Source: a virus. From it: a stretch of 64,000 nucleotides of DNA. Both the position numbers and the translations under genes were made by a program. The stretch lies in IMG/VR virus record IMGVR_UViG_3300036781_000838, positions 31,135 through 95,134 of that record. One strand, 5' to 3'. Within the stretch, counting starts at the first letter, position 1, and each line of letters starts with the position of its first letter. The notes under the pieces are model-generated. The model was not told where the DNA came from. It was given only the letters and a program-made list of their open reading frames with translations, and did no database searches. This document shows, piece by piece, positions 1 through 64,000 of the stretch.

Positions 1-2
1 AA

Positions 3-3000
3 AATATCCCCCTGCAAACGCCCTCATATGAAAGGAGTGACGCCATGTACGAGGTAAGTAACTATTTACTTCGGGTAGGCGTTTACACCAAACCGGAATT
101 TAATTACCAGCCCCTGGCTAATCTCATAACTCCCAAGTGGGTAGCCCTGGAAGTGCCGGCTGACTATTATATTAAGGGCGGCAATATCACTTCATATCTA
201 AGAGATGAACAATATGTCTTTTTTATCCGGTGGATCTATAACACCGGGCAGAAATCTGCTTCCTATGCCATTGCCGGCCGACAGGCTAATTCAAACGATC
301 GTACCCTGGTCTCCGGAGCTGATGTCTATGAGACTTCAGTAGGAGTGGCCGTCCCTCCCCAAAAATGGCAGGTAGACAATACCGCTACTATCACCTCATC
401 TCAAGGATATGCAATTCCAGAAGGCGCTGTCATAGCAGAAGGAGAAATGGGGTATTTTGAATCTACCGAACGTTACCCCGATGATCAGTCGGTCGTATGG
501 GCCGACCTATGCGGGAAGAACATTCGATTTTGCAAATTTCCCGATAATTCGCTCATTCACCTGTCTGGCCGGTTGGGGGCTACCATTCGAATTCTGGGGG
601 TAAAGTTTGAAAATATCGCACATCCCCTTGATTTTGAAGGTAACATATTGACCGACATCATCGGATACGAAATACTCCGCGGTTCGAGAGAAGGTAACAA
701 GTCTATTATCGCCAAGGGGCTTATTAATAATGTGGCAGAGTATACGATTCCAAACAGCGTTAGCACCCGTAAAGGATTATATCCGAACTATCCCTACAAT
801 GACTTAAGGACCGATCCTTTCCTGTCTGCTCAGCGGGTGAAAGGTGGATGTAATGATACTGGATACCAGGCTATGGGGACCTATCATCAGGACATATTTA
901 CATTTCACTCCCCCGAAACCCAATTCAGGAATCCATTTCTGTCTGCCCAGGAATTGCGGGTAGAGTCTGAAGAATTTGGATCAGTAACCGGAAATTTTGA
1001 ACCGGTATTCAAACACCCAAAGCACAAGTTAATCCGTGATTTTGCGCTGTATACGTCGGGTATAGTAGGTGTTGGTGCAGGATTACTAGCTATCCAGGGA
1101 AAAAAGACCACCACGCTGAAAGGGGGAAGCGCATTTAATGCAGGAATAACAGGAGCGGGTACTACCGTAATGACAAGCACCGGCAACCTGACTGCCCCGC
1201 TTTCAGATCTCACTTTAGCTGCTCCCATCGGAGGAGGTATTGGCTCCTCCACCGCCATTGCTGTAGAAGGAGGAGTAATGTCTTCCAATCCAGTTCTGGC
1301 GGCTGCTGGTGGCACCTTCCTTTTTACCTACTTTTTAGGCAAAGGAACAGAGGAAGCCGTTCGTATCATTAAGGGATTATTGCCCTATAATCAGTTCGCT
1401 TACCAATACAATTCTCATGGGTTTTATAGTGACTTTATACCGTCCAAAGAAGGCAATAAGCGTAGGCTGATAACGGAATCTAATTACCTCGAACCCTACC
1501 TGCAGGAGTTCACCGCTGACTACCGGGTTAATAACTTGTTCAGGCCGGCGACACTTATCTTGCAAGTGAACAAAAATATTGCCAATCCCAGTACACAGGA
1601 TACTACCCGCACAACCATTGGTAACCTGGGGCTATGGGGCAATCCCACGCAACAGTTTACCACCACGACCTCAGCCTACTATGCCGCCCTTAAAAATAAT
1701 ATTGAAAACCAATATGGGCAATTAGATTCGGTTATCCAGATTCCTATCAGCCAGGGGGTATTAGCCACTACCCCGGAAAAAAAGATCCGGTTCATGTCGC
1801 CTGTTTTATTTGGGGGCGACCAGTATATTAACCGGTACACCGAGAAAAGCATTATGTTTTTCTTTAACGACTGGATGTTTGACCAGCCGGACGGATATGA
1901 ATTTGATTATAACCTGGCCTATAACTTACCCTATGCCCGGTATTGGGTAAACACCCAGGACTTTGATATCAGCCAGTTGATGCAGCCGTTTTTAAAAACT
2001 GCTGCCGGTATTGCCATTGGGGGAGTGATAGGATCAGAGATAGGATCGCTACTCGGTAGTGCCACTTTAGGAGAGCAAATCGGGGAGATCGCGGGAGGAG
2101 CCGCAGGTGTGGCGCTGTCCATGAATGATTTTAGCAATGCGGTCTTGCCAAATGATTACGCCCATCTGGACCGAAATAGTTCAGATTGTAATACAAAAAT
2201 ATCCTTTGGGATTTATAATGCTTATTTCTACCTGTTTTGTAATGGGGTAAGAGACTTTTTTGTTGAGTCAGAGCTTAATATTGCCCAACGGGACTACGAT
2301 CAAAGTACCGCCTCCCGGCACTATGACTATAAACAGTATACCGATCTTGACGCCCTATTCAAGTCGGACATCATCAAGGCCGGCAATAACTACAAATACG
2401 ATTATTCCCTGTCTGTTTCGAGGTTGTTGCACAATTATATATCCTGGGGTGCGGTTCTGCCAAGAGACTACGATCCAACGATTGCCGAACAATGCTATAG
2501 CTATTTTCCCAATAGGATTATATATAGTTTACCCCAGCAGGAAGAACTTAAAAAAGACAACTGGACAGCATTCCTTACTAACAACTATAAAGATTTTCAA
2601 CGCAAGATCACGGCCATAAAAAATGTCAATAAAACGGGGGCAATTATCTACTTCAGCAATGATAGCCCATTGTTATTTCAAGGGGTTGATTCCTTGCAGA
2701 CAGATGGAGGAATAAAAATTACTATCGGGGATGGAGGGCTATTCAACCAGGCGTTTCAGAGTACGACCAATTCCGATGTAGAATATGAATACGGGGCCTG
2801 CCAGAACCGGGGTTCCATTATCGGTACCCCGCAAGGAGTTTTCTCCGTTGGCGCAAACCAGGGAAAGATATTCCAATATGGTAATGGGCTTGAGGAGATA
2901 TCCCGGGATGGTAATAAGTGGTGGTTTGCACAATATTTACCACTGAAGTTATTACAGGATTACCCGGATTTTGATTATCCGGATAACCCGGTTATCGGGA

Positions 3001-3881
3001 TAGGTGTTGTTTCCGGCTATGACAACACGAATGAGATGATCTACATTAGCAAAAGGGATTACCAGGTTAAGCCCACTTATCAAAACAAGCTGACCTATCA
3101 GTCAGGGCTTACATTTATTTTAGATGGGAATATACCCGTGCAATTGGGAGATCCTTTTTATTTCGATGACGCTTCTTTTACGATATCATACGATCCAAAA
3201 ATAAAGGGTTTTGTCAGTTTCCATGACTGGATACCTGAAGCAATGCTGCCTTCCCGGAACCATTTGCTAACTATTAAAGAAGGTGGGATCTGGAAGCATA
3301 ATTCAAGATGTGACCTTTTCTGTAACTATTATGGAATTGCTTATCCTTTTGAAATTGAATATCCGGTGACTGTCAGCCAGGAGGTAACGACGCTGAGAAC
3401 AATTGAATACCAATTGGAAGCCTATAAATACCTGAATGACTGCAGGGATCAATTTCATATCCTGGATGAGAATTTCGACCGGGCTGTTGTCTACAACTCA
3501 GAGCAATGCTCCGGGCTATTGCGGTTGAATATAAAACCGAAGAATAACCCGTATACGCTGAACCAATATCCGTCAGTTGGTCTAAATGGTATAGACATAC
3601 TCTTCTCCAAGGAAGAAAATAAATACAGGTTCAACCAGTTTTGGGATGCAGTGTCAGATCGCGGGGAATTCACGGGTAAGCAATACAATATCTGGACGGT
3701 TAGCCCGAATGGATATACTAAAGAACTCAATACACTGGCCATAAAATACTCGAAGAGCGCCCTGCAGCATAAGAAATTCCGGCATTTTACCCAAAGGCTG
3801 TTACTGCGTAAAACAGTATCGAACGATGTTAAGTACCTATTGAAACTTACCAACCAAAAACAACAAAGATCCTTACGCTAA
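3..3881 (+). CDS. crAss-like muzzle/stabilisation-type tail protein (5'-partial)
   Basis: Large structural protein of at least 1,278 residues. The first ATG in the window is at 45, preceded by an AGGAG-like stretch. The frame is however open from base 3 with protein-like residues (IPLQTPSYERSDA), so the gene probably begins left of the window. The N-terminal part (motifs FFIRWIYNTG, GYFESTERYPDD, LCGKNIRFCKFPD) resembles the large muzzle or 'stabilisation' protein of crAss-like phage tails; this is from memory of the family, not a search. A glycine/alanine-rich stretch around residues 340-430 and another near 645-690 could be membrane-active or flexible segments. The protein sits at the head of the late operon and its stop overlaps the next start (TAATG). 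Virion assembly role is inferred. Confidence 0.75.
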   Translation, partial: NIPLQTPSYERSDAMYEVSNYLLRVGVYTKPEFNYQPLANLITPKWVALEVPADYYIKGGNITSYLRDEQYVFFIRWIYNTGQKSASYAIAGRQANSNDRTLVSGADVYETSVGVAVPPQKWQVDNTATITSSQGYAIPEGAVIAEGEMGYFESTERYPDDQSVVWADLCGKNIRFCKFPDNSLIHLSGRLGATIRILGVKFENIAHPLDFEGNILTDIIGYEILRGSREGNKSIIAKGLINNVAEYTIPNSVSTRKGLYPNYPYNDLRTDPFLSAQRVKGGCNDTGYQAMGTYHQDIFTFHSPETQFRNPFLSAQELRVESEEFGSVTGNFEPVFKHPKHKLIRDFALYTSGIVGVGAGLLAIQGKKTTTLKGGSAFNAGITGAGTTVMTSTGNLTAPLSDLTLAAPIGGGIGSSTAIAVEGGVMSSNPVLAAAGGTFLFTYFLGKGTEEAVRIIKGLLPYNQFAYQYNSHGFYSDFIPSKEGNKRRLITESNYLEPYLQEFTADYRVNNLFRPATLILQVNKNIANPSTQDTTRTTIGNLGLWGNPTQQFTTTTSAYYAALKNNIENQYGQLDSVIQIPISQGVLATTPEKKIRFMSPVLFGGDQYINRYTEKSIMFFFNDWMFDQPDGYEFDYNLAYNLPYARYWVNTQDFDISQLMQPFLKTAAGIAIGGVIGSEIGSLLGSATLGEQIGEIAGGAAGVALSMNDFSNAVLPNDYAHLDRNSSDCNTKISFGIYNAYFYLFCNGVRDFFVESELNIAQRDYDQSTASRHYDYKQYTDLDALFKSDIIKAGNNYKYDYSLSVSRLLHNYISWGAVLPRDYDPTIAEQCYSYFPNRIIYSLPQQEELKKDNWTAFLTNNYKDFQRKITAIKNVNKTGAIIYFSNDSPLLFQGVDSLQTDGGIKITIGDGGLFNQAFQSTTNSDVEYEYGACQNRGSIIGTPQGVFSVGANQGKIFQYGNGLEEISRDGNKWWFAQYLPLKLLQDYPDFDYPDNPVIGIGVVSGYDNTNEMIYISKRDYQVKPTYQNKLTYQSGLTFILDGNIPVQLGDPFYFDDASFTISYDPKIKGFVSFHDWIPEAMLPSRNHLLTIKEGGIWKHNSRCDLFCNYYGIAYPFEIEYPVTVSQEVTTLRTIEYQLEAYKYLNDCRDQFHILDENFDRAVVYNSEQCSGLLRLNIKPKNNPYTLNQYPSVGLNGIDILFSKEENKYRFNQFWDAVSDRGEFTGKQYNIWTVSPNGYTKELNTLAIKYSKSALQHKKFRHFTQRLLLRKTVSNDVKYLLKLTNQKQQRSLR

Positions 3882-6439
3882 TGAAAAGAAAATTACCAGC
3901 CAGGCAACCGGGGGGTACAGTCACAAATTCTGGCTATTTACCTGATTCTCCCGATAGGTTCAATCCGTACAATATCATCCCTGGTAACGTGATTACCATG
4001 GATAAGGTTCCCCACGATGTATTGGCAATTACAGATAATGGGCAGACCAAACTTATGAAAAAGAACTCCGGACTTCACCGGTTTACCGGCGCGAAATCCG
4101 TAACTGAAGTTCCAATGTATAATATCGGGGGCAAAATTCCATCACAGTTGCCACAGGAGTTAGTGATGTACCAAATGCAGTTGGGTGGACCAGCACCTAA
4201 CGCTTCAGACAGCCTTGCATTATATAACAACTCCCAGGCACTGTTAAATTTTTATACCCAAAGAGGATATGTAAAAGACCATGCTCCAGCAAATTCTACG
4301 CAGGCAAAAGGAGAAATGGATAGAAAATTTGCAAGAGATTCATTTGTGAATATGCCCATGGTGCAAACTGATCAGGGTATGCTGCAAAACCCTGCCATGT
4401 CTCTATATTACCAACCCATAAACCACAATCAGTATAAGCAACGGGAAAATGCAAATGGGATACTTGATACCAGGGCGCCGATGGCCTTATATGATAAACG
4501 CATTGCTCCCACAAAACACTATGCATTTCACAATGAAAACCCTAACGATCCATTAAATGGGGACCAGGTCGAGTTTCAGGGATATGATCCGGAGAAGGTC
4601 AAGCCTGCAAATTTTAAACAAATGCAGCCACAGGGTCCTGGTCCTTTACCATCAAATGCCAATGCCACTCCCGTTCCGGCGCCAGTCCAACAACGGGTAC
4701 CTACTCCGCCCATACACGACACTCTTCCGCAAGGAGAACCAGTATATGGCCCCCAAAACTCAATGATAGGAGTATATGATGGTAAAGGTTTCTTTCCGGT
4801 AAAAGACTATAACACTTATAAGGTAAATCCGCAAGATCAGGACCTGCTTAGTAATTCCGACCAATTGAAGCAATATATGCTGAATAAAACAAAAGGATAT
4901 CCCGTCGAGATGCACCAGGAGGGCGGGTCCTTGCCTTCGGGGTCATCGGTAAAATCTTCCTTTGATAAGGATGGTAATCTGCTGTTTAATCCCCATTTTA
5001 CCCAAGTCACTTACCCGGGAGATACACTTACCAATCATCAAATTCCATTTGCGGCCAAATATATGTATGCCAATGGCACGGGTTCAGGAAATATAACAGC
5101 CAAACGTGTAGCCGGGCCTTATGGAGCGCTTGAGCAGGGATATGAGTACAGTCCGGCTGACAAGGATATGAAAAAAATAAAGGCTTACCAGGATAATATG
5201 AGTGCCATGGAAAAGTTAAAGGCGATCCTGGGATTTTATGGTTCCGATAATATGCCTGGACCGAATGGACAGTTACAACAGGGTGGTGTCATGATGAGGG
5301 ATTATCAAATACCTATGGCCCAAAGCGGCCTGTCCGCTTTCACCTGGGGAAATCTATCCGATGGGCAAACTCCTACCGCTCCAGGGCAAGGACCGGTATT
5401 CCAAGTGGATCAAGCAAATGGTACACCGACTTCTCCTTACAATATTTCGCCTATCGAAAAAGGAAATAAGCCCGGGCAATGGAATATACAGAAACAGACT
5501 TCCTGGGGACCTAACGTTGAAGGCGCTACCGCTTTTGTCGGGGCAATGGGCGCTGTCGCCAATTCTTTAAACAAAAGGACAAACAGCGCTCTTTACAACA
5601 ACCAGGTTAACCGGAGTACTAGCGATGCTCAGTTTCAGACTTTTAATTCAACCCTGAACAGGGGTTTTATCGATAAAAATTCAGGGATGACTGCTCCCAA
5701 TAGGCAAACCCTGACTCAATTCGCCAATTTGCCCTACCAGAGTTTTTATGGGCAGCCTCCCATAGCCCAGACTGGCGCTGAATTACCGCTGATAAATGGT
5801 CCTCAGACACCACTAAATAGCATCAACGCCCAGGTAGATAAGGGAATGCCTGCTTTATCACCGGTTGGATACCCTGCTGACCAGCCAACGCAACCCCCAG
5901 TTCAGGTACCACAGCAACAGAGCGCAGGTCCTGATGCCTACCAGGCAGTGAAGGATTTTATAAAAAAACAAGAGGGATTTGCTAAAAAGGCTGCCTGGGA
6001 TCATAAGCAGTTCACCAATGGCTACGGAACAGAAGCAAAAGCACCTGATGAGGTCATCTCCCGGGCTGAAGCGGACAAACGCCTGGATAACTACCTTTTA
6101 CCGACCGTACAGAAGATCCAGTCGAAGCTACAAGTTCCGGTGAATACCGGGCAGCTCACAGCTCTTTCCTCCATGGCGTACAATGGTGGCTATGGTGTAG
6201 TTAAAAAGCTCATCAACCAGATAAACAAAGGGGTTGGCGCTGATCAAATTGCCGATACAATAAAAAAGACTGCCATAACCGTTGACAATGGTGCACGGAT
6301 TTTGGATGAACTGGTTTCCCGCCGAAAAAAAGAAGCTGGTCTCTATACAAGGGGTTATAAGGTGGGCGGTCAATACGATTTAAGTCATAGCGAGATTCAA
6401 AATTTGATGAATCAAGGTTATGAACTGGAATTTATGTAA
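3881..6439 (+). CDS. Virion cargo protein with C-terminal GH24 lysozyme domain
   Basis: 852 residues. The N-terminal 80 residues (ITMDKVPHDVLAI, then HRFTGAKSVTEVPM) resemble a conserved segment of crAss-like structural/cargo proteins. The middle is a long Gln/Pro/Asn-rich low-complexity linker. The C-terminal ~170 residues form a T4-type lysozyme domain (GH24). The catalytic triad pattern is visible as E698 in KKQEGF, D707 in WDHKQF and T712 in FTNGYG, spaced almost as in T4 lysozyme. It probably cleaves peptidoglycan during genome entry rather than at lysis, because a separate endolysin is encoded at 52533. The start codon overlaps the stop of the upstream gene, so the two are translationally coupled. 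The structural role is inferred from position and N-terminal similarity; the lysozyme call rests on visible residues. Confidence 0.8.
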   Translation: MKRKLPARQPGGTVTNSGYLPDSPDRFNPYNIIPGNVITMDKVPHDVLAITDNGQTKLMKKNSGLHRFTGAKSVTEVPMYNIGGKIPSQLPQELVMYQMQLGGPAPNASDSLALYNNSQALLNFYTQRGYVKDHAPANSTQAKGEMDRKFARDSFVNMPMVQTDQGMLQNPAMSLYYQPINHNQYKQRENANGILDTRAPMALYDKRIAPTKHYAFHNENPNDPLNGDQVEFQGYDPEKVKPANFKQMQPQGPGPLPSNANATPVPAPVQQRVPTPPIHDTLPQGEPVYGPQNSMIGVYDGKGFFPVKDYNTYKVNPQDQDLLSNSDQLKQYMLNKTKGYPVEMHQEGGSLPSGSSVKSSFDKDGNLLFNPHFTQVTYPGDTLTNHQIPFAAKYMYANGTGSGNITAKRVAGPYGALEQGYEYSPADKDMKKIKAYQDNMSAMEKLKAILGFYGSDNMPGPNGQLQQGGVMMRDYQIPMAQSGLSAFTWGNLSDGQTPTAPGQGPVFQVDQANGTPTSPYNISPIEKGNKPGQWNIQKQTSWGPNVEGATAFVGAMGAVANSLNKRTNSALYNNQVNRSTSDAQFQTFNSTLNRGFIDKNSGMTAPNRQTLTQFANLPYQSFYGQPPIAQTGAELPLINGPQTPLNSINAQVDKGMPALSPVGYPADQPTQPPVQVPQQQSAGPDAYQAVKDFIKKQEGFAKKAAWDHKQFTNGYGTEAKAPDEVISRAEADKRLDNYLLPTVQKIQSKLQVPVNTGQLTALSSMAYNGGYGVVKKLINQINKGVGADQIADTIKKTAITVDNGARILDELVSRRKKEAGLYTRGYKVGGQYDLSHSEIQNLMNQGYELEFM

Positions 6440-6460
6440 TTTATTAGTAGCACCTATCCT

Positions 6461-8485
6461 ATGAAAATACGTATCAAAACCGGTCCACCGGCACCCATAT
6501 ACCAATCTGGCGGTTCACCATCCACGGGGGATCAGCAAAACCTGGGTCTGTTTACCAATCAGACCGTCCGGATCGATCCCAATGATTATAACCGACCTGC
6601 AGGCATCGATGATGTCAGGACGACCTACCCTGAAGTTCCGGCAGAACAGGCGAATGTGGAGGTAGAAAAAGGCGAAGTGGTGGTGTCCCCGGATCTGGCT
6701 ACCATTTATAAGGCAGGAGGCAAGAAACATTCCGCTGGAGGAACAAAGATCAAGGCTCAAGAGGGAGCTTATATTGTATCGGATTTCATTAAAACCGATC
6801 CCCGGGTGCTGCAAACCCTTGGATTTGACCCCGAAAAGGATGGTAAACAGACCTGGGCCAAATTACTCCAGTCAAAAGTGGACCCGGCTTATTATAACAC
6901 ACTGGCTAGTGTACTTTCTGACAAAGAAAAAGGGAAAGATGTTGATCCTTATCTCTACAATACCGCTAAGGTAAAAATGCCCGGGCTACAAGAAATTGTC
7001 TCCAAAGTGGCACTCGGAAATGAGTTATCCAAAGCGGTGCAGGGTAAGCAGTACAATATTCCCCAGATTGCCGGTCTTGCCATGCAAGGATTGCAATACC
7101 AGGAGCCTAAACCAGGCGATCAACCCCTGACAGAAGCAAAAATGGGAGGTAGTTATCTACCCAAAGCTCAATCGGGGAAATCTGTTTCTTCCGACTTATT
7201 TAACCCTTTTTGGAATTACTACCTCAATGAGCATCCGGAAGCGCAAGTGTCTCCCGATGTACAACGTAACCCTAACCAGGTATTATCATCCCCGCAGCAT
7301 AAAATAACCAGCGGCGTCTATGGGAACAACTGGGATCTGAATGAATTTAAGCAACGACATGATTGGTATTTCAAAGACCATCCTAATTTCAATCCCCAGG
7401 ATCCCCAGCAGGTAAAAGACTTCCAGCAAAAATACAATAGCCGGGCATCGAGTAAATTCGGTCAACCTTATTTCTATGGCAACCAGGATTTCAGGGCTAT
7501 CGATGGCAAACTCGGGAAGTACACCTATAATGCTCCTAATTTATCCGACGATACGGCTGCCGAGATCCCTTCTTCCCCAGGTAAGCAATTGCCCCCAGCC
7601 CCGGTAACGGTACCCAAGGGGCAATTTCCTGTTCCGAATAACCCTGCATTCTCCAATTCATCCCGGGTCCCTGGAATAAATCCGAATGCATTTGATCAAA
7701 TGGCATTATTAAATGCCATGGCTTCACCGGTGAATACCTATTATCCCTGGGCTGCCAAACCACAAGCGGCATATATCAACCCCCAGTTTGATGAGCCGAA
7801 TTATTATCCGATACAGTCAGCCCAGCGGCAACGCATGGATATGCTTAACCAGGTGAGTAACCCCACTACTGCCCGGGCAGTCGGCTCGTATCAACCTGAT
7901 CAGATCTCCGGTATTATCCAGGAAACACAGCGGGCGCGGGGTAATAATATGCAAGCTGCCACAAACGCCCAGACCTTCAATGCCCAGACCTACGACACAC
8001 TCTCCGGGCAGAATGCCCAGATTGATACTGGATTATATGATAAAACGGTCATGAGCAAGGAGCAGCGGGATATAGCTGAAAAGCTAAAAATGCAGGATGT
8101 TCAGGGAGCTGCTCATAATATGGTCAATAATATGACCGAAATGCAATACCGGATGGCCATGAATCCTCAATTCAGTGTTTCCGGTCCTTTCTGGAATCAT
8201 ATCGGTTTTAACGGAAACGGAAAAGGCTTGGACAGTCCCGGAAGCGCAAGCTATGGCAACCAATCAATGACCCGTGAACAATTCCTGGCGCAATACCCGG
8301 GCTATGCTAGTTTGGCCACCGACCCACAACAAGCATATAAAATAGATGAAGCAATGCGCCAGGAGCGTGACCGGCAAGAAGGTTTGCTGTTCAAGAACAG
8401 CAGAAACTTTTCTTCAAATATGTACAATCCATATCTCGCACAAATGACGGGGATGGGTATGGGCTATCCGCAAGCCGGTTATTAA
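6461..8485 (+). CDS. crAss-like virion structural/cargo protein
   Basis: 674 residues. Residues 65-110 carry VEKGEVVVSPD, then KKHSAGGTKI and EGAYIVSD. This segment is typical of a conserved structural protein of crAss-like phages, recalled rather than searched. The remainder is rich in Gln, Asn, Pro and Tyr, ends in a Met/Gly/Tyr-rich tail, and lacks recognisable catalytic motifs. It lies between the lysozyme-bearing protein and a second cargo-type protein, in the same order seen around virion RNA polymerase genes of this group. The start follows the context CCTATG shared by several late genes. Likely packaged in the capsid or tail; exact role unknown. Confidence 0.75.
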   Translation: MKIRIKTGPPAPIYQSGGSPSTGDQQNLGLFTNQTVRIDPNDYNRPAGIDDVRTTYPEVPAEQANVEVEKGEVVVSPDLATIYKAGGKKHSAGGTKIKAQEGAYIVSDFIKTDPRVLQTLGFDPEKDGKQTWAKLLQSKVDPAYYNTLASVLSDKEKGKDVDPYLYNTAKVKMPGLQEIVSKVALGNELSKAVQGKQYNIPQIAGLAMQGLQYQEPKPGDQPLTEAKMGGSYLPKAQSGKSVSSDLFNPFWNYYLNEHPEAQVSPDVQRNPNQVLSSPQHKITSGVYGNNWDLNEFKQRHDWYFKDHPNFNPQDPQQVKDFQQKYNSRASSKFGQPYFYGNQDFRAIDGKLGKYTYNAPNLSDDTAAEIPSSPGKQLPPAPVTVPKGQFPVPNNPAFSNSSRVPGINPNAFDQMALLNAMASPVNTYYPWAAKPQAAYINPQFDEPNYYPIQSAQRQRMDMLNQVSNPTTARAVGSYQPDQISGIIQETQRARGNNMQAATNAQTFNAQTYDTLSGQNAQIDTGLYDKTVMSKEQRDIAEKLKMQDVQGAAHNMVNNMTEMQYRMAMNPQFSVSGPFWNHIGFNGNGKGLDSPGSASYGNQSMTREQFLAQYPGYASLATDPQQAYKIDEAMRQERDRQEGLLFKNSRNFSSNMYNPYLAQMTGMGMGYPQAGY

Positions 8486-8559
8486 ACCTTTAAAGTTTAC
8501 GTCGCGCCGGTTAAACTTCCTGAATTTTTTGGGTATATTCTTTATGTAAACACTTCCAG

Positions 8560-11484
8560 ATGCCGAGTTACATGGTGGGTGCCAAAGATGCTTTTGTACC
8601 CACTCAGCTTTACCACCCCGATTTTGATGCTATCAATGGATTATTAAGGCTTAAGCAGTCTCAATATGACCAGGGGTTTAATGCCGTGAAGTCAGCGTAC
8701 AGTTCGATTTTAAATGCACCGATTACCAACCAGGAGAACCAGGTCGTCCGGCAGAACTACCTTAAAGATGCCCAAGAGAAACTGAAAAACCTTTCATCGG
8801 TAGATCTTTCCTTAAATAAAAATCAGATAGCTGCTGAACAGGTATTCCAGCCATTTGCCAACGACAGTGAGATTGCGGCCGATATGGTAAAAACCAAGGC
8901 TTTCCAAACGCAGTTCCAGGTGGCTGACAATCTGAGGAATTCCAAAAAGATAGAGGATCAGGCCCGGTATTGGGATACGGGAGTGCAATACCTGCAAAAT
9001 GGACTGGATACCTTGCGCACCGCAAAAAGAGGGGATGGGTCGATACAGCGGGTAGAGAGTCGCAGGTATGTCGATTATGTTGACCCGGAGAAATACCTCG
9101 CTGACGAGGCGCAGAAGGACGGGTTAAAAATTGAACGGCAAACTTCGAACGGACAATATAAGCTGACCCGAATTAACGGTGATGAAGCTGTTCCCTTATT
9201 TGAAACATGGGCAAAGTCAAAACTAAGCGGGAACAATCAAATTAATGATATGTTCCGGGTCCAGGGTACCACCCTGTATGAAAATAGTGTAAATAACCTG
9301 GTAAACCATGGGATGGATGAGCAGAATGCAAAGTCATCGCTGGCTGAAAATTATCTTGCAAGACAGGCCAATAGCTACAAATCGACCTATGATAACCTGA
9401 CCGCCTATTTAGCTCAACTACAAAAGGATAGCAGGATGGCTCGTGAACTATTGAACGATCAGCCTTCTGAAGAGAACTTAAACAGTTACAAGGCTAAGCT
9501 GGCACAATTGGATAGCACCAACCAAAGCTTGGCTCAGTACGAAAAATTATATAAGTCGTTAAGCGATAAAACTGGTAAGGATTACCAGGATAATTATAAG
9601 TCTATTTTAAACAATGGAGAGTCCTTCTTTGCTGAGCATTCCCGGGATGCTTTTATCAGCAACTGGGCACGCGGGCGGGCTTCCAACTCCAGTGTTAAAT
9701 ATGATATCGATCCTGGCTTCAAATTAGAAGAATCCATGAAAAAGGAGATGGAGATCCTTGAATTTCAAAAGGCAATGACAGATGAGCGGGTTTCCCATGT
9801 TGTCAATGGCGTTGCCTACGATAAAAGTGGAAAACCACTTGGGCCAGCCAGTTCTTTTGGGAATGTGTCTTCAACAGGAAGTACTTCAGCCCAGGCCAAA
9901 CAACAGGACATGGATACCCCTATCTATGTTGGGCTAAATACCTACGGAACCAATGGTGCTTCCAGCTACAACCGCTTCGTGGCAGCCAAGCAGAATGCGT
10001 TGAATGATTATGTAGACAACGGGCTTAATTTCATACAAGGCATGAGCCATAATTACGGCGGGGACAATATTCAGGTAATCAGTACTGGGTTGCTATCCGA
10101 ATTAAAAAAACAGTTGACTACCGGCCAGGTTGCCTTAAATGCCCCAGAACTACAACAAGAATTTAAGCAATTGCAGGGAGCTGGTATTATTCCCCAAACA
10201 CTTAATTATGGTGCTTCTCCTACGCAGACCTACCAGGCCATCAAAAATTATTACTCTGATATCCTTATTAAACAGGCTAAAAATGGCCAGGCAGATACCC
10301 AGATGATAGGACTTGCTGCCCGGGAGGAACGCATAGATAAACAGTATAATAACCTGAAGAAAATTGAAGACACGGAGCTGACCAAAATAAAAAATAATCC
10401 AAAATATAAGGGGCTGATTGAAGATGATAAAATAGTTGACCTGGGAGAATACATAAAAAAACAGGGACCTGATATATCTGATAAAACAATTAACCAGCAA
10501 TATGAGGACTATCGCCAGGTTCAAAACCAAATACTAGACCCCATAACAGGCCAGGCAGCTCACGTCATTAGCAGGGACGCATTTCACCGTGAAATTATTG
10601 CGCATGCCACCCAGCAATTTAAGGACGAGTACGATAAAAAAGTAGAAGGGTTTAAGGCTGATTTTGGTAAAACGAGTTATGCCAAAGACGAAAACGCTTA
10701 TATCGCCCCTACCATTCGTTTCAATACAGACCGGAAAGGGACTGAAGACAAAGCGCAGAAGATAGCTCAAATGGCGATGGCCGATGACAATTTTACTGAA
10801 CAGGATATTAGTAAAAATGGGATCACCCCGGTTAATATGGATCAACTGGAATCCCTGGGTGCCGACAAGAAAGAAGTAGCCGGGTTTCTTCAGTATGCGC
10901 AAAAAAATGTGGCTGATATGATCTCCGGGGTGGAGGTAAGTAAGATCGGGACCAATGGAAATCCTATGGTACGGCTGGTATTTGATAAACAAACGCTCGA
11001 TGAATATCGAAAGGCAAAAACGGGTCTTTTCAGCGATGCAACCGCAAAAGCCCTTGGGAAAGGAGTAGAAATTGAACTTAAAAACCCCCGGGCGCTCGAT
11101 GCGCAAGGATTGGATCTTGATTTTACCCCTTCTTCTCTGGATATGCTTGACCTTACCCTGAATGGGAAGGCTTCCGCTCCCCAAATATTAAAGCGGGCTG
11201 GCTTTGATTATTCGGTAGAGCCTTCGTTTGATAAAAAGAACCTGCTGGTAACTTTTAAATATAACCGGTTTGAGAAGGGTAAACTGGTACCCGGCTCCTA
11301 TAACCGGTCCATTCCCGTGGCCGGCATCAGCTTAAATGACGTTGAGAATAACCTGTACAGCAGCGCCATGGAGATTTACAGTGGCAATAACCAGGCATCC
11401 ACCCAGTACTTCAAAGCAAACCCACAGGTCACCAAAGAACAAATTGCAGCAATAGAAAAACAGTTCAATTACCCTAAAAACTAA
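8560..11484 (+). CDS. crAss-like capsid cargo protein upstream of virion RNAP
   Basis: 974 residues, largely helical and polar. The N-terminal 120 residues contain a run of features (FDAINGLLRLKQSQYDQG, then PITNQENQVVRQNYL, then FQPFANDSEIAADM) that I associate with the large helical cargo proteins next to RNA polymerase genes in crAss-like phages. No transmembrane segment or enzyme motif is evident. Residues about 570-620 and 680-740 are strongly charged and probably alpha-helical. The gene stops two bases before the GTG of the giant polymerase gene, so the two are co-translated. Likely ejected into the host with the polymerase; that is inference from synteny. Confidence 0.75.
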   Translation: MPSYMVGAKDAFVPTQLYHPDFDAINGLLRLKQSQYDQGFNAVKSAYSSILNAPITNQENQVVRQNYLKDAQEKLKNLSSVDLSLNKNQIAAEQVFQPFANDSEIAADMVKTKAFQTQFQVADNLRNSKKIEDQARYWDTGVQYLQNGLDTLRTAKRGDGSIQRVESRRYVDYVDPEKYLADEAQKDGLKIERQTSNGQYKLTRINGDEAVPLFETWAKSKLSGNNQINDMFRVQGTTLYENSVNNLVNHGMDEQNAKSSLAENYLARQANSYKSTYDNLTAYLAQLQKDSRMARELLNDQPSEENLNSYKAKLAQLDSTNQSLAQYEKLYKSLSDKTGKDYQDNYKSILNNGESFFAEHSRDAFISNWARGRASNSSVKYDIDPGFKLEESMKKEMEILEFQKAMTDERVSHVVNGVAYDKSGKPLGPASSFGNVSSTGSTSAQAKQQDMDTPIYVGLNTYGTNGASSYNRFVAAKQNALNDYVDNGLNFIQGMSHNYGGDNIQVISTGLLSELKKQLTTGQVALNAPELQQEFKQLQGAGIIPQTLNYGASPTQTYQAIKNYYSDILIKQAKNGQADTQMIGLAAREERIDKQYNNLKKIEDTELTKIKNNPKYKGLIEDDKIVDLGEYIKKQGPDISDKTINQQYEDYRQVQNQILDPITGQAAHVISRDAFHREIIAHATQQFKDEYDKKVEGFKADFGKTSYAKDENAYIAPTIRFNTDRKGTEDKAQKIAQMAMADDNFTEQDISKNGITPVNMDQLESLGADKKEVAGFLQYAQKNVADMISGVEVSKIGTNGNPMVRLVFDKQTLDEYRKAKTGLFSDATAKALGKGVEIELKNPRALDAQGLDLDFTPSSLDMLDLTLNGKASAPQILKRAGFDYSVEPSFDKKNLLVTFKYNRFEKGKLVPGSYNRSIPVAGISLNDVENNLYSSAMEIYSGNNQASTQYFKANPQVTKEQIAAIEKQFNYPKN

Positions 11485-11486
11485 AA

Positions 11487-14400
11487 GTGCCCGACTTCCA
11501 CAGTCTTTACAATCCTGACCTTTCATCCGCCCCAGTACAAATAGCTCCTCCTGATCTGCACCCGGTACAAGATCCGTTCCAGGGATATAATCCTGACAAT
11601 GGTATCAATCACGTTGATGCTGCCTTGTCTACCCTGGATAAAAACCTCTTTAAGCCGACGACGGATAGAATTCTCCAGCCCGTTGGCTATGATGCCGACG
11701 CGTTAAATGCAGATAGGTATAGGAAGTCGGATTATTTCGGACAACTGGGATTTAACCCCTTTTCAAATAATGAAGAGCGATATGGTGACCGTCAATCGAA
11801 CTTCAATAAGTTAGGAAGCGCTTTTGGGGGAGCCTGGCAACTGATTAAAAATCAGTTTGTGGAGCAAGCTGGTTCGTGGGGGGATACCCTCAACTTTTTC
11901 AAGGACAATAAATCAGCCTTTGAGGAGTCAGATTTCGATGAGATTAATAAGCACCAAAGGGAACTCTTCACCGATCATGCCATTTTTGAAACGGCAGCGC
12001 AGCGGGATAGTATCTGGAATTTCAACACGATTGCCAATACCATCCAGCAATCAGGCTATGCGGTAGGCGCCATATCTGAGATTGCTGCTGAGGAGTTAGC
12101 CCTATCGCTACTTACTGCTGCGACTTTTGGAGGTACCAGCGAACTACAAGTGGCCAGGTCTGCTAAGCTGGCAGCATCAGTAGGAGGTGTCTTGCGTAAA
12201 ACTGAGCAACTCGGGGAAGCGCTTAATACCGCCTCCCGTCTACGGAAGGTATTTGAGACCGTCAATAAAGTGAATCCACTGCTGGACAATACCCTTGAAT
12301 TTGCAGCAAACCTGAAGAATATTTCCAGGGCTGAAAATATTGCTGCCGGTGGCAGTAAGTTAGGTAATCTGCGTACAGCCGCAAGAGGGTTTGGCGCTTT
12401 CTATCGGGATGTAAGAGAGTTCAACGCTGCTGTTGCAGAAGCAAAATCGGAGGCCGCAAGTTCCTACCAGGATTTAAAAAGCGTACTGACAACTCAGTAT
12501 AAAAAGGACCACGACGGTAACGACCCGGTAGGAACTGATGCTCAAAAGATCCAGGATACTGCCATGGGCGCTGCCCAAACCAACGGCGTATCGAATACCT
12601 ACCTCATCATGCTATCCAACAAGATCGGCATGGGGAATATCATGGGTGGTTTCAAAGGGCTTAAAGATTTAGAAGAAAGTGCCGAAAGTGGCATACTAAG
12701 GTTTAGTGAAAAACAGGCGGCAAAGACCGGTGTAAAATTGGCAGATGCTGCCAGCAACAAATGGTTGGCATTTAAACAGAATTTGTTACGCACTCCATTT
12801 AGTTACTTAAAGACTAACCTGGACGAAGCGTTACAAGAAAACCTACAGGATGTTTCCCATGATGCAATTCAAAACTATTACCAAGCTAAATACAATGACA
12901 ACAAAGGAGAACCTGTTAAAAGTATTGCTGATTATATTACTGCTGCTGCAGCTAACCAGTTTCACGTTCAGGGCGCAAAAACCTTTATTTCCGGTTTTTT
13001 AACGGGGGCAATCATCGGTCCCGGGGAATACGCTATCGAGAAATCAGGGAACATAAAACAATACCTGACTGATAAAACCGGGTACCAACAACGGCAGGCA
13101 GAAGTAAAACAATCCCGTAACGAGATTATTGACGCTGGCAATAAGATCTGGAAAAACCCGCTCAATTTCGACTATAAAACGGGAGATGTGACCCTGCAGG
13201 CTAACTTCAATACAATCCTGAAGCAGGCTGCCCAGACCAATAATAAGGAAGCATTTTATGATATAAAGGACGATGCCTTGCGGCATTTTATCTTAACCGG
13301 AATTCGGTCTGGTGCGCTCGATAGCTTTAATAATCGTCTTAAATCTTACACGAAAAACCTGTCACCGGAAGAATTTACTACTGCTTTTGGTATAGAGTAT
13401 AACGAGAAGAACCAGGGAGCCGTAGTGAACCAGGTCAATGCATTTGGTGAGCGGGCCAGTGAGATCAAGGAACTCCACGAGAATATATCCGCTGATCTTA
13501 AAAATCCTTTCAACCCCTTCCGGTTCACTCCGGGTGAGCGGATCATAGGAAACCCACAGTATGTAAAAGAAGCATTATCCTATAAAGCCTGGAATGATGC
13601 AGTAGATAATTATGTCTTTACCAAGAGTTATTACCAAGATACCATCCGGGGTCAGGCAAATATATTGTCGTCATTTAGAAATAAGGCTGGATTTAAAGAC
13701 GCCAATTTCAATGATATCTATTTACTGACTTCAAAGGAACACCTCAACGCGGAGATTGATAATCTGCAAAAGGAGGTTAAAAATCTACAGCCCGATAAAG
13801 GAGATGCCGGCGCGAGGACCTTAAACACCCAGAAGCGTGACCGTTTAGCGGTTTTAGAAAAATATAAAGGACACCTGGAAAAATGGTCTGAAAGTTTTGA
13901 TAAGCATTCGACGTTGCCGGTGGGTGACCAACGTACCAACGCCTTCAATGAAAGTTTTGATGCCTTTAAACAACAAACTGCCCCCTTATTTGGTGAGTTT
14001 ATCAACAATGAGCTAAAAGCTACCGATAAAGCCCAAATCAGCAAGGACAATGTGTTAAAGGGGTTCGATTCACTGCACAACTACATGAAACTGCAGAAGC
14101 AGTCGGGTATTATCCTGGATAAAGTGAACCTGCTCGCTGACCCCGGAAATTTCTCCAAATTCTTTGCTGAACACGACAAAGCCATCAAAGGGGCGTACGA
14201 TTTCAGTACGGCTGTTCAGGAAGCGACCGGGCCTGCTGACACTGCAACTGTACATTTTAAAGATGAGAAAGGAAACGACCAATCCCACACCTTCACCGTA
14301 GGGGAAACCTATGTGGGAAAAATGTCGCAGCTGGAGAAATACCGGGGGAAAGGGAAAACGGCTACCCAGTTTAATAATGATAAGATCAAAATAGCGGCTA

Positions 14401-17400
14401 TTTCAGCAGATGGTAAGACCATTTCCATTGCCCTTAATGGGGAGCCTGCAGTTGATATGGATGCCGAAGAAGTAGCGAAATTAGCCAGGGACCACAACTG
14501 GAAGGAATACAGCAAACTATCACCGATACAACAAACGTATCTCTCTTTAAGGAACAAAATTATTACCTACCGCCTCTTGCAAAGAGACAGTAAAGGACTC
14601 CCGGTGAAAGATGCCAAGGGTCAGTATGTGCCCCAAGATGTGAAAGGAAGGGTCAAGCTCAATGAAAAAAAGGACGGTCTTTTATTCGCTTATGGTAATA
14701 ATACCATTGAATTCAACCCCAAATATGTCGTCAACCAGCAAGACTTGTCTGAATTACCAACGGTGCAGCAGCAAGCCCTAAAGGAGCAGCAGGACCGGAT
14801 TCAACGCAATTTTAAAGCGCAAGTTTCCATCTTCGAGGAAGCATTTAAAGACACAGAATCTAAGTTAGAAGAGCAAAAAGCATTGACCCGGGCCAACCAG
14901 GAAGAATTTACAAAAACAACCGAAGATCTCGGTGATTTAAAAGCTCATCTGGACCTGGTTATTGGTGAACTGGAAAAGAATCCATATAAAGGGATCGGTA
15001 GAAGATCAAATGAAAATAAGGCGCTTACCGAACTAAAGGAACTCCTGTCAAAACAGATAGGGGAAAAAAACCTTTATCTTCAACGGTTAACCCAGGAACA
15101 GGAGGTATTACAGCAGTCGTATGAAACCCTCAAGAAGGCAAATGACCTTTACGCTCAGGCTTTTTTTGAGTTGCAGGAAAATGAAACGCCTTTTGACAAG
15201 GGCAATCAGCAAAATATTTATGATAGTACCCAGGGAGACCTTACGGAAGCTGCAGGAGAGCAGGTTAATAAAAGGTTGTCAGATGAGCAGATTGATGCCT
15301 TAATCGAGGATACCCGGGCAGAAGTGGAACTGATCCAGGAGCGCATTGTGGTGGTTCATGATCTGGTGACCACTGCAGAAAAGGCCCTTCGCAAAATTGA
15401 GAAGTTTGATGATATCATAAAGGCGGTTTCTGAAATAACAGACAAGCGTCAACTCATCACTTATTTATCGACGCTCAAAGGGCAGTCGGACGACCCTGAA
15501 AAACGTTCTATCTTATCGGCATTAATAAAGGGACTCAATAAAGGAGATCTCGGGTTTGAGGCTCAATTTATATTGGAAAAGGCAGCTATCCTCAAGGATT
15601 CGAGGAAGGAACTGGCTGATTTACTGGAGAACGCAGCTCAGGTGCAGGATAAATATGACCGGCTAACACTTGCCCGGGAACAAAGGGCCAAAATAAATAT
15701 CCTGCAGCAGCGGGTTAATTATTTAAAACAGGTCCAGGATGCTATCAGCACCGGGTATGGTAAGATTGTTGCCAAACAGTCGCTTACCCGGCAAGCCCAT
15801 CTTACCAAAGCAAAGACTGCAGGAATCGCCCAGGAACTCCATGATTTTGGGGATATTATGTCTACCAGCCCTGTTATTGTTTCTACGGAGAGTCCATTCT
15901 TTGATGATATCCATAAACCCCGGCTAGACCAGGTTGGACTATTCAAAACTGCAGACAGGCATTACCTGAAGGATACCGATCCAGAGCCTACATCGCCGCA
16001 GGCTGCCCGTTTCTTCAAATTCAGCGAAAATGTGACTCCGAACGGAGCCTATTATTTCCAGGTTGTCCATGAAGGCAATGATGCCTATGGAATCCGGGTG
16101 CCAGGTATTTATAAAGATGATATCAAGGTAATTGTTGTAAAAAAGGATGGTATAGTATACAAACCAGTTGGGGTCGATGGAATTTACCTGGATGCGCCAC
16201 ATAAAGATAACCTGGTATATACCTCCATTCATGGTAATGAGCAATTACTGGATAAAAGCCCTACTGAAGCCCTTACCTGGGTCAAAGAGAACTTTGCTAC
16301 CAAATCCATGACGGATGAGGATATTATAAATAAAATTAATGAGTTTAAGACCTTCCGACAGGTAATCAAAGATAAAATTGCCCACGGGCAACCAGTTTAT
16401 TTAACCATAACAGACAAATCCATCGGCATTCAATCAAGAGAGCCGTTGGATGTTAATACAAAGCGACCCCAGGAGTTACCCTTGGAGGGACGCCTGATCG
16501 CACCTGACAACTCCGACTGGGTCCATATAAAACATCCTGATGGAACACCTATTCACCTGGAAGTATCCACTACTGGATCTGTATTAAATAAAAAGGTCAA
16601 AGCCGGCCGAATAGCTTTAGTAAAAGATGACGGTTCCATATTCCAGGTTTACAATCGTCAACTTAATGGCGCAGAGAAGGCAAATATCATAGGAATCATC
16701 AAAATGATCGCACCCCTGATGGGGCGGAGGTACCTGGATAAAGAACGTCTTGCGGAGATTGATTCCTTAGCAAAGGCTGGGAAGATATCTCCTGACCAGG
16801 CAATTCATTTGTCCAATCCCCTTACGGAATCGGAACAGGATAGGTTTGACAAAGCCATCAACTATTTAATGGGTGTTGTCTACTGGAGGCAAGCAAAAGA
16901 AGGAGAAACAGTAGGTAAGGACCAGTTCCGGGTGGCCAAGGGGATGTTATACCGCGGCGAAATGGCTGTTGCGTTTAATCCGGAAGAAATTGAAAAAAAC
17001 AAGGATGCCTTAATGGAGGGGTTGTACCACCAGGTCAATAATAAAAAGGTCGGGGATACAGCAAATGTCTTTTATGAAATGACCGTGCGGGAGGAGCAGG
17101 TTGCCGAAAAAAAATGGGATAATTATCCTCATTACCTTTTGGATGGATCCGCAGGGCGTGTGCCACCTATTTATACCAACGTCAAACCGTTTGTATCCAA
17201 AACGGATGTTTCCAGTACGCAACTAAGGTCAGTTTATTTGACCTACGGCTTTAATGCTGAATTTACGGCCGCGCCGGTGGAAAATAGCAAAAGTGATCAA
17301 AATTCGGGAGAAACAAGGGTTTTTACCGATCCGCTGGCTATTCCCAAAGAGCAGGGAGCGCAAATTGCCTTTGTTCGGAAGAAAATCGATAAAACTACTG

Positions 17401-20400
17401 ACCTTAATGTCATCGCACAATGGGACGGCACCCGGTTCAAAGTTGTAAAACTAATCGACCAGAATGGCCAGGATTTTTCAGATCGCAAAGATATCATCGA
17501 AAAGAATGAGGATTATATCAATGCAACGATAAGTTCCCTTGAAACCAATATCAATATTCCCGACGCTTATGATGCAGAACTAAACTCATTTAAAACAGTC
17601 TACCACCGTATAGAGACTTACAACGGGCAACCTACGCAACCAGGAGGTTCCCCTGGAATAGCATCTGAAGCTACAACTGGGACGTCCGGTTCTGCGAGGA
17701 AGAAAGATATCTTGGATAGGGTTTTATCCGTAGCTGATACCCCAGAAAACTACCATATTTGGTCCAACACCCGGGACGGACAGGATCGCCATCTGTTGGG
17801 AGAGCAAATACAATTTGCGATTAATCAATTGCTGTCTGTAGATCCTGCCAAACTAACCAAAGAGGGGATAGCTGATTATTTAAAAAATATTAAAGCCTTT
17901 CAGTCAAAGGATATTCTTGAAAAGGTCACGGGAATTCTCTTAAATCAGCAATTAGAAGAAGCGTCAACGGACACTTCCGGTAATACCTACTCCCAAGCTC
18001 AGATAGATACGCTGATACAACAGGCTGTTACGACCGGTATTACTGATATTATAGATGAAAATGCACGGCTGGCCCTTACGGATGACCCAAAAGTAAAAGA
18101 GGACATTGAGGCATTTAAAGCCTGGATGAAAGAACGGCTTCCCCAGGTCCCTGTTCACAAGGTGCTACACCTGATCAATGGGCGTAACTGGGGACAGTTC
18201 ATCAAGGGCGCTATTCAGATATTCCAAAATGCAGAGCAAGGAACAGGTTACCATGAGGCTTTTGAAGCGGTATGGAATGCCTACCTGACCACAGAGGAGC
18301 AGCAGGATCTGGCGGGAGAGTTCAGAGAGCGGGTTGGGGCCTTTACTAATCCCTTTTCAAAAGCTACGAAAAGTCATACCGAAGCATCTATGTATGATGT
18401 GCGGGAGATGCTAGCGGAAGAATTCAAGGATTATGTTGCTAAGGATCAACCTATAGTTCGGCCAAATTCGCCAGTTCGCAATACGATTTTCAGGCGCCTG
18501 TGGAATTTTATCAAGCGCATGTTGGGGCTAACTGTCAATGATAACCAGGCATTTAATTCAAAAATCAACCATCTTTTCAATAAAATTGATACTGGAGACT
18601 ATGCTGACGCTATCCCGATCACTACATCCAGTGAACCTTCTTACCGGGCTTTGGAGGGGAATACGGTTGAATTTACCCAGGCTGTTATGGAAGGGGTATC
18701 AGCTATATTCTTTTCAAAACTATATGCCTCCCAAAACAACATTGAGGCGCTGTTTAGCAAGGGAAGTAATGCTAAACTCTTTAATGAGTTATATGAGGGG
18801 ACCAGGGGAACCCTGGAGCAGTACTTTAATGCCCCCATTAACAGTATAGTAAAAGTATTGACAGAAAAGGGAATTACCCATGATAAGATAGCGGCTGAAG
18901 TGCTTAAATACACCAATGGCTCAGATTACCGTCAAAAAAAGTCAGTACTGGACCGTTTTAACGGAGAAGTGCTGACCGAATTCAAAAAGTTTATTGGGCA
19001 ATTTGGCTTGCAATTTAAAGAGGTGAACAATGAAGAAGGTGTAAATGACGAGCGGGGAGAGGATAATATCAACGAGATTGAGGATAAGGAACAAACAGCT
19101 ACAAATGCCCTGGGCATACGCGAGTCTATCTACGTTGATCCGCGGAATATGACAAAAAGCACTGTTCGGCTGCTGATTGCTTCTCTTACTGCGGATGAAT
19201 ACAAACCCAACAGCAACCAGGTTCAAATAAAGAAAAATGGCTTGGGACTGCCCACGTTAGAAGATTATGGGCGGAAAATTAATATACTGCTCAATGAGTT
19301 GCATGGTGTTGTTCCGGTATATGAAAAGGGGAAACGAGTTGAAGCCATAGATCTGATGTTCAGGAAGCTGGACGAGCGATTTAAAAATACAGACGGCAGG
19401 TTTAAGAAGGGGTTTGAGTGGATACAAAAACTGAAGTCCCGGCTGAAGTTTGAATTAAATGGTCAAAAACTGTCTTTTGAGCACTTGACGGAGGATGAGA
19501 TCCGGTTGTTAATAGCATTTGAATCTTCGTTTACCAACAACAAAAACCTTCCTTTTAAGATACTGATTGGGGAAGGCGGCTATCTTACGGCTGTAGATCC
19601 GGTGGTGGTTACCAACGCAGCCAAAGTAAAAGAACACTGGCAAAACAGCCTGAAGAGTACGTCCAGACAACTTAAGTCCAACGAGGACCTGGCGAAAGCT
19701 CCATTGACCTATATAGGCGCCGATGGTAAAATAATGTTTAATACCCGGTCAGAATCCATGGTCCGATTACTTTCAGCCTCTACTAATCAGACCAAGCTCG
19801 ATGGTTTAAAAAAAATGGGCATCAACTTCACCCAATCTGACGCGGAATTATTAAACTCGCCCGATATCACCAAAGCGATTGCTGAGTCTTTTAACGGGAT
19901 AAGCTATGCGTTCAGGGAGGGGCTAATCAGCGGATTTGATGATCTCTTTGGAAAACAGGTTGTCAATGGTCCCATTTCTTCCCTTCTGGCTATTGAACTG
20001 GACGCAACTGCTGAGGACAATATTTTATCACACCAGAATGCGGCCGGGAAGCAACAGTTCTCCATTACCCTCCCTTCAGCAGTATCGAATACAATCAACT
20101 CCTTAAAGGGAGTAGATAATATTTCCGACTTTATTTTATCAAACCCCCAGTATGGCTCCGTCTCGGCAAACGGTGAGATTCTGCTAAATCCCTACCAGGC
20201 GAATAGTCAATTGCTGAAAACGGACGGGATTTTATTCGATAAAAACGGTAAAAAGAAGCGGGATATCGACTACCAGTTCATTCTTGGAATGTCCTTACTC
20301 ACGGACAATGAAGGGGACAATACAGACGATCTGAAATACCCGGATAAAATTGTCCAGGAGATATACCACCTGCTGAATGGAACCTATTATACAGTGATCA

Positions 20401-23400
20401 ATTCTGACAAGAGTAGTGAATTCGGGTTAAACATGGGTCATTTTATTTCCTGGCAGGACATCAAAAAGCCAATTGGAGATAATCTATTTATAACCGGGGC
20501 GTATAAGAATGCAATGGTCGATGAAATAAAGGCGGCGCTCTTTGAAGCGCACAACCCGGCCGGCATTCAATATTACTCCGATGGAGTAACATCCATGGGC
20601 CATTTCAGGGACATATTGAATTTTATCCCAAAAGAGAATAAAAGTAATAAATATTCCCTCCTGCAAAAGGACTTTATCTCCCGGGTAATGATGGGAAAAG
20701 AATCTCCAGAAGATTTTGTCAACAGATCTCAGGTGGAAGCATTACTAACGGACTACCTGAAAAACCAGGTGGATACGCATAAAAAATACCTCGTCGATCT
20801 GGGTATTGTCAACGAAGAACCTGTTAGTGCCGGCATTACAAACTATTCTACAAATGCCTTTAGTCAAGAGCAATTGGACAAATTGGGAGTTGGGGATGCC
20901 CGAAAAATGTCAGAGGTAGAGTATACGAACCTGGTCAAGTTTATGACCATTAACCGGCAAATCGGTGTTTTTGAACAGCACAAATTATTATACGGTCACC
21001 CCGCTCTTTATAAGGACCTGGCCAAGCGCTCCAACGGGATCAATTCTCAAAAGGAACTGATGACCGAAAACAGGCAAATACTTACCTGGATGGATAAGCA
21101 CATGGGCCGATTGGATGGTAAAATCAGGGGGGACCAGGAGGCGTCCACCATCAGGTTTGTATCATATAAGGATCCGGTAGTCATATCGCTATACCATAAG
21201 GATATAGCTAAGGGAATGTACGATTCCCTGATAAAAGAGCTGCCAAAGCATACCGTTGAACAGTTGATCGGAGCAACATTCGATGACAAAGGCGCCGTGG
21301 GAACAGTGGAAGGAGGGAAGGGGACCTATATAGATGCCTATATCAATGCCAATGAACCGGACGGCCAGGCATATGTGATGATGGATTTTTTCCGTGATAT
21401 GCTGTTTCAATCCGGCAAATTGAGTAAAGAGCAGTCAGCACTATGGGAATATGAAAGGGCAGTAGAGATCAATGACCGGAGCAATCCTAAAAGTGACTAT
21501 TATAAGGAATATACAAAACAAGATATCGACCAGGCGAGGGCGCTGCTGCAGGGAGAGAAGCCCAATGGCGTACTACAGACATTAAAACCGCAAGGATTTG
21601 GATATCAGACCACCGAAGGCATTACGCATACCACGTTTTTAAAGCACTCTGTTTTTCCGCTTACCTGGACCCGTGTAAGGGATCAGCCTAATATGGCAAA
21701 ATTGTACATCAGTTCTCAGGGTAATAAGATTGATGTCATTGGCTTCGAGTCAGGAGAAAAAGTAGGAAATGTGCTTCAAAATGGCGGCTTTGTGCAGCTG
21801 TACGGAGAGGACGGAACCTTTAACAGTGATCAGTTGCCAATACAGGAAATGTATTCCAAATATTACGGCATACAGGTGGAAATGGCTGCAAAGACCAAAG
21901 AGAAGGTAGTTATGGGCACGCAGATGCGCAAATTGATTTTGTCCAACCTGCCGGAAGAACTTAGACCTGTAGCTGATCAATATTTCAAGGTGTTGGAGGA
22001 TCTGATGGCCCTCGACAAGAAATCACTACTACATGAAGTCGGGTTAACAAGATTGCCGGATGGTAGTTACCAAACCGATAACCTGGAGGGACTTGTCAAT
22101 ACCCTTCGTCAGGAGGCTATTTCAAGGGAACTGCCGGATAATGTCATTGATATGCTCTCCGCGGTAAAGACCGAGGCCGGCGACCGGTTAGCATATAAAT
22201 TTGATGCTAATCCCATCCGCGAGAAGATTGACAATATTCTCAACGCAATTGTAGACTCAAGGGTCATTTCCCAAAAAATGTTTGGTAAAGCCTCCGTCCA
22301 GGTTGCGTCCACCCTGTGGGAGAAAAATCCCAGGAGTTTTATGTACCTCAAGGAAGGTATATGGACTTCGACCGAAGGAATAGAAAAGGGTAGCCTTACC
22401 GCCGAAGAGCAAAAATCAGTACGGATGATATCCTCCGACCTGAAATTCTATACCCGGGAAGAACCTTGGATGGAAGTATTGCTTCCCCATTATTTCGAGG
22501 GGATGCTGCCAACAGATATCAATCTCGCCGATATCGATCCCCGGCTGCTCGCTGCCATCGGATTTCGTATTCCGACGCAAGGGATGAATTCGATTGATAA
22601 TATCCGCATAAAGGGCTTTCTTGATCCGTCTATGGGTGATGTCGTGGTAGTGCCTTCTGAAATAGTAGGTAAATCAGGTTCTGACTTTGATATCGATAAA
22701 TTAAATATCTATTTGCCCAATTACACCATTGAAACAGTTAATGGTAAAAAATCCATAAAGTATGTGGATCCAGCCGGGTCCACCAAGGAAGCCCTTCAAA
22801 ACCGGTTAATACAGCTCATGGGCCAGATCCTGTCTCATCCGGACAATTACCGGCAGCTCATCGTACCCAATGGAGCCGAAACCCTTAAAGGACTGGCGGA
22901 CGAAATCAGGAGACTCAAGGGTCTTGATAAAGAAGGCGCCGGTCTAACCAGGTTAAGTGAGTGGAAAACGATGGTCGAAACTCGGGAGCGTTACATCAGC
23001 GGAAAGAAACTGGTGGGGATTGGCGCACTCCAGATTACATCACATACCGTTAGCCAGTTGGCGGGGATACAATTAACCGGGACCTATAAAGCCCGGGATG
23101 GCCAGGAGCTACCCATTAAAATAAAGTTTGATCACAACTCAGAGGCGGGTAAGTTCTACCTGACCGCGGTGATGGATAAAGGCAACCAGTACATCTCTGA
23201 ATTGCTGTCGGAGGCGCTTACCGGGTTTGTAGATGCAGCCAAGGACCCGTTTATATTTGACCTGAATTTAAATCTGCAGACCGCAGCTACCTGGTTCTAT
23301 CTGCAAAAATTGGGCGTTCCTGTCAAGGAGCTGGCGTATCTACATACTCAGCCATTAATTGAGCAATACTTTGCTGAACAAGGGAAGAATGAATCCTACG

Positions 23401-25055
23401 TGAACAAGGCCAACGATACTGAATTGGTTAAAGAAATGGTCATCTTTAAGGTGGCAGATCCCTATTTCCAGAAGGCGTTTGATACCCCCAAAAGTCTATA
23501 TCAACTCGGTCAACCTGATTCTAATGGCAAATGGAGAACCAGAAAGGAGTATTTCAAGCTTAAGGAGGAGTTGTTGTCAAAAGTTAACCGGTACCGTGGG
23601 GCAGTAGAAAAATATGCGGAGACGGATTTAAGGAATAATATTCAAACTCAGAACAAGGCCGGTTATCGGTTAACAAAAGAGGATGCGCTAAAACAGTTGG
23701 CCTTACTATACGATTACCTGGATTACCAGCAACAAGCAGGCTACCTGAGTAATTTTATCAATGCCATATCATATGATACTGCTAAGACAAAAAACATCAT
23801 TGAGAACAGGATACAGGATTCTACACTACAGTCTGCTTACAACGATAATTTTGTCACCCGGGATAGTATCAACCGCGTGTTCAGTACAACTTTCTTAGGG
23901 GCTGTCAAAGACCAGAAGCAGGATATAGCCAATATGTTCAAGGACTTTTTTGTAAGTCTCCATCCCAATGCACAACCAGCGTTTGAAAAGGTTATTGACT
24001 TAATTAATAACCCGGCCCTCAATATGACCAAAGATAAGAAAGCCGAAGTGCTGAACCGGTACCAAAACTTCTTTATCACCTCCCTGTTGCATACCGTTAA
24101 ATTCAAGGCTGGGACCGATGAAAGGTCCCTCAATGAATGGTATGGTATGTTCTTTGGCGATCGCTCCCTTCCAAAGCAGCTAAAGGAGTTCCAGGATAAC
24201 CCGCGATATAAGAACAACCTTGCCCTAAAACAACTTTTCCCCCTTATCAATAGCGACAAGAATGCTACTGATAATATTAAGCTATTTAATAATAGACTAT
24301 CCAGTTATGAGATCAATGTAATCTCTGAAGCATTAATGAATTTAAAGCAACAGGCGGAAGCAGAAAATAATGCGGAACTGGGAAAATTTGTAGGAAGACT
24401 TGGGGTGTTTTCCATCTTACAATCGGGAGTTCAGGCCAGCCCTATCACATACACGAAGATTTTACCCATCGAAATATACTCAAAAACGGTGGGAGATATC
24501 CTGGATCGGTTTACCGGGCAGGATATAGATAACCTGGACCCTACGCTAATGTGGAAACAGTTCTTCCAGAACAATTGGTACAATAGTCAATTGGTTCCAC
24601 GAGTTAAAAAGTTCTCTCATGAACGCAACGGTCTGATTTCTATCTCAGGAAATTTTAGGACTGCCAATTATGATTACGTGTCTACCCGGGAACTGAAGCC
24701 AGAATATGCAGGGAAAGTAAATGAGAAAAGAGAAGACCTGGTCAAACAAAAACGTTGGGATGATTTATACAATTATGGGCTTTTTGAGCGGATCCCGATA
24801 AAAGATGAAAACGGGAGTGATTTAACCGATGATCAGCCGGTAGTCTATTATAGACCAATTAACCGCCTGGGTAACAGGATGAGTATGACAGAAACTTACG
24901 GACTAAATAAAGAGTCAATACTTCCCAAAAATGAGCCCTTCGATGAGAGCCAGTATGAGGAAGCGGTTGAACAAATTCAAAATAAGACCACAGATACCAA
25001 TAAACCAAAGGACGAACAAGAGGATATGCCTTGCGAAGGCGGCACACCTTTTTAA
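11487..25055 (+). CDS. Giant virion RNA polymerase polyprotein (crAss-like, DFDID type)
   Basis: 4,522 residues, starting with GTG two bases after the previous stop. The RNA polymerase core is placed by R3694 in FRIPTQG followed by VVVVPSEIVGKSGSDFDIDKL. The DFDID at residues 3733-3737 matches the metal-binding loop of crAss-like and YonO-type single-subunit polymerases, and the spacing mirrors the RAPTLHR...NADFDGDQM stretch of cellular beta-prime. The N-terminus (DYFGQLGFNPFSNNEERYGD) resembles the first domain of other crAss-like polymerase proteins. Around residues 2250-2315 there is a degenerate zincin signature: HEAFE at 2256-2260 instead of HExxH, then EMLAEEF near 2308-2314. Residues about 1110-1450 are coiled-coil-like. 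By analogy with the Cellulophaga phage phi14:2 polymerase it would travel in the virion and transcribe early genes. It is exceptionally long because regions that some relatives encode as separate proteins appear fused. Confidence 0.92.
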   Translation: MPDFHSLYNPDLSSAPVQIAPPDLHPVQDPFQGYNPDNGINHVDAALSTLDKNLFKPTTDRILQPVGYDADALNADRYRKSDYFGQLGFNPFSNNEERYGDRQSNFNKLGSAFGGAWQLIKNQFVEQAGSWGDTLNFFKDNKSAFEESDFDEINKHQRELFTDHAIFETAAQRDSIWNFNTIANTIQQSGYAVGAISEIAAEELALSLLTAATFGGTSELQVARSAKLAASVGGVLRKTEQLGEALNTASRLRKVFETVNKVNPLLDNTLEFAANLKNISRAENIAAGGSKLGNLRTAARGFGAFYRDVREFNAAVAEAKSEAASSYQDLKSVLTTQYKKDHDGNDPVGTDAQKIQDTAMGAAQTNGVSNTYLIMLSNKIGMGNIMGGFKGLKDLEESAESGILRFSEKQAAKTGVKLADAASNKWLAFKQNLLRTPFSYLKTNLDEALQENLQDVSHDAIQNYYQAKYNDNKGEPVKSIADYITAAAANQFHVQGAKTFISGFLTGAIIGPGEYAIEKSGNIKQYLTDKTGYQQRQAEVKQSRNEIIDAGNKIWKNPLNFDYKTGDVTLQANFNTILKQAAQTNNKEAFYDIKDDALRHFILTGIRSGALDSFNNRLKSYTKNLSPEEFTTAFGIEYNEKNQGAVVNQVNAFGERASEIKELHENISADLKNPFNPFRFTPGERIIGNPQYVKEALSYKAWNDAVDNYVFTKSYYQDTIRGQANILSSFRNKAGFKDANFNDIYLLTSKEHLNAEIDNLQKEVKNLQPDKGDAGARTLNTQKRDRLAVLEKYKGHLEKWSESFDKHSTLPVGDQRTNAFNESFDAFKQQTAPLFGEFINNELKATDKAQISKDNVLKGFDSLHNYMKLQKQSGIILDKVNLLADPGNFSKFFAEHDKAIKGAYDFSTAVQEATGPADTATVHFKDEKGNDQSHTFTVGETYVGKMSQLEKYRGKGKTATQFNNDKIKIAAISADGKTISIALNGEPAVDMDAEEVAKLARDHNWKEYSKLSPIQQTYLSLRNKIITYRLLQRDSKGLPVKDAKGQYVPQDVKGRVKLNEKKDGLLFAYGNNTIEFNPKYVVNQQDLSELPTVQQQALKEQQDRIQRNFKAQVSIFEEAFKDTESKLEEQKALTRANQEEFTKTTEDLGDLKAHLDLVIGELEKNPYKGIGRRSNENKALTELKELLSKQIGEKNLYLQRLTQEQEVLQQSYETLKKANDLYAQAFFELQENETPFDKGNQQNIYDSTQGDLTEAAGEQVNKRLSDEQIDALIEDTRAEVELIQERIVVVHDLVTTAEKALRKIEKFDDIIKAVSEITDKRQLITYLSTLKGQSDDPEKRSILSALIKGLNKGDLGFEAQFILEKAAILKDSRKELADLLENAAQVQDKYDRLTLAREQRAKINILQQRVNYLKQVQDAISTGYGKIVAKQSLTRQAHLTKAKTAGIAQELHDFGDIMSTSPVIVSTESPFFDDIHKPRLDQVGLFKTADRHYLKDTDPEPTSPQAARFFKFSENVTPNGAYYFQVVHEGNDAYGIRVPGIYKDDIKVIVVKKDGIVYKPVGVDGIYLDAPHKDNLVYTSIHGNEQLLDKSPTEALTWVKENFATKSMTDEDIINKINEFKTFRQVIKDKIAHGQPVYLTITDKSIGIQSREPLDVNTKRPQELPLEGRLIAPDNSDWVHIKHPDGTPIHLEVSTTGSVLNKKVKAGRIALVKDDGSIFQVYNRQLNGAEKANIIGIIKMIAPLMGRRYLDKERLAEIDSLAKAGKISPDQAIHLSNPLTESEQDRFDKAINYLMGVVYWRQAKEGETVGKDQFRVAKGMLYRGEMAVAFNPEEIEKNKDALMEGLYHQVNNKKVGDTANVFYEMTVREEQVAEKKWDNYPHYLLDGSAGRVPPIYTNVKPFVSKTDVSSTQLRSVYLTYGFNAEFTAAPVENSKSDQNSGETRVFTDPLAIPKEQGAQIAFVRKKIDKTTDLNVIAQWDGTRFKVVKLIDQNGQDFSDRKDIIEKNEDYINATISSLETNINIPDAYDAELNSFKTVYHRIETYNGQPTQPGGSPGIASEATTGTSGSARKKDILDRVLSVADTPENYHIWSNTRDGQDRHLLGEQIQFAINQLLSVDPAKLTKEGIADYLKNIKAFQSKDILEKVTGILLNQQLEEASTDTSGNTYSQAQIDTLIQQAVTTGITDIIDENARLALTDDPKVKEDIEAFKAWMKERLPQVPVHKVLHLINGRNWGQFIKGAIQIFQNAEQGTGYHEAFEAVWNAYLTTEEQQDLAGEFRERVGAFTNPFSKATKSHTEASMYDVREMLAEEFKDYVAKDQPIVRPNSPVRNTIFRRLWNFIKRMLGLTVNDNQAFNSKINHLFNKIDTGDYADAIPITTSSEPSYRALEGNTVEFTQAVMEGVSAIFFSKLYASQNNIEALFSKGSNAKLFNELYEGTRGTLEQYFNAPINSIVKVLTEKGITHDKIAAEVLKYTNGSDYRQKKSVLDRFNGEVLTEFKKFIGQFGLQFKEVNNEEGVNDERGEDNINEIEDKEQTATNALGIRESIYVDPRNMTKSTVRLLIASLTADEYKPNSNQVQIKKNGLGLPTLEDYGRKINILLNELHGVVPVYEKGKRVEAIDLMFRKLDERFKNTDGRFKKGFEWIQKLKSRLKFELNGQKLSFEHLTEDEIRLLIAFESSFTNNKNLPFKILIGEGGYLTAVDPVVVTNAAKVKEHWQNSLKSTSRQLKSNEDLAKAPLTYIGADGKIMFNTRSESMVRLLSASTNQTKLDGLKKMGINFTQSDAELLNSPDITKAIAESFNGISYAFREGLISGFDDLFGKQVVNGPISSLLAIELDATAEDNILSHQNAAGKQQFSITLPSAVSNTINSLKGVDNISDFILSNPQYGSVSANGEILLNPYQANSQLLKTDGILFDKNGKKKRDIDYQFILGMSLLTDNEGDNTDDLKYPDKIVQEIYHLLNGTYYTVINSDKSSEFGLNMGHFISWQDIKKPIGDNLFITGAYKNAMVDEIKAALFEAHNPAGIQYYSDGVTSMGHFRDILNFIPKENKSNKYSLLQKDFISRVMMGKESPEDFVNRSQVEALLTDYLKNQVDTHKKYLVDLGIVNEEPVSAGITNYSTNAFSQEQLDKLGVGDARKMSEVEYTNLVKFMTINRQIGVFEQHKLLYGHPALYKDLAKRSNGINSQKELMTENRQILTWMDKHMGRLDGKIRGDQEASTIRFVSYKDPVVISLYHKDIAKGMYDSLIKELPKHTVEQLIGATFDDKGAVGTVEGGKGTYIDAYINANEPDGQAYVMMDFFRDMLFQSGKLSKEQSALWEYERAVEINDRSNPKSDYYKEYTKQDIDQARALLQGEKPNGVLQTLKPQGFGYQTTEGITHTTFLKHSVFPLTWTRVRDQPNMAKLYISSQGNKIDVIGFESGEKVGNVLQNGGFVQLYGEDGTFNSDQLPIQEMYSKYYGIQVEMAAKTKEKVVMGTQMRKLILSNLPEELRPVADQYFKVLEDLMALDKKSLLHEVGLTRLPDGSYQTDNLEGLVNTLRQEAISRELPDNVIDMLSAVKTEAGDRLAYKFDANPIREKIDNILNAIVDSRVISQKMFGKASVQVASTLWEKNPRSFMYLKEGIWTSTEGIEKGSLTAEEQKSVRMISSDLKFYTREEPWMEVLLPHYFEGMLPTDINLADIDPRLLAAIGFRIPTQGMNSIDNIRIKGFLDPSMGDVVVVPSEIVGKSGSDFDIDKLNIYLPNYTIETVNGKKSIKYVDPAGSTKEALQNRLIQLMGQILSHPDNYRQLIVPNGAETLKGLADEIRRLKGLDKEGAGLTRLSEWKTMVETRERYISGKKLVGIGALQITSHTVSQLAGIQLTGTYKARDGQELPIKIKFDHNSEAGKFYLTAVMDKGNQYISELLSEALTGFVDAAKDPFIFDLNLNLQTAATWFYLQKLGVPVKELAYLHTQPLIEQYFAEQGKNESYVNKANDTELVKEMVIFKVADPYFQKAFDTPKSLYQLGQPDSNGKWRTRKEYFKLKEELLSKVNRYRGAVEKYAETDLRNNIQTQNKAGYRLTKEDALKQLALLYDYLDYQQQAGYLSNFINAISYDTAKTKNIIENRIQDSTLQSAYNDNFVTRDSINRVFSTTFLGAVKDQKQDIANMFKDFFVSLHPNAQPAFEKVIDLINNPALNMTKDKKAEVLNRYQNFFITSLLHTVKFKAGTDERSLNEWYGMFFGDRSLPKQLKEFQDNPRYKNNLALKQLFPLINSDKNATDNIKLFNNRLSSYEINVISEALMNLKQQAEAENNAELGKFVGRLGVFSILQSGVQASPITYTKILPIEIYSKTVGDILDRFTGQDIDNLDPTLMWKQFFQNNWYNSQLVPRVKKFSHERNGLISISGNFRTANYDYVSTRELKPEYAGKVNEKREDLVKQKRWDDLYNYGLFERIPIKDENGSDLTDDQPVVYYRPINRLGNRMSMTETYGLNKESILPKNEPFDESQYEEAVEQIQNKTTDTNKPKDEQEDMPCEGGTPF

Positions 25056-25064
25056 TACCAACCT

Positions 25065-28000
25065 ATGAATTGCACAACGCTCCCCCACAAAGAATCAAGT
25101 TTAAACGCCCGGGAATCACTTTTAAGCAAAAAAGCTATTGATGAAGATGGCCGGATTATATCAGAAGAGAGATTTCACGACACCGTTGATGAGATAACGA
25201 CCCAGGCCAGGAAATCCTACCAGGTCGACCGGGGACCTCTTTTTGCCCGCGTTGAAGTTACTCCTTCATTTGGTGGCAAATATTTCAAAGCAGAACCGAA
25301 TGAACTTGCTTTTAATGATATTGACGAAGCCCGTAAAAAATTGGCAATCTATGATTCGCAGGAATCTATTGGATCATTTCGGCAGCCCAGTTCCCGGGAC
25401 AAAGAAGTGGTTAGTATTGAAGATAAGGTCAACCATTTTCTTTCTTCTATAGGTGTATCCGTTGAAAAAGTGGATCAATTAACGGATGCAGCAGGAAATA
25501 AGCTCGATGCTGTTGCTAAGGCAAGTATGCTAAATAAGATCATCCAGGTTGTTGACGGTAAGGCAGATATGACCACCCTGCCGGAAGAAGCAGCTCACTT
25601 TTTTGTATCGCTACTAGGGGAGGAAAATGCCTTGTACAAGGCTATGTTCAAAGATATCCCGACGTATAGACTTTACAGTGGTGTAGTTCAGCAATATAAA
25701 GGTAATAAGTTGTATCGGCGCAGTGATGGTACCCTCAATTTTGATATGATAAAAAAGGAGGCTATTGGTAAACTGATAGCTGAACATATTCTTGTACAAG
25801 GGGTCGGCGACGAATACACAGAATCGATAGCAAAGGCCCAAAAATGGTGGGAGAAAGTGTGGGACTATATTACTAAGATATTTGCTCAAAGTAAGGTTAA
25901 CCCCTTTCAGGAGTCGGCGAAAAGAATCCTGGCAAATCAAGTTCAGGGCCTCAAGAATATCCATGAGCTGGACTCCACCGATGAGTTTTTACAGGTTGAC
26001 AATGTTTACAGTCGAATTAAAGCAGACCAACAGCGCATACACCTTGATAATTCTGTAGATCCCCGAACAGGAGAGAAACGTCATCAATATACCGTAGATG
26101 GCAAAAATGTCAGGGGTTCAGTTACCGAACTGTTGGTAGATAAATGGTATAAAGCCAGGTTCCCTACAGACAACAGAACTGAGCGCCAAAAGAACATCGA
26201 TAGTCTGAAGGCGCAGGAAGGAGATAAGGTCCACGCTGATGCCCAAAATATCATTGAACGCTACATCGATGCGAACACCGGTGAACTGCTCACGGTGCCC
26301 AGGCCAGTATCCACCATATCAACCAACCAGAGTATTTACACCAAGCTGGAGTCTTATATCGGGGAGCTTTTAAGGTCTTATCCGGCTGCAACCAAATTTA
26401 TGGCTGAGGTCCGGATCCATGATGCGAAACGGAATATGCCCGGGAGCATCGATTTGCTGGTGTTAACACCAGATGGTGCTGCTGATATTTACGACTGGAA
26501 ATCACAAGAGGTAGCAAAGGACCAGACTGATTTAAAATGGTTCAAAGAGCCTGCTTACCGGATACAGTTAGAGGCATACCGTAAAATCCTTACCCAAGAG
26601 TATGGTATAACCAGGTTCAACAAGGTCCGGGCGATCCCTATAAAGACAAATTTTATCTACAAAAAAGAACAGGGCACTTACACTCCCAAAACACTCGCTG
26701 ATATCGAGGTAGGATCGATCTACCCCGGGCAAATCCCGGAGGATAAGGCATATCTACTACCTGTGGTCGCCCAGGATGAAAAGACGGGAGATGATAAATT
26801 GGATAAATTGATTACCCAGCTAAATACAGTCCTTGAAAAAATATCTCAGCAGCATTTTGACCGGGATAAGCGCTATCTGAAGGCGGAGGAACTGAATAAA
26901 ATCAGGAAGGCGATCCGCGATCTCCAGGTGCGGCAGGATATAGGGACTTTCGTAGAAAACGGCTTGGCTGAGGTAATGAAATACCAGGACAAGCTGGATA
27001 ATGATACCGTTACCAAAAGTGATGTGCTTGATTCTATTGATATTCTTTCCGTTTATGCGCAGGCGCAGTTGCTTTTACGAGAACAACTCAAGAACCTTCG
27101 GAAGAAAATTGGTGCCGAAACAGATCCGGTGGCCAAAGGCGAGTTGGAGACACTACAGTCGGATTTCTTAAAAATGAGCGCCAATAGCAAGGATGTGCTA
27201 TTTAATATGGAGGAAAAACTGAAAGAAATCGGGGTTCAGATTGCTGAAAAAGAAGGAATATCCAACCTGCTGACGGCGGAAAAGAGCATGGACCGGATGA
27301 AAACCTTGTTCAGGTCTATTTCTACCCTTCCGACACGCTCTATCCAGACCTTTTATAAACTATTGTCTACCTCCCAGTCTAAACGAGATTTTCAAATTGA
27401 CGACCTGAATGAGAAATTGCATCATATAAAGGAGAATGTTGAGAAATGGTCGGCAAGCAAGGGGATTAGCAGGGAAAATATGTTTGACGATATTTTGAAA
27501 ATTAATGCTGATGGTAACTGGACCGGTGACTTCCTGGATAAATTCTCCAAAGATTATTTTGTCACCAAGAATGAAGCCATTAAAACGGGGGATATCAAGT
27601 GGATTTCCGATAACACCACTTTTGACAGGGAACGGTATGAAAAGGACCTGGCCAGTTATAAAGCAGTGATTGAAACGGTAGCTTATAGCCCCGATCCAGT
27701 AAAAAATAAAGAGCGCCAGGATAAGGCGCTGGCTGCGTGGATCAACGCACGGGATGTGGATACATCCGACTTTGCCAAGCTGAATAAGAAAAACTATTAT
27801 CTGAAGCCAAAGGAGCAATGGTACAGCAATAAATGGAGCAACCTGCTCAAGGAGGAAAACAAACCCCTGAAAGAAGCCTTTGACTACTTTCAGTTGCTTA
27901 AATCTTTCTCAGATAAGTTGGGGATGATAGATTTTGAAAATGGCTTCATCCCATCAATTCGCCAGGATAAACTGGAGCTGGCTGTATTCGCCGGGCTGAG

Positions 28001-29846
28001 TAACCTATTTAATAAAAAAGGACTATTTGAGACTTTGAAGGTCGATGCTGACAAAGCCTTTGGAGAGATCGATCCTATTACCGGGGAATTAGTAAAGAAG
28101 ATTCCGGTCAATTTCTTGCATGATTTGGGCGTAAAGAAAGCAGATGGTACCATTGACTACTCGCTTAAATCCAAGGACTTATTCAAGGTTTTCAGTATAT
28201 GGGGCAATCATATGTATAACTATGAAGCGATGCAGTCCATTAAAGACTCCGCTGAAATTCTCGTTGCCGTCGAAAGGTCTAAAAAAAGCCTGGTAACCAA
28301 TGTGTTTGGCAATGTCACCGAGGAGCGCAAAGAAAAAGAGGGCAACCAAACCAATGCGGAGGTCCTGGAGAATTTTGTCAAATACTATGTCTATGGACAA
28401 AAAATTGGCGATAATGCTGATTATGCTATTAAGATAGGGGGTAAGGAATATTCCGCTACAAAAACGGGTAGAGCAGTGCTCAGCTTCTTATCCCTCAAAA
28501 CACTGGCGCTAAACGTGCTCTCAGGGACCTCAACATTCGTTGGTGGATCCGGTAACGCCTTTTTCCAGGCATCTAAGAGAGAACACTTTACTGAAGGGGA
28601 TTGGGCCAGGGGATTGAGAGATTTTACGAGTCGAGATCCAAAGGCTATGGCAGCTTTAGACTATTTTGATGTAAACCTGGAGGATGAGAAACAGCACCAT
28701 TCCAACCAGCTTTCCATCAATGACGCCGTTAAGCATGTCACTTTGGATAAACTGTTTTTTATACAAAAGAATGGTGATAAAGCGGTACAATACCCAGTGG
28801 CGCTTACTATGATGCGTACTCATATGGTCGAAGGTGGTAAAATAGTTGATATCAACGCTTTCGTGAAAAATAAATATGATTACGAGAATTCCTTTTACTC
28901 CCTGCCGACGTCTGAACGAAAAGCGCTACAATCCAAAATAGATACGGAGGTAAAGGAGTTAAAAGCTACCAGATCGTTGCAAGCCACTGCCGAGGTAAAG
29001 GATAAGAAACTGATCATTCCAGGCATTGACCGGAAAAGCCAGGAAGTGTATGACTTCAGAAATAAGATCAAAAAGGTCAACAAAAATATTATTGGTAACG
29101 CCTCCCATGACGATATCAACCAGATCCGAATTGGGATTTTGGGGCAAGTCTTGATGCAGTTCCGGTCCTGGATGCCCCAGATGGTCACGGATCGGTTCGG
29201 GGATATGTCCTACGATATGGACCTTGAATCATATCAGTACGGCAAAGGGCGTCTTTTCTTGAAGCACCTGTTCAGTAGTAAGATATTTCCGCTCATAGGA
29301 GAAATGGTTACTGGCTTTGGCGCCAATACTATTACCCGGGCTAAACAGCGGTATGTGGAATTTAAAGGTCGAATGGCTGCGCAGGGTGAGGAATTCCATA
29401 TGACAGAGGCCCAGTTTATAGATATGTACCTGGGTAATCTCAGGTCTCAGCTCAGAGAGATGGCGGTGTTATCGTCCTTCTTAGCGGTCGCATTCTGGGC
29501 GAAACCCGGCTCAAGCGACCGGGATAAGTCAGGGATGAGGAAGTTCATCGCCAGGGCCATGGATAAATATCAGAACGAATTTAGCTTCTATTATTCGCCT
29601 TCAGAGTTCACACAAATGCTAAAAAACCCCATCCCCTTAGTGGGGCTATTGACCGATTTTGAGAAATTCGGGACCCAGACTATTGGGCAAATCTATGGAT
29701 TTGCGCTACAGGATGACGTCATCATGGAAAAAAATCACCCTTTCAAGTACTTGGGTAAAATAATGCCTATCACCAAAGAGGCAATCAGTACCTATGGACT
29801 TTTTGATGACGATTTTCGGAAAAGTTGGGGCTTGCAGAATAGGTAA
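25065..29846 (+). CDS. Giant virion protein with zincin-like and PD-(D/E)XK nuclease motifs
   Basis: 1,593 residues, starting in a CCTATG context nine bases after the polymerase gene. Residues 173-182 read PEEAAHFFVS, a zincin-like helix with E174/E175 and H178. Residues 463-479 hold the core of a PD-(D/E)XK nuclease: D463 in GSIDLLVL, then D477-x-K479 in YDWKS, followed by a helix QLEAYRKIL. The remaining ~1,000 residues are helical; a hydrophobic Gly/Ser-rich patch near residues 1135-1165 could insert into a membrane. Proteins combining these modules lie next to the RNA polymerase in crAss-like phages and are thought to be co-ejected. Degradation of host DNA or processing of the ejected polyprotein are possible roles but are inferred. 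Last gene of the late block. Confidence 0.8.
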   Translation: MNCTTLPHKESSLNARESLLSKKAIDEDGRIISEERFHDTVDEITTQARKSYQVDRGPLFARVEVTPSFGGKYFKAEPNELAFNDIDEARKKLAIYDSQESIGSFRQPSSRDKEVVSIEDKVNHFLSSIGVSVEKVDQLTDAAGNKLDAVAKASMLNKIIQVVDGKADMTTLPEEAAHFFVSLLGEENALYKAMFKDIPTYRLYSGVVQQYKGNKLYRRSDGTLNFDMIKKEAIGKLIAEHILVQGVGDEYTESIAKAQKWWEKVWDYITKIFAQSKVNPFQESAKRILANQVQGLKNIHELDSTDEFLQVDNVYSRIKADQQRIHLDNSVDPRTGEKRHQYTVDGKNVRGSVTELLVDKWYKARFPTDNRTERQKNIDSLKAQEGDKVHADAQNIIERYIDANTGELLTVPRPVSTISTNQSIYTKLESYIGELLRSYPAATKFMAEVRIHDAKRNMPGSIDLLVLTPDGAADIYDWKSQEVAKDQTDLKWFKEPAYRIQLEAYRKILTQEYGITRFNKVRAIPIKTNFIYKKEQGTYTPKTLADIEVGSIYPGQIPEDKAYLLPVVAQDEKTGDDKLDKLITQLNTVLEKISQQHFDRDKRYLKAEELNKIRKAIRDLQVRQDIGTFVENGLAEVMKYQDKLDNDTVTKSDVLDSIDILSVYAQAQLLLREQLKNLRKKIGAETDPVAKGELETLQSDFLKMSANSKDVLFNMEEKLKEIGVQIAEKEGISNLLTAEKSMDRMKTLFRSISTLPTRSIQTFYKLLSTSQSKRDFQIDDLNEKLHHIKENVEKWSASKGISRENMFDDILKINADGNWTGDFLDKFSKDYFVTKNEAIKTGDIKWISDNTTFDRERYEKDLASYKAVIETVAYSPDPVKNKERQDKALAAWINARDVDTSDFAKLNKKNYYLKPKEQWYSNKWSNLLKEENKPLKEAFDYFQLLKSFSDKLGMIDFENGFIPSIRQDKLELAVFAGLSNLFNKKGLFETLKVDADKAFGEIDPITGELVKKIPVNFLHDLGVKKADGTIDYSLKSKDLFKVFSIWGNHMYNYEAMQSIKDSAEILVAVERSKKSLVTNVFGNVTEERKEKEGNQTNAEVLENFVKYYVYGQKIGDNADYAIKIGGKEYSATKTGRAVLSFLSLKTLALNVLSGTSTFVGGSGNAFFQASKREHFTEGDWARGLRDFTSRDPKAMAALDYFDVNLEDEKQHHSNQLSINDAVKHVTLDKLFFIQKNGDKAVQYPVALTMMRTHMVEGGKIVDINAFVKNKYDYENSFYSLPTSERKALQSKIDTEVKELKATRSLQATAEVKDKKLIIPGIDRKSQEVYDFRNKIKKVNKNIIGNASHDDINQIRIGILGQVLMQFRSWMPQMVTDRFGDMSYDMDLESYQYGKGRLFLKHLFSSKIFPLIGEMVTGFGANTITRAKQRYVEFKGRMAAQGEEFHMTEAQFIDMYLGNLRSQLREMAVLSSFLAVAFWAKPGSSDRDKSGMRKFIARAMDKYQNEFSFYYSPSEFTQMLKNPIPLVGLLTDFEKFGTQTIGQIYGFALQDDVIMEKNHPFKYLGKIMPITKEAISTYGLFDDDFRKSWGLQNR

Positions 29847-29956
29847 AATCGGTTAAGAGGGAATACGAGCTGGCTTATAAAAAAATAAATTACCTTTAAA
29901 GATCGACTCGGCACCTGATCAATATAATGGCGAAGAACATTATATAAATTATTAAC

Positions 29957-30919
29957 ATGCGAATAACGGGAATTCAACTAAAGAACTTCAAACGATTTAC
30001 AGATTTGACTATTGGTGCAATCCCTGAAAAAACTAAACTAGTTTTATTGATCGGGGCAAATGGTTCTGGGAAGTCCTCTATATTTGATGCGTTCGACAAC
30101 ATTACGAAGAGCTGTGTTGGTACCCTCGCTGATAATAGCGAGTATTATTCAAAAAACAATCAAGAATATTCGATTGCAATTTCATTTGATGATGGCAGCA
30201 CTCTCCGAACTGACTATATAGATAAAGAATGCGCGAAGAAAATAGAAAACTTTATAGGAAGAAGTAGCATCAGAATTGTTCCAAAAATTACTGATGCGGG
30301 TGATCTAGACACGATAAAATATGATTCAGACGCTCCGGCTACCTTTAGCGACGCTGACACTCGATTTGATAACGATCTCTTAATGTTCATACAACAGATA
30401 GATAACGCCTTACGAGCGCCTGTCTTTTCTGGAGAATCAGCTGATACTTTTAAAATTTTTACGGAATTCATTCGCCCCTTGAACGTTTCGCTGCTTAATA
30501 TTTTTGGGAACAACCTTTTGACCACTATTCAATTGATCGAATTCCGAAGTCCTACCATCCAATCGAAGGCTAAACTAATTTTTCTAAAAGGGGAATCCAA
30601 AATAAATTATGACCTTTTAAGTTATGGGGAAAAGCAGGTTATCATATTATTACTGAATTTTATAGTTCGTAAAGAACAGTATCAGGATGCAGTAATTTAT
30701 ATTGATGATATGGATTGTAATATAAATACTGTATTGCAATTCAGATTGTTCAATGAAATAATCAGCAGTTGGATCCCTGACACCTCCCAGCTATGGACAG
30801 CTTCACATGCTTCTGGTTTTATTGAGTTTGCCCTCCAGGAGGACGACGCTGTTATACTAGACCTGGGTCTTTTGAACTTTGACGAGTCACAGATAATTCT
30901 TCCAAGACCAAAATTCTGA
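29957..30919 (+). CDS. AAA/ABC-type ATPase (RecF/SMC-like, single gene)
   Basis: 320 residues. The N-terminus MRITGIQLKNFKRF and the Walker A GANGSGKSS (residues 33-41, K39) are classic for SMC/RecF/OLD-type ATPases. A signature-like LLSYGEKQ lies near residue 220 and a Walker B-like strand AVIYIDDMD ends at D250/D251, with Asp in the position normally held by Glu. A conserved-looking SHAS follows at about residue 279. The gene is more AT-rich than the late genes, stands alone after a 110-base gap and faces the methyltransferase-like gene, suggesting a separately acquired accessory gene. It could take part in DNA maintenance or in host or rival-phage interference. No nuclease (TOPRIM) domain is fused, so it is not a complete OLD protein. 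Confidence 0.75.
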   Translation: MRITGIQLKNFKRFTDLTIGAIPEKTKLVLLIGANGSGKSSIFDAFDNITKSCVGTLADNSEYYSKNNQEYSIAISFDDGSTLRTDYIDKECAKKIENFIGRSSIRIVPKITDAGDLDTIKYDSDAPATFSDADTRFDNDLLMFIQQIDNALRAPVFSGESADTFKIFTEFIRPLNVSLLNIFGNNLLTTIQLIEFRSPTIQSKAKLIFLKGESKINYDLLSYGEKQVIILLLNFIVRKEQYQDAVIYIDDMDCNINTVLQFRLFNEIISSWIPDTSQLWTASHASGFIEFALQEDDAVILDLGLLNFDESQIILPRPKF

Positions 30920-30969
30920 AAGATAATTTTCAAAGTAGTTAAGGATTACAAAACAGATGGGCAGCTACT

Positions 30970-31578
30970 CTAATAATATTTAGCCAATTCCATGCATTCT
31001 TTTTCCGCCCAACACATCCGGATGGGCACATATTCCTTCCATCTTTTTTTTAAAAGTCGCATTTGTTTAAGGTTATGATCATCGATTAGATCCCATATAT
31101 CAAACCAGACAGCATCAAAGTTGGGGGTTGGGACACAAGAAAAAGCGTCTCCTTGAAATACCTGAACTTTTGATGACAAATTTTGATAATAACTGCCGCT
31201 GAGCTGAATAACTTCCGAGGCTATTTCAACCACGGTAATATGCTCTACTTCCCTTTTATCAATCAACGCTTGTACAATCATACCCAATCCCAGCCCAAAA
31301 ATCAGAACACGCCCGTGTGCTTTTTCTATGAAAGGCATGTGGTCAATTATTTCTGCCGGTGTATTGCTCATAACCGGGTAGCCACTTGGATAACCTTTTC
31401 TCAAATATTCCTTTTTGTGACAAAGGAGGTATTTATATTCACCTGGTACAATATATCGTTCTAAACCACCCATTTGGTTTAGATTATGCTGGGCGGCCCC
31501 TTCTATTGTTACGACAAATGTTTTTATCTCCCAGTCTCCGATTCTGCCGTCCGGCACAGCGATGTTTATCTGTTTCAT
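30970..31578 (-). CDS. SAM-dependent methyltransferase-like (spermidine-synthase fold) protein
   Basis: 202 residues. The central part has a class I Rossmann signature: VLIFGLGLG near residues 91-99 (motif I), then ITVVEIASEVI about 20 residues later (acidic end of strand 2), then VFQGDAFS and FDAVWFDIWD. This order is that of spermidine-synthase-like proteins. A DPPY or NPPY DNA-methylase motif is absent, so it is probably not a restriction-evasion methylase. It lies tail-to-tail with the ATPase gene and upstream of nothing else on its strand, so it appears to be a monocistronic accessory gene. The substrate cannot be told from sequence. Confidence 0.65.
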   Translation of the reverse strand: MKQINIAVPDGRIGDWEIKTFVVTIEGAAQHNLNQMGGLERYIVPGEYKYLLCHKKEYLRKGYPSGYPVMSNTPAEIIDHMPFIEKAHGRVLIFGLGLGMIVQALIDKREVEHITVVEIASEVIQLSGSYYQNLSSKVQVFQGDAFSCVPTPNFDAVWFDIWDLIDDHNLKQMRLLKKRWKEYVPIRMCWAEKECMELAKYY

Positions 31579-31804
31579 AATGGTGTTTTTGAGCTAAATG
31601 GGTCACTAATTTAAGGTATTAGTTTACTCAAACAAATATTCTGAACCAACCGGATAAATAATTGGATAAAATCGAGCGTTAGGTGGATAGAAAGGCCAAT
31701 TGAGTCTCCTGAAGATATATGAAGTGGAGATCAAAGCGAAGAAAAAAAGGAAAGGAAGCCTGGACTCCCTTTCCTTTCTACTAATAATATACAAAGCAAT
31801 AATC
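31579..31804. other. Intergenic region upstream of the methyltransferase gene
   Basis: 226 bases between the start of the methyltransferase-like gene and the stop of the ligase gene, both on the minus strand. It holds the ligase terminator (31746-31777). The remainder is AT-rich with no convincing ORF and probably carries the promoter for the methyltransferase gene. Confidence 0.5.
31746..31777 (-). terminator. Rho-independent terminator after DNA ligase
   Basis: Perfect 10-base inverted repeat AAAGGAAAGG / CCTTTCCTTT separated by 12 bases. Read on the minus strand it is followed by a T run, 28 bases after the ligase stop. Confidence 0.75.
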
Positions 31805-33031
31805 TTATTCTTTGTCTCTTAAAGCTTTACCAGTCGGCAAATTTGGGATATCATATTTAGTATATCCAAAATGCTTTACGGTCAGAAGTCTGCCCTCTGT
31901 TTTCCCGGCCTGTATCTCTTCGTAAATCTTCTGTTTACTTTCACGACTGCCGGACATCTTTACATCGAAACTCCCTCCAGGGCACTGGCAAGTGAATATT
32001 AAATCTTCCACCCCGCGCTGACCCAGCTTGTATCCGGTGATCTCAAATTCAGTATCATCGAATTCTTTGACCTTGCGCCAGTAGCTGCTGCGTTGTCCCT
32101 GTTGGTAAAGTCCATTGGGGTCTTTGAGCATAGCTCCTTCATATCCGAACTGAACCCATATATCATGGTGTCGCTTTACGTCGGCATCACTGTTAACTAC
32201 AACGCCGTCCACGGCCGAGACGAAATTGCTATCGATCAGGCTGACAATTCTGGCAGTTTCTGCACTCCGCTCGGTCTGGCTACCTGTGTGTAAAGGCAGA
32301 TCATACATCCTGAATTCCAGTGTCACGGTCTCAGCCCTCAGTTTTTTGACAGCTTCATTGATTTCTTCCAATGTCATGCCGTGGCGATAGATCTCTCCAT
32401 CGAGAACTATCGGATACTGGTCTATTGTCCACCTACTTGCCCTCAATGCTGCCAAGACCTCCAGCTTAATATGGAATAATGATGTATATTCTTTGCCCGA
32501 GCTAGATAAAAACTGCATGTTACCCCAATCCTCGGGGATGACCAGAGTGGCTCTCACCCCATCGAACTTGGTTTCAAGTCGTTGTGGATAGGAAATCTTT
32601 TGACCCAATTTCCAAGGTACCGTTGGCGCCTTCATCGGCTTAACATTGCCACTGGCGTCACTGTTGAATTTGGGTACGGCTTCCTCCAGCACCTTTTCCA
32701 AGGATCGTACCGTTTTACCATCGTTTACGGTTATGTAGCCTAATCCGACCGATTTAATTCCTAAGCCAGCAAGATCCTTATACCCTTCATCACGCTTTTT
32801 ATTCCAATCGGATCGCGCCTGCAGTTCGGCTTGTTGGTAGGAGGTAGTTTCGTTTGCTTTACCGATGTTTTTGCCTTCTTCAATAAACTGCTCGTGTACC
32901 AAGGGGCTTTTTGTATCGAATTTGCCCGAAGTTTTAGTTATCCACGCGTTATTTCCTTCAGGTGTTACCTTGATTTCCCAGTATTGAATGCCGCCTGCCT
33001 TGGTTCTCTTATAAAGTGTCTCTAAACTCAT
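31805..33031 (-). CDS. ATP-dependent DNA ligase with N-terminal WGR-like domain
   Basis: 408 residues. Nucleotidyltransferase motif I is KFDGVR with the adenylated lysine K155. Motif III-like VLDGEIYRHG, motif IV EGAMLKDP and motif V YWRKVKEFDD follow in order, then an OB-fold-like C-terminus. Residues 1-85 look like a WGR domain (LYKRTKAGG...NIGKANETTS...KKRDEGY), a fusion often seen in ligases of Bacteroidota phages. It seals nicks during phage replication and recombination. The start lies eight bases after a TAAAAT element shared with other early genes. The ligase ends the unit formed with the small genes upstream. Confidence 0.9.
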   Translation of the reverse strand: MSLETLYKRTKAGGIQYWEIKVTPEGNNAWITKTSGKFDTKSPLVHEQFIEEGKNIGKANETTSYQQAELQARSDWNKKRDEGYKDLAGLGIKSVGLGYITVNDGKTVRSLEKVLEEAVPKFNSDASGNVKPMKAPTVPWKLGQKISYPQRLETKFDGVRATLVIPEDWGNMQFLSSSGKEYTSLFHIKLEVLAALRASRWTIDQYPIVLDGEIYRHGMTLEEINEAVKKLRAETVTLEFRMYDLPLHTGSQTERSAETARIVSLIDSNFVSAVDGVVVNSDADVKRHHDIWVQFGYEGAMLKDPNGLYQQGQRSSYWRKVKEFDDTEFEITGYKLGQRGVEDLIFTCQCPGGSFDVKMSGSRESKQKIYEEIQAGKTEGRLLTVKHFGYTKYDIPNLPTGKALRDKE

Positions 33032-33100
33032 TGATTTTATTTAAAAAAGTGTGGGATTGGTTAAAAATATCGCTTCTTATTGCCGGCAAGTCATAGCGCC

Positions 33101-33481
33101 TTACAATATGTGCCTTAATTCCCGCCAAATATCATGTAGTGTCAGATTAGCCAATTTGCCTAACTTCTCCAGGTCCCAGGCGTCAGCCGTAATGCTTCTG
33201 ACTACATACATTTTCGGGCATTTTTTGTAATCAAATTTTATTATCTCAGCTATGAGTTCTTCTTTTTTCATTTTCCTGGATAACCGTATGGATACCTTTA
33301 TTTTTAAAATTTCAGAATACGCTTTACCCTTGCGGGAACAGGTCTTTTGAACGATGCTGGGAACAATACCTAATTTGTTCCCAGCATCATTATAATTGTC
33401 GAATATCCCGACCAATTGCTGGTGAATGGGATCATACGCTTTTACACAAGTATCTTCGTAGCCAAATATTCCTAGCTTCAT
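33101..33481 (-). CDS. Small protein with NUMOD1-like DNA-binding segment
   Basis: 126 residues. The first 55 residues (VKAYDPIHQQLVGIFDNYNDAGNKLGI, shown in parts: VKAYD, VGIFDNYNDAG, KLGIVPSIVQKTC) resemble the NUMOD1 helix-turn-helix module that accompanies homing endonucleases. Here it stands without a nuclease domain. The C-terminal half is basic and unassigned. It may be a stand-alone DNA-binding regulator or the remnant of a homing endonuclease. Transcribed with its neighbours on the minus strand. Confidence 0.6.
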   Translation of the reverse strand: MKLGIFGYEDTCVKAYDPIHQQLVGIFDNYNDAGNKLGIVPSIVQKTCSRKGKAYSEILKIKVSIRLSRKMKKEELIAEIIKFDYKKCPKMYVVRSITADAWDLEKLGKLANLTLHDIWRELRHIL

Positions 33482-33595
33482 ACGGGTACGTTAAAATGAT
33501 AGGATCGGAAAATCGCCCCAAGCGCTATATCGCGATGGGAGCTGAGTAGCTCGCCGGCGCCCCAGTTCTTAAAGCCCAACCATGCCTCTAATATA

Positions 33596-33618
33596 AAAGG
33601 GACCATTATAGTCCCTTT
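33596..33618 (-). terminator. Hairpin terminator after small AP2-like gene
   Basis: Inverted repeat AAAGGGAC / GTCCCTTT with a 7-base loop, 26 bases after the stop of the gene at 33644-33805; a short T/A-rich tail follows on the minus strand. Confidence 0.6.
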
Positions 33619-33643
33619 CATAGGTTTTCAATATGAGCATGGA

Positions 33644-33805
33644 TTAAACAACGGGGCTTATAGTCTCGTCTCTGAACTTGACGGCTTCCTTTCTTTTGGA
33701 AAAGTTCTTGCTGAGCCTGGAACCATTTCTATAAATTCTGACACGGTACTTATTAGCTTCCGTTTTGTAAATGTTCTTTGAGGATTTCCGGTACTTATCA
33801 GTCAT
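33644..33805 (-). CDS. Small AP2/arm-type DNA-binding protein (53 aa)
   Basis: 53 residues, very basic. The core YRVRIYRNGSRLSKNFSKRK followed by EAVKFRDE has the three-strand-plus-helix pattern of AP2-like or integrase arm-type DNA-binding domains. No catalytic domain follows, so this is a free-standing DNA-binding module. It is preceded by the densest cluster of the TTTGTAGAATA element (33821-33883), including a perfect inverted repeat, and followed by a terminator, so it is a separately controlled monocistronic gene. It is a candidate for the regulator that binds that element, but this is only inference from position. Confidence 0.65.
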   Translation of the reverse strand: MTDKYRKSSKNIYKTEANKYRVRIYRNGSRLSKNFSKRKEAVKFRDETISPVV

Positions 33806-33820
33806 TGAACGATTCGTTTA

Positions 33821-33883
33821 TTCTACAAACTTAGGACATTATTTGTAGAATACAATCTATTCTACAAAATATTATTCTACAAA
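33821..33883 (-). promoter_or_regulatory. Cluster of four TTTGTAGAATA elements
   Basis: Four copies of the early element occur in 63 bases: 33821-33829, 33842-33852 (opposite orientation), 33858-33868 and 33873-33883. The second and third form a perfect inverted repeat with 11-base arms and a 5-base spacer. The copy nearest the gene reads TAAGTTTG, an exact match to the Bacteroidota -7 element TAnnTTTG, 15 bases from the start codon of the AP2-like gene. Confidence 0.65.
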
Positions 33884-33950
33884 TAACAAATTTTATTATT
33901 TGTGTATATGTTTTTGATATTTGTGATTAGCTGTAGGAGTAGGTTGTCGA

Positions 33951-34292
33951 TTACAATCGGAGATCCTCCAGCTCCTTGTTCATTTTTTCCTGCTCTGCAT
34001 TATTTTTATGCCGTACCAGGTCGTAATATTTGTCCTCCAGGTCCCGATGCTTCTTAACGAGCGTGCTATACACTTTTGAACTGACAACTCCTTTATCGGC
34101 AACGAGTTTTCGCAAGCTGATGGTTTCTTTCTCAAGCTCCTGGTATTCCTTGCGCAGAAGTCTTAAGTTTTCCGTATCGGCTTTACTCTCGCGCTCCAGG
34201 TTGGTGTATGCGGTCAATAAAAGATTATACTGTTCATTCTGCGTATATCTGCGTTTTAAGCTGAGCAAGATGTTTCTTTCAAAGGTTGCCAT
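33951..34292 (-). CDS. Coiled-coil protein of unknown function
   Basis: 113 residues from the ATG at 34292, chosen because it follows the TAAAATCC leader element and clears the upstream gene; a start at 34322 would overlap that gene. Nearly the whole protein is a charged alpha-helix with heptad patterns (NLRLLRKEYQELEKE, KKHRDLEDKYYDLV). No enzyme motif. Not recognised. Confidence 0.7.
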   Translation of the reverse strand: MATFERNILLSLKRRYTQNEQYNLLLTAYTNLERESKADTENLRLLRKEYQELEKETISLRKLVADKGVVSSKVYSTLVKKHRDLEDKYYDLVRHKNNAEQEKMNKELEDLRL

Positions 34293-34303
34293 AATAGTGG
34301 ATT

Positions 34304-34474
34304 TTAAAGAGGTAGTCCGCAATGATCACATATCCAGGTTTGCCCGGTCCAATGGCAATCCAGGGTATATTCAATGTCGTTTTGTTCCATGTTTTGTTTG
34401 CAGTAGTCGCAGTCTTCCGGTTCATAGTCCGGTTCTTCGTCAGGCTGCCGCGGGGGATAGGTCTTCGAGTCCAT
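34304..34474 (-). CDS. Small zinc-ribbon protein (56 aa)
   Basis: 56 residues, acidic N-terminus followed by two CxxC knuckles: C22-D-Y-C25 and C49-D-H-C52. Such four-cysteine ribbons bind zinc. It overlaps the end of the upstream gene by 35 bases and ends 11 bases before the next start, fitting a compact operon. Function unknown. Confidence 0.65.
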   Translation of the reverse strand: MDSKTYPPRQPDEEPDYEPEDCDYCKQNMEQNDIEYTLDCHWTGQTWICDHCGLPL

Positions 34475-34808
34475 ACTTTTGTTTTAAATATTGGTCAATA
34501 AGATCCGTTATAGACACCAAATCCTCTTCTTTCAAGTCGAACAATTGTTCTGTAAGGACCATATAATATGCAAGGTCCTGTTTGTTGATTTCAGCCCTCA
34601 TAGCCCTGATAAGCTCTGGATTTCGCACAATTGTCAGTACATCCTCAATAGCCGATACCACTTTTTGAATTGCCTTATTTAAGGTGTGCTTATCCTGCTG
34701 AATAAAACCGTTGGTCGCTTTTGACCAGGAAAGCCTCTCTTCTATTGACTTAAAATGGTACAAAACGTAACGGATTAATAATCCGATACTTTCTTGACGG
34801 GTACTCAT
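34440..34808 (-). CDS. Hypothetical early protein (122 aa)
   Basis: 122 residues, mostly helical: LLIRYVLYHFKSIEERLSW at the start, LFDLKEEDLVSITDLIDQYL near the end. No motif I recognise, no signal peptide or membrane segment. Part of the minus-strand early unit. Confidence 0.65.
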   Translation of the reverse strand: MSTRQESIGLLIRYVLYHFKSIEERLSWSKATNGFIQQDKHTLNKAIQKVVSAIEDVLTIVRNPELIRAMRAEINKQDLAYYMVLTEQLFDLKEEDLVSITDLIDQYLKQKYGLEDLSPAAA

Positions 34809-34819
34809 TGTTGTGAAGG

Positions 34820-35101
34820 TTATTTTTGGATGTTATCGGCCAGTCTTATACTTTCTGCTCCCCCTGTACCCGTGAATAATTCCCGGGTAGCCTCACCGTC
34901 GTTTTCTTCCGGGGTGAGATCTTCCCGGGTATCCAGGAGATCTTCATAATCATCGGGTGTCAATTTATCGGATTGAGCACCACAATTAAAATGTTCCAAC
35001 ATAATAGTGTTTGCCTCCTGCTGGTCCTTGGCTACAATTTGATAATGCTCCCTGTCCCAGATAGTGAACTTTCTATCTATGTAGTAATCGAAATTGGCCA
35101 T
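34820..35101 (-). CDS. Hypothetical acidic protein (93 aa)
   Basis: 93 residues; N-terminal half (FDYYIDRKFTIWDREHYQIVA) looks like a small beta-alpha domain, C-terminal half is acidic and probably disordered. Not recognised. Sits between two other short early genes, all on the minus strand with 1-12 base gaps. Confidence 0.65.
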   Translation of the reverse strand: MANFDYYIDRKFTIWDREHYQIVAKDQQEANTIMLEHFNCGAQSDKLTPDDYEDLLDTREDLTPEENDGEATRELFTGTGGAESIRLADNIQK

Positions 35102-35102
35102 A

Positions 35103-35261
35103 TTATCTTTTTAAGGTATCGTTTATTGATGCGGCGAAGTCGTAGGTGGACCTGTATTTATCACTCCTGATGATAGTATTAGGAATTTGGTTAAGAATAT
35201 GCAGCGCGTCTCTGAGCAAGGTTTCCAATAATTCCATCCGCTCCTGTTCAGCTTCACTCAT
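35103..35261 (-). CDS. Small hypothetical protein (52 aa)
   Basis: 52 residues, one amphipathic helix (EQERMELLETLLRDALHIL) and a short polar tail. The stop is directly before the start of the 93-residue gene and the start is five bases after the next small gene upstream, so it fills the space exactly as an operon member would. Not recognised. Confidence 0.5.
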   Translation of the reverse strand: MSEAEQERMELLETLLRDALHILNQIPNTIIRSDKYRSTYDFAASINDTLKR

Positions 35262-35265
35262 CTTG

Positions 35266-35415
35266 TCAGTAGTTTATTTGAGTATATAGGGTTTGGTCTT
35301 CCCAAGTAGCCTTGGTGGTTTCATCATGGTCGACCAGGCTATTGATAACATGCTGAAGAGCGGTTGTGATTTCCTCTTTTGTTCCTTCCCCGAGGATTTT
35401 AATTGTTAGATTCAT
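35266..35415 (-). CDS. Small hypothetical protein (49 aa)
   Basis: 49 residues (begins MNLTIKILGEGTKEEI). It starts four bases after the DNA polymerase stop and ends next to the following small gene, so it is probably translated from the polymerase mRNA. The N-terminal beta strand followed by helix ITTALQHVINSL suggests a tiny folded domain. Function unknown. Confidence 0.55.
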   Translation of the reverse strand: MNLTIKILGEGTKEEITTALQHVINSLVDHDETTKATWEDQTLYTQINY

Positions 35416-35419
35416 ATAA

Positions 35420-37402
35420 TTATTTTTTCCAGTAATATGATAGTTCTGGTTCCGCTTTCAACGGCACCCGTTTGCAATGCAATTGACCTGCTTTGAACAT
35501 GGCTTTTTTTACCATTTGGGAAATGAGTTCACCTTGGTCAATTGGTGCTTCCAGTACATTTTCGTCGTGAATGGTATTAACGAATTTTACTATGTCAAAT
35601 AAGCCATTATCGATGATATAGTCGAAGATGTGGACGCAGGATACTTTGGTTATCTCTGCCGATGAACCCTGTATAGGGAAATTGAGTGACTTGCGCTCTA
35701 CATCACCCTTATACATGAAATACCGGGATACCTTCTCTTTCAACCGGGGCAGATCGGGCGTGCCATTTTCTTTTGCGGACCTGTAGATTTCCCAGAAATC
35801 ACTGTCCATTTCAGCTTCCAGTTCCTTAAATTCCTTAAAGAAGGGGAGGTATGACTTACGTTTGGTAAGTGTGCTAATAAGGATGTAGCCATCCCTTAGA
35901 CCCTGTTTTTTGACTTTATCAAAATGAGCGCGCAATCCAGGGAAAGCGACAAAATAGGCGTTATATATCCTTTCACCGTCTTCCTTTGCTTTACCGAGCT
36001 GGTCAGCTATGGTTTGTCCGACACCGCCGTAATTAATAGTAAAGCCTGTGATCTTCGCTTCCTGCCGCTCTTCTTTATATTGCGATTTTATTATATCCAG
36101 GGTTAACCCATCTAGCTGGGGATACATTTTTGATGCAACAAAGGCATGCATATCCCCCAGGCCCTCGTCATAGAACTTTAAGAGATTCCTATCCATGGAG
36201 AAATTCGCAAGGACAACCTGCTCCTGCCCGGAGTAGTCTGAAATGATGAGTACATTACCTGGTTCGGCTACAAAGCACCCCCTCGTTTCGGGATCCTTGG
36301 GAATATTCTGAAAATTGATGTACTCTTCCTTCGTAATCTTATCCTTTCCCCCGGAAGATAGCCTACCGGTGTCCATGATCTGTTTGAAGTTAGAATGGAC
36401 CCTGCCAGTAACCGGGTTGATCTGCTTGAGAAAGTTCTCTCCATATGTGGAAACTACTTTTTCCGCCTTTTTATACTCCAGGTACAGCCCGATAAAGGGG
36501 AACCTGCCTTTTTGCTTCTCAATATTGCCAGCTTCTACCGACTTTTTAGCGACACCTTTTTCAACAACCCTGCAGTTAATGCCCAGCTCTTCAAATAATT
36601 CGATAACCTGTTTGGATGAACTCCAATTGATTTTACAGGAGACGGGATCAAAGAGGCTGATTTGCTGGGTAAAATACTTGACCAGCCCCTTGTTCATTAT
36701 CCACTGATTAAGAACTTCCTGTGCCTGTTTTAATTTTAAGGCATCTTTCTCCATCTTAGCCAACCATTTATCCCTATCGAGCTTAAAACCACAATATTCG
36801 ATGTAGGCAAGACAAGGAGTGAAGCGGTTCTCCAGGTTAACGGTGCCTTTTAGCTCTTTTGCGATAAGGGCTTCAATTTGCTTTTCTTTGATAGCTGGCA
36901 GGAACTTGATGTCATCAGCGCCATATTTTATTACCCGACTGGTCAAACCTTCCTTCTGTATCTCCGCTCTTACAGATTTATCCAGCTTAAAGCCAAGATA
37001 CCGTTCGGTAATGGAATCCAGTCCCACCCTAATTTCCGGCAGACCGCAGTATAGGACCTTTTCCACAACCATCGTATCCCAAATCTTCCTGAGATAGATT
37101 CCCTTTTTAAACAAGAATTTTAAATCGAATTTCAGGTTTTGGCCTACAATGAGGATGTTTTCGAGATACGGCTTTAAAACGCTGATATCAACGGTCTTGC
37201 AATCAATTACGTATTGGTTGGTTGCATCACCTATTTGTAAGGACAATAACTCTTTAGTATGAGGGTCGAAGCCGTTTGTCTCCGTATCGAGGCAGGTTTC
37301 TAAAACGGATTTCAGGTATTGAATAAGTGCTGTTACCGTAGATTTCTCATAGACAAGATTATCCTTGAACAACTCTGCTTGCTGAGTTATTAGGTAAATC
37401 AT
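35420..37402 (-). CDS. Family A DNA polymerase with 3'-5' exonuclease
   Basis: 660 residues. The 3'-5' exonuclease domain is complete: Exo I LDTETNG (D39, E41), Exo II VGQNLKFDLKFL, Exo III YGADDIKFL. The polymerase domain has motif A ISDYSGQE (D389), motif B RQEAKITGFTINYGG and motif C HDE at 612-614. The 5'-3' flap nuclease of cellular Pol I is absent, as usual for phage replicative enzymes. This is the replicative polymerase of the phage; family A polymerases are common in crAss-like genomes. The start follows the TAAAATCCA leader element, just after a terminator, so transcription of the polymerase unit may restart here. Confidence 0.95.
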   Translation of the reverse strand: MIYLITQQAELFKDNLVYEKSTVTALIQYLKSVLETCLDTETNGFDPHTKELLSLQIGDATNQYVIDCKTVDISVLKPYLENILIVGQNLKFDLKFLFKKGIYLRKIWDTMVVEKVLYCGLPEIRVGLDSITERYLGFKLDKSVRAEIQKEGLTSRVIKYGADDIKFLPAIKEKQIEALIAKELKGTVNLENRFTPCLAYIEYCGFKLDRDKWLAKMEKDALKLKQAQEVLNQWIMNKGLVKYFTQQISLFDPVSCKINWSSSKQVIELFEELGINCRVVEKGVAKKSVEAGNIEKQKGRFPFIGLYLEYKKAEKVVSTYGENFLKQINPVTGRVHSNFKQIMDTGRLSSGGKDKITKEEYINFQNIPKDPETRGCFVAEPGNVLIISDYSGQEQVVLANFSMDRNLLKFYDEGLGDMHAFVASKMYPQLDGLTLDIIKSQYKEERQEAKITGFTINYGGVGQTIADQLGKAKEDGERIYNAYFVAFPGLRAHFDKVKKQGLRDGYILISTLTKRKSYLPFFKEFKELEAEMDSDFWEIYRSAKENGTPDLPRLKEKVSRYFMYKGDVERKSLNFPIQGSSAEITKVSCVHIFDYIIDNGLFDIVKFVNTIHDENVLEAPIDQGELISQMVKKAMFKAGQLHCKRVPLKAEPELSYYWKK

Positions 37403-37422
37403 AATGGATTTTATAAGATAAA

Positions 37423-37450
37423 AAAGGGGAGACTAAAACTGCTCCCCTTT
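37423..37450 (-). terminator. Hairpin terminator between 124-aa gene and DNA polymerase
   Basis: Perfect arms AAAGGGGAG / CTCCCCTTT with a 10-base loop, followed on the minus strand by a six-base T run. It lies 21 bases after the stop of the 124-residue gene and 21 bases before the polymerase start. Confidence 0.75.
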
Positions 37451-37470
37451 AACAGTCAAATCATGACTGG

Positions 37471-37845
37471 TCAAGCCGCTTGCTTTATCAGGTATTCGTC
37501 GGTGTTAAAATGGTCGCTATTTAAGGCAAAGGAGTCAATGAATTGTTTGATTTCCTCGGTGTCCTTAATATAATATTCGTAGAAAGTCTCCAAAACTTTT
37601 CTTTCCTCTTTATATGGTTTACCTGGTTTTGGATTTTTTAGCGGAATTGAATCTCCGTTGTCATCCAGCTTGTCCAGGCGCTTGAAAGATTCCTTCTTCT
37701 CTTTGGAAATGATGGCCAGTACCCTAACGTCGGGGTCGTATATCGCTTCGTTAAAGGGGCATTCTTTGGTGACAGGAATTAACTTAAAAGTTTTGGCATT
37801 ACCCCAGGCAGAGGTAATCAACAGCATTGATTTTTCAATTTCCAT
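37471..37845 (-). CDS. Conserved crAss-like early protein (124 aa), function unknown
   Basis: 124 residues. The stretch FNEAIYDPDVRVLAIISKEKKESF, in parts CPFNEAIYDPD and VLAIISKEKKES, followed by LDDNG and ETFYEYYI, matches my memory of a small conserved protein of crAss-like and related Bacteroidota phages with no assigned function. No membrane segment, no catalytic motif. It has its own upstream element: TAAATTTGTAGAATA ends 13 bases before the ATG, with a second copy 20 bases further upstream, and its own terminator downstream, so it is a monocistronic early gene. Confidence 0.75.
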   Translation of the reverse strand: MEIEKSMLLITSAWGNAKTFKLIPVTKECPFNEAIYDPDVRVLAIISKEKKESFKRLDKLDDNGDSIPLKNPKPGKPYKEERKVLETFYEYYIKDTEEIKQFIDSFALNSDHFNTDEYLIKQAA

Positions 37846-37857
37846 CCTCTTGGTTTT

Positions 37858-37889
37858 TATTCTACAAATTTACTTCTTATTCTACAAAG
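37858..37889 (-). promoter_or_regulatory. Tandem TTTGTAGAATA elements upstream of 124-aa gene
   Basis: Two direct copies with start-to-start distance of 20 bases. The proximal one reads TAAATTTG, an exact TAnnTTTG Bacteroidota -7 element; the distal TTTG falls where a -33 element is expected. The distal copy contains the TAG stop codon of the upstream gene. Confidence 0.6.
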
Positions 37890-38457
37890 TATCTAATTCT
37901 CTAAATTCAATCTTCAAACTTTCTTTGGCCAGGTTGTAGGGTGGGCATAATTCACCGATCCCCATCAGGATCTCCTGCATGGATTCAACATCCTTTTCCC
38001 CCTGCGCGAGTAGTGTTGCATAAAGTTCGAAATGCTTATCCGGATACAAAAAACTGTAGATATATTCCCATTCTAAGGAGTTCTTACCAGCATAGGACTC
38101 GATACGGTTCTTCAATTCTTTGGATAAAAGAGAATATTTACCCGACAGAAAATTGAACCAATCCTCTTGATGTTCCTGGAAAGTAAAAATGTAAGCTACC
38201 TTGTTGTCCACACACGGTTTAAAGGTGTAAAAAAAGCGATTTTTGAATAAAACATTTTTCTCAAATTGTTTAAAGCCTTCAGAATTTAGATCTTCATGCA
38301 GGACGATAAGCTTTTCGTCATACTCTGTAATATTATCGTTAAGTACAATAAAAGTATTAATGGGGGTGAACGTAGCGTGTCTTTTTATGCCTAAATTCGG
38401 GTAGAGAAACCAAATTGATTTTTGAAAATATTTCTTGTATAATTCCTTCAGCGCCAT
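37882..38457 (-). CDS. Conserved crAss-like early protein (191 aa), function unknown
   Basis: 191 residues. KSIWFLYPNLGIKR, TPINTFI, a WFNFLSGKYSLLS segment and ELCPPYNLAKESL near the C-terminus recall an uncharacterised protein that sits next to the PD-(D/E)XK nuclease in crAss-like phages. No enzyme signature. Its stop codon (TAG) is embedded in a TTTGTAGAATA element. Probably co-transcribed with the nuclease gene upstream (20-base gap). Confidence 0.7.
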   Translation of the reverse strand: MALKELYKKYFQKSIWFLYPNLGIKRHATFTPINTFIVLNDNITEYDEKLIVLHEDLNSEGFKQFEKNVLFKNRFFYTFKPCVDNKVAYIFTFQEHQEDWFNFLSGKYSLLSKELKNRIESYAGKNSLEWEYIYSFLYPDKHFELYATLLAQGEKDVESMQEILMGIGELCPPYNLAKESLKIEFRELDTL

Positions 38458-38477
38458 TATTCATAAGTTATGAAAAT

Positions 38478-39548
38478 TTACAAAACCACCAAACCCTTCG
38501 AAAATTCAAAGGGTAGATCATAAGCTCTTTCTGTATAGTGATAGTTGGCTTTGTCGATGACTTCATTAAAACGGAGTAGCCACTCATTTAACGTTTTCTC
38601 CTTCACCAGGAACGGGTAAACGTGTTGATTCGCGTCGATTACAATAAATCTGAATTCAAACGTCCAGCCATTATCAAAAAGAGGCGTGTATTCTGCGTAC
38701 ACCAGCATCATATATATTACTGCCTGCAGCCAATATTTGTAGAAGTCGATAGTATCCCTGAACTCATTTAGGGGTCTGTCAGTCGTTTTGAAGTCATTGA
38801 CCCGGATTACCTTGATAGCGTTGTCGAATACTACGTTATCTAGTATTCCTTTTATCCCAAAGGGGTATTTGGATAGCCCAGTCCTCAGCTCGAATTCATT
38901 GATCACCTTTATCTCTTCGGAGTCGCTTACATCGAGCGCCATTATTTTTACAATCTCCTTATTATTACGAATGATATCGGCATATATGGCACATAAATCA
39001 TACGTTTCCTGGTCAATAACGTTCCTGGTCCCTTGGATCTTTAGGTATTCGAAGTAATTGAGGTTTTCATCGTTGAAAATCTTTTCGAGTCGTTTTTGAT
39101 TTCCAGTTTTGGCGACGACACCCTGCCTATCGGGTTTGTCATCGGTAAGCGATTGATGTAGATTGATTTCCAGAAGAATGTTCAATATATTCTCGGAATA
39201 GTCTGTCAGGGATTGGTTTGCACTGTGATTCAGTGGATTATCGGCGATCCCTTGTAAGTAAATTTTGAATATTCTATCTACGATTATTTTATTGTTCCCG
39301 CTTGGTATATTGACCGGCGATACGATAAATAATTCATCGAACAGATGGTTATTCAGCAGAAGACAGTGAATTACCTTCCCTTTAATAAGGTGCTTTTCAA
39401 TTTTTTCCTCATAGATTTTCGTTATATATTTCCTTTTGTAGGCACCCGGTGAATGGAGAAGGAGTTTCAGAGCTGAGTATGAAAAATATAATTTCTTATT
39501 GTAAAACTCATTCATGGGATCTCTTACCAATTCCTGGCTAATGAGCAT
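38478..39548 (-). CDS. PD-(D/E)XK exonuclease (RecB/Cas4-like)
   Basis: 356 residues. The N-terminal FSYSALKLLLHSPGAYKRKYI and GKVIHCLLLN are typical of RecB-like single-domain nucleases. The active site is GIKGILDNVVFD followed by VNDFKTTDRP (D-x-K). A helix with YKYWLQAVIYMMLVY follows, equivalent to the QxxxY motif of RecB nucleases. In crAss-like phages this nuclease lies among the replication genes and likely works with the RecT-like annealase at 47207 in end resection and recombination. The metal-binding residues are visible; partnership is inferred. Confidence 0.85.
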   Translation of the reverse strand: MLISQELVRDPMNEFYNKKLYFSYSALKLLLHSPGAYKRKYITKIYEEKIEKHLIKGKVIHCLLLNNHLFDELFIVSPVNIPSGNNKIIVDRIFKIYLQGIADNPLNHSANQSLTDYSENILNILLEINLHQSLTDDKPDRQGVVAKTGNQKRLEKIFNDENLNYFEYLKIQGTRNVIDQETYDLCAIYADIIRNNKEIVKIMALDVSDSEEIKVINEFELRTGLSKYPFGIKGILDNVVFDNAIKVIRVNDFKTTDRPLNEFRDTIDFYKYWLQAVIYMMLVYAEYTPLFDNGWTFEFRFIVIDANQHVYPFLVKEKTLNEWLLRFNEVIDKANYHYTERAYDLPFEFSKGLVVL

Positions 39549-39606
39549 AGTTAAATTTTTCTAGGTTGGAAAAGATTATTGTCTGTTCACGATTGCTGGG
39601 GATTGT

Positions 39607-40056
39607 TCAAACCTGCATCTCGAATAGGCACTCTGCAATAATCCATTGCGTGCTTTCCCCATACTGTTCGAGAATATTCGCGTTTCCGTTCTTGGATTCA
39701 AATAAAGTGTAACCATAGGAGTTGATGGTGGATTCGATATCGCCAACGGTATACCTGTGAATGTCTATTACCTCTTGTCCCCGGTTGATCTCCTTAAACT
39801 CAAAGGAATGCCGCGATAATTGCCGACCATATTGGTTGGTGGAAGGGTCCGTCATGGTCCATTCCCCTTCAATATGATTTTTTCCCGATTTAGCTATTAT
39901 GCCCTTTATTTTTGTGTGGCAATAGTCTTTTAGTGTTTTATACAGCGCCAACAGGCCGATGCCCGTGTAGCCGTTGATCTCTATAATGGCTTCCACCAAT
40001 CCGATCGCTGTTAACCCCTGGTCTAAAATCAATCGTTTTATTTCTTCTTTATTCAT
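39607..40056 (-). CDS. Hypothetical early protein (149 aa)
   Basis: 149 residues. The N-terminal helix pair MNKEEIKRLILDQGLTAIGLVEAI precedes a beta-rich C-terminal part. No motif recognised. Lies 14 bases after the gene upstream on the same strand. Confidence 0.65.
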   Translation of the reverse strand: MNKEEIKRLILDQGLTAIGLVEAIIEINGYTGIGLLALYKTLKDYCHTKIKGIIAKSGKNHIEGEWTMTDPSTNQYGRQLSRHSFEFKEINRGQEVIDIHRYTVGDIESTINSYGYTLFESKNGNANILEQYGESTQWIIAECLFEMQV

Positions 40057-40070
40057 GGTGGAGAAATTGG

Positions 40071-40397
40071 TTATGCAACCAAAGTCAGGCGTGAGTTATA
40101 ATACTCTTCCTGGGTTAAAAAATGGAACTCTGAACAGTGCCCAACGGCTACGTCCGTTCTGGTATAGGACTCGAATACCTTTATGAAATCCAAAAAGGAG
40201 GTTTCCTGTTCTTCTTTGAAAATGTCTGAATCCCAAAGGCTTGTATTTCCTTTTTTATCGAGGAAATTGGCGTGTATGCTATTGGTATGTACTGAAAATG
40301 TAAAGAGCATATACCCAATAGGTTTTCCCCAAACATCGCCCTCTAATTTTCTATATCCCATCCTTTGCAGGTCGAGTTCTTTATGGTACATTGTCAT
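40071..40397 (-). CDS. Hypothetical early protein (108 aa)
   Basis: 108 residues, mixed alpha/beta, no membrane segments and no known motif. The start overlaps the stop of the GIY-YIG gene (four-base overlap), so the pair is translationally coupled. Not recognised. Confidence 0.65.
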   Translation of the reverse strand: MTMYHKELDLQRMGYRKLEGDVWGKPIGYMLFTFSVHTNSIHANFLDKKGNTSLWDSDIFKEEQETSFLDFIKVFESYTRTDVAVGHCSEFHFLTQEEYYNSRLTLVA

Positions 40398-40843
40398 GAT
40401 TTAAAACAATTTGATTGCATATCACGGGTGTAATATTTGCCGGCGATGTTGCCATTATAGCTTCTTACGGTGAGAACATCGAAGTTTATCATATACTTCA
40501 GTTCCAGGTATCCAAGAAACTTTGGAGAGCAGGAGAGGGCGATGATTTCCCTGGTAAAGTCCTGCTCTCCTTTTTCTTTGACATCTTTTTGTAGATCTGT
40601 GGAGGATGACCAATACGACAACCAGTCCGATTCCTTTCTTACCAGTTGATATGTTTTCTTTCGCTTGTCGGCTGATAACTCATTTTTTCGCAGGGCCTTC
40701 TTTCTACTGGAATAAAAATGCTTTTTGCCAATGTAAATTGAACCAGTCTTCGTATTTGTTATTTTGTAAATAAACCCAAAGAGTGCTTCGGGCTGGGGAA
40801 GATCGTCTAAGGATTCGACCGTCCTAGAGTTGTAGAGCCACAT
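40394..40843 (-). CDS. GIY-YIG family endonuclease (Seg/homing type)
   Basis: 149 residues. GFIYKITNTKTGSIYIGKKHF at residues 23-43 is the GIY-YIG core, with KITN and YIGKK as in T4 Seg-type free-standing endonucleases. E in FLGYLELKYM is the likely metal ligand. Such genes spread by cutting alleles that lack them. It is inserted directly downstream of the ubiquitin-like cassette, with a TTTGTAGAA element before the start. No intron boundaries are visible around it, so it appears to be intergenic. Confidence 0.8.
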   Translation of the reverse strand: MWLYNSRTVESLDDLPQPEALFGFIYKITNTKTGSIYIGKKHFYSSRKKALRKNELSADKRKKTYQLVRKESDWLSYWSSSTDLQKDVKEKGEQDFTREIIALSCSPKFLGYLELKYMINFDVLTVRSYNGNIAGKYYTRDMQSNCFKS

Positions 40844-40859
40844 TTTTTCATAGGTTGTT

Positions 40860-41486
40860 CTACAAAACTACAAACTTTTGTTTTTCGACCGTCAAACAGA
40901 AATCAATTAAGTTATCGACATATTGGCGACGTTCGGTCAATGTCTTGAAACTTGGTAGCTTGATCCGATCTCCCACTAATTTCGAAATGTCATCAGAAAA
41001 TATAATATCCCCTTTATGGTCCTCGATTAGTGTTTCAACAATAACCTGGATTGGTCGAAAGGGTTTTGTTCGTATAATTTTAGAGATATAAAATTTGACG
41101 TCGATGTCAGTCCAATCATCATTATTAGGTATGGTAATGATGAAAAGCGGCGAAATTCCCTTTGTTTGGTCATCAAATAATCCTATAAATCCTTTCCCCA
41201 TTAGGTATACTTCACCGCCGTAATTCAGCTTCATTAAGATATGGGCTGTATTAATTATTTCCATCACCTTGTCTTTGTTAAGAGTCCTTTCCCGAAACTG
41301 AGTTGCTTCAGTGAACATTAAAAATCCTTCTTTATGGTATCCTGAAGGTTCCTTATAAATTAATGCAACTTCCTGAGAGGCAGCAGTGAATAAAAGGGCT
41401 GAAGGTTGTGGTGAACTATAGTTATACTGATTTCTTCTTGCGAAGGGGAATTTCGTTAATTGGTCAGAAAAGCGGTAGTCTATCAT
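40860..41486 (-). CDS. Putative accessory protein of the ubiquitin-like cassette (208 aa)
   Basis: 208 residues. Not recognised. Starts by overlapping the E1-like gene's stop by four bases, so it belongs to that operon. It is predicted alpha/beta with a hydrophobic core strand ALLFTAASQEVALIY and GEVYLMGKGFIGLF, without cysteine-histidine catalytic motifs. It could be an adaptor or substrate-recognition part of the cassette, but only gene order supports this. It ends VVL-TAG, where the stop overlaps an early element. Confidence 0.65.
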   Translation of the reverse strand: MIDYRFSDQLTKFPFARRNQYNYSSPQPSALLFTAASQEVALIYKEPSGYHKEGFLMFTEATQFRERTLNKDKVMEIINTAHILMKLNYGGEVYLMGKGFIGLFDDQTKGISPLFIITIPNNDDWTDIDVKFYISKIIRTKPFRPIQVIVETLIEDHKGDIIFSDDISKLVGDRIKLPSFKTLTERRQYVDNLIDFCLTVEKQKFVVL

Positions 41487-42184
41487 AGCATAAGGTTGAG
41501 TGGGGCAATATATTCCCAGAAGTGTGGTACCGCCCGCATTGGAGTATCAGAATTTGCATTTGTAATCCAATTTGTCAGAAATCCAACCATGTGCCCGGCT
41601 ATCATCGCTGCGCAATGGGTAGTTTGCGAGAAGGTACATGGTTGTGGAGGTACTTCATCACCATTAAAGAGATGAGTGGATTCATATTCTTCAATAAATG
41701 CATAATCGTCCCCTGGTATGTTGAATATCTGTAGTAATTCTGCATTTAGGCGACCGTCCTGGAAGAAACAATATTTCCTTTGACTTTCAGGTATAAGCAT
41801 GAGAAATTCGCGCCATTTTCTGAAAGCTAATTTTCTTGCTTCCATATTGTCAAACCCGCATATCATTATATTGCTAACGGAACTATCCTCCTTATACATT
41901 CCGTCGGATTCTACTGTAGCATCCGGCGAGAACTCTTTGATGATTTCAGTCACAGCATCTGTTTTCCTTTTGTTAATATCCTTGGCTCTCACAAGCTGAC
42001 CACTCATATTGTGTTGCTCAAAACGGTCGTGGTCAAATAAATATAGGTTACAACCTATCCTGCTGATAAGTAGGGAAGTCCATGAACCGATTCCTCCTTG
42101 ACCAAGGACCATAATGTCCTTTTTATGAAGAAGGGAGAACCATTCACCTCCTTTTACTCTTCCATACTGTGCTGCTACTTCCAT
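41483..42184 (-). CDS. E1-like ThiF-family adenylyltransferase
   Basis: 233 residues. Nucleotide-binding loop GQGGIGS at 28-34, then FDHDRFEQHNMSGQ at 50-63, which is the E1/MoeB/ThiF Mg-ATP motif DxDxxExxN. The usual Arg before the Gln is Gly62. A C-terminal CTFSQTTHCAAMIAG block holds two cysteines, either of which could be the thiol acceptor. The enzyme would adenylate the C-terminus of the Ub-like protein encoded upstream and pass it on as a thioester. It starts two bases after the JAMM gene. Domain order agrees with minimal bacterial E1-like enzymes of mobile-element Ub-like operons (for example PRTRC). Confidence 0.85.
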   Translation of the reverse strand: MEVAAQYGRVKGGEWFSLLHKKDIMVLGQGGIGSWTSLLISRIGCNLYLFDHDRFEQHNMSGQLVRAKDINKRKTDAVTEIIKEFSPDATVESDGMYKEDSSVSNIMICGFDNMEARKLAFRKWREFLMLIPESQRKYCFFQDGRLNAELLQIFNIPGDDYAFIEEYESTHLFNGDEVPPQPCTFSQTTHCAAMIAGHMVGFLTNWITNANSDTPMRAVPHFWEYIAPLNLML

Positions 42185-42186
42185 TG

Positions 42187-43359
42187 TTATTGTATTTCAA
42201 GATTAAAAATGTCTAATAATTCTGTCGTTAATTCTGGGTAGATATGCGAAAACCCTTTATCAAGCGCCAATGTTACCTCGGTAATTACATCGATCAAGGA
42301 TTCGAGTTTATTATCTTCAGGAAAGATGCTAATATAAAATTCGGAGACACGTACAGCTATCTCTTCAATATGTACATAAAATCCATTATTCTTAAATTGC
42401 TTTTCGGACAACACCTTCATTGTAGCACTCAAGCTTCCTTCGTACAAATGGTCGAGATTCAGCAATTTTACAAGGAATGAATATGTCGATCTACTCAGCG
42501 CGGGTTCTTTTAGGGGTATATTTTTCTGTTTATTTGTGAACGGTCCCTTTTTTCCCTTTGTACCGGGCAAAGTAAACTCATCCCCATCCCAGCCCGACCA
42601 CATATCACCTTGTTTTTTTGAGGATTTGTTGTTTCCTTGTTTTGAGCCGAATTTACTTCTGGAGATTTGTGATTCAGCGGCTTTATTTTTTATAATTTCA
42701 TCAAACCGTTCAGATAGCAGGCTATCAATGATAGGCGGTTTGCTGATCTCGCAGTGATAAAAATGAACGGATGTTTTTTCTACTGTTTCATGCACAGTAC
42801 GGGACTGTTCATTGCCTGAAGAATCATAATATAAGAGTTTCGACTCAATGGCGGAATGCTCTTTGACCCTAAAAGCTACCTTGGCCATCATCTCGTTGGC
42901 ATTGTTTATGATGAGAGAAAGGTAGTAATTATGAAATTCCGAGTTTTTGATTAACTCCTTATCATCAGTATCTGAAAAGAATACACTCATCGTGTGGTGC
43001 GAATGTATGTGCCCGATTTTCATATCCATTAAAGCTGGATTTGCCATAAGAATATTAACAAATTCAGGAGTGTATTCGTAAGTGGTGAAGACATCATTCC
43101 CAATGTCTTGAAGGAATAAGTATTCCGCCGAAATTAGACACTTGTCATCCCCAAACTCCCCCTCAGTGATACTGTAAAACAAGGTTCCTGACCATTCAAT
43201 GTTATGCACTCTTGAGCATAGGTAAAGAATTTGACTCTGTAACTGGTGACTCAACACTATAGACACCTTCTGTTTTAATGCCTTTAAATGCAAAACTGGC
43301 CTTGGTGAGTTCTCTGGAGAGGCGGGAGCAGATATATCGGGTGATCGAAGGGTTTGCAT
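42187..43359 (-). CDS. JAMM/MPN-domain isopeptidase-like protein
   Basis: Up to 390 residues. It has a complete JAMM metalloprotease motif: E55 in VHNIEWSG and H119-S-H121-x7-S129-x2-D132 in IHSHHTMSVFFSDTD. It should therefore be an active Zn-dependent deubiquitinase-like enzyme. The annotated start overlaps the upstream gene by 158 bases. The domain itself needs only residues from about V32, so a GTG start near 43266 (overlap about 65 bases) is possible. The C-terminal 180 residues are lysine-rich, then helical, and unassigned. Expected partners are the Ub-like, E2-like and E1-like products of the same operon; expected roles are maturation of the Ub-like precursor and removal from targets. 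Confidence 0.85.
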   Translation of the reverse strand: MQTLRSPDISAPASPENSPRPVLHLKALKQKVSIVLSHQLQSQILYLCSRVHNIEWSGTLFYSITEGEFGDDKCLISAEYLFLQDIGNDVFTTYEYTPEFVNILMANPALMDMKIGHIHSHHTMSVFFSDTDDKELIKNSEFHNYYLSLIINNANEMMAKVAFRVKEHSAIESKLLYYDSSGNEQSRTVHETVEKTSVHFYHCEISKPPIIDSLLSERFDEIIKNKAAESQISRSKFGSKQGNNKSSKKQGDMWSGWDGDEFTLPGTKGKKGPFTNKQKNIPLKEPALSRSTYSFLVKLLNLDHLYEGSLSATMKVLSEKQFKNNGFYVHIEEIAVRVSEFYISIFPEDNKLESLIDVITEVTLALDKGFSHIYPELTTELLDIFNLEIQ

Positions 43360-44350
43360 AATATAAGTTTTTATCCTCTATTTCTGGAGGGTTGATAATT
43401 GACAATTTCTTTTTTTCTCCTTTGAAGGTTATCAAGACTTCAGGAGTATATGTAATCGAAGTTTCTGAGGTGATGTTCGTATATTTACCGTCACTGGTTT
43501 TATATGCAAACAAATGGGTCAAAGGCACATTTCTTAATGGGCCATTGGCACTACTCGCCATTCCTTTTAATCGTTTTAAGTATTTGGCCAGCTCCTTTTC
43601 AAAATTATCCGTTGGATCTACATCGATCCTTTTAGATACAACTATTCGTAAATGGGATCTTATGTCATCAATGCTATGGGTATTCAGGAAATGTGTATAT
43701 ATGTAAGACAATTGAGGAAGATATTGGTCATCTAGGGCAACTACTATAGTGTCAGTTCCTATGTTGCTAATATATTCATAAGGTGTGCCTTCAATGGATT
43801 CATACGCCAAATAGCTTTGTATTTGGTAACAAAACATTTCGAAGTTAATCTCATCATATTCCTCTCTTAATGCATTGGTTACATCGTTAATGGGACCCGT
43901 ACCGGTACAGAAGTTGCTGAATTTCGTGCATCGATCATTCAGATGCGAATGAGTATATTCGGAAACCCATTCGTTTTTGCTAAAAGTTGTCCTCATACCT
44001 TGTAAGTCGCCATGCAGTCTAAGGGTTGTTGTTAAATGAAAGGATACATATATGTCTTTAATAACATGAGAGTTTCCTTGTGCATTTGCTATTATCAGCT
44101 CCGGGAAATATAGGATGACTTTATACCGTATTAACTTTTTGACAACACTTGCAAAGTATGCTGAGAATTCCTCCCTATAAGGGGAACCTTGTTGAAGCTG
44201 GCTTACTAGGTTTTCCCGAATGATCTGATTGTTTGCTTCTCCGAATACCCTGTTAAGCGTAAGCTTTATCTTGGTTAAAGATTCCTTATTCCTTTCATCA
44301 ACCAGTTTTACCGTTTCCTCAACCAGGAGGATATTTCTATCTTGGGGCAT
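43202..44350 (-). CDS. Putative E2-like (UBC-fold) protein
   Basis: 382 residues. An N-terminal helix is followed by strands (VILYFPELIIAN, IKDIYVSFHLT), then EYTHSHLN at 131-138 and NFCTGTGPI at 147-154. This is the order of a UBC fold: meander, then an HxH-type flap, then the catalytic-cysteine loop, so C148 is the proposed catalytic cysteine. The rest is mixed alpha/beta. It is encoded between the Ub-like and JAMM genes. The E2 assignment is a structural reading plus synteny and is tentative; it could also be an unrelated partner of the cassette. Its 3' end overlaps the JAMM gene. Confidence 0.6.
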   Translation of the reverse strand: MPQDRNILLVEETVKLVDERNKESLTKIKLTLNRVFGEANNQIIRENLVSQLQQGSPYREEFSAYFASVVKKLIRYKVILYFPELIIANAQGNSHVIKDIYVSFHLTTTLRLHGDLQGMRTTFSKNEWVSEYTHSHLNDRCTKFSNFCTGTGPINDVTNALREEYDEINFEMFCYQIQSYLAYESIEGTPYEYISNIGTDTIVVALDDQYLPQLSYIYTHFLNTHSIDDIRSHLRIVVSKRIDVDPTDNFEKELAKYLKRLKGMASSANGPLRNVPLTHLFAYKTSDGKYTNITSETSITYTPEVLITFKGEKKKLSIINPPEIEDKNLYYANPSITRYICSRLSRELTKASFAFKGIKTEGVYSVESPVTESNSLPMLKSA

Positions 44351-44367
44351 GTCATATGTGTTAGATT

Positions 44368-44395
44368 AAAAGGAGGTATATTTCAACCTCCTTTT
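44368..44395 (-). terminator. Hairpin terminator or attenuator after Ub-like gene
   Basis: Inverted repeat AAAAGGAGG / CCTCCTTTT with a 10-base loop, 9 bases after the Ub-like stop and 18 bases before the E2-like start. It may make the Ub-like protein more abundant than the downstream enzymes. Confidence 0.65.
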
Positions 44396-44404
44396 ACCTT
44401 TGAA

Positions 44405-44965
44405 CTAAGAATTCAGACTATTTGCAATCCTGGCAGCTTCATCCACAAGGAAGGTCTGTTCCGGATCATTGTGTCCAGCCTCGTTATTTTCGCTATTTTC
44501 CTCCATATTATCAAGGAGGTTTAATACTGCGTTGGCCTGGTGTTGTGTTTGCTCGCTCCCTTTGATGATTAGATTCAAGCGAACTCGCATTTCTTCTTTA
44601 CTGTTGTCGAATTGGAATTCTTCTACATCATCTTCTTCGTAGTTGAAATTTTCGGCTGTTCCTTGTTCATCACCATTGCCATCATCCCCGTTGTCGTCAT
44701 CCGTATCAGGCCAATTGCCACTATCGACTTTGACGGGATATAAGAACAGGTAAAAATCTTCAACGGGTAAAACAGCAAGTGAGCTGTCGAGGGTTACTTT
44801 GGACCCTCCGACAATCATTCTCATGTTTTTTACGCTAATGCCTTGTGAAGACATTTCCGATACAAGGTCTCCTTTGATAGCGGCTGCTGATTCCAGCACT
44901 CTTTTGTTTTTACCTACGTTGTTGACAACTGTAATTCTTCTTGTCTGAATTGCTACTGTATCCAT
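44405..44965 (-). CDS. Ubiquitin-like (beta-grasp) protein with acidic C-terminal extension
   Basis: 186 residues. Residues 8-83 read as a beta-grasp fold: hairpin RRITVVNNVGKNKRVLES, helix IKGDLVSEMSSQGI, strand NMRMIVGGSKVTLDS, final strand DFYLFLYPVKVDSG. A glycine (G83) ends the last strand. After it come about 100 acidic residues (Asp/Glu/Asn-rich) and a short helix, so the protein looks like a precursor rather than a mature GG-terminated modifier. It is the first gene of the Ub-like/E2-like/JAMM/E1-like unit and has its own hairpin downstream. The start follows a TAAAAATCA leader. Confidence 0.65.
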   Translation of the reverse strand: MDTVAIQTRRITVVNNVGKNKRVLESAAAIKGDLVSEMSSQGISVKNMRMIVGGSKVTLDSSLAVLPVEDFYLFLYPVKVDSGNWPDTDDDNGDDGNGDEQGTAENFNYEEDDVEEFQFDNSKEEMRVRLNLIIKGSEQTQHQANAVLNLLDNMEENSENNEAGHNDPEQTFLVDEAARIANSLNS

Positions 44966-44997
44966 TGTTTGATTTTTAGTGTATGTTTTGATTTCGA

Positions 44998-45429
44998 CTA
45001 TGCGAAAATGTCAATTTCTTCCTCCACGCTGGCTACAGGAGCTGCTGCGGGAGCTACAGTCGGTACAGGTCCAGGTGTAGCTGTGGGTGCTATTGCACGA
45101 GCTGCCCCGGGAGTAGGTTGCCTGTTTGTCGATACTACCGAGTTAATTTGTGCCTGGAACGCCGGCGCCCCTTGTTGTCCTGGCGTATCATCTTCAATTA
45201 TCAGTGTCGCCGCGGGTGCTTCGACATCATCAATGATCTCGATGGTTTTGAACTGTGTTTTTACGCGCTTTACTTTAGCATGCGAAAAGATGGACTTGAG
45301 GTCAGCTGTACTTAGTGCTAAAACCGTTTCTATGCTCATACCTGGTTCAACTGCGTCCACCTCCCAACGTGTGTAACCTGATTTTAGAAGACCAAGAATT
45401 TCGGAAATCTTTACTTGTTTGATAGGCAT
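44998..45429 (-). CDS. Small protein with Pro/Ala-rich linker and acidic tail
   Basis: 143 residues. The first 70 (VKISEILGLLKSGYTRWEVD, LSTADLKSIFSHAKVKRVKT) form a small domain seen beside Ub-like genes in related phages (recollection only). A Pro/Ala/Thr-rich linker follows, then a short acidic end EEEIDIFA, the kind of peptide that docks on partner proteins. Located one gene upstream of the Ub-like gene; function unknown. Confidence 0.6.
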   Translation of the reverse strand: MPIKQVKISEILGLLKSGYTRWEVDAVEPGMSIETVLALSTADLKSIFSHAKVKRVKTQFKTIEIIDDVEAPAATLIIEDDTPGQQGAPAFQAQINSVVSTNRQPTPGAARAIAPTATPGPVPTVAPAAAPVASVEEEIDIFA

Positions 45430-45471
45430 AATAATTTAATATTTTAATTTCTTGAACTGTGTTACTGACGA

Positions 45472-46437
45472 TCATTCATTCAATTTCCTGTCAATTAGGG
45501 GAACCAGCCATTGCTTTGTCTTCTGTGCCCCATATACCTTGATATGATCACTCAAATCTTTTTCCCCGTAGTTAAGGAATACGGGAGTGATGCCATATTT
45601 GTCCTGGTATTTATAAGCAGCCTTTTGACCAGCACTATCATTATCAAATAGGACCAGAACCTTTTGATAGGTATTAATATCCAGCTCTACCACGGATTGA
45701 GGAAGAAACGTATTTTCTGAGTCCGGGGCTTTGCTGTCCAGGTTCAACCTGAGTGAAATCAGGGACATCAAATCTTTAAGGGAGGATGAATAGACCAGGA
45801 ATGGTCTATTCATTGTCTGCTCTGACCCTTGTATATGGTCACCTACCTTAATAAATTTGAGATTGTCAACCTTGGGCTGGTATATCTTAAAGAGTTGACC
45901 ATTCCTTTTGAAATAGCCGTAGATATGGTTGCCGGTAATGGTCATATCCTCCAGGTCACGGGTCATCGTGTAGGACTCCAGTGGCTTTACTATGAATTCC
46001 GTAAGTAGCGTGGATCCGATGTTGTACCCGATCCAGTAGTCCTTATCCAGCAAATTCCATTTCCGGGGCTCATGGCTGGTTACCTTATATTTGCTTTGCT
46101 GTGTATATTCAGGGATGATGATATTCCCCGAACTGTTCTTTCGCCAAATGTTATAATCGTTGACAATTTTTGTGCAAGTACTGTGAAAGTCAAGGCCGTA
46201 TTTAAGTTTAACCAGGGTTAGGCAGTCTCCTTTATTACCACTGGAAAAGTCATTAAACAGGTATTTCCCGTTTTTTAGGAAGAAACCCATGGAGGGTGTT
46301 TTCTCTTCGGTAAAAATTGATTTTATCTTGAACTCAGTCCCATTGAATTGATCCAGTGGAACACCACAATAATTTGAGAATACCCAGGCATCAGGCACAT
46401 CTTTGGCTTCGAATATTAGATTTTTTGCAGATAACAT
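45472..46437 (-). CDS. DnaG-type primase (TOPRIM)
   Basis: 321 residues. The N-terminal part corresponds to the primase core entry domain (FTEEKTPSMGFFLKNGKYLFNDFSSG, in parts EEKTPSMGFF and YLFNDFSSGNKGD) without the zinc cysteines. The TOPRIM core is PFLVYSSSLKDLMSL, then VLVLFDNDSAGQKAA with the metal-binding DND. The first acidic TOPRIM residue is replaced (YSSSLKD), as in other Bacteroidota phage primases I recall. It makes RNA primers for the family A polymerase and is neighboured by SSB-like and helicase genes. A typical crAss-like replication gene. Confidence 0.85.
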   Translation of the reverse strand: MLSAKNLIFEAKDVPDAWVFSNYCGVPLDQFNGTEFKIKSIFTEEKTPSMGFFLKNGKYLFNDFSSGNKGDCLTLVKLKYGLDFHSTCTKIVNDYNIWRKNSSGNIIIPEYTQQSKYKVTSHEPRKWNLLDKDYWIGYNIGSTLLTEFIVKPLESYTMTRDLEDMTITGNHIYGYFKRNGQLFKIYQPKVDNLKFIKVGDHIQGSEQTMNRPFLVYSSSLKDLMSLISLRLNLDSKAPDSENTFLPQSVVELDINTYQKVLVLFDNDSAGQKAAYKYQDKYGITPVFLNYGEKDLSDHIKVYGAQKTKQWLVPLIDRKLNE

Positions 46438-46448
46438 AGGATACGAAT

Positions 46449-46476
46449 AAAAAGGGATGCTATTTCACACCCCTTT
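46449..46476 (-). terminator. Weak hairpin after SSB-like gene
   Basis: AAAGGG / CCCTTT arms with a 14-base loop and a following T run on the minus strand, 20 bases after the SSB-like stop. Confidence 0.4.
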
Positions 46477-46496
46477 AGCTTACCAGGTAGAAAGAT

Positions 46497-47180
46497 CTAT
46501 ATTTCGTGTTCGTCAGCGCCCAATCCGGGGATATCGAAATCATCCGTTGCCACCGGTTCAAATTGTTCGACTGTTTCAACCGCTTCTTTCTTTTTCCGGA
46601 CGATATGTTTAGCTGCGTCGTACTTAATTACATCGTCCTCTAAGGTGCCAAACGAATACTTTTTCTGCTTGAAGTCATTTTTTACCAGGAATAGGCTGTA
46701 ATTAGTGTATCCTGCCTTTTCGTATTCCTTACCACCCAAACACCAGTGTAGCCAGGCATCCTTACTGCAGAGGACTTTGGTGGCCATTTCGATGTATTCT
46801 TCAATCGAATTAGCCTCAAGGCTATTGATTTCATCGTCTTTACCGATGGATTTTCCCAGGGTGGAGATAAATTTGAGGATTTCAACGTCGCGTTCGATCT
46901 TGCGCCCATTAACCTCTGCATCTTTAAAGGAATATTGGCCGGCAGCAACTGTCCCAATCTGTCCTTTGTAGCGACCCTTGGTTTGGTTGTCGGGATCCTT
47001 AAAGAACCCTTCAAAACTCTCTCCCAGGTCGGCGCCCTCGATATGGACCTTCACAATTAACCCACCGTCGTTGAACTTATCGGTTTCGTAGGTGATATTG
47101 TTAAGTTTTGCGAAGACGTTTCCAGGTTTAAACGTTTTAGAAATACCAGCTGCCGGAATGTTCTTTGTACTTAAGGCCAT
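46497..47180 (-). CDS. Single-stranded DNA-binding-like protein
   Basis: 227 residues. Beta-rich N-terminal half (IVKVHIEGADLGESFEGFF, GRYKGQIGTV) compatible with an OB fold, then a helical segment, then a Lys-rich stretch and the acidic end DDFDIPGLGADEHEI. The DDFDIP peptide resembles the C-terminal tip by which SSB recruits replication and repair enzymes. Its place between primase, RecT-like and helicase genes supports a replication SSB. The OB fold is inferred, not demonstrated. Confidence 0.7.
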   Translation of the reverse strand: MALSTKNIPAAGISKTFKPGNVFAKLNNITYETDKFNDGGLIVKVHIEGADLGESFEGFFKDPDNQTKGRYKGQIGTVAAGQYSFKDAEVNGRKIERDVEILKFISTLGKSIGKDDEINSLEANSIEEYIEMATKVLCSKDAWLHWCLGGKEYEKAGYTNYSLFLVKNDFKQKKYSFGTLEDDVIKYDAAKHIVRKKKEAVETVEQFEPVATDDFDIPGLGADEHEI

Positions 47181-47206
47181 AGTGTTATTGTTTTGTTGAG
47201 TTTATA

Positions 47207-47833
47207 TTAATTGCTAAGTATTTCAGCTTCAGTATCTACTACTTCGACAATGTGCCCATCCTCGTCCCGTTTAACTTTGGTATTACAGCCAAAAACGTCA
47301 AACATTTCTTCGGTACTGTATAATCCCAGGAGGAGATCTGAGCCAATACGATTTGCCCCCTTTGATAGGCACCTGGCCCAGAGCATTTCCTTTGGCATCT
47401 TAATCCAATTTGATTTTGAAGTAAGTTCCTGGGCAATAGCATCAAGCCAAGTGAATGTCGTTTTTTCAACCTGGTCTCCCCGCTCAAATACAATGGTGGT
47501 ACGCCGGTCAATTGGTTTTTCCTTTTCTCTTCGAAATTCACTGGTTGACTCGTCCCGGTAAACAAAGACACCGTCTTCGGTCGTAGTATATTTCACCCCT
47601 CCTTTTCGAAGGAGCGCCCCGATAGCTTTGGCGGCTAAACTTAACTTTCCTTGTATGGGAATGATATAATGGAATGCCTGCATAGTAGCAAATCCGAGTT
47701 CCCTTCCCATTTGAGCAATTGTAAAGGCGTCTTCGACCGTTTTAACATGAACGGGCAACTTCTTGCTTTCAATTAGGGTGGCAAGGAAGTTATATTGCTT
47801 TTCGGGAATCATTAGTTGTTTATGCTCATTCAT
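47207..47833 (-). CDS. RecT-like single-strand annealing protein
   Basis: 208 residues. IAQMGRELGFATMQAFHYIIPIQGKLSLAAKAI, in parts GRELGFATMQAFHYI and IQGKLSLAAK, is the conserved RecT/Red-beta-family entry segment. FTWLDAIAQELTSKSNW and MPKEMLWARCLSKGANRI follow as in many RecT-like phage proteins. It anneals complementary single strands and probably works with the PD-(D/E)XK nuclease at 38478. An acidic tail (VVDTEAEIL) ends the protein. Shorter than full RecT (about 270 residues) but with the central domain intact. Confidence 0.75.
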   Translation of the reverse strand: MNEHKQLMIPEKQYNFLATLIESKKLPVHVKTVEDAFTIAQMGRELGFATMQAFHYIIPIQGKLSLAAKAIGALLRKGGVKYTTTEDGVFVYRDESTSEFRREKEKPIDRRTTIVFERGDQVEKTTFTWLDAIAQELTSKSNWIKMPKEMLWARCLSKGANRIGSDLLLGLYSTEEMFDVFGCNTKVKRDEDGHIVEVVDTEAEILSN

Positions 47834-47837
47834 ACAC

Positions 47838-48344
47838 TTACTGATTTGATTTGATCATCTCGTTTAGCCAGTTTTTCTTACTGGCTGGTTTATTTTGTAC
47901 AATGGCATATATATCGCGGATGGTAATTCTTTCAAACCCCTCATCCGTTAGGTTTCCCAAGGAGTTTTCAGCCACATCTTTACTGGTCAGATGTACTTTT
48001 TCCATTTCCTCAATAGGGACTACATACCTGATCTGCTCCCCATTGCCTTCGGTAGCCAGTTCCTGGGCGAAGTAGGGATTGTATTTGAATCTGTAAAGCG
48101 GCCTTTTTGGATCGAGAGGTGTATAATCAAAATCAATGAATTCGGTATATACATCTGTCTCTTTGTTTAACTCCGATGGAAAAAAGGTAATTACTTTACT
48201 GCCATTACGAAGTAAGACGACCTTTGGATAGTAATATGCCTGGGGCGATCCGAGGGCTTTAAAAACATCTTCATGATATACTCTCAAAGCTGATACAAGA
48301 GCCTTTCGTTCATCCGGTGATAATCTTTTTGCTAGTTGGCTCAT
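47838..48344 (-). CDS. Conserved early protein (168 aa), function unknown
   Basis: 168 residues. Begins RLSPDERKALVSALRVYHEDVF and contains a beta-rich centre. No catalytic motif found. The start overlaps the stop of the DnaB-like helicase gene by four bases and its stop is 5 bases from the RecT-like start, so it is a member of the replication operon. Possibly a helicase-associated factor; this is guilt by association only. Confidence 0.65.
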   Translation of the reverse strand: MSQLAKRLSPDERKALVSALRVYHEDVFKALGSPQAYYYPKVVLLRNGSKVITFFPSELNKETDVYTEFIDFDYTPLDPKRPLYRFKYNPYFAQELATEGNGEQIRYVVPIEEMEKVHLTSKDVAENSLGNLTDEGFERITIRDIYAIVQNKPASKKNWLNEMIKSNQ

Positions 48345-49276
48345 CTGTCAAGGATTTTCATATTAGAAAAATCTGCTGTCATGGCAGCAATCAAATTTGG
48401 AGCACCATCCCTTGCTTTTATAAAATGCCAGTAGAGATCGTTTTCTTCACAAGCCAATTTATTCGGACCGTACGTATTGGGTGCGAAATTTAGTAGTGCG
48501 GGCCTATGGTTTACCATCAATGTATCCGAACACTGGTAGACGGCATCAGAACCAAATACACAGCTCTTATCTGGATAATTGAGGATGCTCTTAGGTATCC
48601 TGCGGTCTTTATCTTCGATTACCCGGTTGAGCTGCGTGAGTGGAATTTGGGTAACAGGCAATTCCTTTTTTAACTCTATCATAGCGTCAGCCAGGTTATA
48701 GAGCATGGGAAGATGACTTAATTCGTTTTCTTCCTTTTTGAATAAGATGGTGTGGTCGGAGATGACAAAGAAAGGGACCCGCATTTTTTCATAGAATGCT
48801 CTTACGAGGAACTTGTATTGTCGAACGGTTTTCGGGTGCTCTACATAGTATATCGGATACCTGCCTAATTCATTTTTCAGGTCAACCTTTATCATCTCGA
48901 ACTTCTCATCGGAAAGCGTTAATCCTTTTGCCGACAGCAGCTCATCATTTTTGATGTTGTGCCGGCCAATAATGTTTCGAATTACGATTTGTCTTGATGG
49001 CATTTCCATATTAAAGGAAAGAACCATAAAATTCTGGTCAGGATTGAGGTCAAATAGTTCCCGTTCCAACTGGGAAGCTATTAGTGTTTTGCCTGATGAA
49101 CTCATCCCTCCAAGGGCAATTATCTTTTGCCACTCGATGCCATCAAGATGGGCGTCATTAAATTTTTTCCACGGCGTCTTGATGGATTTTATTAATCCTT
49201 GTCGCCGCCCGTCAATATATTTTAATGCTTCGTCTACCGCCTTATCTACGCGAATTAGCTCGTCAACTGGACTCAT
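48341..49276 (-). CDS. DnaB-like replicative helicase (RecA-fold ATPase)
   Basis: 311 residues, only the C-terminal ATPase half of DnaB. Walker A is ALGGMSSSGKT with K63, a DnaB-type pattern. VLSFNMEMPSRQI matches the DnaB segment after strand 2. Walker B is VPFFVISDHT, and IPLTQLNRVIEDKDRR matches the H3 region. No N-terminal DnaG-binding domain. It unwinds DNA at the fork with the primase and polymerase encoded nearby. Overlaps the next gene upstream by four bases. Confidence 0.85.
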   Translation of the reverse strand: MSPVDELIRVDKAVDEALKYIDGRRQGLIKSIKTPWKKFNDAHLDGIEWQKIIALGGMSSSGKTLIASQLERELFDLNPDQNFMVLSFNMEMPSRQIVIRNIIGRHNIKNDELLSAKGLTLSDEKFEMIKVDLKNELGRYPIYYVEHPKTVRQYKFLVRAFYEKMRVPFFVISDHTILFKKEENELSHLPMLYNLADAMIELKKELPVTQIPLTQLNRVIEDKDRRIPKSILNYPDKSCVFGSDAVYQCSDTLMVNHRPALLNFAPNTYGPNKLACEENDLYWHFIKARDGAPNLIAAMTADFSNMKILDR

Positions 49277-49470
49277 GATATCATTTCGCTGGCTTTTTCC
49301 TGTGCGTGGCGTATTCCGTCCTGGAGGCCGTATAAATAACCCCGTTCCCTTTCCATCTCAATCAGGATGCGCAGGGTTCCCCGGGTTATCCCTCTTATCT
49401 CTATGTCAGCCGGTATGTAGGCACATAGGGGTATTGTAAACTCTTCGTAGAGTTGATCTAACTCGTCCAT
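49273..49470 (-). CDS. Small hypothetical protein (65 aa)
   Basis: 65 residues, helical at the C-terminus (LIEMERERGYLYGLQDGIRHAQEKASEMI). First gene of the helicase/RecT/SSB unit, preceded by a 183-base gap with two early elements. Translationally coupled to the helicase. Not recognised. Confidence 0.6.
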   Translation of the reverse strand: MDELDQLYEEFTIPLCAYIPADIEIRGITRGTLRILIEMERERGYLYGLQDGIRHAQEKASEMIS

Positions 49471-49523
49471 AAGTATTACAATGATTTTGCTTGGGAGGAG
49501 TGTAAAGGTAGAACTTTGTTCCT

Positions 49524-49566
49524 ATTCTACAAACAAAAGGTGAAATTAATATCTTATTCTACAAAT
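49524..49566 (-). promoter_or_regulatory. Two TTTGTAGAATA elements upstream of the helicase unit
   Basis: Copies at 49524-49533 and 49556-49565, both pointing into the helicase operon, 32 bases apart. They lie in a 183-base space (49471-49653) that otherwise holds no convincing gene. Confidence 0.6.
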
Positions 49567-49653
49567 TATGTTTTTTGAGGATCATAGGCATTATCGCCTG
49601 CCATGGCTATACCAATTAGTCGCAGTTTGTAAATGACTTGGTAATGTCTGATT

Positions 49654-50223
49654 TTATAAACCAACTACGAAGAAGGTTGTTTTACGGACTGGGAAAAGTT
49701 CCCTTACTTTCTTATCCAGGACATTAGGGTGTGCAAATGCAGGATCTGTCATTTTAATCCAGCAATTTTCCCGTTCCAGGTGGAATCCTACGATTTTGTC
49801 AATATCCTCGCCGCTGGCGATGACATCTCCAATTCTAAATATTGCATTATCGTGATATCGCCTAATGGAGCATGGCTCATAACGGTTGTCAGGGGACTGG
49901 AGATAGGACTTTGTAGCCCCATAATAGCTGGTTTCACCATTGGTGCCACCGTACCAGCCTTCTTTTAGACGGGGAATAACAAAACCTGTGACTTTATCTC
50001 TAAAAGATCTGATTTCCCATTTCAGGCAGATACAATCTTTCTTCTCCGATGGAACGATTTCTCTACCGCAAAGCGTGCAATTTGATACGACAAGTTCCTC
50101 CCAATCGGTGCTATTTTCGATTACCCAAGCAGGAATAGAACCCATGTTCCAATAGAAGGAATGACCGGGTAATTTCACTTCGACCGCTATTCTACCCAAT
50201 GTTTTATGCTTAAATTGTCTCAT
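49654..50223 (-). CDS. Hypothetical protein with zinc knuckle (189 aa)
   Basis: 189 residues. CTLCGREIVPSEKKDCIC at about residues 49-66 provides C-x2-C and C-x-C pairs suitable for zinc. The rest is beta-rich with many aromatic residues, and the C-terminus is hydrophobic (FFVVGL). Not recognised. Directly abuts the next gene (one-base stop/start overlap). Confidence 0.65.
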   Translation of the reverse strand: MRQFKHKTLGRIAVEVKLPGHSFYWNMGSIPAWVIENSTDWEELVVSNCTLCGREIVPSEKKDCICLKWEIRSFRDKVTGFVIPRLKEGWYGGTNGETSYYGATKSYLQSPDNRYEPCSIRRYHDNAIFRIGDVIASGEDIDKIVGFHLERENCWIKMTDPAFAHPNVLDKKVRELFPVRKTTFFVVGL

Positions 50224-50816
50224 TATATTACATTAAATTTTGATTCGATAAGGTTCGTTTCATCGCTGGCATTTTCCAGGATGTTATCGCAAGCGGTAGC
50301 CAGCGAGGAAGTGATATTTTTTTGCTTGTCTTCCCTGGAGATGAAGTAGGACGAGTTTTGCATATATAAGTACCCTCGGGCTTCGTAGAGGTCTATATAG
50401 TCCCTGGTCGCCTTAAAAATGGTATTCCAATCATGCTCGAAGGTGTTAAAGAACCAGGTGAATTTTTTCTCTAACTCTTTTACGTTGACCCTTGCGGAGG
50501 CTCCTGATGGTAATAAACCTTTGGGAAACATCTCCCGGTAGCGGATAATATTTTCCAGTGCATCTGGTCCCAAGAGGGTTTTTCGTTGCTTTTTCTGCTT
50601 GATGGTGAATGTCAACTCTACTTCGTCGATAAGTTGAATAGCTTTCGCCGTTAATTTGTTATCCTCAGAGACCCAGCCATCTGTTTTGAGTATCCTCAGT
50701 TCCATGCTGGCATTGATGTGTACGGAAGTAGTGCTTTTGTTAAAACAAAGCATCAGATAAAACTGATTAGGAGTCACTTTGTTTTTCAGGAGGTGATTGA
50801 TCAGTTCGGAAATCAT
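50223..50816 (-). CDS. Conserved crAss-like early protein, winged-helix-like (197 aa)
   Basis: 197 residues. KVTPNQFYLMLCFN at the start and ELRILKTDGWVSEDNKLTAKAIQLI look like a winged-helix module. FPKGLLPSGASARVNVKELEKKF and YMQNSSYFISR follow. I associate this pattern with a conserved, uncharacterised replication-region protein of crAss-like phages. Its 5' end overlaps the DnaA-like gene by 50 bases, implying coupling. Confidence 0.7.
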   Translation of the reverse strand: MISELINHLLKNKVTPNQFYLMLCFNKSTTSVHINASMELRILKTDGWVSEDNKLTAKAIQLIDEVELTFTIKQKKQRKTLLGPDALENIIRYREMFPKGLLPSGASARVNVKELEKKFTWFFNTFEHDWNTIFKATRDYIDLYEARGYLYMQNSSYFISREDKQKNITSSLATACDNILENASDETNLIESKFNVI

Positions 50817-51234
50817 CTTGGATTTTATTTAATATGCTTACGTATAGATCCCTGAAGTCAGTATCAACTTCAATCAGATCAGTCGCCCGTTGGTTGGAAT
50901 AAATTACATCGGGATGACTGCCATTCGGGTAAACATGCTCGCCTATAAGCTGTAATGAATACCCATAGTCTCTTGCTATTTTACAAAAGATTTGTTTTAA
51001 TGTAACAATTTCCCTTTTTCGGGAAGTAATTGCAATGGACGTGATAGCCAGATGCTTTGGGATGAATTGTTCTACAAGGAATTTTATCCTCGGTAGCTCT
51101 GGTCTACTAATGGCAAGGTTTTTTAACCCCGCGACTTGTACAATTACTGCCCTACCTGTTTTTTCCAAAAATGAGATTTTAAACCTATCTATCATCGAAT
51201 TACATAGATGAACCTGATATTGCTCAGTATTCAT
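50767..51234 (-). CDS. DnaA domain IV-like DNA-binding protein
   Basis: 155 residues. SRKREIVTLKQIFCKIARDYG, SLQLIGE, SHPDVIYSNQRATDLIEVD and FRDLYVSI together match the C-terminal DNA-binding domain of DnaA (SRKREIVxxRQ ... HSTVIHA). There is no AAA+ domain. It could bind DnaA-box-like sites in the phage origin or act as a transcription factor. It is the first gene of its unit and borders a palindrome-rich divergent control region (51235-51381), which is a reasonable origin candidate. Confidence 0.75.
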   Translation of the reverse strand: MNTEQYQVHLCNSMIDRFKISFLEKTGRAVIVQVAGLKNLAISRPELPRIKFLVEQFIPKHLAITSIAITSRKREIVTLKQIFCKIARDYGYSLQLIGEHVYPNGSHPDVIYSNQRATDLIEVDTDFRDLYVSILNKIQDDFRTDQSPPEKQSDS

Positions 51235-51381
51235 ACTGAATATAATTGTTTAGACAATTTGGATAATTAGACAATAAAGATGTATATTCTAAATATACAA
51301 GGTTGTAGAATAGCAAATATAGAACTACAAATTGAATTCAACACATTTTTTGTTCCACCTCACGACATTTTTTTTGAAAAC
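51235..51381. promoter_or_regulatory. Divergent control region between early and lysis units
   Basis: 147 AT-rich bases between the DnaA-like gene (minus) and the lysis unit (plus). It holds two copies of TTAGACAAT (51250-51258 and 51267-51275), a perfect inverted repeat TGTATATT-cta-AATATACA at 51281-51299, and a TTGTAGAATA element at 51303-51312 pointing toward the lysis genes. No coding sequence is convincing here. Confidence 0.6.
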
Positions 51382-51960
51382 ATGAATGCGACTACGGCTA
51401 CCAGCCTGATAGCGTCTGTGATCACCTCGATAACGACCCTGACCGGCATATGGCTATCTGAAAAAATAAGAGCAGGCAAGAAACCGGATTTGGCTGATCC
51501 GGACTTTGAAGATTTATTGAAACCTGTGCTGGATATCATCCAGGAAGAAAGCCAGGCAAACCGGGTTTTCTTTTGGGAGGGGAAAAATGGCTCCAATACA
51601 TTAAGCGGATATCATATTAAAACATTGAATATGATGGTGGAGTCAAATGCGCAAGGGGTCCAGAACATTCGATCTGAGCTGCAGGATGTACCGGCTGATA
51701 CATTTAAACGCAATATGAAGAAACTGGCCATGGTCGATGACTATATGGTTTCTTATGAGCATTTAGAAAACGATGAATTGGCTTACCTGTACCAGGGATA
51801 CGGTATTGAAACCCTGATTGCCTTTAAAATCCGGACAAAATTCGATAAATGGACCGGTCTGCTTATGGTGTCTTTTGATAAACACCGCGAATTTTCTGAA
51901 ATAGAACTGTCCTGGTTAAAGACCCAGGCTGGCCGAATAAGTGCGATTTTAAAAAAATAA
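51382..51960 (+). CDS. Membrane-anchored GAF-like protein, candidate holin or lysis regulator
   Basis: 192 residues from the ATG at 51382; an upstream in-frame ATG at 51280 would run through the control region and is less likely. Residues 5-25 (ATSLIASVITSITTLTGIWL) form one transmembrane helix. The C-terminal part (residues 40-190) resembles a GAF sensor domain, with IETLIAFKIRTKFDKWTGLLMVSF near the end. It is the first gene of a spanin/endolysin cassette, where a holin is expected. A single membrane helix at the N-terminus fits a class III holin or a membrane-tethered regulator. Function is inferred from position. Confidence 0.65.
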   Translation: MNATTATSLIASVITSITTLTGIWLSEKIRAGKKPDLADPDFEDLLKPVLDIIQEESQANRVFFWEGKNGSNTLSGYHIKTLNMMVESNAQGVQNIRSELQDVPADTFKRNMKKLAMVDDYMVSYEHLENDELAYLYQGYGIETLIAFKIRTKFDKWTGLLMVSFDKHREFSEIELSWLKTQAGRISAILKK

Positions 51961-51963
51961 CCT

Positions 51964-52536
51964 ATGAAAAACTACCTTTTGTTTGCGCTCCTTCTTGTAG
52001 GAGCAACTTCCTGTAACCCATTGCAAAAGGTCCTTCGGGATCCTGCCAAGCTCCAGGCTGCCGGCAGACAGTGGGAGAAGTCAAATCCTTGTGTTGTAGA
52101 CAGTGTAACCACCTTTTTACCCGGGAAGGAAACTGTCGTTATCGATTCTTCTGCTTACAGGGCTTACCGGGATAGCATTTTAAGCCAAAAATTGATTGTT
52201 TTAGGCCCTGATTGTGCCAGGTATCAGCATCTCTTTGACAGCCTTTCCCGAAGAGCGCCAGTGGTTATTACAGCTTTAAAAACCTTCCACGATACCTTGG
52301 AGGTTGCAAAGCGCGATATGCGACACGAAAAGATCCTGGGCGACTCGGTTGACTATTACACCGGCCAAACCATCCTCTTTAGGGGAGAATTTAATGAAAG
52401 TCAGCAGCAACTTAAAGAAAAAGCCAACGAACTGCTGAAAGCAAAGGCAAAATTTATTCTATGGGTGACTATCCTGCTAATTGTTCTGGTAGGGTCCCAT
52501 ATACTTCGGTCTTATATCAAACTCCCTTTCCTATGA
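51964..52536 (+). CDS. Putative unimolecular spanin (lipoprotein with C-terminal TM)
   Basis: 190 residues. The N-terminus MKNYLLFALLLVGATSC is a lipoprotein signal with C17 as the acylated residue. A long periplasmic helical region follows, and a transmembrane helix FILWVTILLIVLVGSHIL lies near residues 163-180. An outer-membrane lipid anchor plus an inner-membrane helix in one chain is the design of u-spanins such as T1 gp11, which fuse the two membranes at lysis. It lies between the GAF-like protein and the endolysin. Start is in the CCTATG context; the stop overlaps the endolysin start. Confidence 0.7.
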   Translation: MKNYLLFALLLVGATSCNPLQKVLRDPAKLQAAGRQWEKSNPCVVDSVTTFLPGKETVVIDSSAYRAYRDSILSQKLIVLGPDCARYQHLFDSLSRRAPVVITALKTFHDTLEVAKRDMRHEKILGDSVDYYTGQTILFRGEFNESQQQLKEKANELLKAKAKFILWVTILLIVLVGSHILRSYIKLPFL

Positions 52537-53045
52537 TTACTATTAATGATGCCTGTATTCGCTTTATTAAGATACAGGAACAATTGGTACTTAAAGCCTA
52601 CCATGGGTCCGCTGATGCTCCTAATATTTATACCATTGGTTACGGAACTATTGTATACCCACCCAATTATATGAAGGGAAGAAGGGTTCAGCCGGGTGAC
52701 GTAATTACCGCTGATCAAGCGGAAGATTTTCTCCGGTATGAGGTAAATCTGAAAGCTGAGCTGATCGATCCTTATTTAAGGGACGATTTGACGCCTAATC
52801 AATTTGCCGCCCTGATTTCGTTCACCTATAATCTCGGGGAAGGCGCCTTGAAACAGTCCCATCTTCGGGCAAAAGTAAATGCCAACCCCGCAGACCCGTC
52901 AATTTTCACTTATACTCTCGCCGGTAACGGCCTTGCAGTGCCTGATAGCTGTGAATTTACCAAATGGTGTTACGCCAATGGTGTCATCGTCAATGGGCTA
53001 ATTAAAAGACGGATGCTGGAAGCAAACCTCTATAATTCGAACTAA
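52533..53045 (+). CDS. Endolysin, GH24 lysozyme
   Basis: 170 residues from the ATG at 52533, whose ATGA overlaps the spanin stop. It follows the T4-lysozyme plan: E16 in FIKIQEQL, D28 and T34 in NIYTIGYGT, then a helical lobe with TPNQFAALISFTYNLGEGAL and C-terminal KWCYANGVIVNGLIKRR. It has no signal peptide, so it needs a holin or other export route to reach the peptidoglycan. It is distinct from the virion lysozyme domain at the end of the gene at 3881. Confidence 0.88.
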   Translation: MITINDACIRFIKIQEQLVLKAYHGSADAPNIYTIGYGTIVYPPNYMKGRRVQPGDVITADQAEDFLRYEVNLKAELIDPYLRDDLTPNQFAALISFTYNLGEGALKQSHLRAKVNANPADPSIFTYTLAGNGLAVPDSCEFTKWCYANGVIVNGLIKRRMLEANLYNSN

Positions 53046-53083
53046 AGCGCCTGGCTGGTTGGCGACAATAACCAGTTTATCCT

Positions 53084-53527
53084 ATGAGTAATGTCTATAT
53101 CAGACCCGGTTTTTGGGTCCGAACAGTTGAAGCCGTTAAAGGCGCCCTGGATATCCGAGCTGTAGTCAGGGAAATTCTGACTGCGATAAATGTGCCTTAC
53201 AGTGATTCTTGCTGTACTCCGGATGTAAACACACAACCTGTTCGGTTTAATGCCAGTTCTTCTTCTGCAGAGCATTTTAATGGAACTTCCTGGGTCGCTT
53301 TTGCAACCGGAGGCTCTGTTGGTCCTGGAACGGTAGGCGGAGTCGTTCCCCAGGCTATGATGTTTGACTCGCTTACTGCGAATATTAATGCCAAGGCGCA
53401 ATTTCAGGATGCCCCAGCAGCTGCCAATTCTCCTGGCTCTCCTGGACAAATAGCTTTTGATGCAGCCTATTTTTACCTATGTGTGGCAACGGATACATGG
53501 ATGAGGGTTGCTATGGCCTCCTGGTAA
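53084..53527 (+). CDS. Small fibre-like structural protein (147 aa)
   Basis: 147 residues. Gly/Ser/Ala-rich middle and the ending YFYLCVATDTWMRVAMASW, a C-terminal pattern (xxCVATxTWxRVxxxxW) common at the tips of trimeric phage fibres and decoration proteins. Likely a virion surface or fibre component; no chaperone or lyase motif visible. Start is in the CCTATG late context. It closes the plus-strand lysis unit and is followed by a bidirectional terminator. Confidence 0.65.
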   Translation: MSNVYIRPGFWVRTVEAVKGALDIRAVVREILTAINVPYSDSCCTPDVNTQPVRFNASSSSAEHFNGTSWVAFATGGSVGPGTVGGVVPQAMMFDSLTANINAKAQFQDAPAAANSPGSPGQIAFDAAYFYLCVATDTWMRVAMASW

Positions 53528-53541
53528 TCGCAAAAGGAGAG

Positions 53542-53568
53542 ACTACCAGGTTAGATGCGCCTGGTAGT
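53542..53568. terminator. Bidirectional terminator between convergent units
   Basis: Perfect 9-base arms ACTACCAGG / CCTGGTAGT around a 9-base loop, between the fibre-like gene (plus) and the uracil-DNA glycosylase gene (minus). It overlaps the last codons of the latter. No long T run on either side, so termination strength is uncertain. Confidence 0.55.
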
Positions 53569-54247
53569 TCGATCCTAAAATGGTGTTTACCTTCGTGAAC
53601 AGTTCCTGATGGTCCCATGGTTTACCGGTGTGGGCCATATCTGCCGGATGTTCGATAAGCATCTTATAATGGTGGTCCCCAATCAAATCTGAAAACCCAG
53701 CGGCATGGTCACCCAAAAAGATAAATACCAATCCCCGATTTTCGTAATTGATCGTGTCAAGAAGGTAGGTTGTAAATGGTTTCCATATATCTAAATGAGA
53801 ACCAGGGCTACCAATTTGACAAGTAAGGGCCGTATTAAGAAGCAAAATCCCTTGGTTTGACCATCGTTTCAGATCCACCTCTCTTCCATAGGTTTCCGGT
53901 AACTCAGTTTGAAGTGCATTAAATATCCGCCTGAGCGCAGGTTGTTCCTTCCCGGTTAAGCTACAGGAAAACGGTATACCGTCGGCGATCCCCAATTGAG
54001 GGTACGGATCAGTTGCAATAATGACCACTTTGAGTTCATCGTATGGACACTGCTCAAAGGCAGTTAACAGATTTCGAAGAGGAGGGGTGAACCTTTTTCC
54101 GATTTCTACCTGGGCGACCAAGTGGGCTATTATTAAATCGAAATCGCTTGAAAGTAAGAATCCTTTGAGCTTATTACTCCAACCGGAGGGCTTTAGCATG
54201 GCATAGAGTTGGTTTTTTACTTTTTCTATATCAATTACAGGTGTCAT
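53543..54247 (-). CDS. ung: Uracil-DNA glycosylase, family 1-like
   Basis: 234 residues. VVIIATDPYPQLGIADGIPFSC is the water-activating loop: D80 corresponds to the catalytic Asp of QDPYH, but Gln and His are replaced by Thr and Pro (TDPYP). SNQGILLLNTALT and VFIFLGDHAAGF match later family segments. The final minor-groove loop is EHPADMAHTGKPWDH in place of HPSPLS. It removes uracil from DNA, which suggests this phage does not use uracil-containing DNA itself. UDG genes are frequent in crAss-like genomes. Ends in TAG. Confidence 0.85.
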   Translation of the reverse strand: MTPVIDIEKVKNQLYAMLKPSGWSNKLKGFLLSSDFDLIIAHLVAQVEIGKRFTPPLRNLLTAFEQCPYDELKVVIIATDPYPQLGIADGIPFSCSLTGKEQPALRRIFNALQTELPETYGREVDLKRWSNQGILLLNTALTCQIGSPGSHLDIWKPFTTYLLDTINYENRGLVFIFLGDHAAGFSDLIGDHHYKMLIEHPADMAHTGKPWDHQELFTKVNTILGSNYQAHLTW

Positions 54248-54282
54248 GTTTTGACAGGATTATTCATGAATAAAGGATAAAA

Positions 54283-54549
54283 ATGGAACAAGTTGAGATA
54301 ATCAAACCAGGTGCTGTAGTGAATATTGCTATAGGAGATTCATATTATGGGAATCTTCAGGAGCTGACCGTATTTTATTCAAAAATGGTATCGCCTGAAG
54401 AACTGGCGTTACAGGTTAATAATATAAAAGAGAACAAACCATTATCCGAATGGGGGCATAACTTTAAAACGCTATTGACCCTCATCAATGAGGTAGAGAG
54501 CCAGGCAAAGGCCCAAAATCTGACCGAATTAGTTACCGTCAGTGCTTAA
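54283..54549 (+). CDS. Hypothetical small protein (88 aa)
   Basis: 88 residues. Starts with a beta strand (VEIIKPGAVVNIAIGDSYYGNL) and ends in a helix. No recognised motif. It is one of few plus-strand genes in this part and is divergent from the uracil-DNA glycosylase gene with only 35 bases between them, implying a compact divergent promoter. It converges on the 59-residue gene. Confidence 0.6.
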   Translation: MEQVEIIKPGAVVNIAIGDSYYGNLQELTVFYSKMVSPEELALQVNNIKENKPLSEWGHNFKTLLTLINEVESQAKAQNLTELVTVSA

Positions 54550-54560
54550 TTTTCTTACTT

Positions 54561-54740
54561 TTATAGCTCATCCTTTATGCCCTTTCGCACAAATTCTTCC
54601 AGCGACATCCCTTCGGGGTATTTGGATTTAGAATCTGTTATATAGAATGCCTGCAATTTCTCCGCTATATTAAGGCAGATAGTGAAAAGCTGATCGTCGG
54701 TGTATTGAATTCCGAATGTTTCATCATCATTAGTGCTCAT
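54561..54740 (-). CDS. Small hypothetical protein (59 aa)
   Basis: 59 residues. Acidic start MSTNDDETFG, a helix QLFTICLNIAEKLQAFYI, and MSLEEFVRKGIKDEL at the end, resembling the short helical tail of antitoxin- or DUF-type proteins. Converges on the 88-residue gene with an 11-base gap. Not recognised. Confidence 0.5.
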   Translation of the reverse strand: MSTNDDETFGIQYTDDQLFTICLNIAEKLQAFYITDSKSKYPEGMSLEEFVRKGIKDEL

Positions 54741-54799
54741 AACTGATTGTTACCTAAATAATGAGGCAATTTAAAGAATACGGTTAATTTTGCCCTGAA

Positions 54800-55225
54800 T
54801 TAATTGTAGTGTTTGCAGGTCGGGCATTTGATATGTACCATACTCAAGTCATGAATTTGGTTATCATAGATAGTAATTTCCTCGTCATCAAACTCTTGTT
54901 GGTCTATCACCCAATCCGCTTCTGGTGATAACTCACCCACAATTAGGTAATAATCTGGATCCTTTATAAACTTTTCAGGTTCTCCTCCGATTTTTAGCCT
55001 GCCCCAACTGCCAGAAGCGGTTTCAAAAGCAACATGATCCCCGATGGACAAACCTGCTTTATCTCTGCTTAGTACCAGGAATTGCATATGTTCCTCCCGC
55101 TCTTGTTTATGGATTTCCAGGTCTTTCAAATACTGATGAGGAAAGTCAGTATCGTATGTATAATCATGAAGGTTGGGTGCTGCCCCCTTGAATATAGAAA
55201 TCTGTTTGGCGAAATATTTTTTCAT
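54800..55225 (-). CDS. Hypothetical protein with C-terminal cysteines (141 aa)
   Basis: 141 residues from the ATG at 55225, preferred because it directly follows the upstream stop; a start at 55261 would overlap that gene. The end KCPTCKHYN holds a CxxC knuckle. The centre (GDHVAFETASGSWGRLKI, YYLIVGELSPEADWV) looks beta-rich. It is the third of three similar-sized genes in a row. Function unknown. Confidence 0.65.
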   Translation of the reverse strand: MKKYFAKQISIFKGAAPNLHDYTYDTDFPHQYLKDLEIHKQEREEHMQFLVLSRDKAGLSIGDHVAFETASGSWGRLKIGGEPEKFIKDPDYYLIVGELSPEADWVIDQQEFDDEEITIYDNQIHDLSMVHIKCPTCKHYN

Positions 55226-55229
55226 TTTA

Positions 55230-55688
55230 TTAATATTGCGCTTCGGTAATTTCGGATCCAAGATGTTCCGCTTGTTTATAGATGCTGTCTAATGAAATAG
55301 AGACCTTTTCGAATTTGGAATTTATCGCCAGAGAATACCCGTTGATATAACGTGATTTCTCATTTCCAACGTGTATCCAAATGAAAACCTGCCCAGGTTG
55401 CAAAATGGATGCAATGGTTTCCGGGAATCCAGGTAGCTCTTGCTCTTCGTCCATAATGACTGGGGCTGTACCTTCTTCCCGCATGATTATTTCCAATATG
55501 GCAACTTCTTCCTCGGTCTCCGGAGTGAATACGCTGTTTACATCCCCATCTTCGCCATTTGCAAGGAAACATACATAGTTTTCTTTTTCAACTATTGCAA
55601 CGCCATATATACGTGCAAATAGTTTAGCCTTCTCTTTGTCAATTACCCGAATATAATTACTCCGGCCTTTTCCATAATAATTAGACAT
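55230..55688 (-). CDS. Hypothetical protein (152 aa)
   Basis: 152 residues. Basic start SNYYGKGRSNYIRVIDKEK, acidic middle (NGEDGD ... PETEEEVAILE), and a beta-rich C-terminal half. No motif recognised. Overlaps the upstream gene by 8 bases. Confidence 0.65.
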   Translation of the reverse strand: MSNYYGKGRSNYIRVIDKEKAKLFARIYGVAIVEKENYVCFLANGEDGDVNSVFTPETEEEVAILEIIMREEGTAPVIMDEEQELPGFPETIASILQPGQVFIWIHVGNEKSRYINGYSLAINSKFEKVSISLDSIYKQAEHLGSEITEAQY

Positions 55689-56127
55689 TTGCGTCCATTT
55701 TGTTTTTGATTAATTGTAGGGCATATATAAATCCATCCAGGGCATCGTTCGGAATTTGTAGGCGGCAACGTGCCAATCCTTTGGTATTCATCGGAGTCAG
55801 TGAGACAGTCTGTTCTGTCAACGACTCCAGGATCTCTACCCCTATCATTCGGCCACTACCATTCCTACCCACATAAGTTGTTTCCTTTTTAAACAGAATT
55901 ACAGGTCCCATTTTATTTTGTTTTGCCCAAGCCTGGGCTGATTCATGTTCACAATAGAGCTTCCCTTTTTTATTGATATCGGCTACCCGTTCATCGGAAA
56001 TATTCTTTACACTAATTAGGCTAAAGCAGAAATAGTTTTCTGTAACACCTGGCCTTCCGCGATAAATGATTACCTTATTTCCGTCATGTAGTAATATGGT
56101 TTTATATTTTCGATAGTAAGAAGGCAT
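55681..56127 (-). CDS. Hypothetical protein (148 aa)
   Basis: 148 residues. Alternating strands and basic residues, with a helix DALDGFIYALQLIKNKM at the end. No known motif. Start preceded by an A/T-rich leader typical of early genes here (AAATTAAA before ATG). Confidence 0.65.
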   Translation of the reverse strand: MPSYYRKYKTILLHDGNKVIIYRGRPGVTENYFCFSLISVKNISDERVADINKKGKLYCEHESAQAWAKQNKMGPVILFKKETTYVGRNGSGRMIGVEILESLTEQTVSLTPMNTKGLARCRLQIPNDALDGFIYALQLIKNKMDANV

Positions 56128-56158
56128 TTTAATTTAAAAATTGATTTAAGGTTGCTCT

Positions 56159-56518
56159 CTATTCATCACTTTCCTGATCATTTTTTTCTTTAAGTAGTTC
56201 GGCAATATCTTCAGGGTCAACTACTTCAATCTCCTGTACGTCTTCTTCAGGGGTCCTGGGCACTTCTGCAATAATATATCCCAGTCGATTTATGAAGTGG
56301 AAGCCACTAACCACGCTAGGTACAGAACCATCTCCATCGAGGACTGTCCAGATGGACAAGGGATCCTGTTTCTCGACATATTCAAGCTCTTGGCCATATG
56401 TCTCATACATAAAATCATTAAATGCAGCAGATTCAACCAGGTGATTCCTTTGCGGACTGAATTTCTCCTCAAACTCGGTCCAGGTTAATTGTGTGTATAG
56501 GTTTTCCTTCTTTTTCAT
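56159..56518 (-). CDS. Hypothetical acidic protein (119 aa)
   Basis: 119 residues. N-terminal polar helix, WTVLDGDGSVPSVVSGFHFINRLGYIIAEVP as a beta-rich core, and a strongly acidic tail (EIEVVDPEDIAELLKEKNDQESDE). Could be a small DNA-mimic-like or partner-binding protein; nothing firm. Confidence 0.6.
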   Translation of the reverse strand: MKKKENLYTQLTWTEFEEKFSPQRNHLVESAAFNDFMYETYGQELEYVEKQDPLSIWTVLDGDGSVPSVVSGFHFINRLGYIIAEVPRTPEEDVQEIEVVDPEDIAELLKEKNDQESDE

Positions 56519-56522
56519 GGTA

Positions 56523-57176
56523 TTACCCTTTAAGGATTTCCTTTTTTAATTGTTGTAATAATATTTTTGGTAGTGAGTCACTTTCGACTCCCTGCAGAGT
56601 ATTTATGGCAGCAGCAACGATTTCGGCATTTAAATCAATCCATGCACCGATTTGGGCAGTCGGATATTTGGGTATGTTGCAAAGCTCAGAAGGTGTCGTA
56701 ACCATCCACTTTCGGCAACTCATAGGTCGTACCGGGTAAATGGTGCACAAATTATCCTTGGATAAGAAAGTGCAGGTTGCAAGGGCAGGAGTAAAGGCCA
56801 GTTCTGTTTTGGGAATGGTGCTTTGCAGCAATAAATACGCCTGGTTGATGACGATATTGTTTTGTTTACAGAAATCAATAATCAATTCAACCTCCATAGG
56901 CGTCACATCGACGTTCATCCGGCAACAGTGGGCACATCCTTTATAACAAGAAATCTGTTGATCTTCCCTCAACTCTGCCATGAGTTTGTCGATTAGTATA
57001 TAGGAAACAGTGAGAACGGTGTGTTTTGTCTTGTCTCTTCGTTGCAGGTCTTCAAAAGTTTGCAATTGTTCGACTATCCTTTCGGCTACTTCCTGGAGAC
57101 TATTTTCTTCCGGATATGCCTCGATGAAATTGAGTATTGTTGAGGTCAGTGCGATATTCACAATTCTTTTGTCCAT
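56523..57176 (-). CDS. YkgJ-family zinc/iron-cluster protein
   Basis: 217 residues. YKGCAHCCRMNVDVTPMEVELI (C-x2-CC) followed by CTFLSKDNLCTIYPVRPMSCRKW is the cysteine pattern of the CxxxCxxCC/YkgJ family, which binds a metal cluster. Such proteins are of unknown biochemical role. The N-terminal 80 residues are a helical extension. Located four bases from the 119-residue gene downstream. Confidence 0.8.
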   Translation of the reverse strand: MDKRIVNIALTSTILNFIEAYPEENSLQEVAERIVEQLQTFEDLQRRDKTKHTVLTVSYILIDKLMAELREDQQISCYKGCAHCCRMNVDVTPMEVELIIDFCKQNNIVINQAYLLLQSTIPKTELAFTPALATCTFLSKDNLCTIYPVRPMSCRKWMVTTPSELCNIPKYPTAQIGAWIDLNAEIVAAAINTLQGVESDSLPKILLQQLKKEILKG

Positions 57177-57196
57177 AATTGGTTATTTGAGCGGGA

Positions 57197-57535
57197 TTAT
57201 TTTTTCTTGAGAGGTTCAAAATTCTCAAGACAAACAAATTCAATCCCGGGGTACGTTTCCGCGACATGATTTCGTTGTAAAACGTCATATGCTTCCGCAC
57301 AGATCCGGTATTGAACTATTAATTTGTTGTTTACAGATAGCTCCAGGTGCATCTTCCAGAAGTCCGGTGATAAGCTTGCGCAAAAACAGCGCAGCCGTAT
57401 TTCTGCTTGATATTTACTGTTTTTTCGGAAATACCATCTTTTCCAGGCTTTAATTTGAACGTAACAGGAGGCTAACTCAAATTCATATTCACCATCAATG
57501 GCAACCATTTTTTCACCATCAAATATTCGTTTCAT
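57197..57535 (-). CDS. Hypothetical protein (112 aa)
   Basis: 112 residues from the ATG at 57535, which overlaps the preceding stop as ATGA; a start at 57565 would overlap the zinc-ribbon gene more. Beta-rich with several Cys (YEFELASCYVQIKAWKRWYF, RLRCFCASL). Ends in Lys-rich EPLKKK. Not recognised. Confidence 0.6.
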   Translation of the reverse strand: MKRIFDGEKMVAIDGEYEFELASCYVQIKAWKRWYFRKNSKYQAEIRLRCFCASLSPDFWKMHLELSVNNKLIVQYRICAEAYDVLQRNHVAETYPGIEFVCLENFEPLKKK

Positions 57536-57663
57536 TTGGCTTCTGCTTGAAAATGTATGTGACAAGTGTCGCAGTGCTGGGACATTCTTAAATCAAACCA
57601 GCAGCCGCAAAATTTGCACTGGTGCCACACTTCATGGTTAAATAGCCGCATTATTGCTTTCAT
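57532..57663 (-). CDS. Small zinc-ribbon protein (43 aa)
   Basis: 43 residues with two knuckles, CKFC at 16-19 and CDTC at 31-34, the spacing of a rubredoxin-like zinc ribbon. Both ends overlap neighbours by ATGA junctions, which argues that it is a real translated gene of this operon. Confidence 0.6.
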   Translation of the reverse strand: MKAIMRLFNHEVWHQCKFCGCWFDLRMSQHCDTCHIHFQAEAK

Positions 57664-58052
57664 TGTAAGGATAGATTTACTTTTTGACCAATATCAATGG
57701 CAGCATGGATGGCTAAATCAAGCTCATCGTAGCTACAGTCACCAAAACTTTTACAAACCAGCGATTCTTTTTCAGAATGCCGATGCGTAAAGCACAAGCC
57801 AGCTTTTTCCTTTACCAGGTATTTCATAATAGCTGGATCTTCCCCTATGTGATTGGCCAAGGCCCGGATCATTACGTGGACCTTGGCCAATTGACTAAGT
57901 AGACCATTATCGTTTATTGACTCCATAAAAACCTCTATGGTGGTCCCTTCCCCGATTTTGGACTTAAATTCAGTGAACTGTTTTTCTGTCTTTGGGTTAA
58001 CAGGAACCAGCTTGCCGCTTTTTTTACTGAGCTTCCCGTAGAACGAGATCAT
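57660..58052 (-). CDS. NinB-like recombination-associated protein (130 aa)
   Basis: 130 residues. LAKVHVMIRALANHIGEDPAIMKYLVKEKAGL followed by KSFGDCSYDELDLAIHAAIDIG recalls the NinB/single-strand-DNA-binding recombination protein family and a conserved gene of crAss-like phages. NinB of lambda assists recombination by binding single strands. Overlaps the helicase stop by four bases. The assignment is by pattern memory and needs a profile search. Confidence 0.6.
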   Translation of the reverse strand: MISFYGKLSKKSGKLVPVNPKTEKQFTEFKSKIGEGTTIEVFMESINDNGLLSQLAKVHVMIRALANHIGEDPAIMKYLVKEKAGLCFTHRHSEKESLVCKSFGDCSYDELDLAIHAAIDIGQKVNLSLQ

Positions 58053-59365
58053 AGTCGGACCATTTTTGTGGTGGGTAACGCATACGATTTGACCGGATTT
58101 TCCAAGAATTTGTAATGCCTGAACGGGAAGCCCGAATAGCCGTCTTCTATATGTGAAAAAAAGACTACCGATCCGTTGTAGATGTATAATTCCTTATCCG
58201 GGTGTAGGCTTTTGATCCAGGTGAGCTTATTGTAAATTTTACCCTGAAAGATATAGTTGATTTTATGCTGCTCCAGTGACCTGCACGCTTTATCCACCCA
58301 TAGTTCCATCTGGGTACCTTTTAAACAAGCAATATGAATCTGGGATTTTTGACCTGCAAACTCATATAGAAGAGACCTTCCGAGCTTTTGGTGCAGGGTT
58401 TCGGTGTTACTTTCATACGAATGGAAAATAACTTTGTGCAGTCCCTTGATGGTCACGCCTGCCTGGACACAATTTACTACCGCCATGTGGCCCTCCGTAG
58501 ACTCTTTAAACTGTGCCAGAACCTCTTCTTCCTTATTTTTGGAGTGATAGCTTACACTGGAAAGTTGATCGGCTATATCAGTTCTAAGGGTGTATATGAG
58601 CAGCTTATCTGTTTCGAATTTCTTTATTAACCGCTGGGTATAGTTGAGCAGTGTAGGCGAATTGTACAGGAAATTAGTGCGCAAGGACATATACTTTTTG
58701 AATATAGCTGTCCATTTACCTATTTCCTGTGAATCACCATCTTCCATGGCCAGGAGCTTCTTCGCTTCGGCTTCCACCATCTGCTCTGTATAATGGGTAT
58801 ATACCGAGTCTTCCGTTCCATAGAATGTTCTGCCAAACTGTTCAAAAGGCATTGCGTCGCGCTTATCCAGGTCAATATAATGGACAAATATTTCGTAGTC
58901 TTTTACCAGTTTGTCTTTTATCGCATCTGCGATGGTATAGGTGAGTCCGACCTTCCAGTTTAATAGGGTTTCGAACTTTTTCTTTGTCTTATCGCTTAGT
59001 GTACCGGTTAACCCGACTCGCTTGCGGTAAGTTATTGTGCGCAGTGAGGCTATTTGATTTGCCGACTGGCATAATTGGGGTTCATCTACGATAACAAAGT
59101 CAAAATATCGATTTCTATACTTATGCAGGCTGTTTTTGGTGGTGAATGTAATATTGGTCGATAGGGGGATAAACTTCATTAATTCTTCCTCCCAGCTCTT
59201 CTTGACGTCGAGGAGTGGATAAACGACCAATACGGAATCTCCTGCTTCGATGGCTTTAAGGGCCACCCTTGTTTTACCAACTCTTATTGATACCAGGAGT
59301 ATAATGTCTCTTACAGTCAGTACATGCGCTGCCATTTTATCCTGGACCTGGTCTCTAATGTCCAT
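58049..59365 (-). CDS. SF2 (SNF2-like) DNA helicase
   Basis: 438 residues. Motif I is VSIRVGKTR with K31, a variant of GxGKT. Motif II is VIVDEPQL (DEPQ, 94-97). Motif III-like VGLTGTLSDK follows. The second RecA domain carries LLIYTLRTDIADQL, then HMAVVNCVQAGVTIKGLHKVIFHS and LHQKLGRSLLY (motif VI, Q-x2-GR). This type lies in the replication half of crAss-like phages. It may drive replication initiation or branch migration. It is operonic with the NinB-like gene. Confidence 0.85.
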   Translation of the reverse strand: MDIRDQVQDKMAAHVLTVRDIILLVSIRVGKTRVALKAIEAGDSVLVVYPLLDVKKSWEEELMKFIPLSTNITFTTKNSLHKYRNRYFDFVIVDEPQLCQSANQIASLRTITYRKRVGLTGTLSDKTKKKFETLLNWKVGLTYTIADAIKDKLVKDYEIFVHYIDLDKRDAMPFEQFGRTFYGTEDSVYTHYTEQMVEAEAKKLLAMEDGDSQEIGKWTAIFKKYMSLRTNFLYNSPTLLNYTQRLIKKFETDKLLIYTLRTDIADQLSSVSYHSKNKEEEVLAQFKESTEGHMAVVNCVQAGVTIKGLHKVIFHSYESNTETLHQKLGRSLLYEFAGQKSQIHIACLKGTQMELWVDKACRSLEQHKINYIFQGKIYNKLTWIKSLHPDKELYIYNGSVVFFSHIEDGYSGFPFRHYKFLENPVKSYALPTTKMVRL

Positions 59366-59376
59366 ATATATTATTA

Positions 59377-59457
59377 TTATATCATGCGTTGAAAATCATC
59401 GAACCGCTTGGCGAGTCGTTTAATAAAATGATAAAGCCGGCTGGCTAAACGTTTCAT
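59377..59457 (-). CDS. Possible micro-protein (26 aa)
   Basis: 26 residues, amphipathic and very basic (two KRLA repeats: MKRLASRLYHFIKRLAKRF). It exactly fills the space between the HNH gene and the helicase start. Too short to assign; could be a leader peptide or chance frame. Confidence 0.3.
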   Translation of the reverse strand: MKRLASRLYHFIKRLAKRFDDFQRMI

Positions 59458-59463
59458 AGGCTA

Positions 59464-59880
59464 TTAGTTTAAGCGAGAATCTGCCAACCCAAGCTCCATG
59501 GCTTTTGAAGGGTGTTCATTCACCCACCGGTGGCAATTGAAGCACAAGACTATCCAGTACCTGGTGTCCAGGTAAAGGGAGCCGTTCCTTCCTTTTTTAT
59601 GTTGAATGGTGAGTGTCTCAGGGTCGTACCATGTACACCCCTCTAACCTGGCAATACAAGATGGGTTGTGCTGTAGAAATTCCTTTCGGAGCACACTGTA
59701 TTGCTTGTCCTGGATAATGCGTTTTTCGGATCTCGGATTTATTGTTTTGGTTGTAACAGTTCTGGGAGTTTGGGTTTTTATTTCAGACCAGCACCGTTGA
59801 CAGTATTTTAATCTTCCCTCACTTTTCCAAATCGCCTGCTCGCTGTTACAACCATCGCAATGTTTTAATTTAGTTAGCAT
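59464..59880 (-). CDS. HNH endonuclease with N-terminal zinc ribbon
   Basis: 138 residues. C8-x2-C11 and C27-x2-C30 form an N-terminal zinc ribbon. TIQHKKGRNGSLYLDTRYWIVLCFNCHRWV is an HNH nuclease of the type found in Bacteroidota phages, in parts TIQHKKGR and VLCFNCHRW. The first His of the usual HH pair is Gln (IQHKK). Could nick DNA in packaging, homing or repair. Confidence 0.8.
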   Translation of the reverse strand: MLTKLKHCDGCNSEQAIWKSEGRLKYCQRCWSEIKTQTPRTVTTKTINPRSEKRIIQDKQYSVLRKEFLQHNPSCIARLEGCTWYDPETLTIQHKKGRNGSLYLDTRYWIVLCFNCHRWVNEHPSKAMELGLADSRLN

Positions 59881-60082
59881 CCACTTCCTGCAGTACGGGT
59901 TCTTTTACCGTTTCTTTTTCTTTTTTGGAGATGGTCACTTCGCCGGTACTGTTTACGCTGACTACAGTCTTGACCTCAACGTCGCCTGAAAAAATTTGAT
60001 TGAAGAACTCTCTCTCAAGATTTGTTTCAGGAGCCAACGTTAAAAGATTTGTAGTGCCGGTAACTTTAAATTCATACTTCAT
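59870..60082 (-). CDS. Hypothetical small protein (70 aa)
   Basis: 70 residues. A beta-rich first half (YEFKVTGTTNLLTL, VEVKTVVSVNSTGEVTI) and a charged tail. The coding regions overlap upstream by four bases and downstream by eleven. Not recognised. Confidence 0.6.
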   Translation of the reverse strand: MKYEFKVTGTTNLLTLAPETNLEREFFNQIFSGDVEVKTVVSVNSTGEVTISKKEKETVKEPVLQEVDAN

Positions 60083-60648
60083 TCAGCGGCTGTTTTTAGG
60101 TTGAAGAATACGCGGGGCAAAATGCCTTGTTCAATCAGCTTTTTGGCAATATCTATTCTCGATATCCCCAATTCTGCAAAGGATTGATAATTTGTCAGCG
60201 CATTATTGGTATAGTTCTTTGTTCGCTCGATGATGCTTTTTTTGAGAAATGTTGACTTGTGGAACAGGGATAGCAGTAAATCATCGACTTCCTTGCTAAC
60301 TATCGACTGCTTCCATTCATTGAGTACCCTTTGCGCGCGCTTGTGTAGATTTTCGATCTTAAGTTTGTCTTTGAAACTCATTGTGGCGATTTCCTTATCC
60401 GTATACATAGACAAACCGTGTAATGCATCTTTGTAAAGCCTATTCTGATAAGGGGAGAACACATCGCTTTCAAAAACGAGTGATGGTGTCCTATCCTGGT
60501 AGGATTTACCTTCGAAGCTGTTGCCATGTAGTTGTAAATCCTGGATCTGGTTCGACTCGTACGGCAACGTGAAGTGGTGTTTGGAATCTGTATAGTACAC
60601 AGTTACGCTCTTCTCATTACAATGAGAAGTTTTGTTTGGATTTGCCAT
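60079..60648 (-). CDS. Conserved early protein (189 aa), function unknown
   Basis: 189 residues. KLKIENLHKRAQRVLNEWKQ, VDDLLLSLFHKSTFLKKSI and LGISRIDIAKKLIEQGILPRVFFNL match my memory of a conserved crAss-like early protein without function. Helical throughout the C-terminal half. A TTGTAGAATA element runs directly into the ATG, and an inverted repeat lies within codons 7-13. Confidence 0.7.
   Translation of the reverse strand: MANPNKTSHCNEKSVTVYYTDSKHHFTLPYESNQIQDLQLHGNSFEGKSYQDRTPSLVFESDVFSPYQNRLYKDALHGLSMYTDKEIATMSFKDKLKIENLHKRAQRVLNEWKQSIVSKEVDDLLLSLFHKSTFLKKSIIERTKNYTNNALTNYQSFAELGISRIDIAKKLIEQGILPRVFFNLKTAAE
60610..60629. repeat. Perfect inverted repeat just inside the 189-aa gene
   Basis: CTTCTCATT / AATGAGAAG arms of nine bases with a 2-base spacer, beginning 19 bases after the A of the start codon. 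It could be an operator or an mRNA hairpin that hides the start; nothing else supports either. Confidence 0.5.
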
Positions 60649-60649
60649 T

Positions 60650-60727
60650 ATTCTACAATTTATGGGGCTGTAAAGGTAGTATTTAATTCTATTCTACAAA
60701 CTATTCTACAACTTTTATTCTACAATT
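60650..60727 (-). promoter_or_regulatory. Four TTGTAGAATA elements upstream of 189-aa gene
   Basis: Copies at 60650-60659, 60691-60700, 60703-60712 and 60718-60727, all in the direction of the gene. The nearest one touches the start codon, so it cannot be the -7 element of that gene; this suggests a binding site for a regulator at least in this cluster. Confidence 0.6.
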
Positions 60728-60757
60728 AAAGGGGAGATGAGTGGTCATCCCCCCTTT
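60728..60757 (-). terminator. Hairpin terminator after 148-aa gene
   Basis: Stem AAAGGGG...GATGA / TCATC...CCCCTTT with a single-base mismatch on each side and a 4-base loop, 29 bases after the stop of the gene at 60786. It overlaps the start of the element cluster upstream of the next unit. Confidence 0.7.
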
Positions 60758-60785
60758 TTGCTCATAAATAATTCGCCCGGGGATA

Positions 60786-61232
60786 CTATAAAGTAGCAGT
60801 GCCGGCGAGTTCTTTTTTGGCTTTTTGCGCTGCACGGATAGCCTCGGTGTTGTTGTGGGCGATCAGCACGTCGGTATCTTCCATATTGGTCGTATAAAAG
60901 GCCGTCCTGTAGATAGGCTGGTCATCCAGGGTACACGTGATACCAGAGTCACCCGCCATTTTCATATCCTGCATGGGATTGAGCGGATTGGGCGCCGTCA
61001 GTGTTTCTTTGATCACAATTTTACCTTCCAGGGGCCTGCCCAAAGTGTAACCCAGCTCCTGCAGGTCGGCAACGCGCCCCCGGATCAATGCTGATTTGGT
61101 GCGGGGCTGGAGCCATCCATTAATGAATTCCTGGGAGGTCTGCTGGACACGGATATAGCCGTAATCGGGGTTATTTGTGGAAGCTACCACCACTAAGCCA
61201 AGTTCATTGGCTGTCACTATTACTTTTGACAT
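60786..61232 (-). CDS. Conserved crAss-like protein (148 aa), function unknown
   Basis: 148 residues. NPDYGYIRVQQTSQEF, KSALIRGRVADLQELGYTLGRPLEGKIVIKE in parts, NPLNPMQDMKMAGDSGITCTLDDQPIYR in parts, and AFYTTNMEDTDVLIAHNN resemble an abundant conserved early protein of crAss-like phages, recalled not searched. Beta-rich, no catalytic residues. Followed by a terminator, preceded by a 90-base space, so it is probably monocistronic and highly expressed. Confidence 0.75.
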   Translation of the reverse strand: MSKVIVTANELGLVVVASTNNPDYGYIRVQQTSQEFINGWLQPRTKSALIRGRVADLQELGYTLGRPLEGKIVIKETLTAPNPLNPMQDMKMAGDSGITCTLDDQPIYRTAFYTTNMEDTDVLIAHNNTEAIRAAQKAKKELAGTATL

Positions 61233-61322
61233 AAATTTTGATTAAAAATGGAGTGTGTGTTAATTGATTTACTGAGTTGATTTACAAGTCTGAGCGGGTT
61301 AGACCAAGCCTTGTACTTCGGC

Positions 61323-61553
61323 TTAGTCTTCTATAACATATTCCTCCAGTTTCTCTGATATGGGGATATCAGGAAGTTCAGGAAGTCCTTTTTCGGGCGC
61401 TTCAGTGCGTTCAAGCGCCGATCCCCTCCAGGGGGATTCGATTTCTTCACCGTGGCCGGTGGCTATGAGGTATTCTATATCTTCATCGGTAATGCTGGCC
61501 CATTGTGCAAAAGTCAATTCTACGGTTTTGCCTGTCGAAAGTTGGTATAACAT
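61323..61553 (-). CDS. Conserved small early protein (76 aa)
   Basis: 76 residues from the ATG at 61553; a longer start at 61592 begins with hydrophobic residues lacking support. LSTGKTVELTFAQWASITDEDIEYLIATGHGEEI matches a small crAss-like early protein I recall, in parts YQLSTGKTVEL and TDEDIEYLIA. Acidic C-terminus. An early element lies at 61598-61606, just upstream. Confidence 0.65.
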   Translation of the reverse strand: MLYQLSTGKTVELTFAQWASITDEDIEYLIATGHGEEIESPWRGSALERTEAPEKGLPELPDIPISEKLEEYVIED

Positions 61554-61636
61554 AGGTGTTTGGATTTTTAGAGTTACTAAAATACAAAGCACCTTTGTTC
61601 TACAATTAATCAGGGAATCTTTAGAGGATTATATGG

Positions 61637-61810
61637 CTATGAATATTGCGGCCGGGCACTTTTTTGGTACCTCATCCTGCCTTTCCAATAGGCATTCGTT
61701 TTATTGATCTGTTCCTGTTTTTGGGATAATTGTTCCTTTAACCTCAAATTTTCAGTTATTAATCGTTTCCGCTCTGAAAAGATGTAGTTAAACCAGTTCA
61801 AAAGTTTCAT
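61637..61810 (-). CDS. Small coiled-coil protein (57 aa)
   Basis: 57 residues, one long helix with Leu heptads (LITENLRLKEQLSQKQEQI) and a basic tail. Not recognised. Separated from the next gene by 76 bases that hold the terminator for the upstream unit. Confidence 0.45.
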   Translation of the reverse strand: MKLLNWFNYIFSERKRLITENLRLKEQLSQKQEQINKTNAYWKGRMRYQKSARPQYS

Positions 61811-61835
61811 GTAAGGGTTCTGAAGGTTTAAAATG

Positions 61836-61865
61836 AAAAAAGGGTAGCAGATTGCTACCCTTTTT
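61836..61865 (-). terminator. Rho-independent terminator after HTH-like gene
   Basis: Perfect stem AAAAAGGGTAGCA / TGCTACCCTTTTT around a 3-4 base loop, 21 bases after the stop of the gene at 61887, with flanking A and T runs that would let it work in both directions. Confidence 0.8.
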
Positions 61866-61886
61866 CTAATGTGGGAAGTAGTATTA

Positions 61887-62387
61887 TTAAAAGATTATCT
61901 CAAATTTTCCATTTTCACCCATCGTAAATGATTTTGCACCTTCTACTTGTACGAAAGATCCTTCTGGAATCTGAAGTGGTGTGCCATTAATAAAAAGGAT
62001 GTTGATATGTTTGCCAGCGTTCGTTGTTGTTGACTTTCGTGATCCTGCCGGCTGTCCGACGTTACTTTTTTGAGAATTCTGATTGTTAGGTGTTCCGGAT
62101 GGATTAGTAGGGGGAGTGCTTTTATCTTTTTGTTCTGCACCATTCTTTGAAGTTTGAGGTAAATTGCCTCTTACAGATGGAACAATTACTCCTGCCTCAC
62201 GCAATAATTTTTTTTGATAATGTACCGTAGATATAGCGACGCCAAAATGCAAGGCCAATGCTGCTGGGCGAACCTTGTTTAAAACCATTTTTTCAAATTC
62301 CTTTTTTTGATCATCGGTCCAATTGCCACCAGAAACTTCTGTTTGCTGTACCTTTCTCGCTGTTTTTTTTGCAGATTTCGCTGTCAT
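61887..62387 (-). CDS. Putative HTH DNA-binding protein (166 aa)
   Basis: 166 residues from the ATG at 62387; an upstream TTG at 62414 is possible but less likely. A basic N-terminus precedes WTDDQKKEFEKMVLNKVRPAALALHFGVAISTVHYQKKLLR, in parts LNKVRPAALALHFGV and STVHYQKKLL, a helix-turn-helix like that of homeodomain-type or transposase N-terminal proteins. Then a Ser/Thr/Pro/Asn-rich linker and a small beta-rich C-terminal domain (INILFINGTPLQIPEGSFVQV). It faces the integrase across the window's longest gap, so it may be a recombination-directionality factor or a regulator of lysogeny. Monocistronic with a strong terminator. Confidence 0.65.
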   Translation of the reverse strand: MTAKSAKKTARKVQQTEVSGGNWTDDQKKEFEKMVLNKVRPAALALHFGVAISTVHYQKKLLREAGVIVPSVRGNLPQTSKNGAEQKDKSTPPTNPSGTPNNQNSQKSNVGQPAGSRKSTTTNAGKHINILFINGTPLQIPEGSFVQVEGAKSFTMGENGKFEIIF

Positions 62388-62716
62388 TTGGAGTAAATAT
62401 TTAGTCGCCCTCAATTAGAGAATAAAAGTACAACATTTTGTAGAATTAAATGGCCCCGGGCCAAAAATTTCTTCAGTTTTCGCGCTATTTGTAGGTTTAT
62501 TTTTTAGTAAAATTTACTTTATGTCATTTGTACATTATAATGCTGTACTACTTTTAGTTATTGACTTTTAAGTACTTATACCCTTGTATCGGAGTGCTGA
62601 ACGGACAAATGAACTTTTGGCCCCGGGCAAATGGAAACTGTATTCTATTATTCATCAATATAGATATAATCTACTAATAATTGTCCAAATAAATATTGGG
62701 TACAGTTTTTGAACTG
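62388..62716. other. 329-base non-coding region next to the integrase; candidate attachment region
   Basis: AT-rich gap between the HTH-like gene start and the integrase stop. It holds a TTTGTAGAAT element (62437-62446) and two GC islands in otherwise AT-rich sequence: TGGCCCCGGGCCA at 62451-62463 and TTTTGGCCCCGGGCAAA at 62615-62631, with the same core about 165 bases apart. Several short direct repeats of TTATTTTTTA-like sequence lie between. No tRNA-like or coding sequence seen. Position beside an integrase makes it the best place to look for an attP site. Confidence 0.45.
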
Positions 62717-64000
62717 CTAACTGGTTGCAGTGGTCCGTCGTATGGGGATGCTTTTCTTGTCTCCCATCACCTCAGCATAGATATTTAATAATACCGTCGC
62801 ATCCTTATGTCCTGATAAGGCTTGAACGCTTTTTATGTCCATGCCGTCGCGAAAACACCTGGAGCAAAAGCAGCTACGAAAAAAATAAATGCTTCTGGCT
62901 TCCAGTCGTAACCCTTTTAATACCGCTTCAAGCACTGTTTCATTTAACGCTCTGTCATCACATGCTACCCCGTTAGGACTCAAAAAGACGAGTTCGTCCG
63001 GATCCCGGTCCTTACATTGTACCAGGAGCATTCTTTCCAGCGATGAATTTTTGTGAAAAGGTAATTCCCTGGAATCTTCCATTTTTGTTGCTTTCATCAC
63101 CCTGTATGCTGCAGCTGTTCCCTCGCGCGTACGTGCGAGGGCCTGGTCAATGGTAATTATCCTGTTTTTAAAATTGATTTTTTTAACCTGCACGCCGATG
63201 GCTTCAGCAGGGCGTACCCCGGTTTCAGCCAGGAATAAAAAAATGGGGTAGTAGTGGGAATGATTATAGCGGTGACTTTCTTTATGCACAAATTTATCTG
63301 TGCGTATAGCGTTCAGGATATTTTCTACATCTTCATCGGGCAAGATTCTGTGCAGGCTTATTTTTTGATCTGTTTTCCTTCTGCCTGGAACATCTTGCAT
63401 CGGATTATCATCGATACGCTTTTTTCGGACCATCCAGGCGCAAAAATCATTGAGGACCAACTTTCGGTTGTTGAACGTTTTTGGTGAATAGCCCATGTTC
63501 TGGAGCAGCTGGGGCATATTATCTATCGTTACCGGAATTTCCTCCTCATCAATGATAACTGATTCTCCCCAATTTTGTACCATGATAAGGGTCCAATGGT
63601 ATAGATCCTTATCCAGGCTACGACCGGTCGTTTTCAAGTACTCCTTTAGAGCGATATGAACTATTAACGGCTGTTCTACAGAAGGAGGAATATATTCTAC
63701 AACCTTTGGGATAACCAATGGTTGCGTCCGGGATGGGGCTATGGTTGTATCCGTACTGCGCTGTCGGATCATTTCCTTGTACCGGGCTTGCGTATTATCA
63801 TGCGTGCCCATGGAAATGTCGAGTTCTATTACCTTGGAAATTTGCTTTTCCAGGAGGGCCGTTAATGTCTTTTTAGGGGGAAGTGTGAGGTATTTTGGCT
63901 CACCCTGGTAGCGGTATTTGAACCGTCTTGTTGCGCCTAACTCTTGAAGGGAAACGCTTCCTTTGGAAGCCCTTTTTCGTGACTCTTTTCGTGTACCCAT
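62717..64000 (-). CDS. Tyrosine recombinase/integrase
   Basis: 427 residues, start codon at the last three bases of the window, so an upstream start cannot be excluded. The N-terminal 70 residues have an arm-type DNA-binding pattern (TRRFKYRYQGEPKYLTLPP). A core-binding domain follows. The catalytic residues are R263 in TGVRPAEA, R375 in YFFRSCFCSR, H398 in LSGHKD and the nucleophile Y408 in LNIYAEV. The usual His of HxxR is Tyr372. It would integrate the phage or resolve dimers. Its presence suggests temperate or plasmid-like behaviour, unusual among crAss-like phages. Confidence 0.88.
   Translation of the reverse strand: MGTRKESRKRASKGSVSLQELGATRRFKYRYQGEPKYLTLPPKKTLTALLEKQISKVIELDISMGTHDNTQARYKEMIRQRSTDTTIAPSRTQPLVIPKVVEYIPPSVEQPLIVHIALKEYLKTTGRSLDKDLYHWTLIMVQNWGESVIIDEEEIPVTIDNMPQLLQNMGYSPKTFNNRKLVLNDFCAWMVRKKRIDDNPMQDVPGRRKTDQKISLHRILPDEDVENILNAIRTDKFVHKESHRYNHSHYYPIFLFLAETGVRPAEAIGVQVKKINFKNRIITIDQALARTREGTAAAYRVMKATKMEDSRELPFHKNSSLERMLLVQCKDRDPDELVFLSPNGVACDDRALNETVLEAVLKGLRLEARSIYFFRSCFCSRCFRDGMDIKSVQALSGHKDATVLLNIYAEVMGDKKSIPIRRTTATS

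Follow-up and report, generated by a model that had tools for sequence, protein, structure and literature searches.

Group 6d operons, described by Iyer, Burroughs and Aravind (2006; PMC1779556), combine genes for a ubiquitin-like protein (UBL), a JAB protease, an E1, an E2 and a helical protein. The four roles of UBL, E2, JAMM protease and E1 are also present in BilABCD, and an E1 core and JAB chemistry recur in Type II CBASS (Cap2/Cap3) and in BubCD. The group 6d operons are presumably the PRTRC, or Prok-E2_D, plasmid cassettes. A phage UBL with a Gly accompanies a JAB in the lambda-type tail assembly proteins I and K, for which E1 and E2 are not described (PMC1779556).

Here we discuss five genes of a crAss-like phage which, in our assessment, probably constitute a phage-borne cassette for ubiquitin-like conjugation and deconjugation. 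The support is from sequence or prediction: homology of the E1 and JAMM proteins, the fold and Gly of the UBL, invariant catalytic residues, and the fixed co-occurrence of the genes. The genes lie in the window, that is, the whole 64,000-nucleotide stretch analysed, which is part of a 95,134-base IMG/VR record.

Comparison with Known Systems

For comparison, ten plasmid cassettes of the 6d/PRTRC type and one genomic locus were used. The plasmid search was seeded by one Bacillota locus obtained from PF14460/TIGR03737 searches of Bacillota, Spirochaetota and virus records; the first 50 kb of plasmid pPNAP01 held no cassette. Nine of the fetched cassettes (ten plasmid and one genomic) have the order E2_D-JAB-ThiF. 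Five Bacillota plasmid cassettes have dnaN just upstream, four of them with Rad52 as well, and one cyanobacterial plasmid cassette adjoins a primase/polymerase.

The phage cassette resembles this group in having UBL, E2-like, JAB and E1 proteins as separate genes, in the E2-JAB-E1 order on a mobile replicon and, as is often the case in the group, beside replication or repair genes. The phage E1 and JAMM profiles match the plasmid ones (hhalign probabilities 98 and 93, respectively), and the cyanobacterial plasmid cassettes include a candidate beta-grasp protein, recognized by eye, in which a Gly motif is followed by a tail, as in the phage UBL. The UBL profile gave no match to this cyanobacterial candidate. 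The phage E2-like protein, in contrast to the plasmid E2s, is unmatched by PF14460 or by PRTRC_B (NCBIfam), and the phage cassette instead has a fifth protein, P5, after E1. Neither the E2-like protein nor P5 has a profile match to a candidate profile of the 6d helical protein, and P5 matched none of the 6d proteins by profile. PRTRC_A hits the phage JAMM at 6.5e-4 (19.3 bits against a curated cut-off of 101.8) and PRTRC_ThiF hits the phage E1 at 0.0025 (17.2 bits against 144.75). The closest known kind is the 6d/PRTRC group, although the phage cassette is not formally one of its members.

Similarity to BilD is weak and lies in the ThiF core (4e-6), BilA and BilB gave no match, and the present set is carried by a phage. 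Unlike CBASS Cap2/Cap3 and BubCD, the phage set has no E1-E2 fusion, and its matches to those systems are confined to the ThiF core. PADLOC recognized no Bil or CBASS system; its only matches were a weak one to a JAB model and others that covered part of the ThiF core. The lambda-type I and K proteins belong to tail genes (PMC1779556), whereas the cassette lies in a replication block.

Organization and Distribution of the Cassette

The cassette spans positions 40860-44965. All five ORFs that the initial annotation had read as consecutive minus-strand genes are present there, tightly packed, and are transcribed in the order UBL (44405..44965; PHROG 15560), E2-like protein (43202..44350; PHROG 15310), JAMM/JAB metalloprotease (42187..43359; PHROGs 21448 and 16107), E1/ThiF-like adenylyltransferase (41483..42184; PHROG 15670) and P5 (40860..41486). 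The E2 and JAMM genes overlap by 158 nt; relatives have the overlap too, which excludes a sequencing error as its origin. The E1 and P5 genes overlap by 4 nt. Just upstream of UBL, outside the core, is an accessory gene (44998..45429, minus strand), whose family occurs in 27 loci, mainly of the window's clade and of Fpv-type phages. Upstream of this lies the gene for a DNA primase (45472..46437, minus strand; PHROG 12622, 2.6e-15), a conserved neighbour present in most loci with sufficient flank. Primase, helicase, uracil-DNA glycosylase and exonuclease are the constant neighbours of the cassette, in keeping with the replication block to which it had been assigned. No extra copy of UBL, E2 or JAMM was found in G000.

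The crAss-like identity of the phage, also proposed at the outset, is supported by TerL, which matches 126 phage records, mostly of Crassvirales and Fpv-type Flavobacterium phages, and by the portal and MCP PHROGs, which agree with this assignment. The MCP is closest to that of Leptolyngbya phage Lbo-JY46 and also matches csAssE-Sib weakly.

In tblastn searches, E1 and E2 each matched 74 GenBank phage records, with an identical breakdown by organism name. The carriers include crAss001 and its Bacteroides relatives, DAC15, DAC17, several crXXX gut phages and the Fpv group of Flavobacterium psychrophilum. Since TerL matches 126 records as against 74 for E1 and E2, the remaining Crassvirales appear to be without the cassette. 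The gene order is the same in cultured phages, namely the gut phage crAss001, DAC15 and Flavobacterium phages, and in >100 IMG/VR loci. The crAss001 counterparts are gp79 (UBL), gp78 (E2-like), gp77 ('metalloprotease'), gp76 ('thiamine biosynthesis protein') and gp75 (P5). With JAMM as the sole seed, a scan of IMG/VR yielded 391 relatives, of which 80 were kept and 78 new loci analysed; UBL, E2 and E1 were all in place in every one of the 58 loci with full flanks. Given these complete loci and the matching sets of records for E1 and E2, the association of the genes is not due to chance, and the conserved co-occurrence in related phages on which the initial annotation had staked its reading is borne out. 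Its description of the cassette as complete holds for the set of genes and does not extend to demonstrated activity.

The E1 and JAMM Enzymes

The E1 is a ThiF protein by Pfam (4.8e-14). Among 21 diverse phages the GxGGI loop, D51, D53, N59, Q63, K74, D112 and C183 are invariant, and G33 and S34 of the loop nearly so; the GxGGIGS loop had thus been rightly called intact. A point against a working E1 is that almost every phage E1 has Gly immediately before the conserved Gln, at a position that we take to be that of Arg73 of MoeB. Arg73 is a catalytic residue of MoeB (PMC12355090). Since several plasmid cassette E1s have Asn at the position before the conserved Gln, this E1 branch may do without the arginine or use another residue in its place. 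A limited, pattern-based scan of genome contigs revealed no cellular reservoir of the cassette E1, giving two small MAG contigs only. GenBank annotates the E1 as a thiamine biosynthesis protein; we reject this role because the genes that accompany the E1 encode E2-like and JAMM proteins and are not thi genes.

The JAMM protein has a long C-terminal region. The motif recognized in the initial annotation (E55, H119, H121, S129 and D132) is intact, these residues and S120 being invariant in the alignment. Prok-JAB was matched by all 34 aligned JAMM relatives (best 1.1e-6), the window's own copy scoring 0.0017, which is under the curated cut-off. Homing introns tend to insert where important genes are most conserved. 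Group I introns cut JAMM at the active-site IH/SH codons in two phages and, in a third phage, split the E2 gene at its MH/SH motif (the slash marks the cut). In view of this preference, the intron sites provide independent support for the JAMM and E2 motifs.

The UBL

The AF2 model of the 186-residue UBL has a beta-grasp at residues 1-80, with pLDDT >90 over most of it, and its top Foldseek matches are MoaD, ubiquitin and SUMO (probability 1.00, E-values near 1e-3), in agreement with the fold originally suggested. The domain closes with the conserved K-V-D-S82-G83, after which the chain runs through an acidic linker into a helical tail. In an alignment of 36 phages, G83 is invariant and S82 nearly so, and with few exceptions the homologues have [K/Q/R]-x-x-[S/A]-G at the end of the beta-grasp; the tail after SG is highly variable in length and sequence. 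Three natural short UBLs end 1-3 residues past SG: SG-E (L122), SG-I (L113) and SG-EVV (L116). The near-universal SG and the short natural forms therefore make it likely that a C-terminal glycine is exposed by processing. The design of a domain plus a tail is the one expected for a modifier that needs an exposed glycine, and the glycine of SG is presumably functional. A profile match of the tail to SipD was dismissed as helical-tail noise.

The E2-like Protein and P5

The E2-like protein has the motif Y132-x-H134-S135-H136 followed by Cys148-x-G150. Across 46 divergent homologues C148 and G150 never vary, and Y132, S135 and H136 are near-invariant. The invariant Cys motif resembles that of bacterial E2s. 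In the AF2 model a three-strand meander leads to the HSH motif and the Cys, and two helices follow, a predicted arrangement that is consistent with an E2. A UBC fold, which the initial annotation expected of this 382-residue protein, was not recovered when the model was compared with the PDB by Foldseek; against BFVD the model matched only viral proteins, the strong matches coming from crAss-like phages. No E2 family of Pfam or NCBIfam matches the protein, including sets of 36 and 46 homologues, Prok-E2_D (PF14460) had no match in 26 virus records, and hhalign found nothing between the full-length E2-like profile and plasmid E2_D.

The best alignment of the E2-like and E2_D profiles puts the HSH...C-x-G motifs in register, but the match is weak: 4 of 200 column shuffles scored at least as high. 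In Xanthomonas phage PhiXhv-15, the gene for a protein with GG at its end precedes one for an 892-aa protein containing HPHM...CLG, and an E1 gene comes next. The crAss E2 profile aligned to the HPH...CLG motif of this phage with a score that none of 200 shuffles reached. Both profile alignments appear to favour an E2 role, short of proof. An E2 function is suggested by the Cys motif together with the place of the gene, the secondary structure predicted for its product and weak similarity of profiles, and it is the least secure element of the cassette reading.

P5 belongs to a fast-evolving family and has no Pfam match. Its profile matches the gene after E1 in Steigviridae (hhalign probability 94), the post-E1 gene families of different clades are related by profile (probabilities 94-96), and one joint HMM built from these families detects P5 in 69 loci. 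The initial annotation had listed P5 as an unassigned partner; its place in the gene set stands, and it is more than that, being a conserved fifth component after E1. Judging from gene position, it is the likeliest candidate for a target adaptor or an E3-like factor.

Proposed Pathway and Alternatives

We infer the identity of the E2, the enzymatic activities and the targets as follows. JAMM would trim the variable tail of UBL to expose the -Ser-Gly end, which E1 would adenylate. E1 would then hand UBL, possibly via C183, to Cys148 of the E2-like protein, which would attach it to target proteins, with P5 as a possible specificity factor. JAMM could also take UBL off its targets. Gene position makes proteins of the phage itself that act in replication, recombination or repair our tentative choice of targets, with somewhat less than an even chance of being correct. 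They are favoured because the cassette adjoins primase in the phages, and dnaN, Rad52 or primase in many related plasmid cassettes. The phage early region holds replication genes anyway, which weakens the argument from neighbours where targets are concerned.

The same machinery could be directed at the host, by tagging or inactivating its defence or metabolic proteins, or JAMM might also strip Bil-type host tags. Host targets are a serious rival, if on balance an unlikely one. Roles of bacterial Ub-like systems in defence against phages are known (PMC11354881; see also PMC10097602), and a counter-defence function has been proposed for the JAMM-type desampylases of Borg elements (PMC12660748). 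Stripping would need JAMM alone, however, yet UBL, E2 and E1 always accompany it; the PADLOC matches are to general E1 and JAB folds only, and the cassette is located among replication genes. This location also argues against a use in virion assembly or decoration, with UBL attached to structural proteins. That a bacterial ubiquitin-like tag blocks phage packaging or assembly (Hor et al. 2024, as cited in PMC12660748) makes such targets feasible, but the main texts of the crAss001 structural atlas and of the crAss001 isolate paper are silent on gp75-gp79 and on gp76-gp78, respectively. We consider a virion role very improbable.

A sulfur-carrier or small-molecule pathway would dispense with conjugation. 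Adenylation by E1 would lead to a UBL thiocarboxylate in the style of ThiS or MoaD that would serve nucleoside or cofactor modification, JAMM would mature UBL, and the 'E2' would be another enzyme. ThiF-type models do give the best E1 scores, ThiS-JAB-E1 operons without E2 have been described (PMC1779556), and the Foldseek result for the E2-like model fits such a pathway. The E2-like gene, however, accompanies the others without exception, its product carries an invariant Cys next to the HSH motif, and the crAss001 neighbourhood, as annotated, shows no sulfurtransferase or cysteine desulfurase. We therefore regard this pathway as improbable, although less so than a virion role. High divergence, and the dependence of some assignments on profiles only, could suggest that the genes are chance neighbours or misread folds without joint function; the constant order and complete co-occurrence of the genes in widely diverged phages, a synteny that already contradicts this, reduce its probability almost to nil.

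If the conjugation cassette does act on the phage's own proteins, it could represent a distinct phage-borne lineage of Ub-like conjugation that regulates replication or repair, parallel to the plasmid cassettes beside sliding-clamp and Rad52 genes and amounting to a replicon-encoded analogue of PCNA ubiquitylation/SUMOylation. We put this forward as a speculative proposal, more doubtful than the choice of targets itself.

Significance

A literature search, which took in few subscription papers and preprints, found no paper in which a ubiquitin-like system is linked to Crassvirales or crAss-like phages, and a jumbo-phage survey makes no mention of ThiF, JAB or Ubl; an earlier description elsewhere is possible. 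In the human gut, crAss-like phages rank with the most abundant viruses, and the majority of the genes that they carry are of unknown function. If the proposal is true, five hypothetical or misnamed genes (crAss001 gp75-gp79 and those of DAC15 and the Fpv phages) become one pathway, ubiquitin-style conjugation is used by tailed phages as well as by hosts, and the little-studied 6d/PRTRC group gains a genetically testable model. Direct testing is feasible because laboratory phage-host pairs already exist. In databases the proposed function of the cassette is masked by names such as 'thiamine biosynthesis protein'.

Architecture of the E1 and E2-like Genes

The E1 of the cultured phage crAss001, gp76, carries an N-terminal extension of ~150 residues (L046 14536-14985), and many further phage E1s are extended at the same end; no Pfam match to these extensions was found. 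One phage has a tandem pair of E2-like genes (L116 6082-8155), the second with a degenerate HSH motif and the Cys retained.

Insertions in the JAMM and E2 Genes

Group I introns interrupt JAMM and E2 genes (L003 6157-6369, L026 5540-5799 and L006 4207-4438), with insertion points at IH|SH in JAMM and MH|SH in E2. The JAMM gene of Flavobacterium phage Fpv1 is also interrupted (L048 5725-8017), immediately 5' of the IHSH active-site motif. The Fpv1 insert contains a LAGLIDADG homing endonuclease ORF on the opposite strand, and no group I intron at or above the Rfam gathering score was found in it.

A Candidate Set in Xanthomonas Phage PhiXhv-15

Xanthomonas phage PhiXhv-15 has a second candidate gene set of this kind among phages (L186 2817-6696), whose E1 matches the phage E1 HMM at 1.3e-30. 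A 141-aa protein ends in -SGG, and an 892-aa protein combines HPHM...CLG with Cys-rich ends. No JAMM was seen in the vicinity; DNA topoisomerase and ligase genes lie close by.

Neighboring Genes

Immediately after the window cassette lies a SegE-type GIY-YIG endonuclease gene (window 40394-40843; Pfam, 1.5e-24). In the plasmid loci (L098-L107), dnaN and Rad52 or primase genes often stand directly upstream of the Prok-E2_D cassettes. The window also encodes a uracil-DNA glycosylase superfamily protein (53543-54247), and a gene of this type adjoins the cassette in many relatives.
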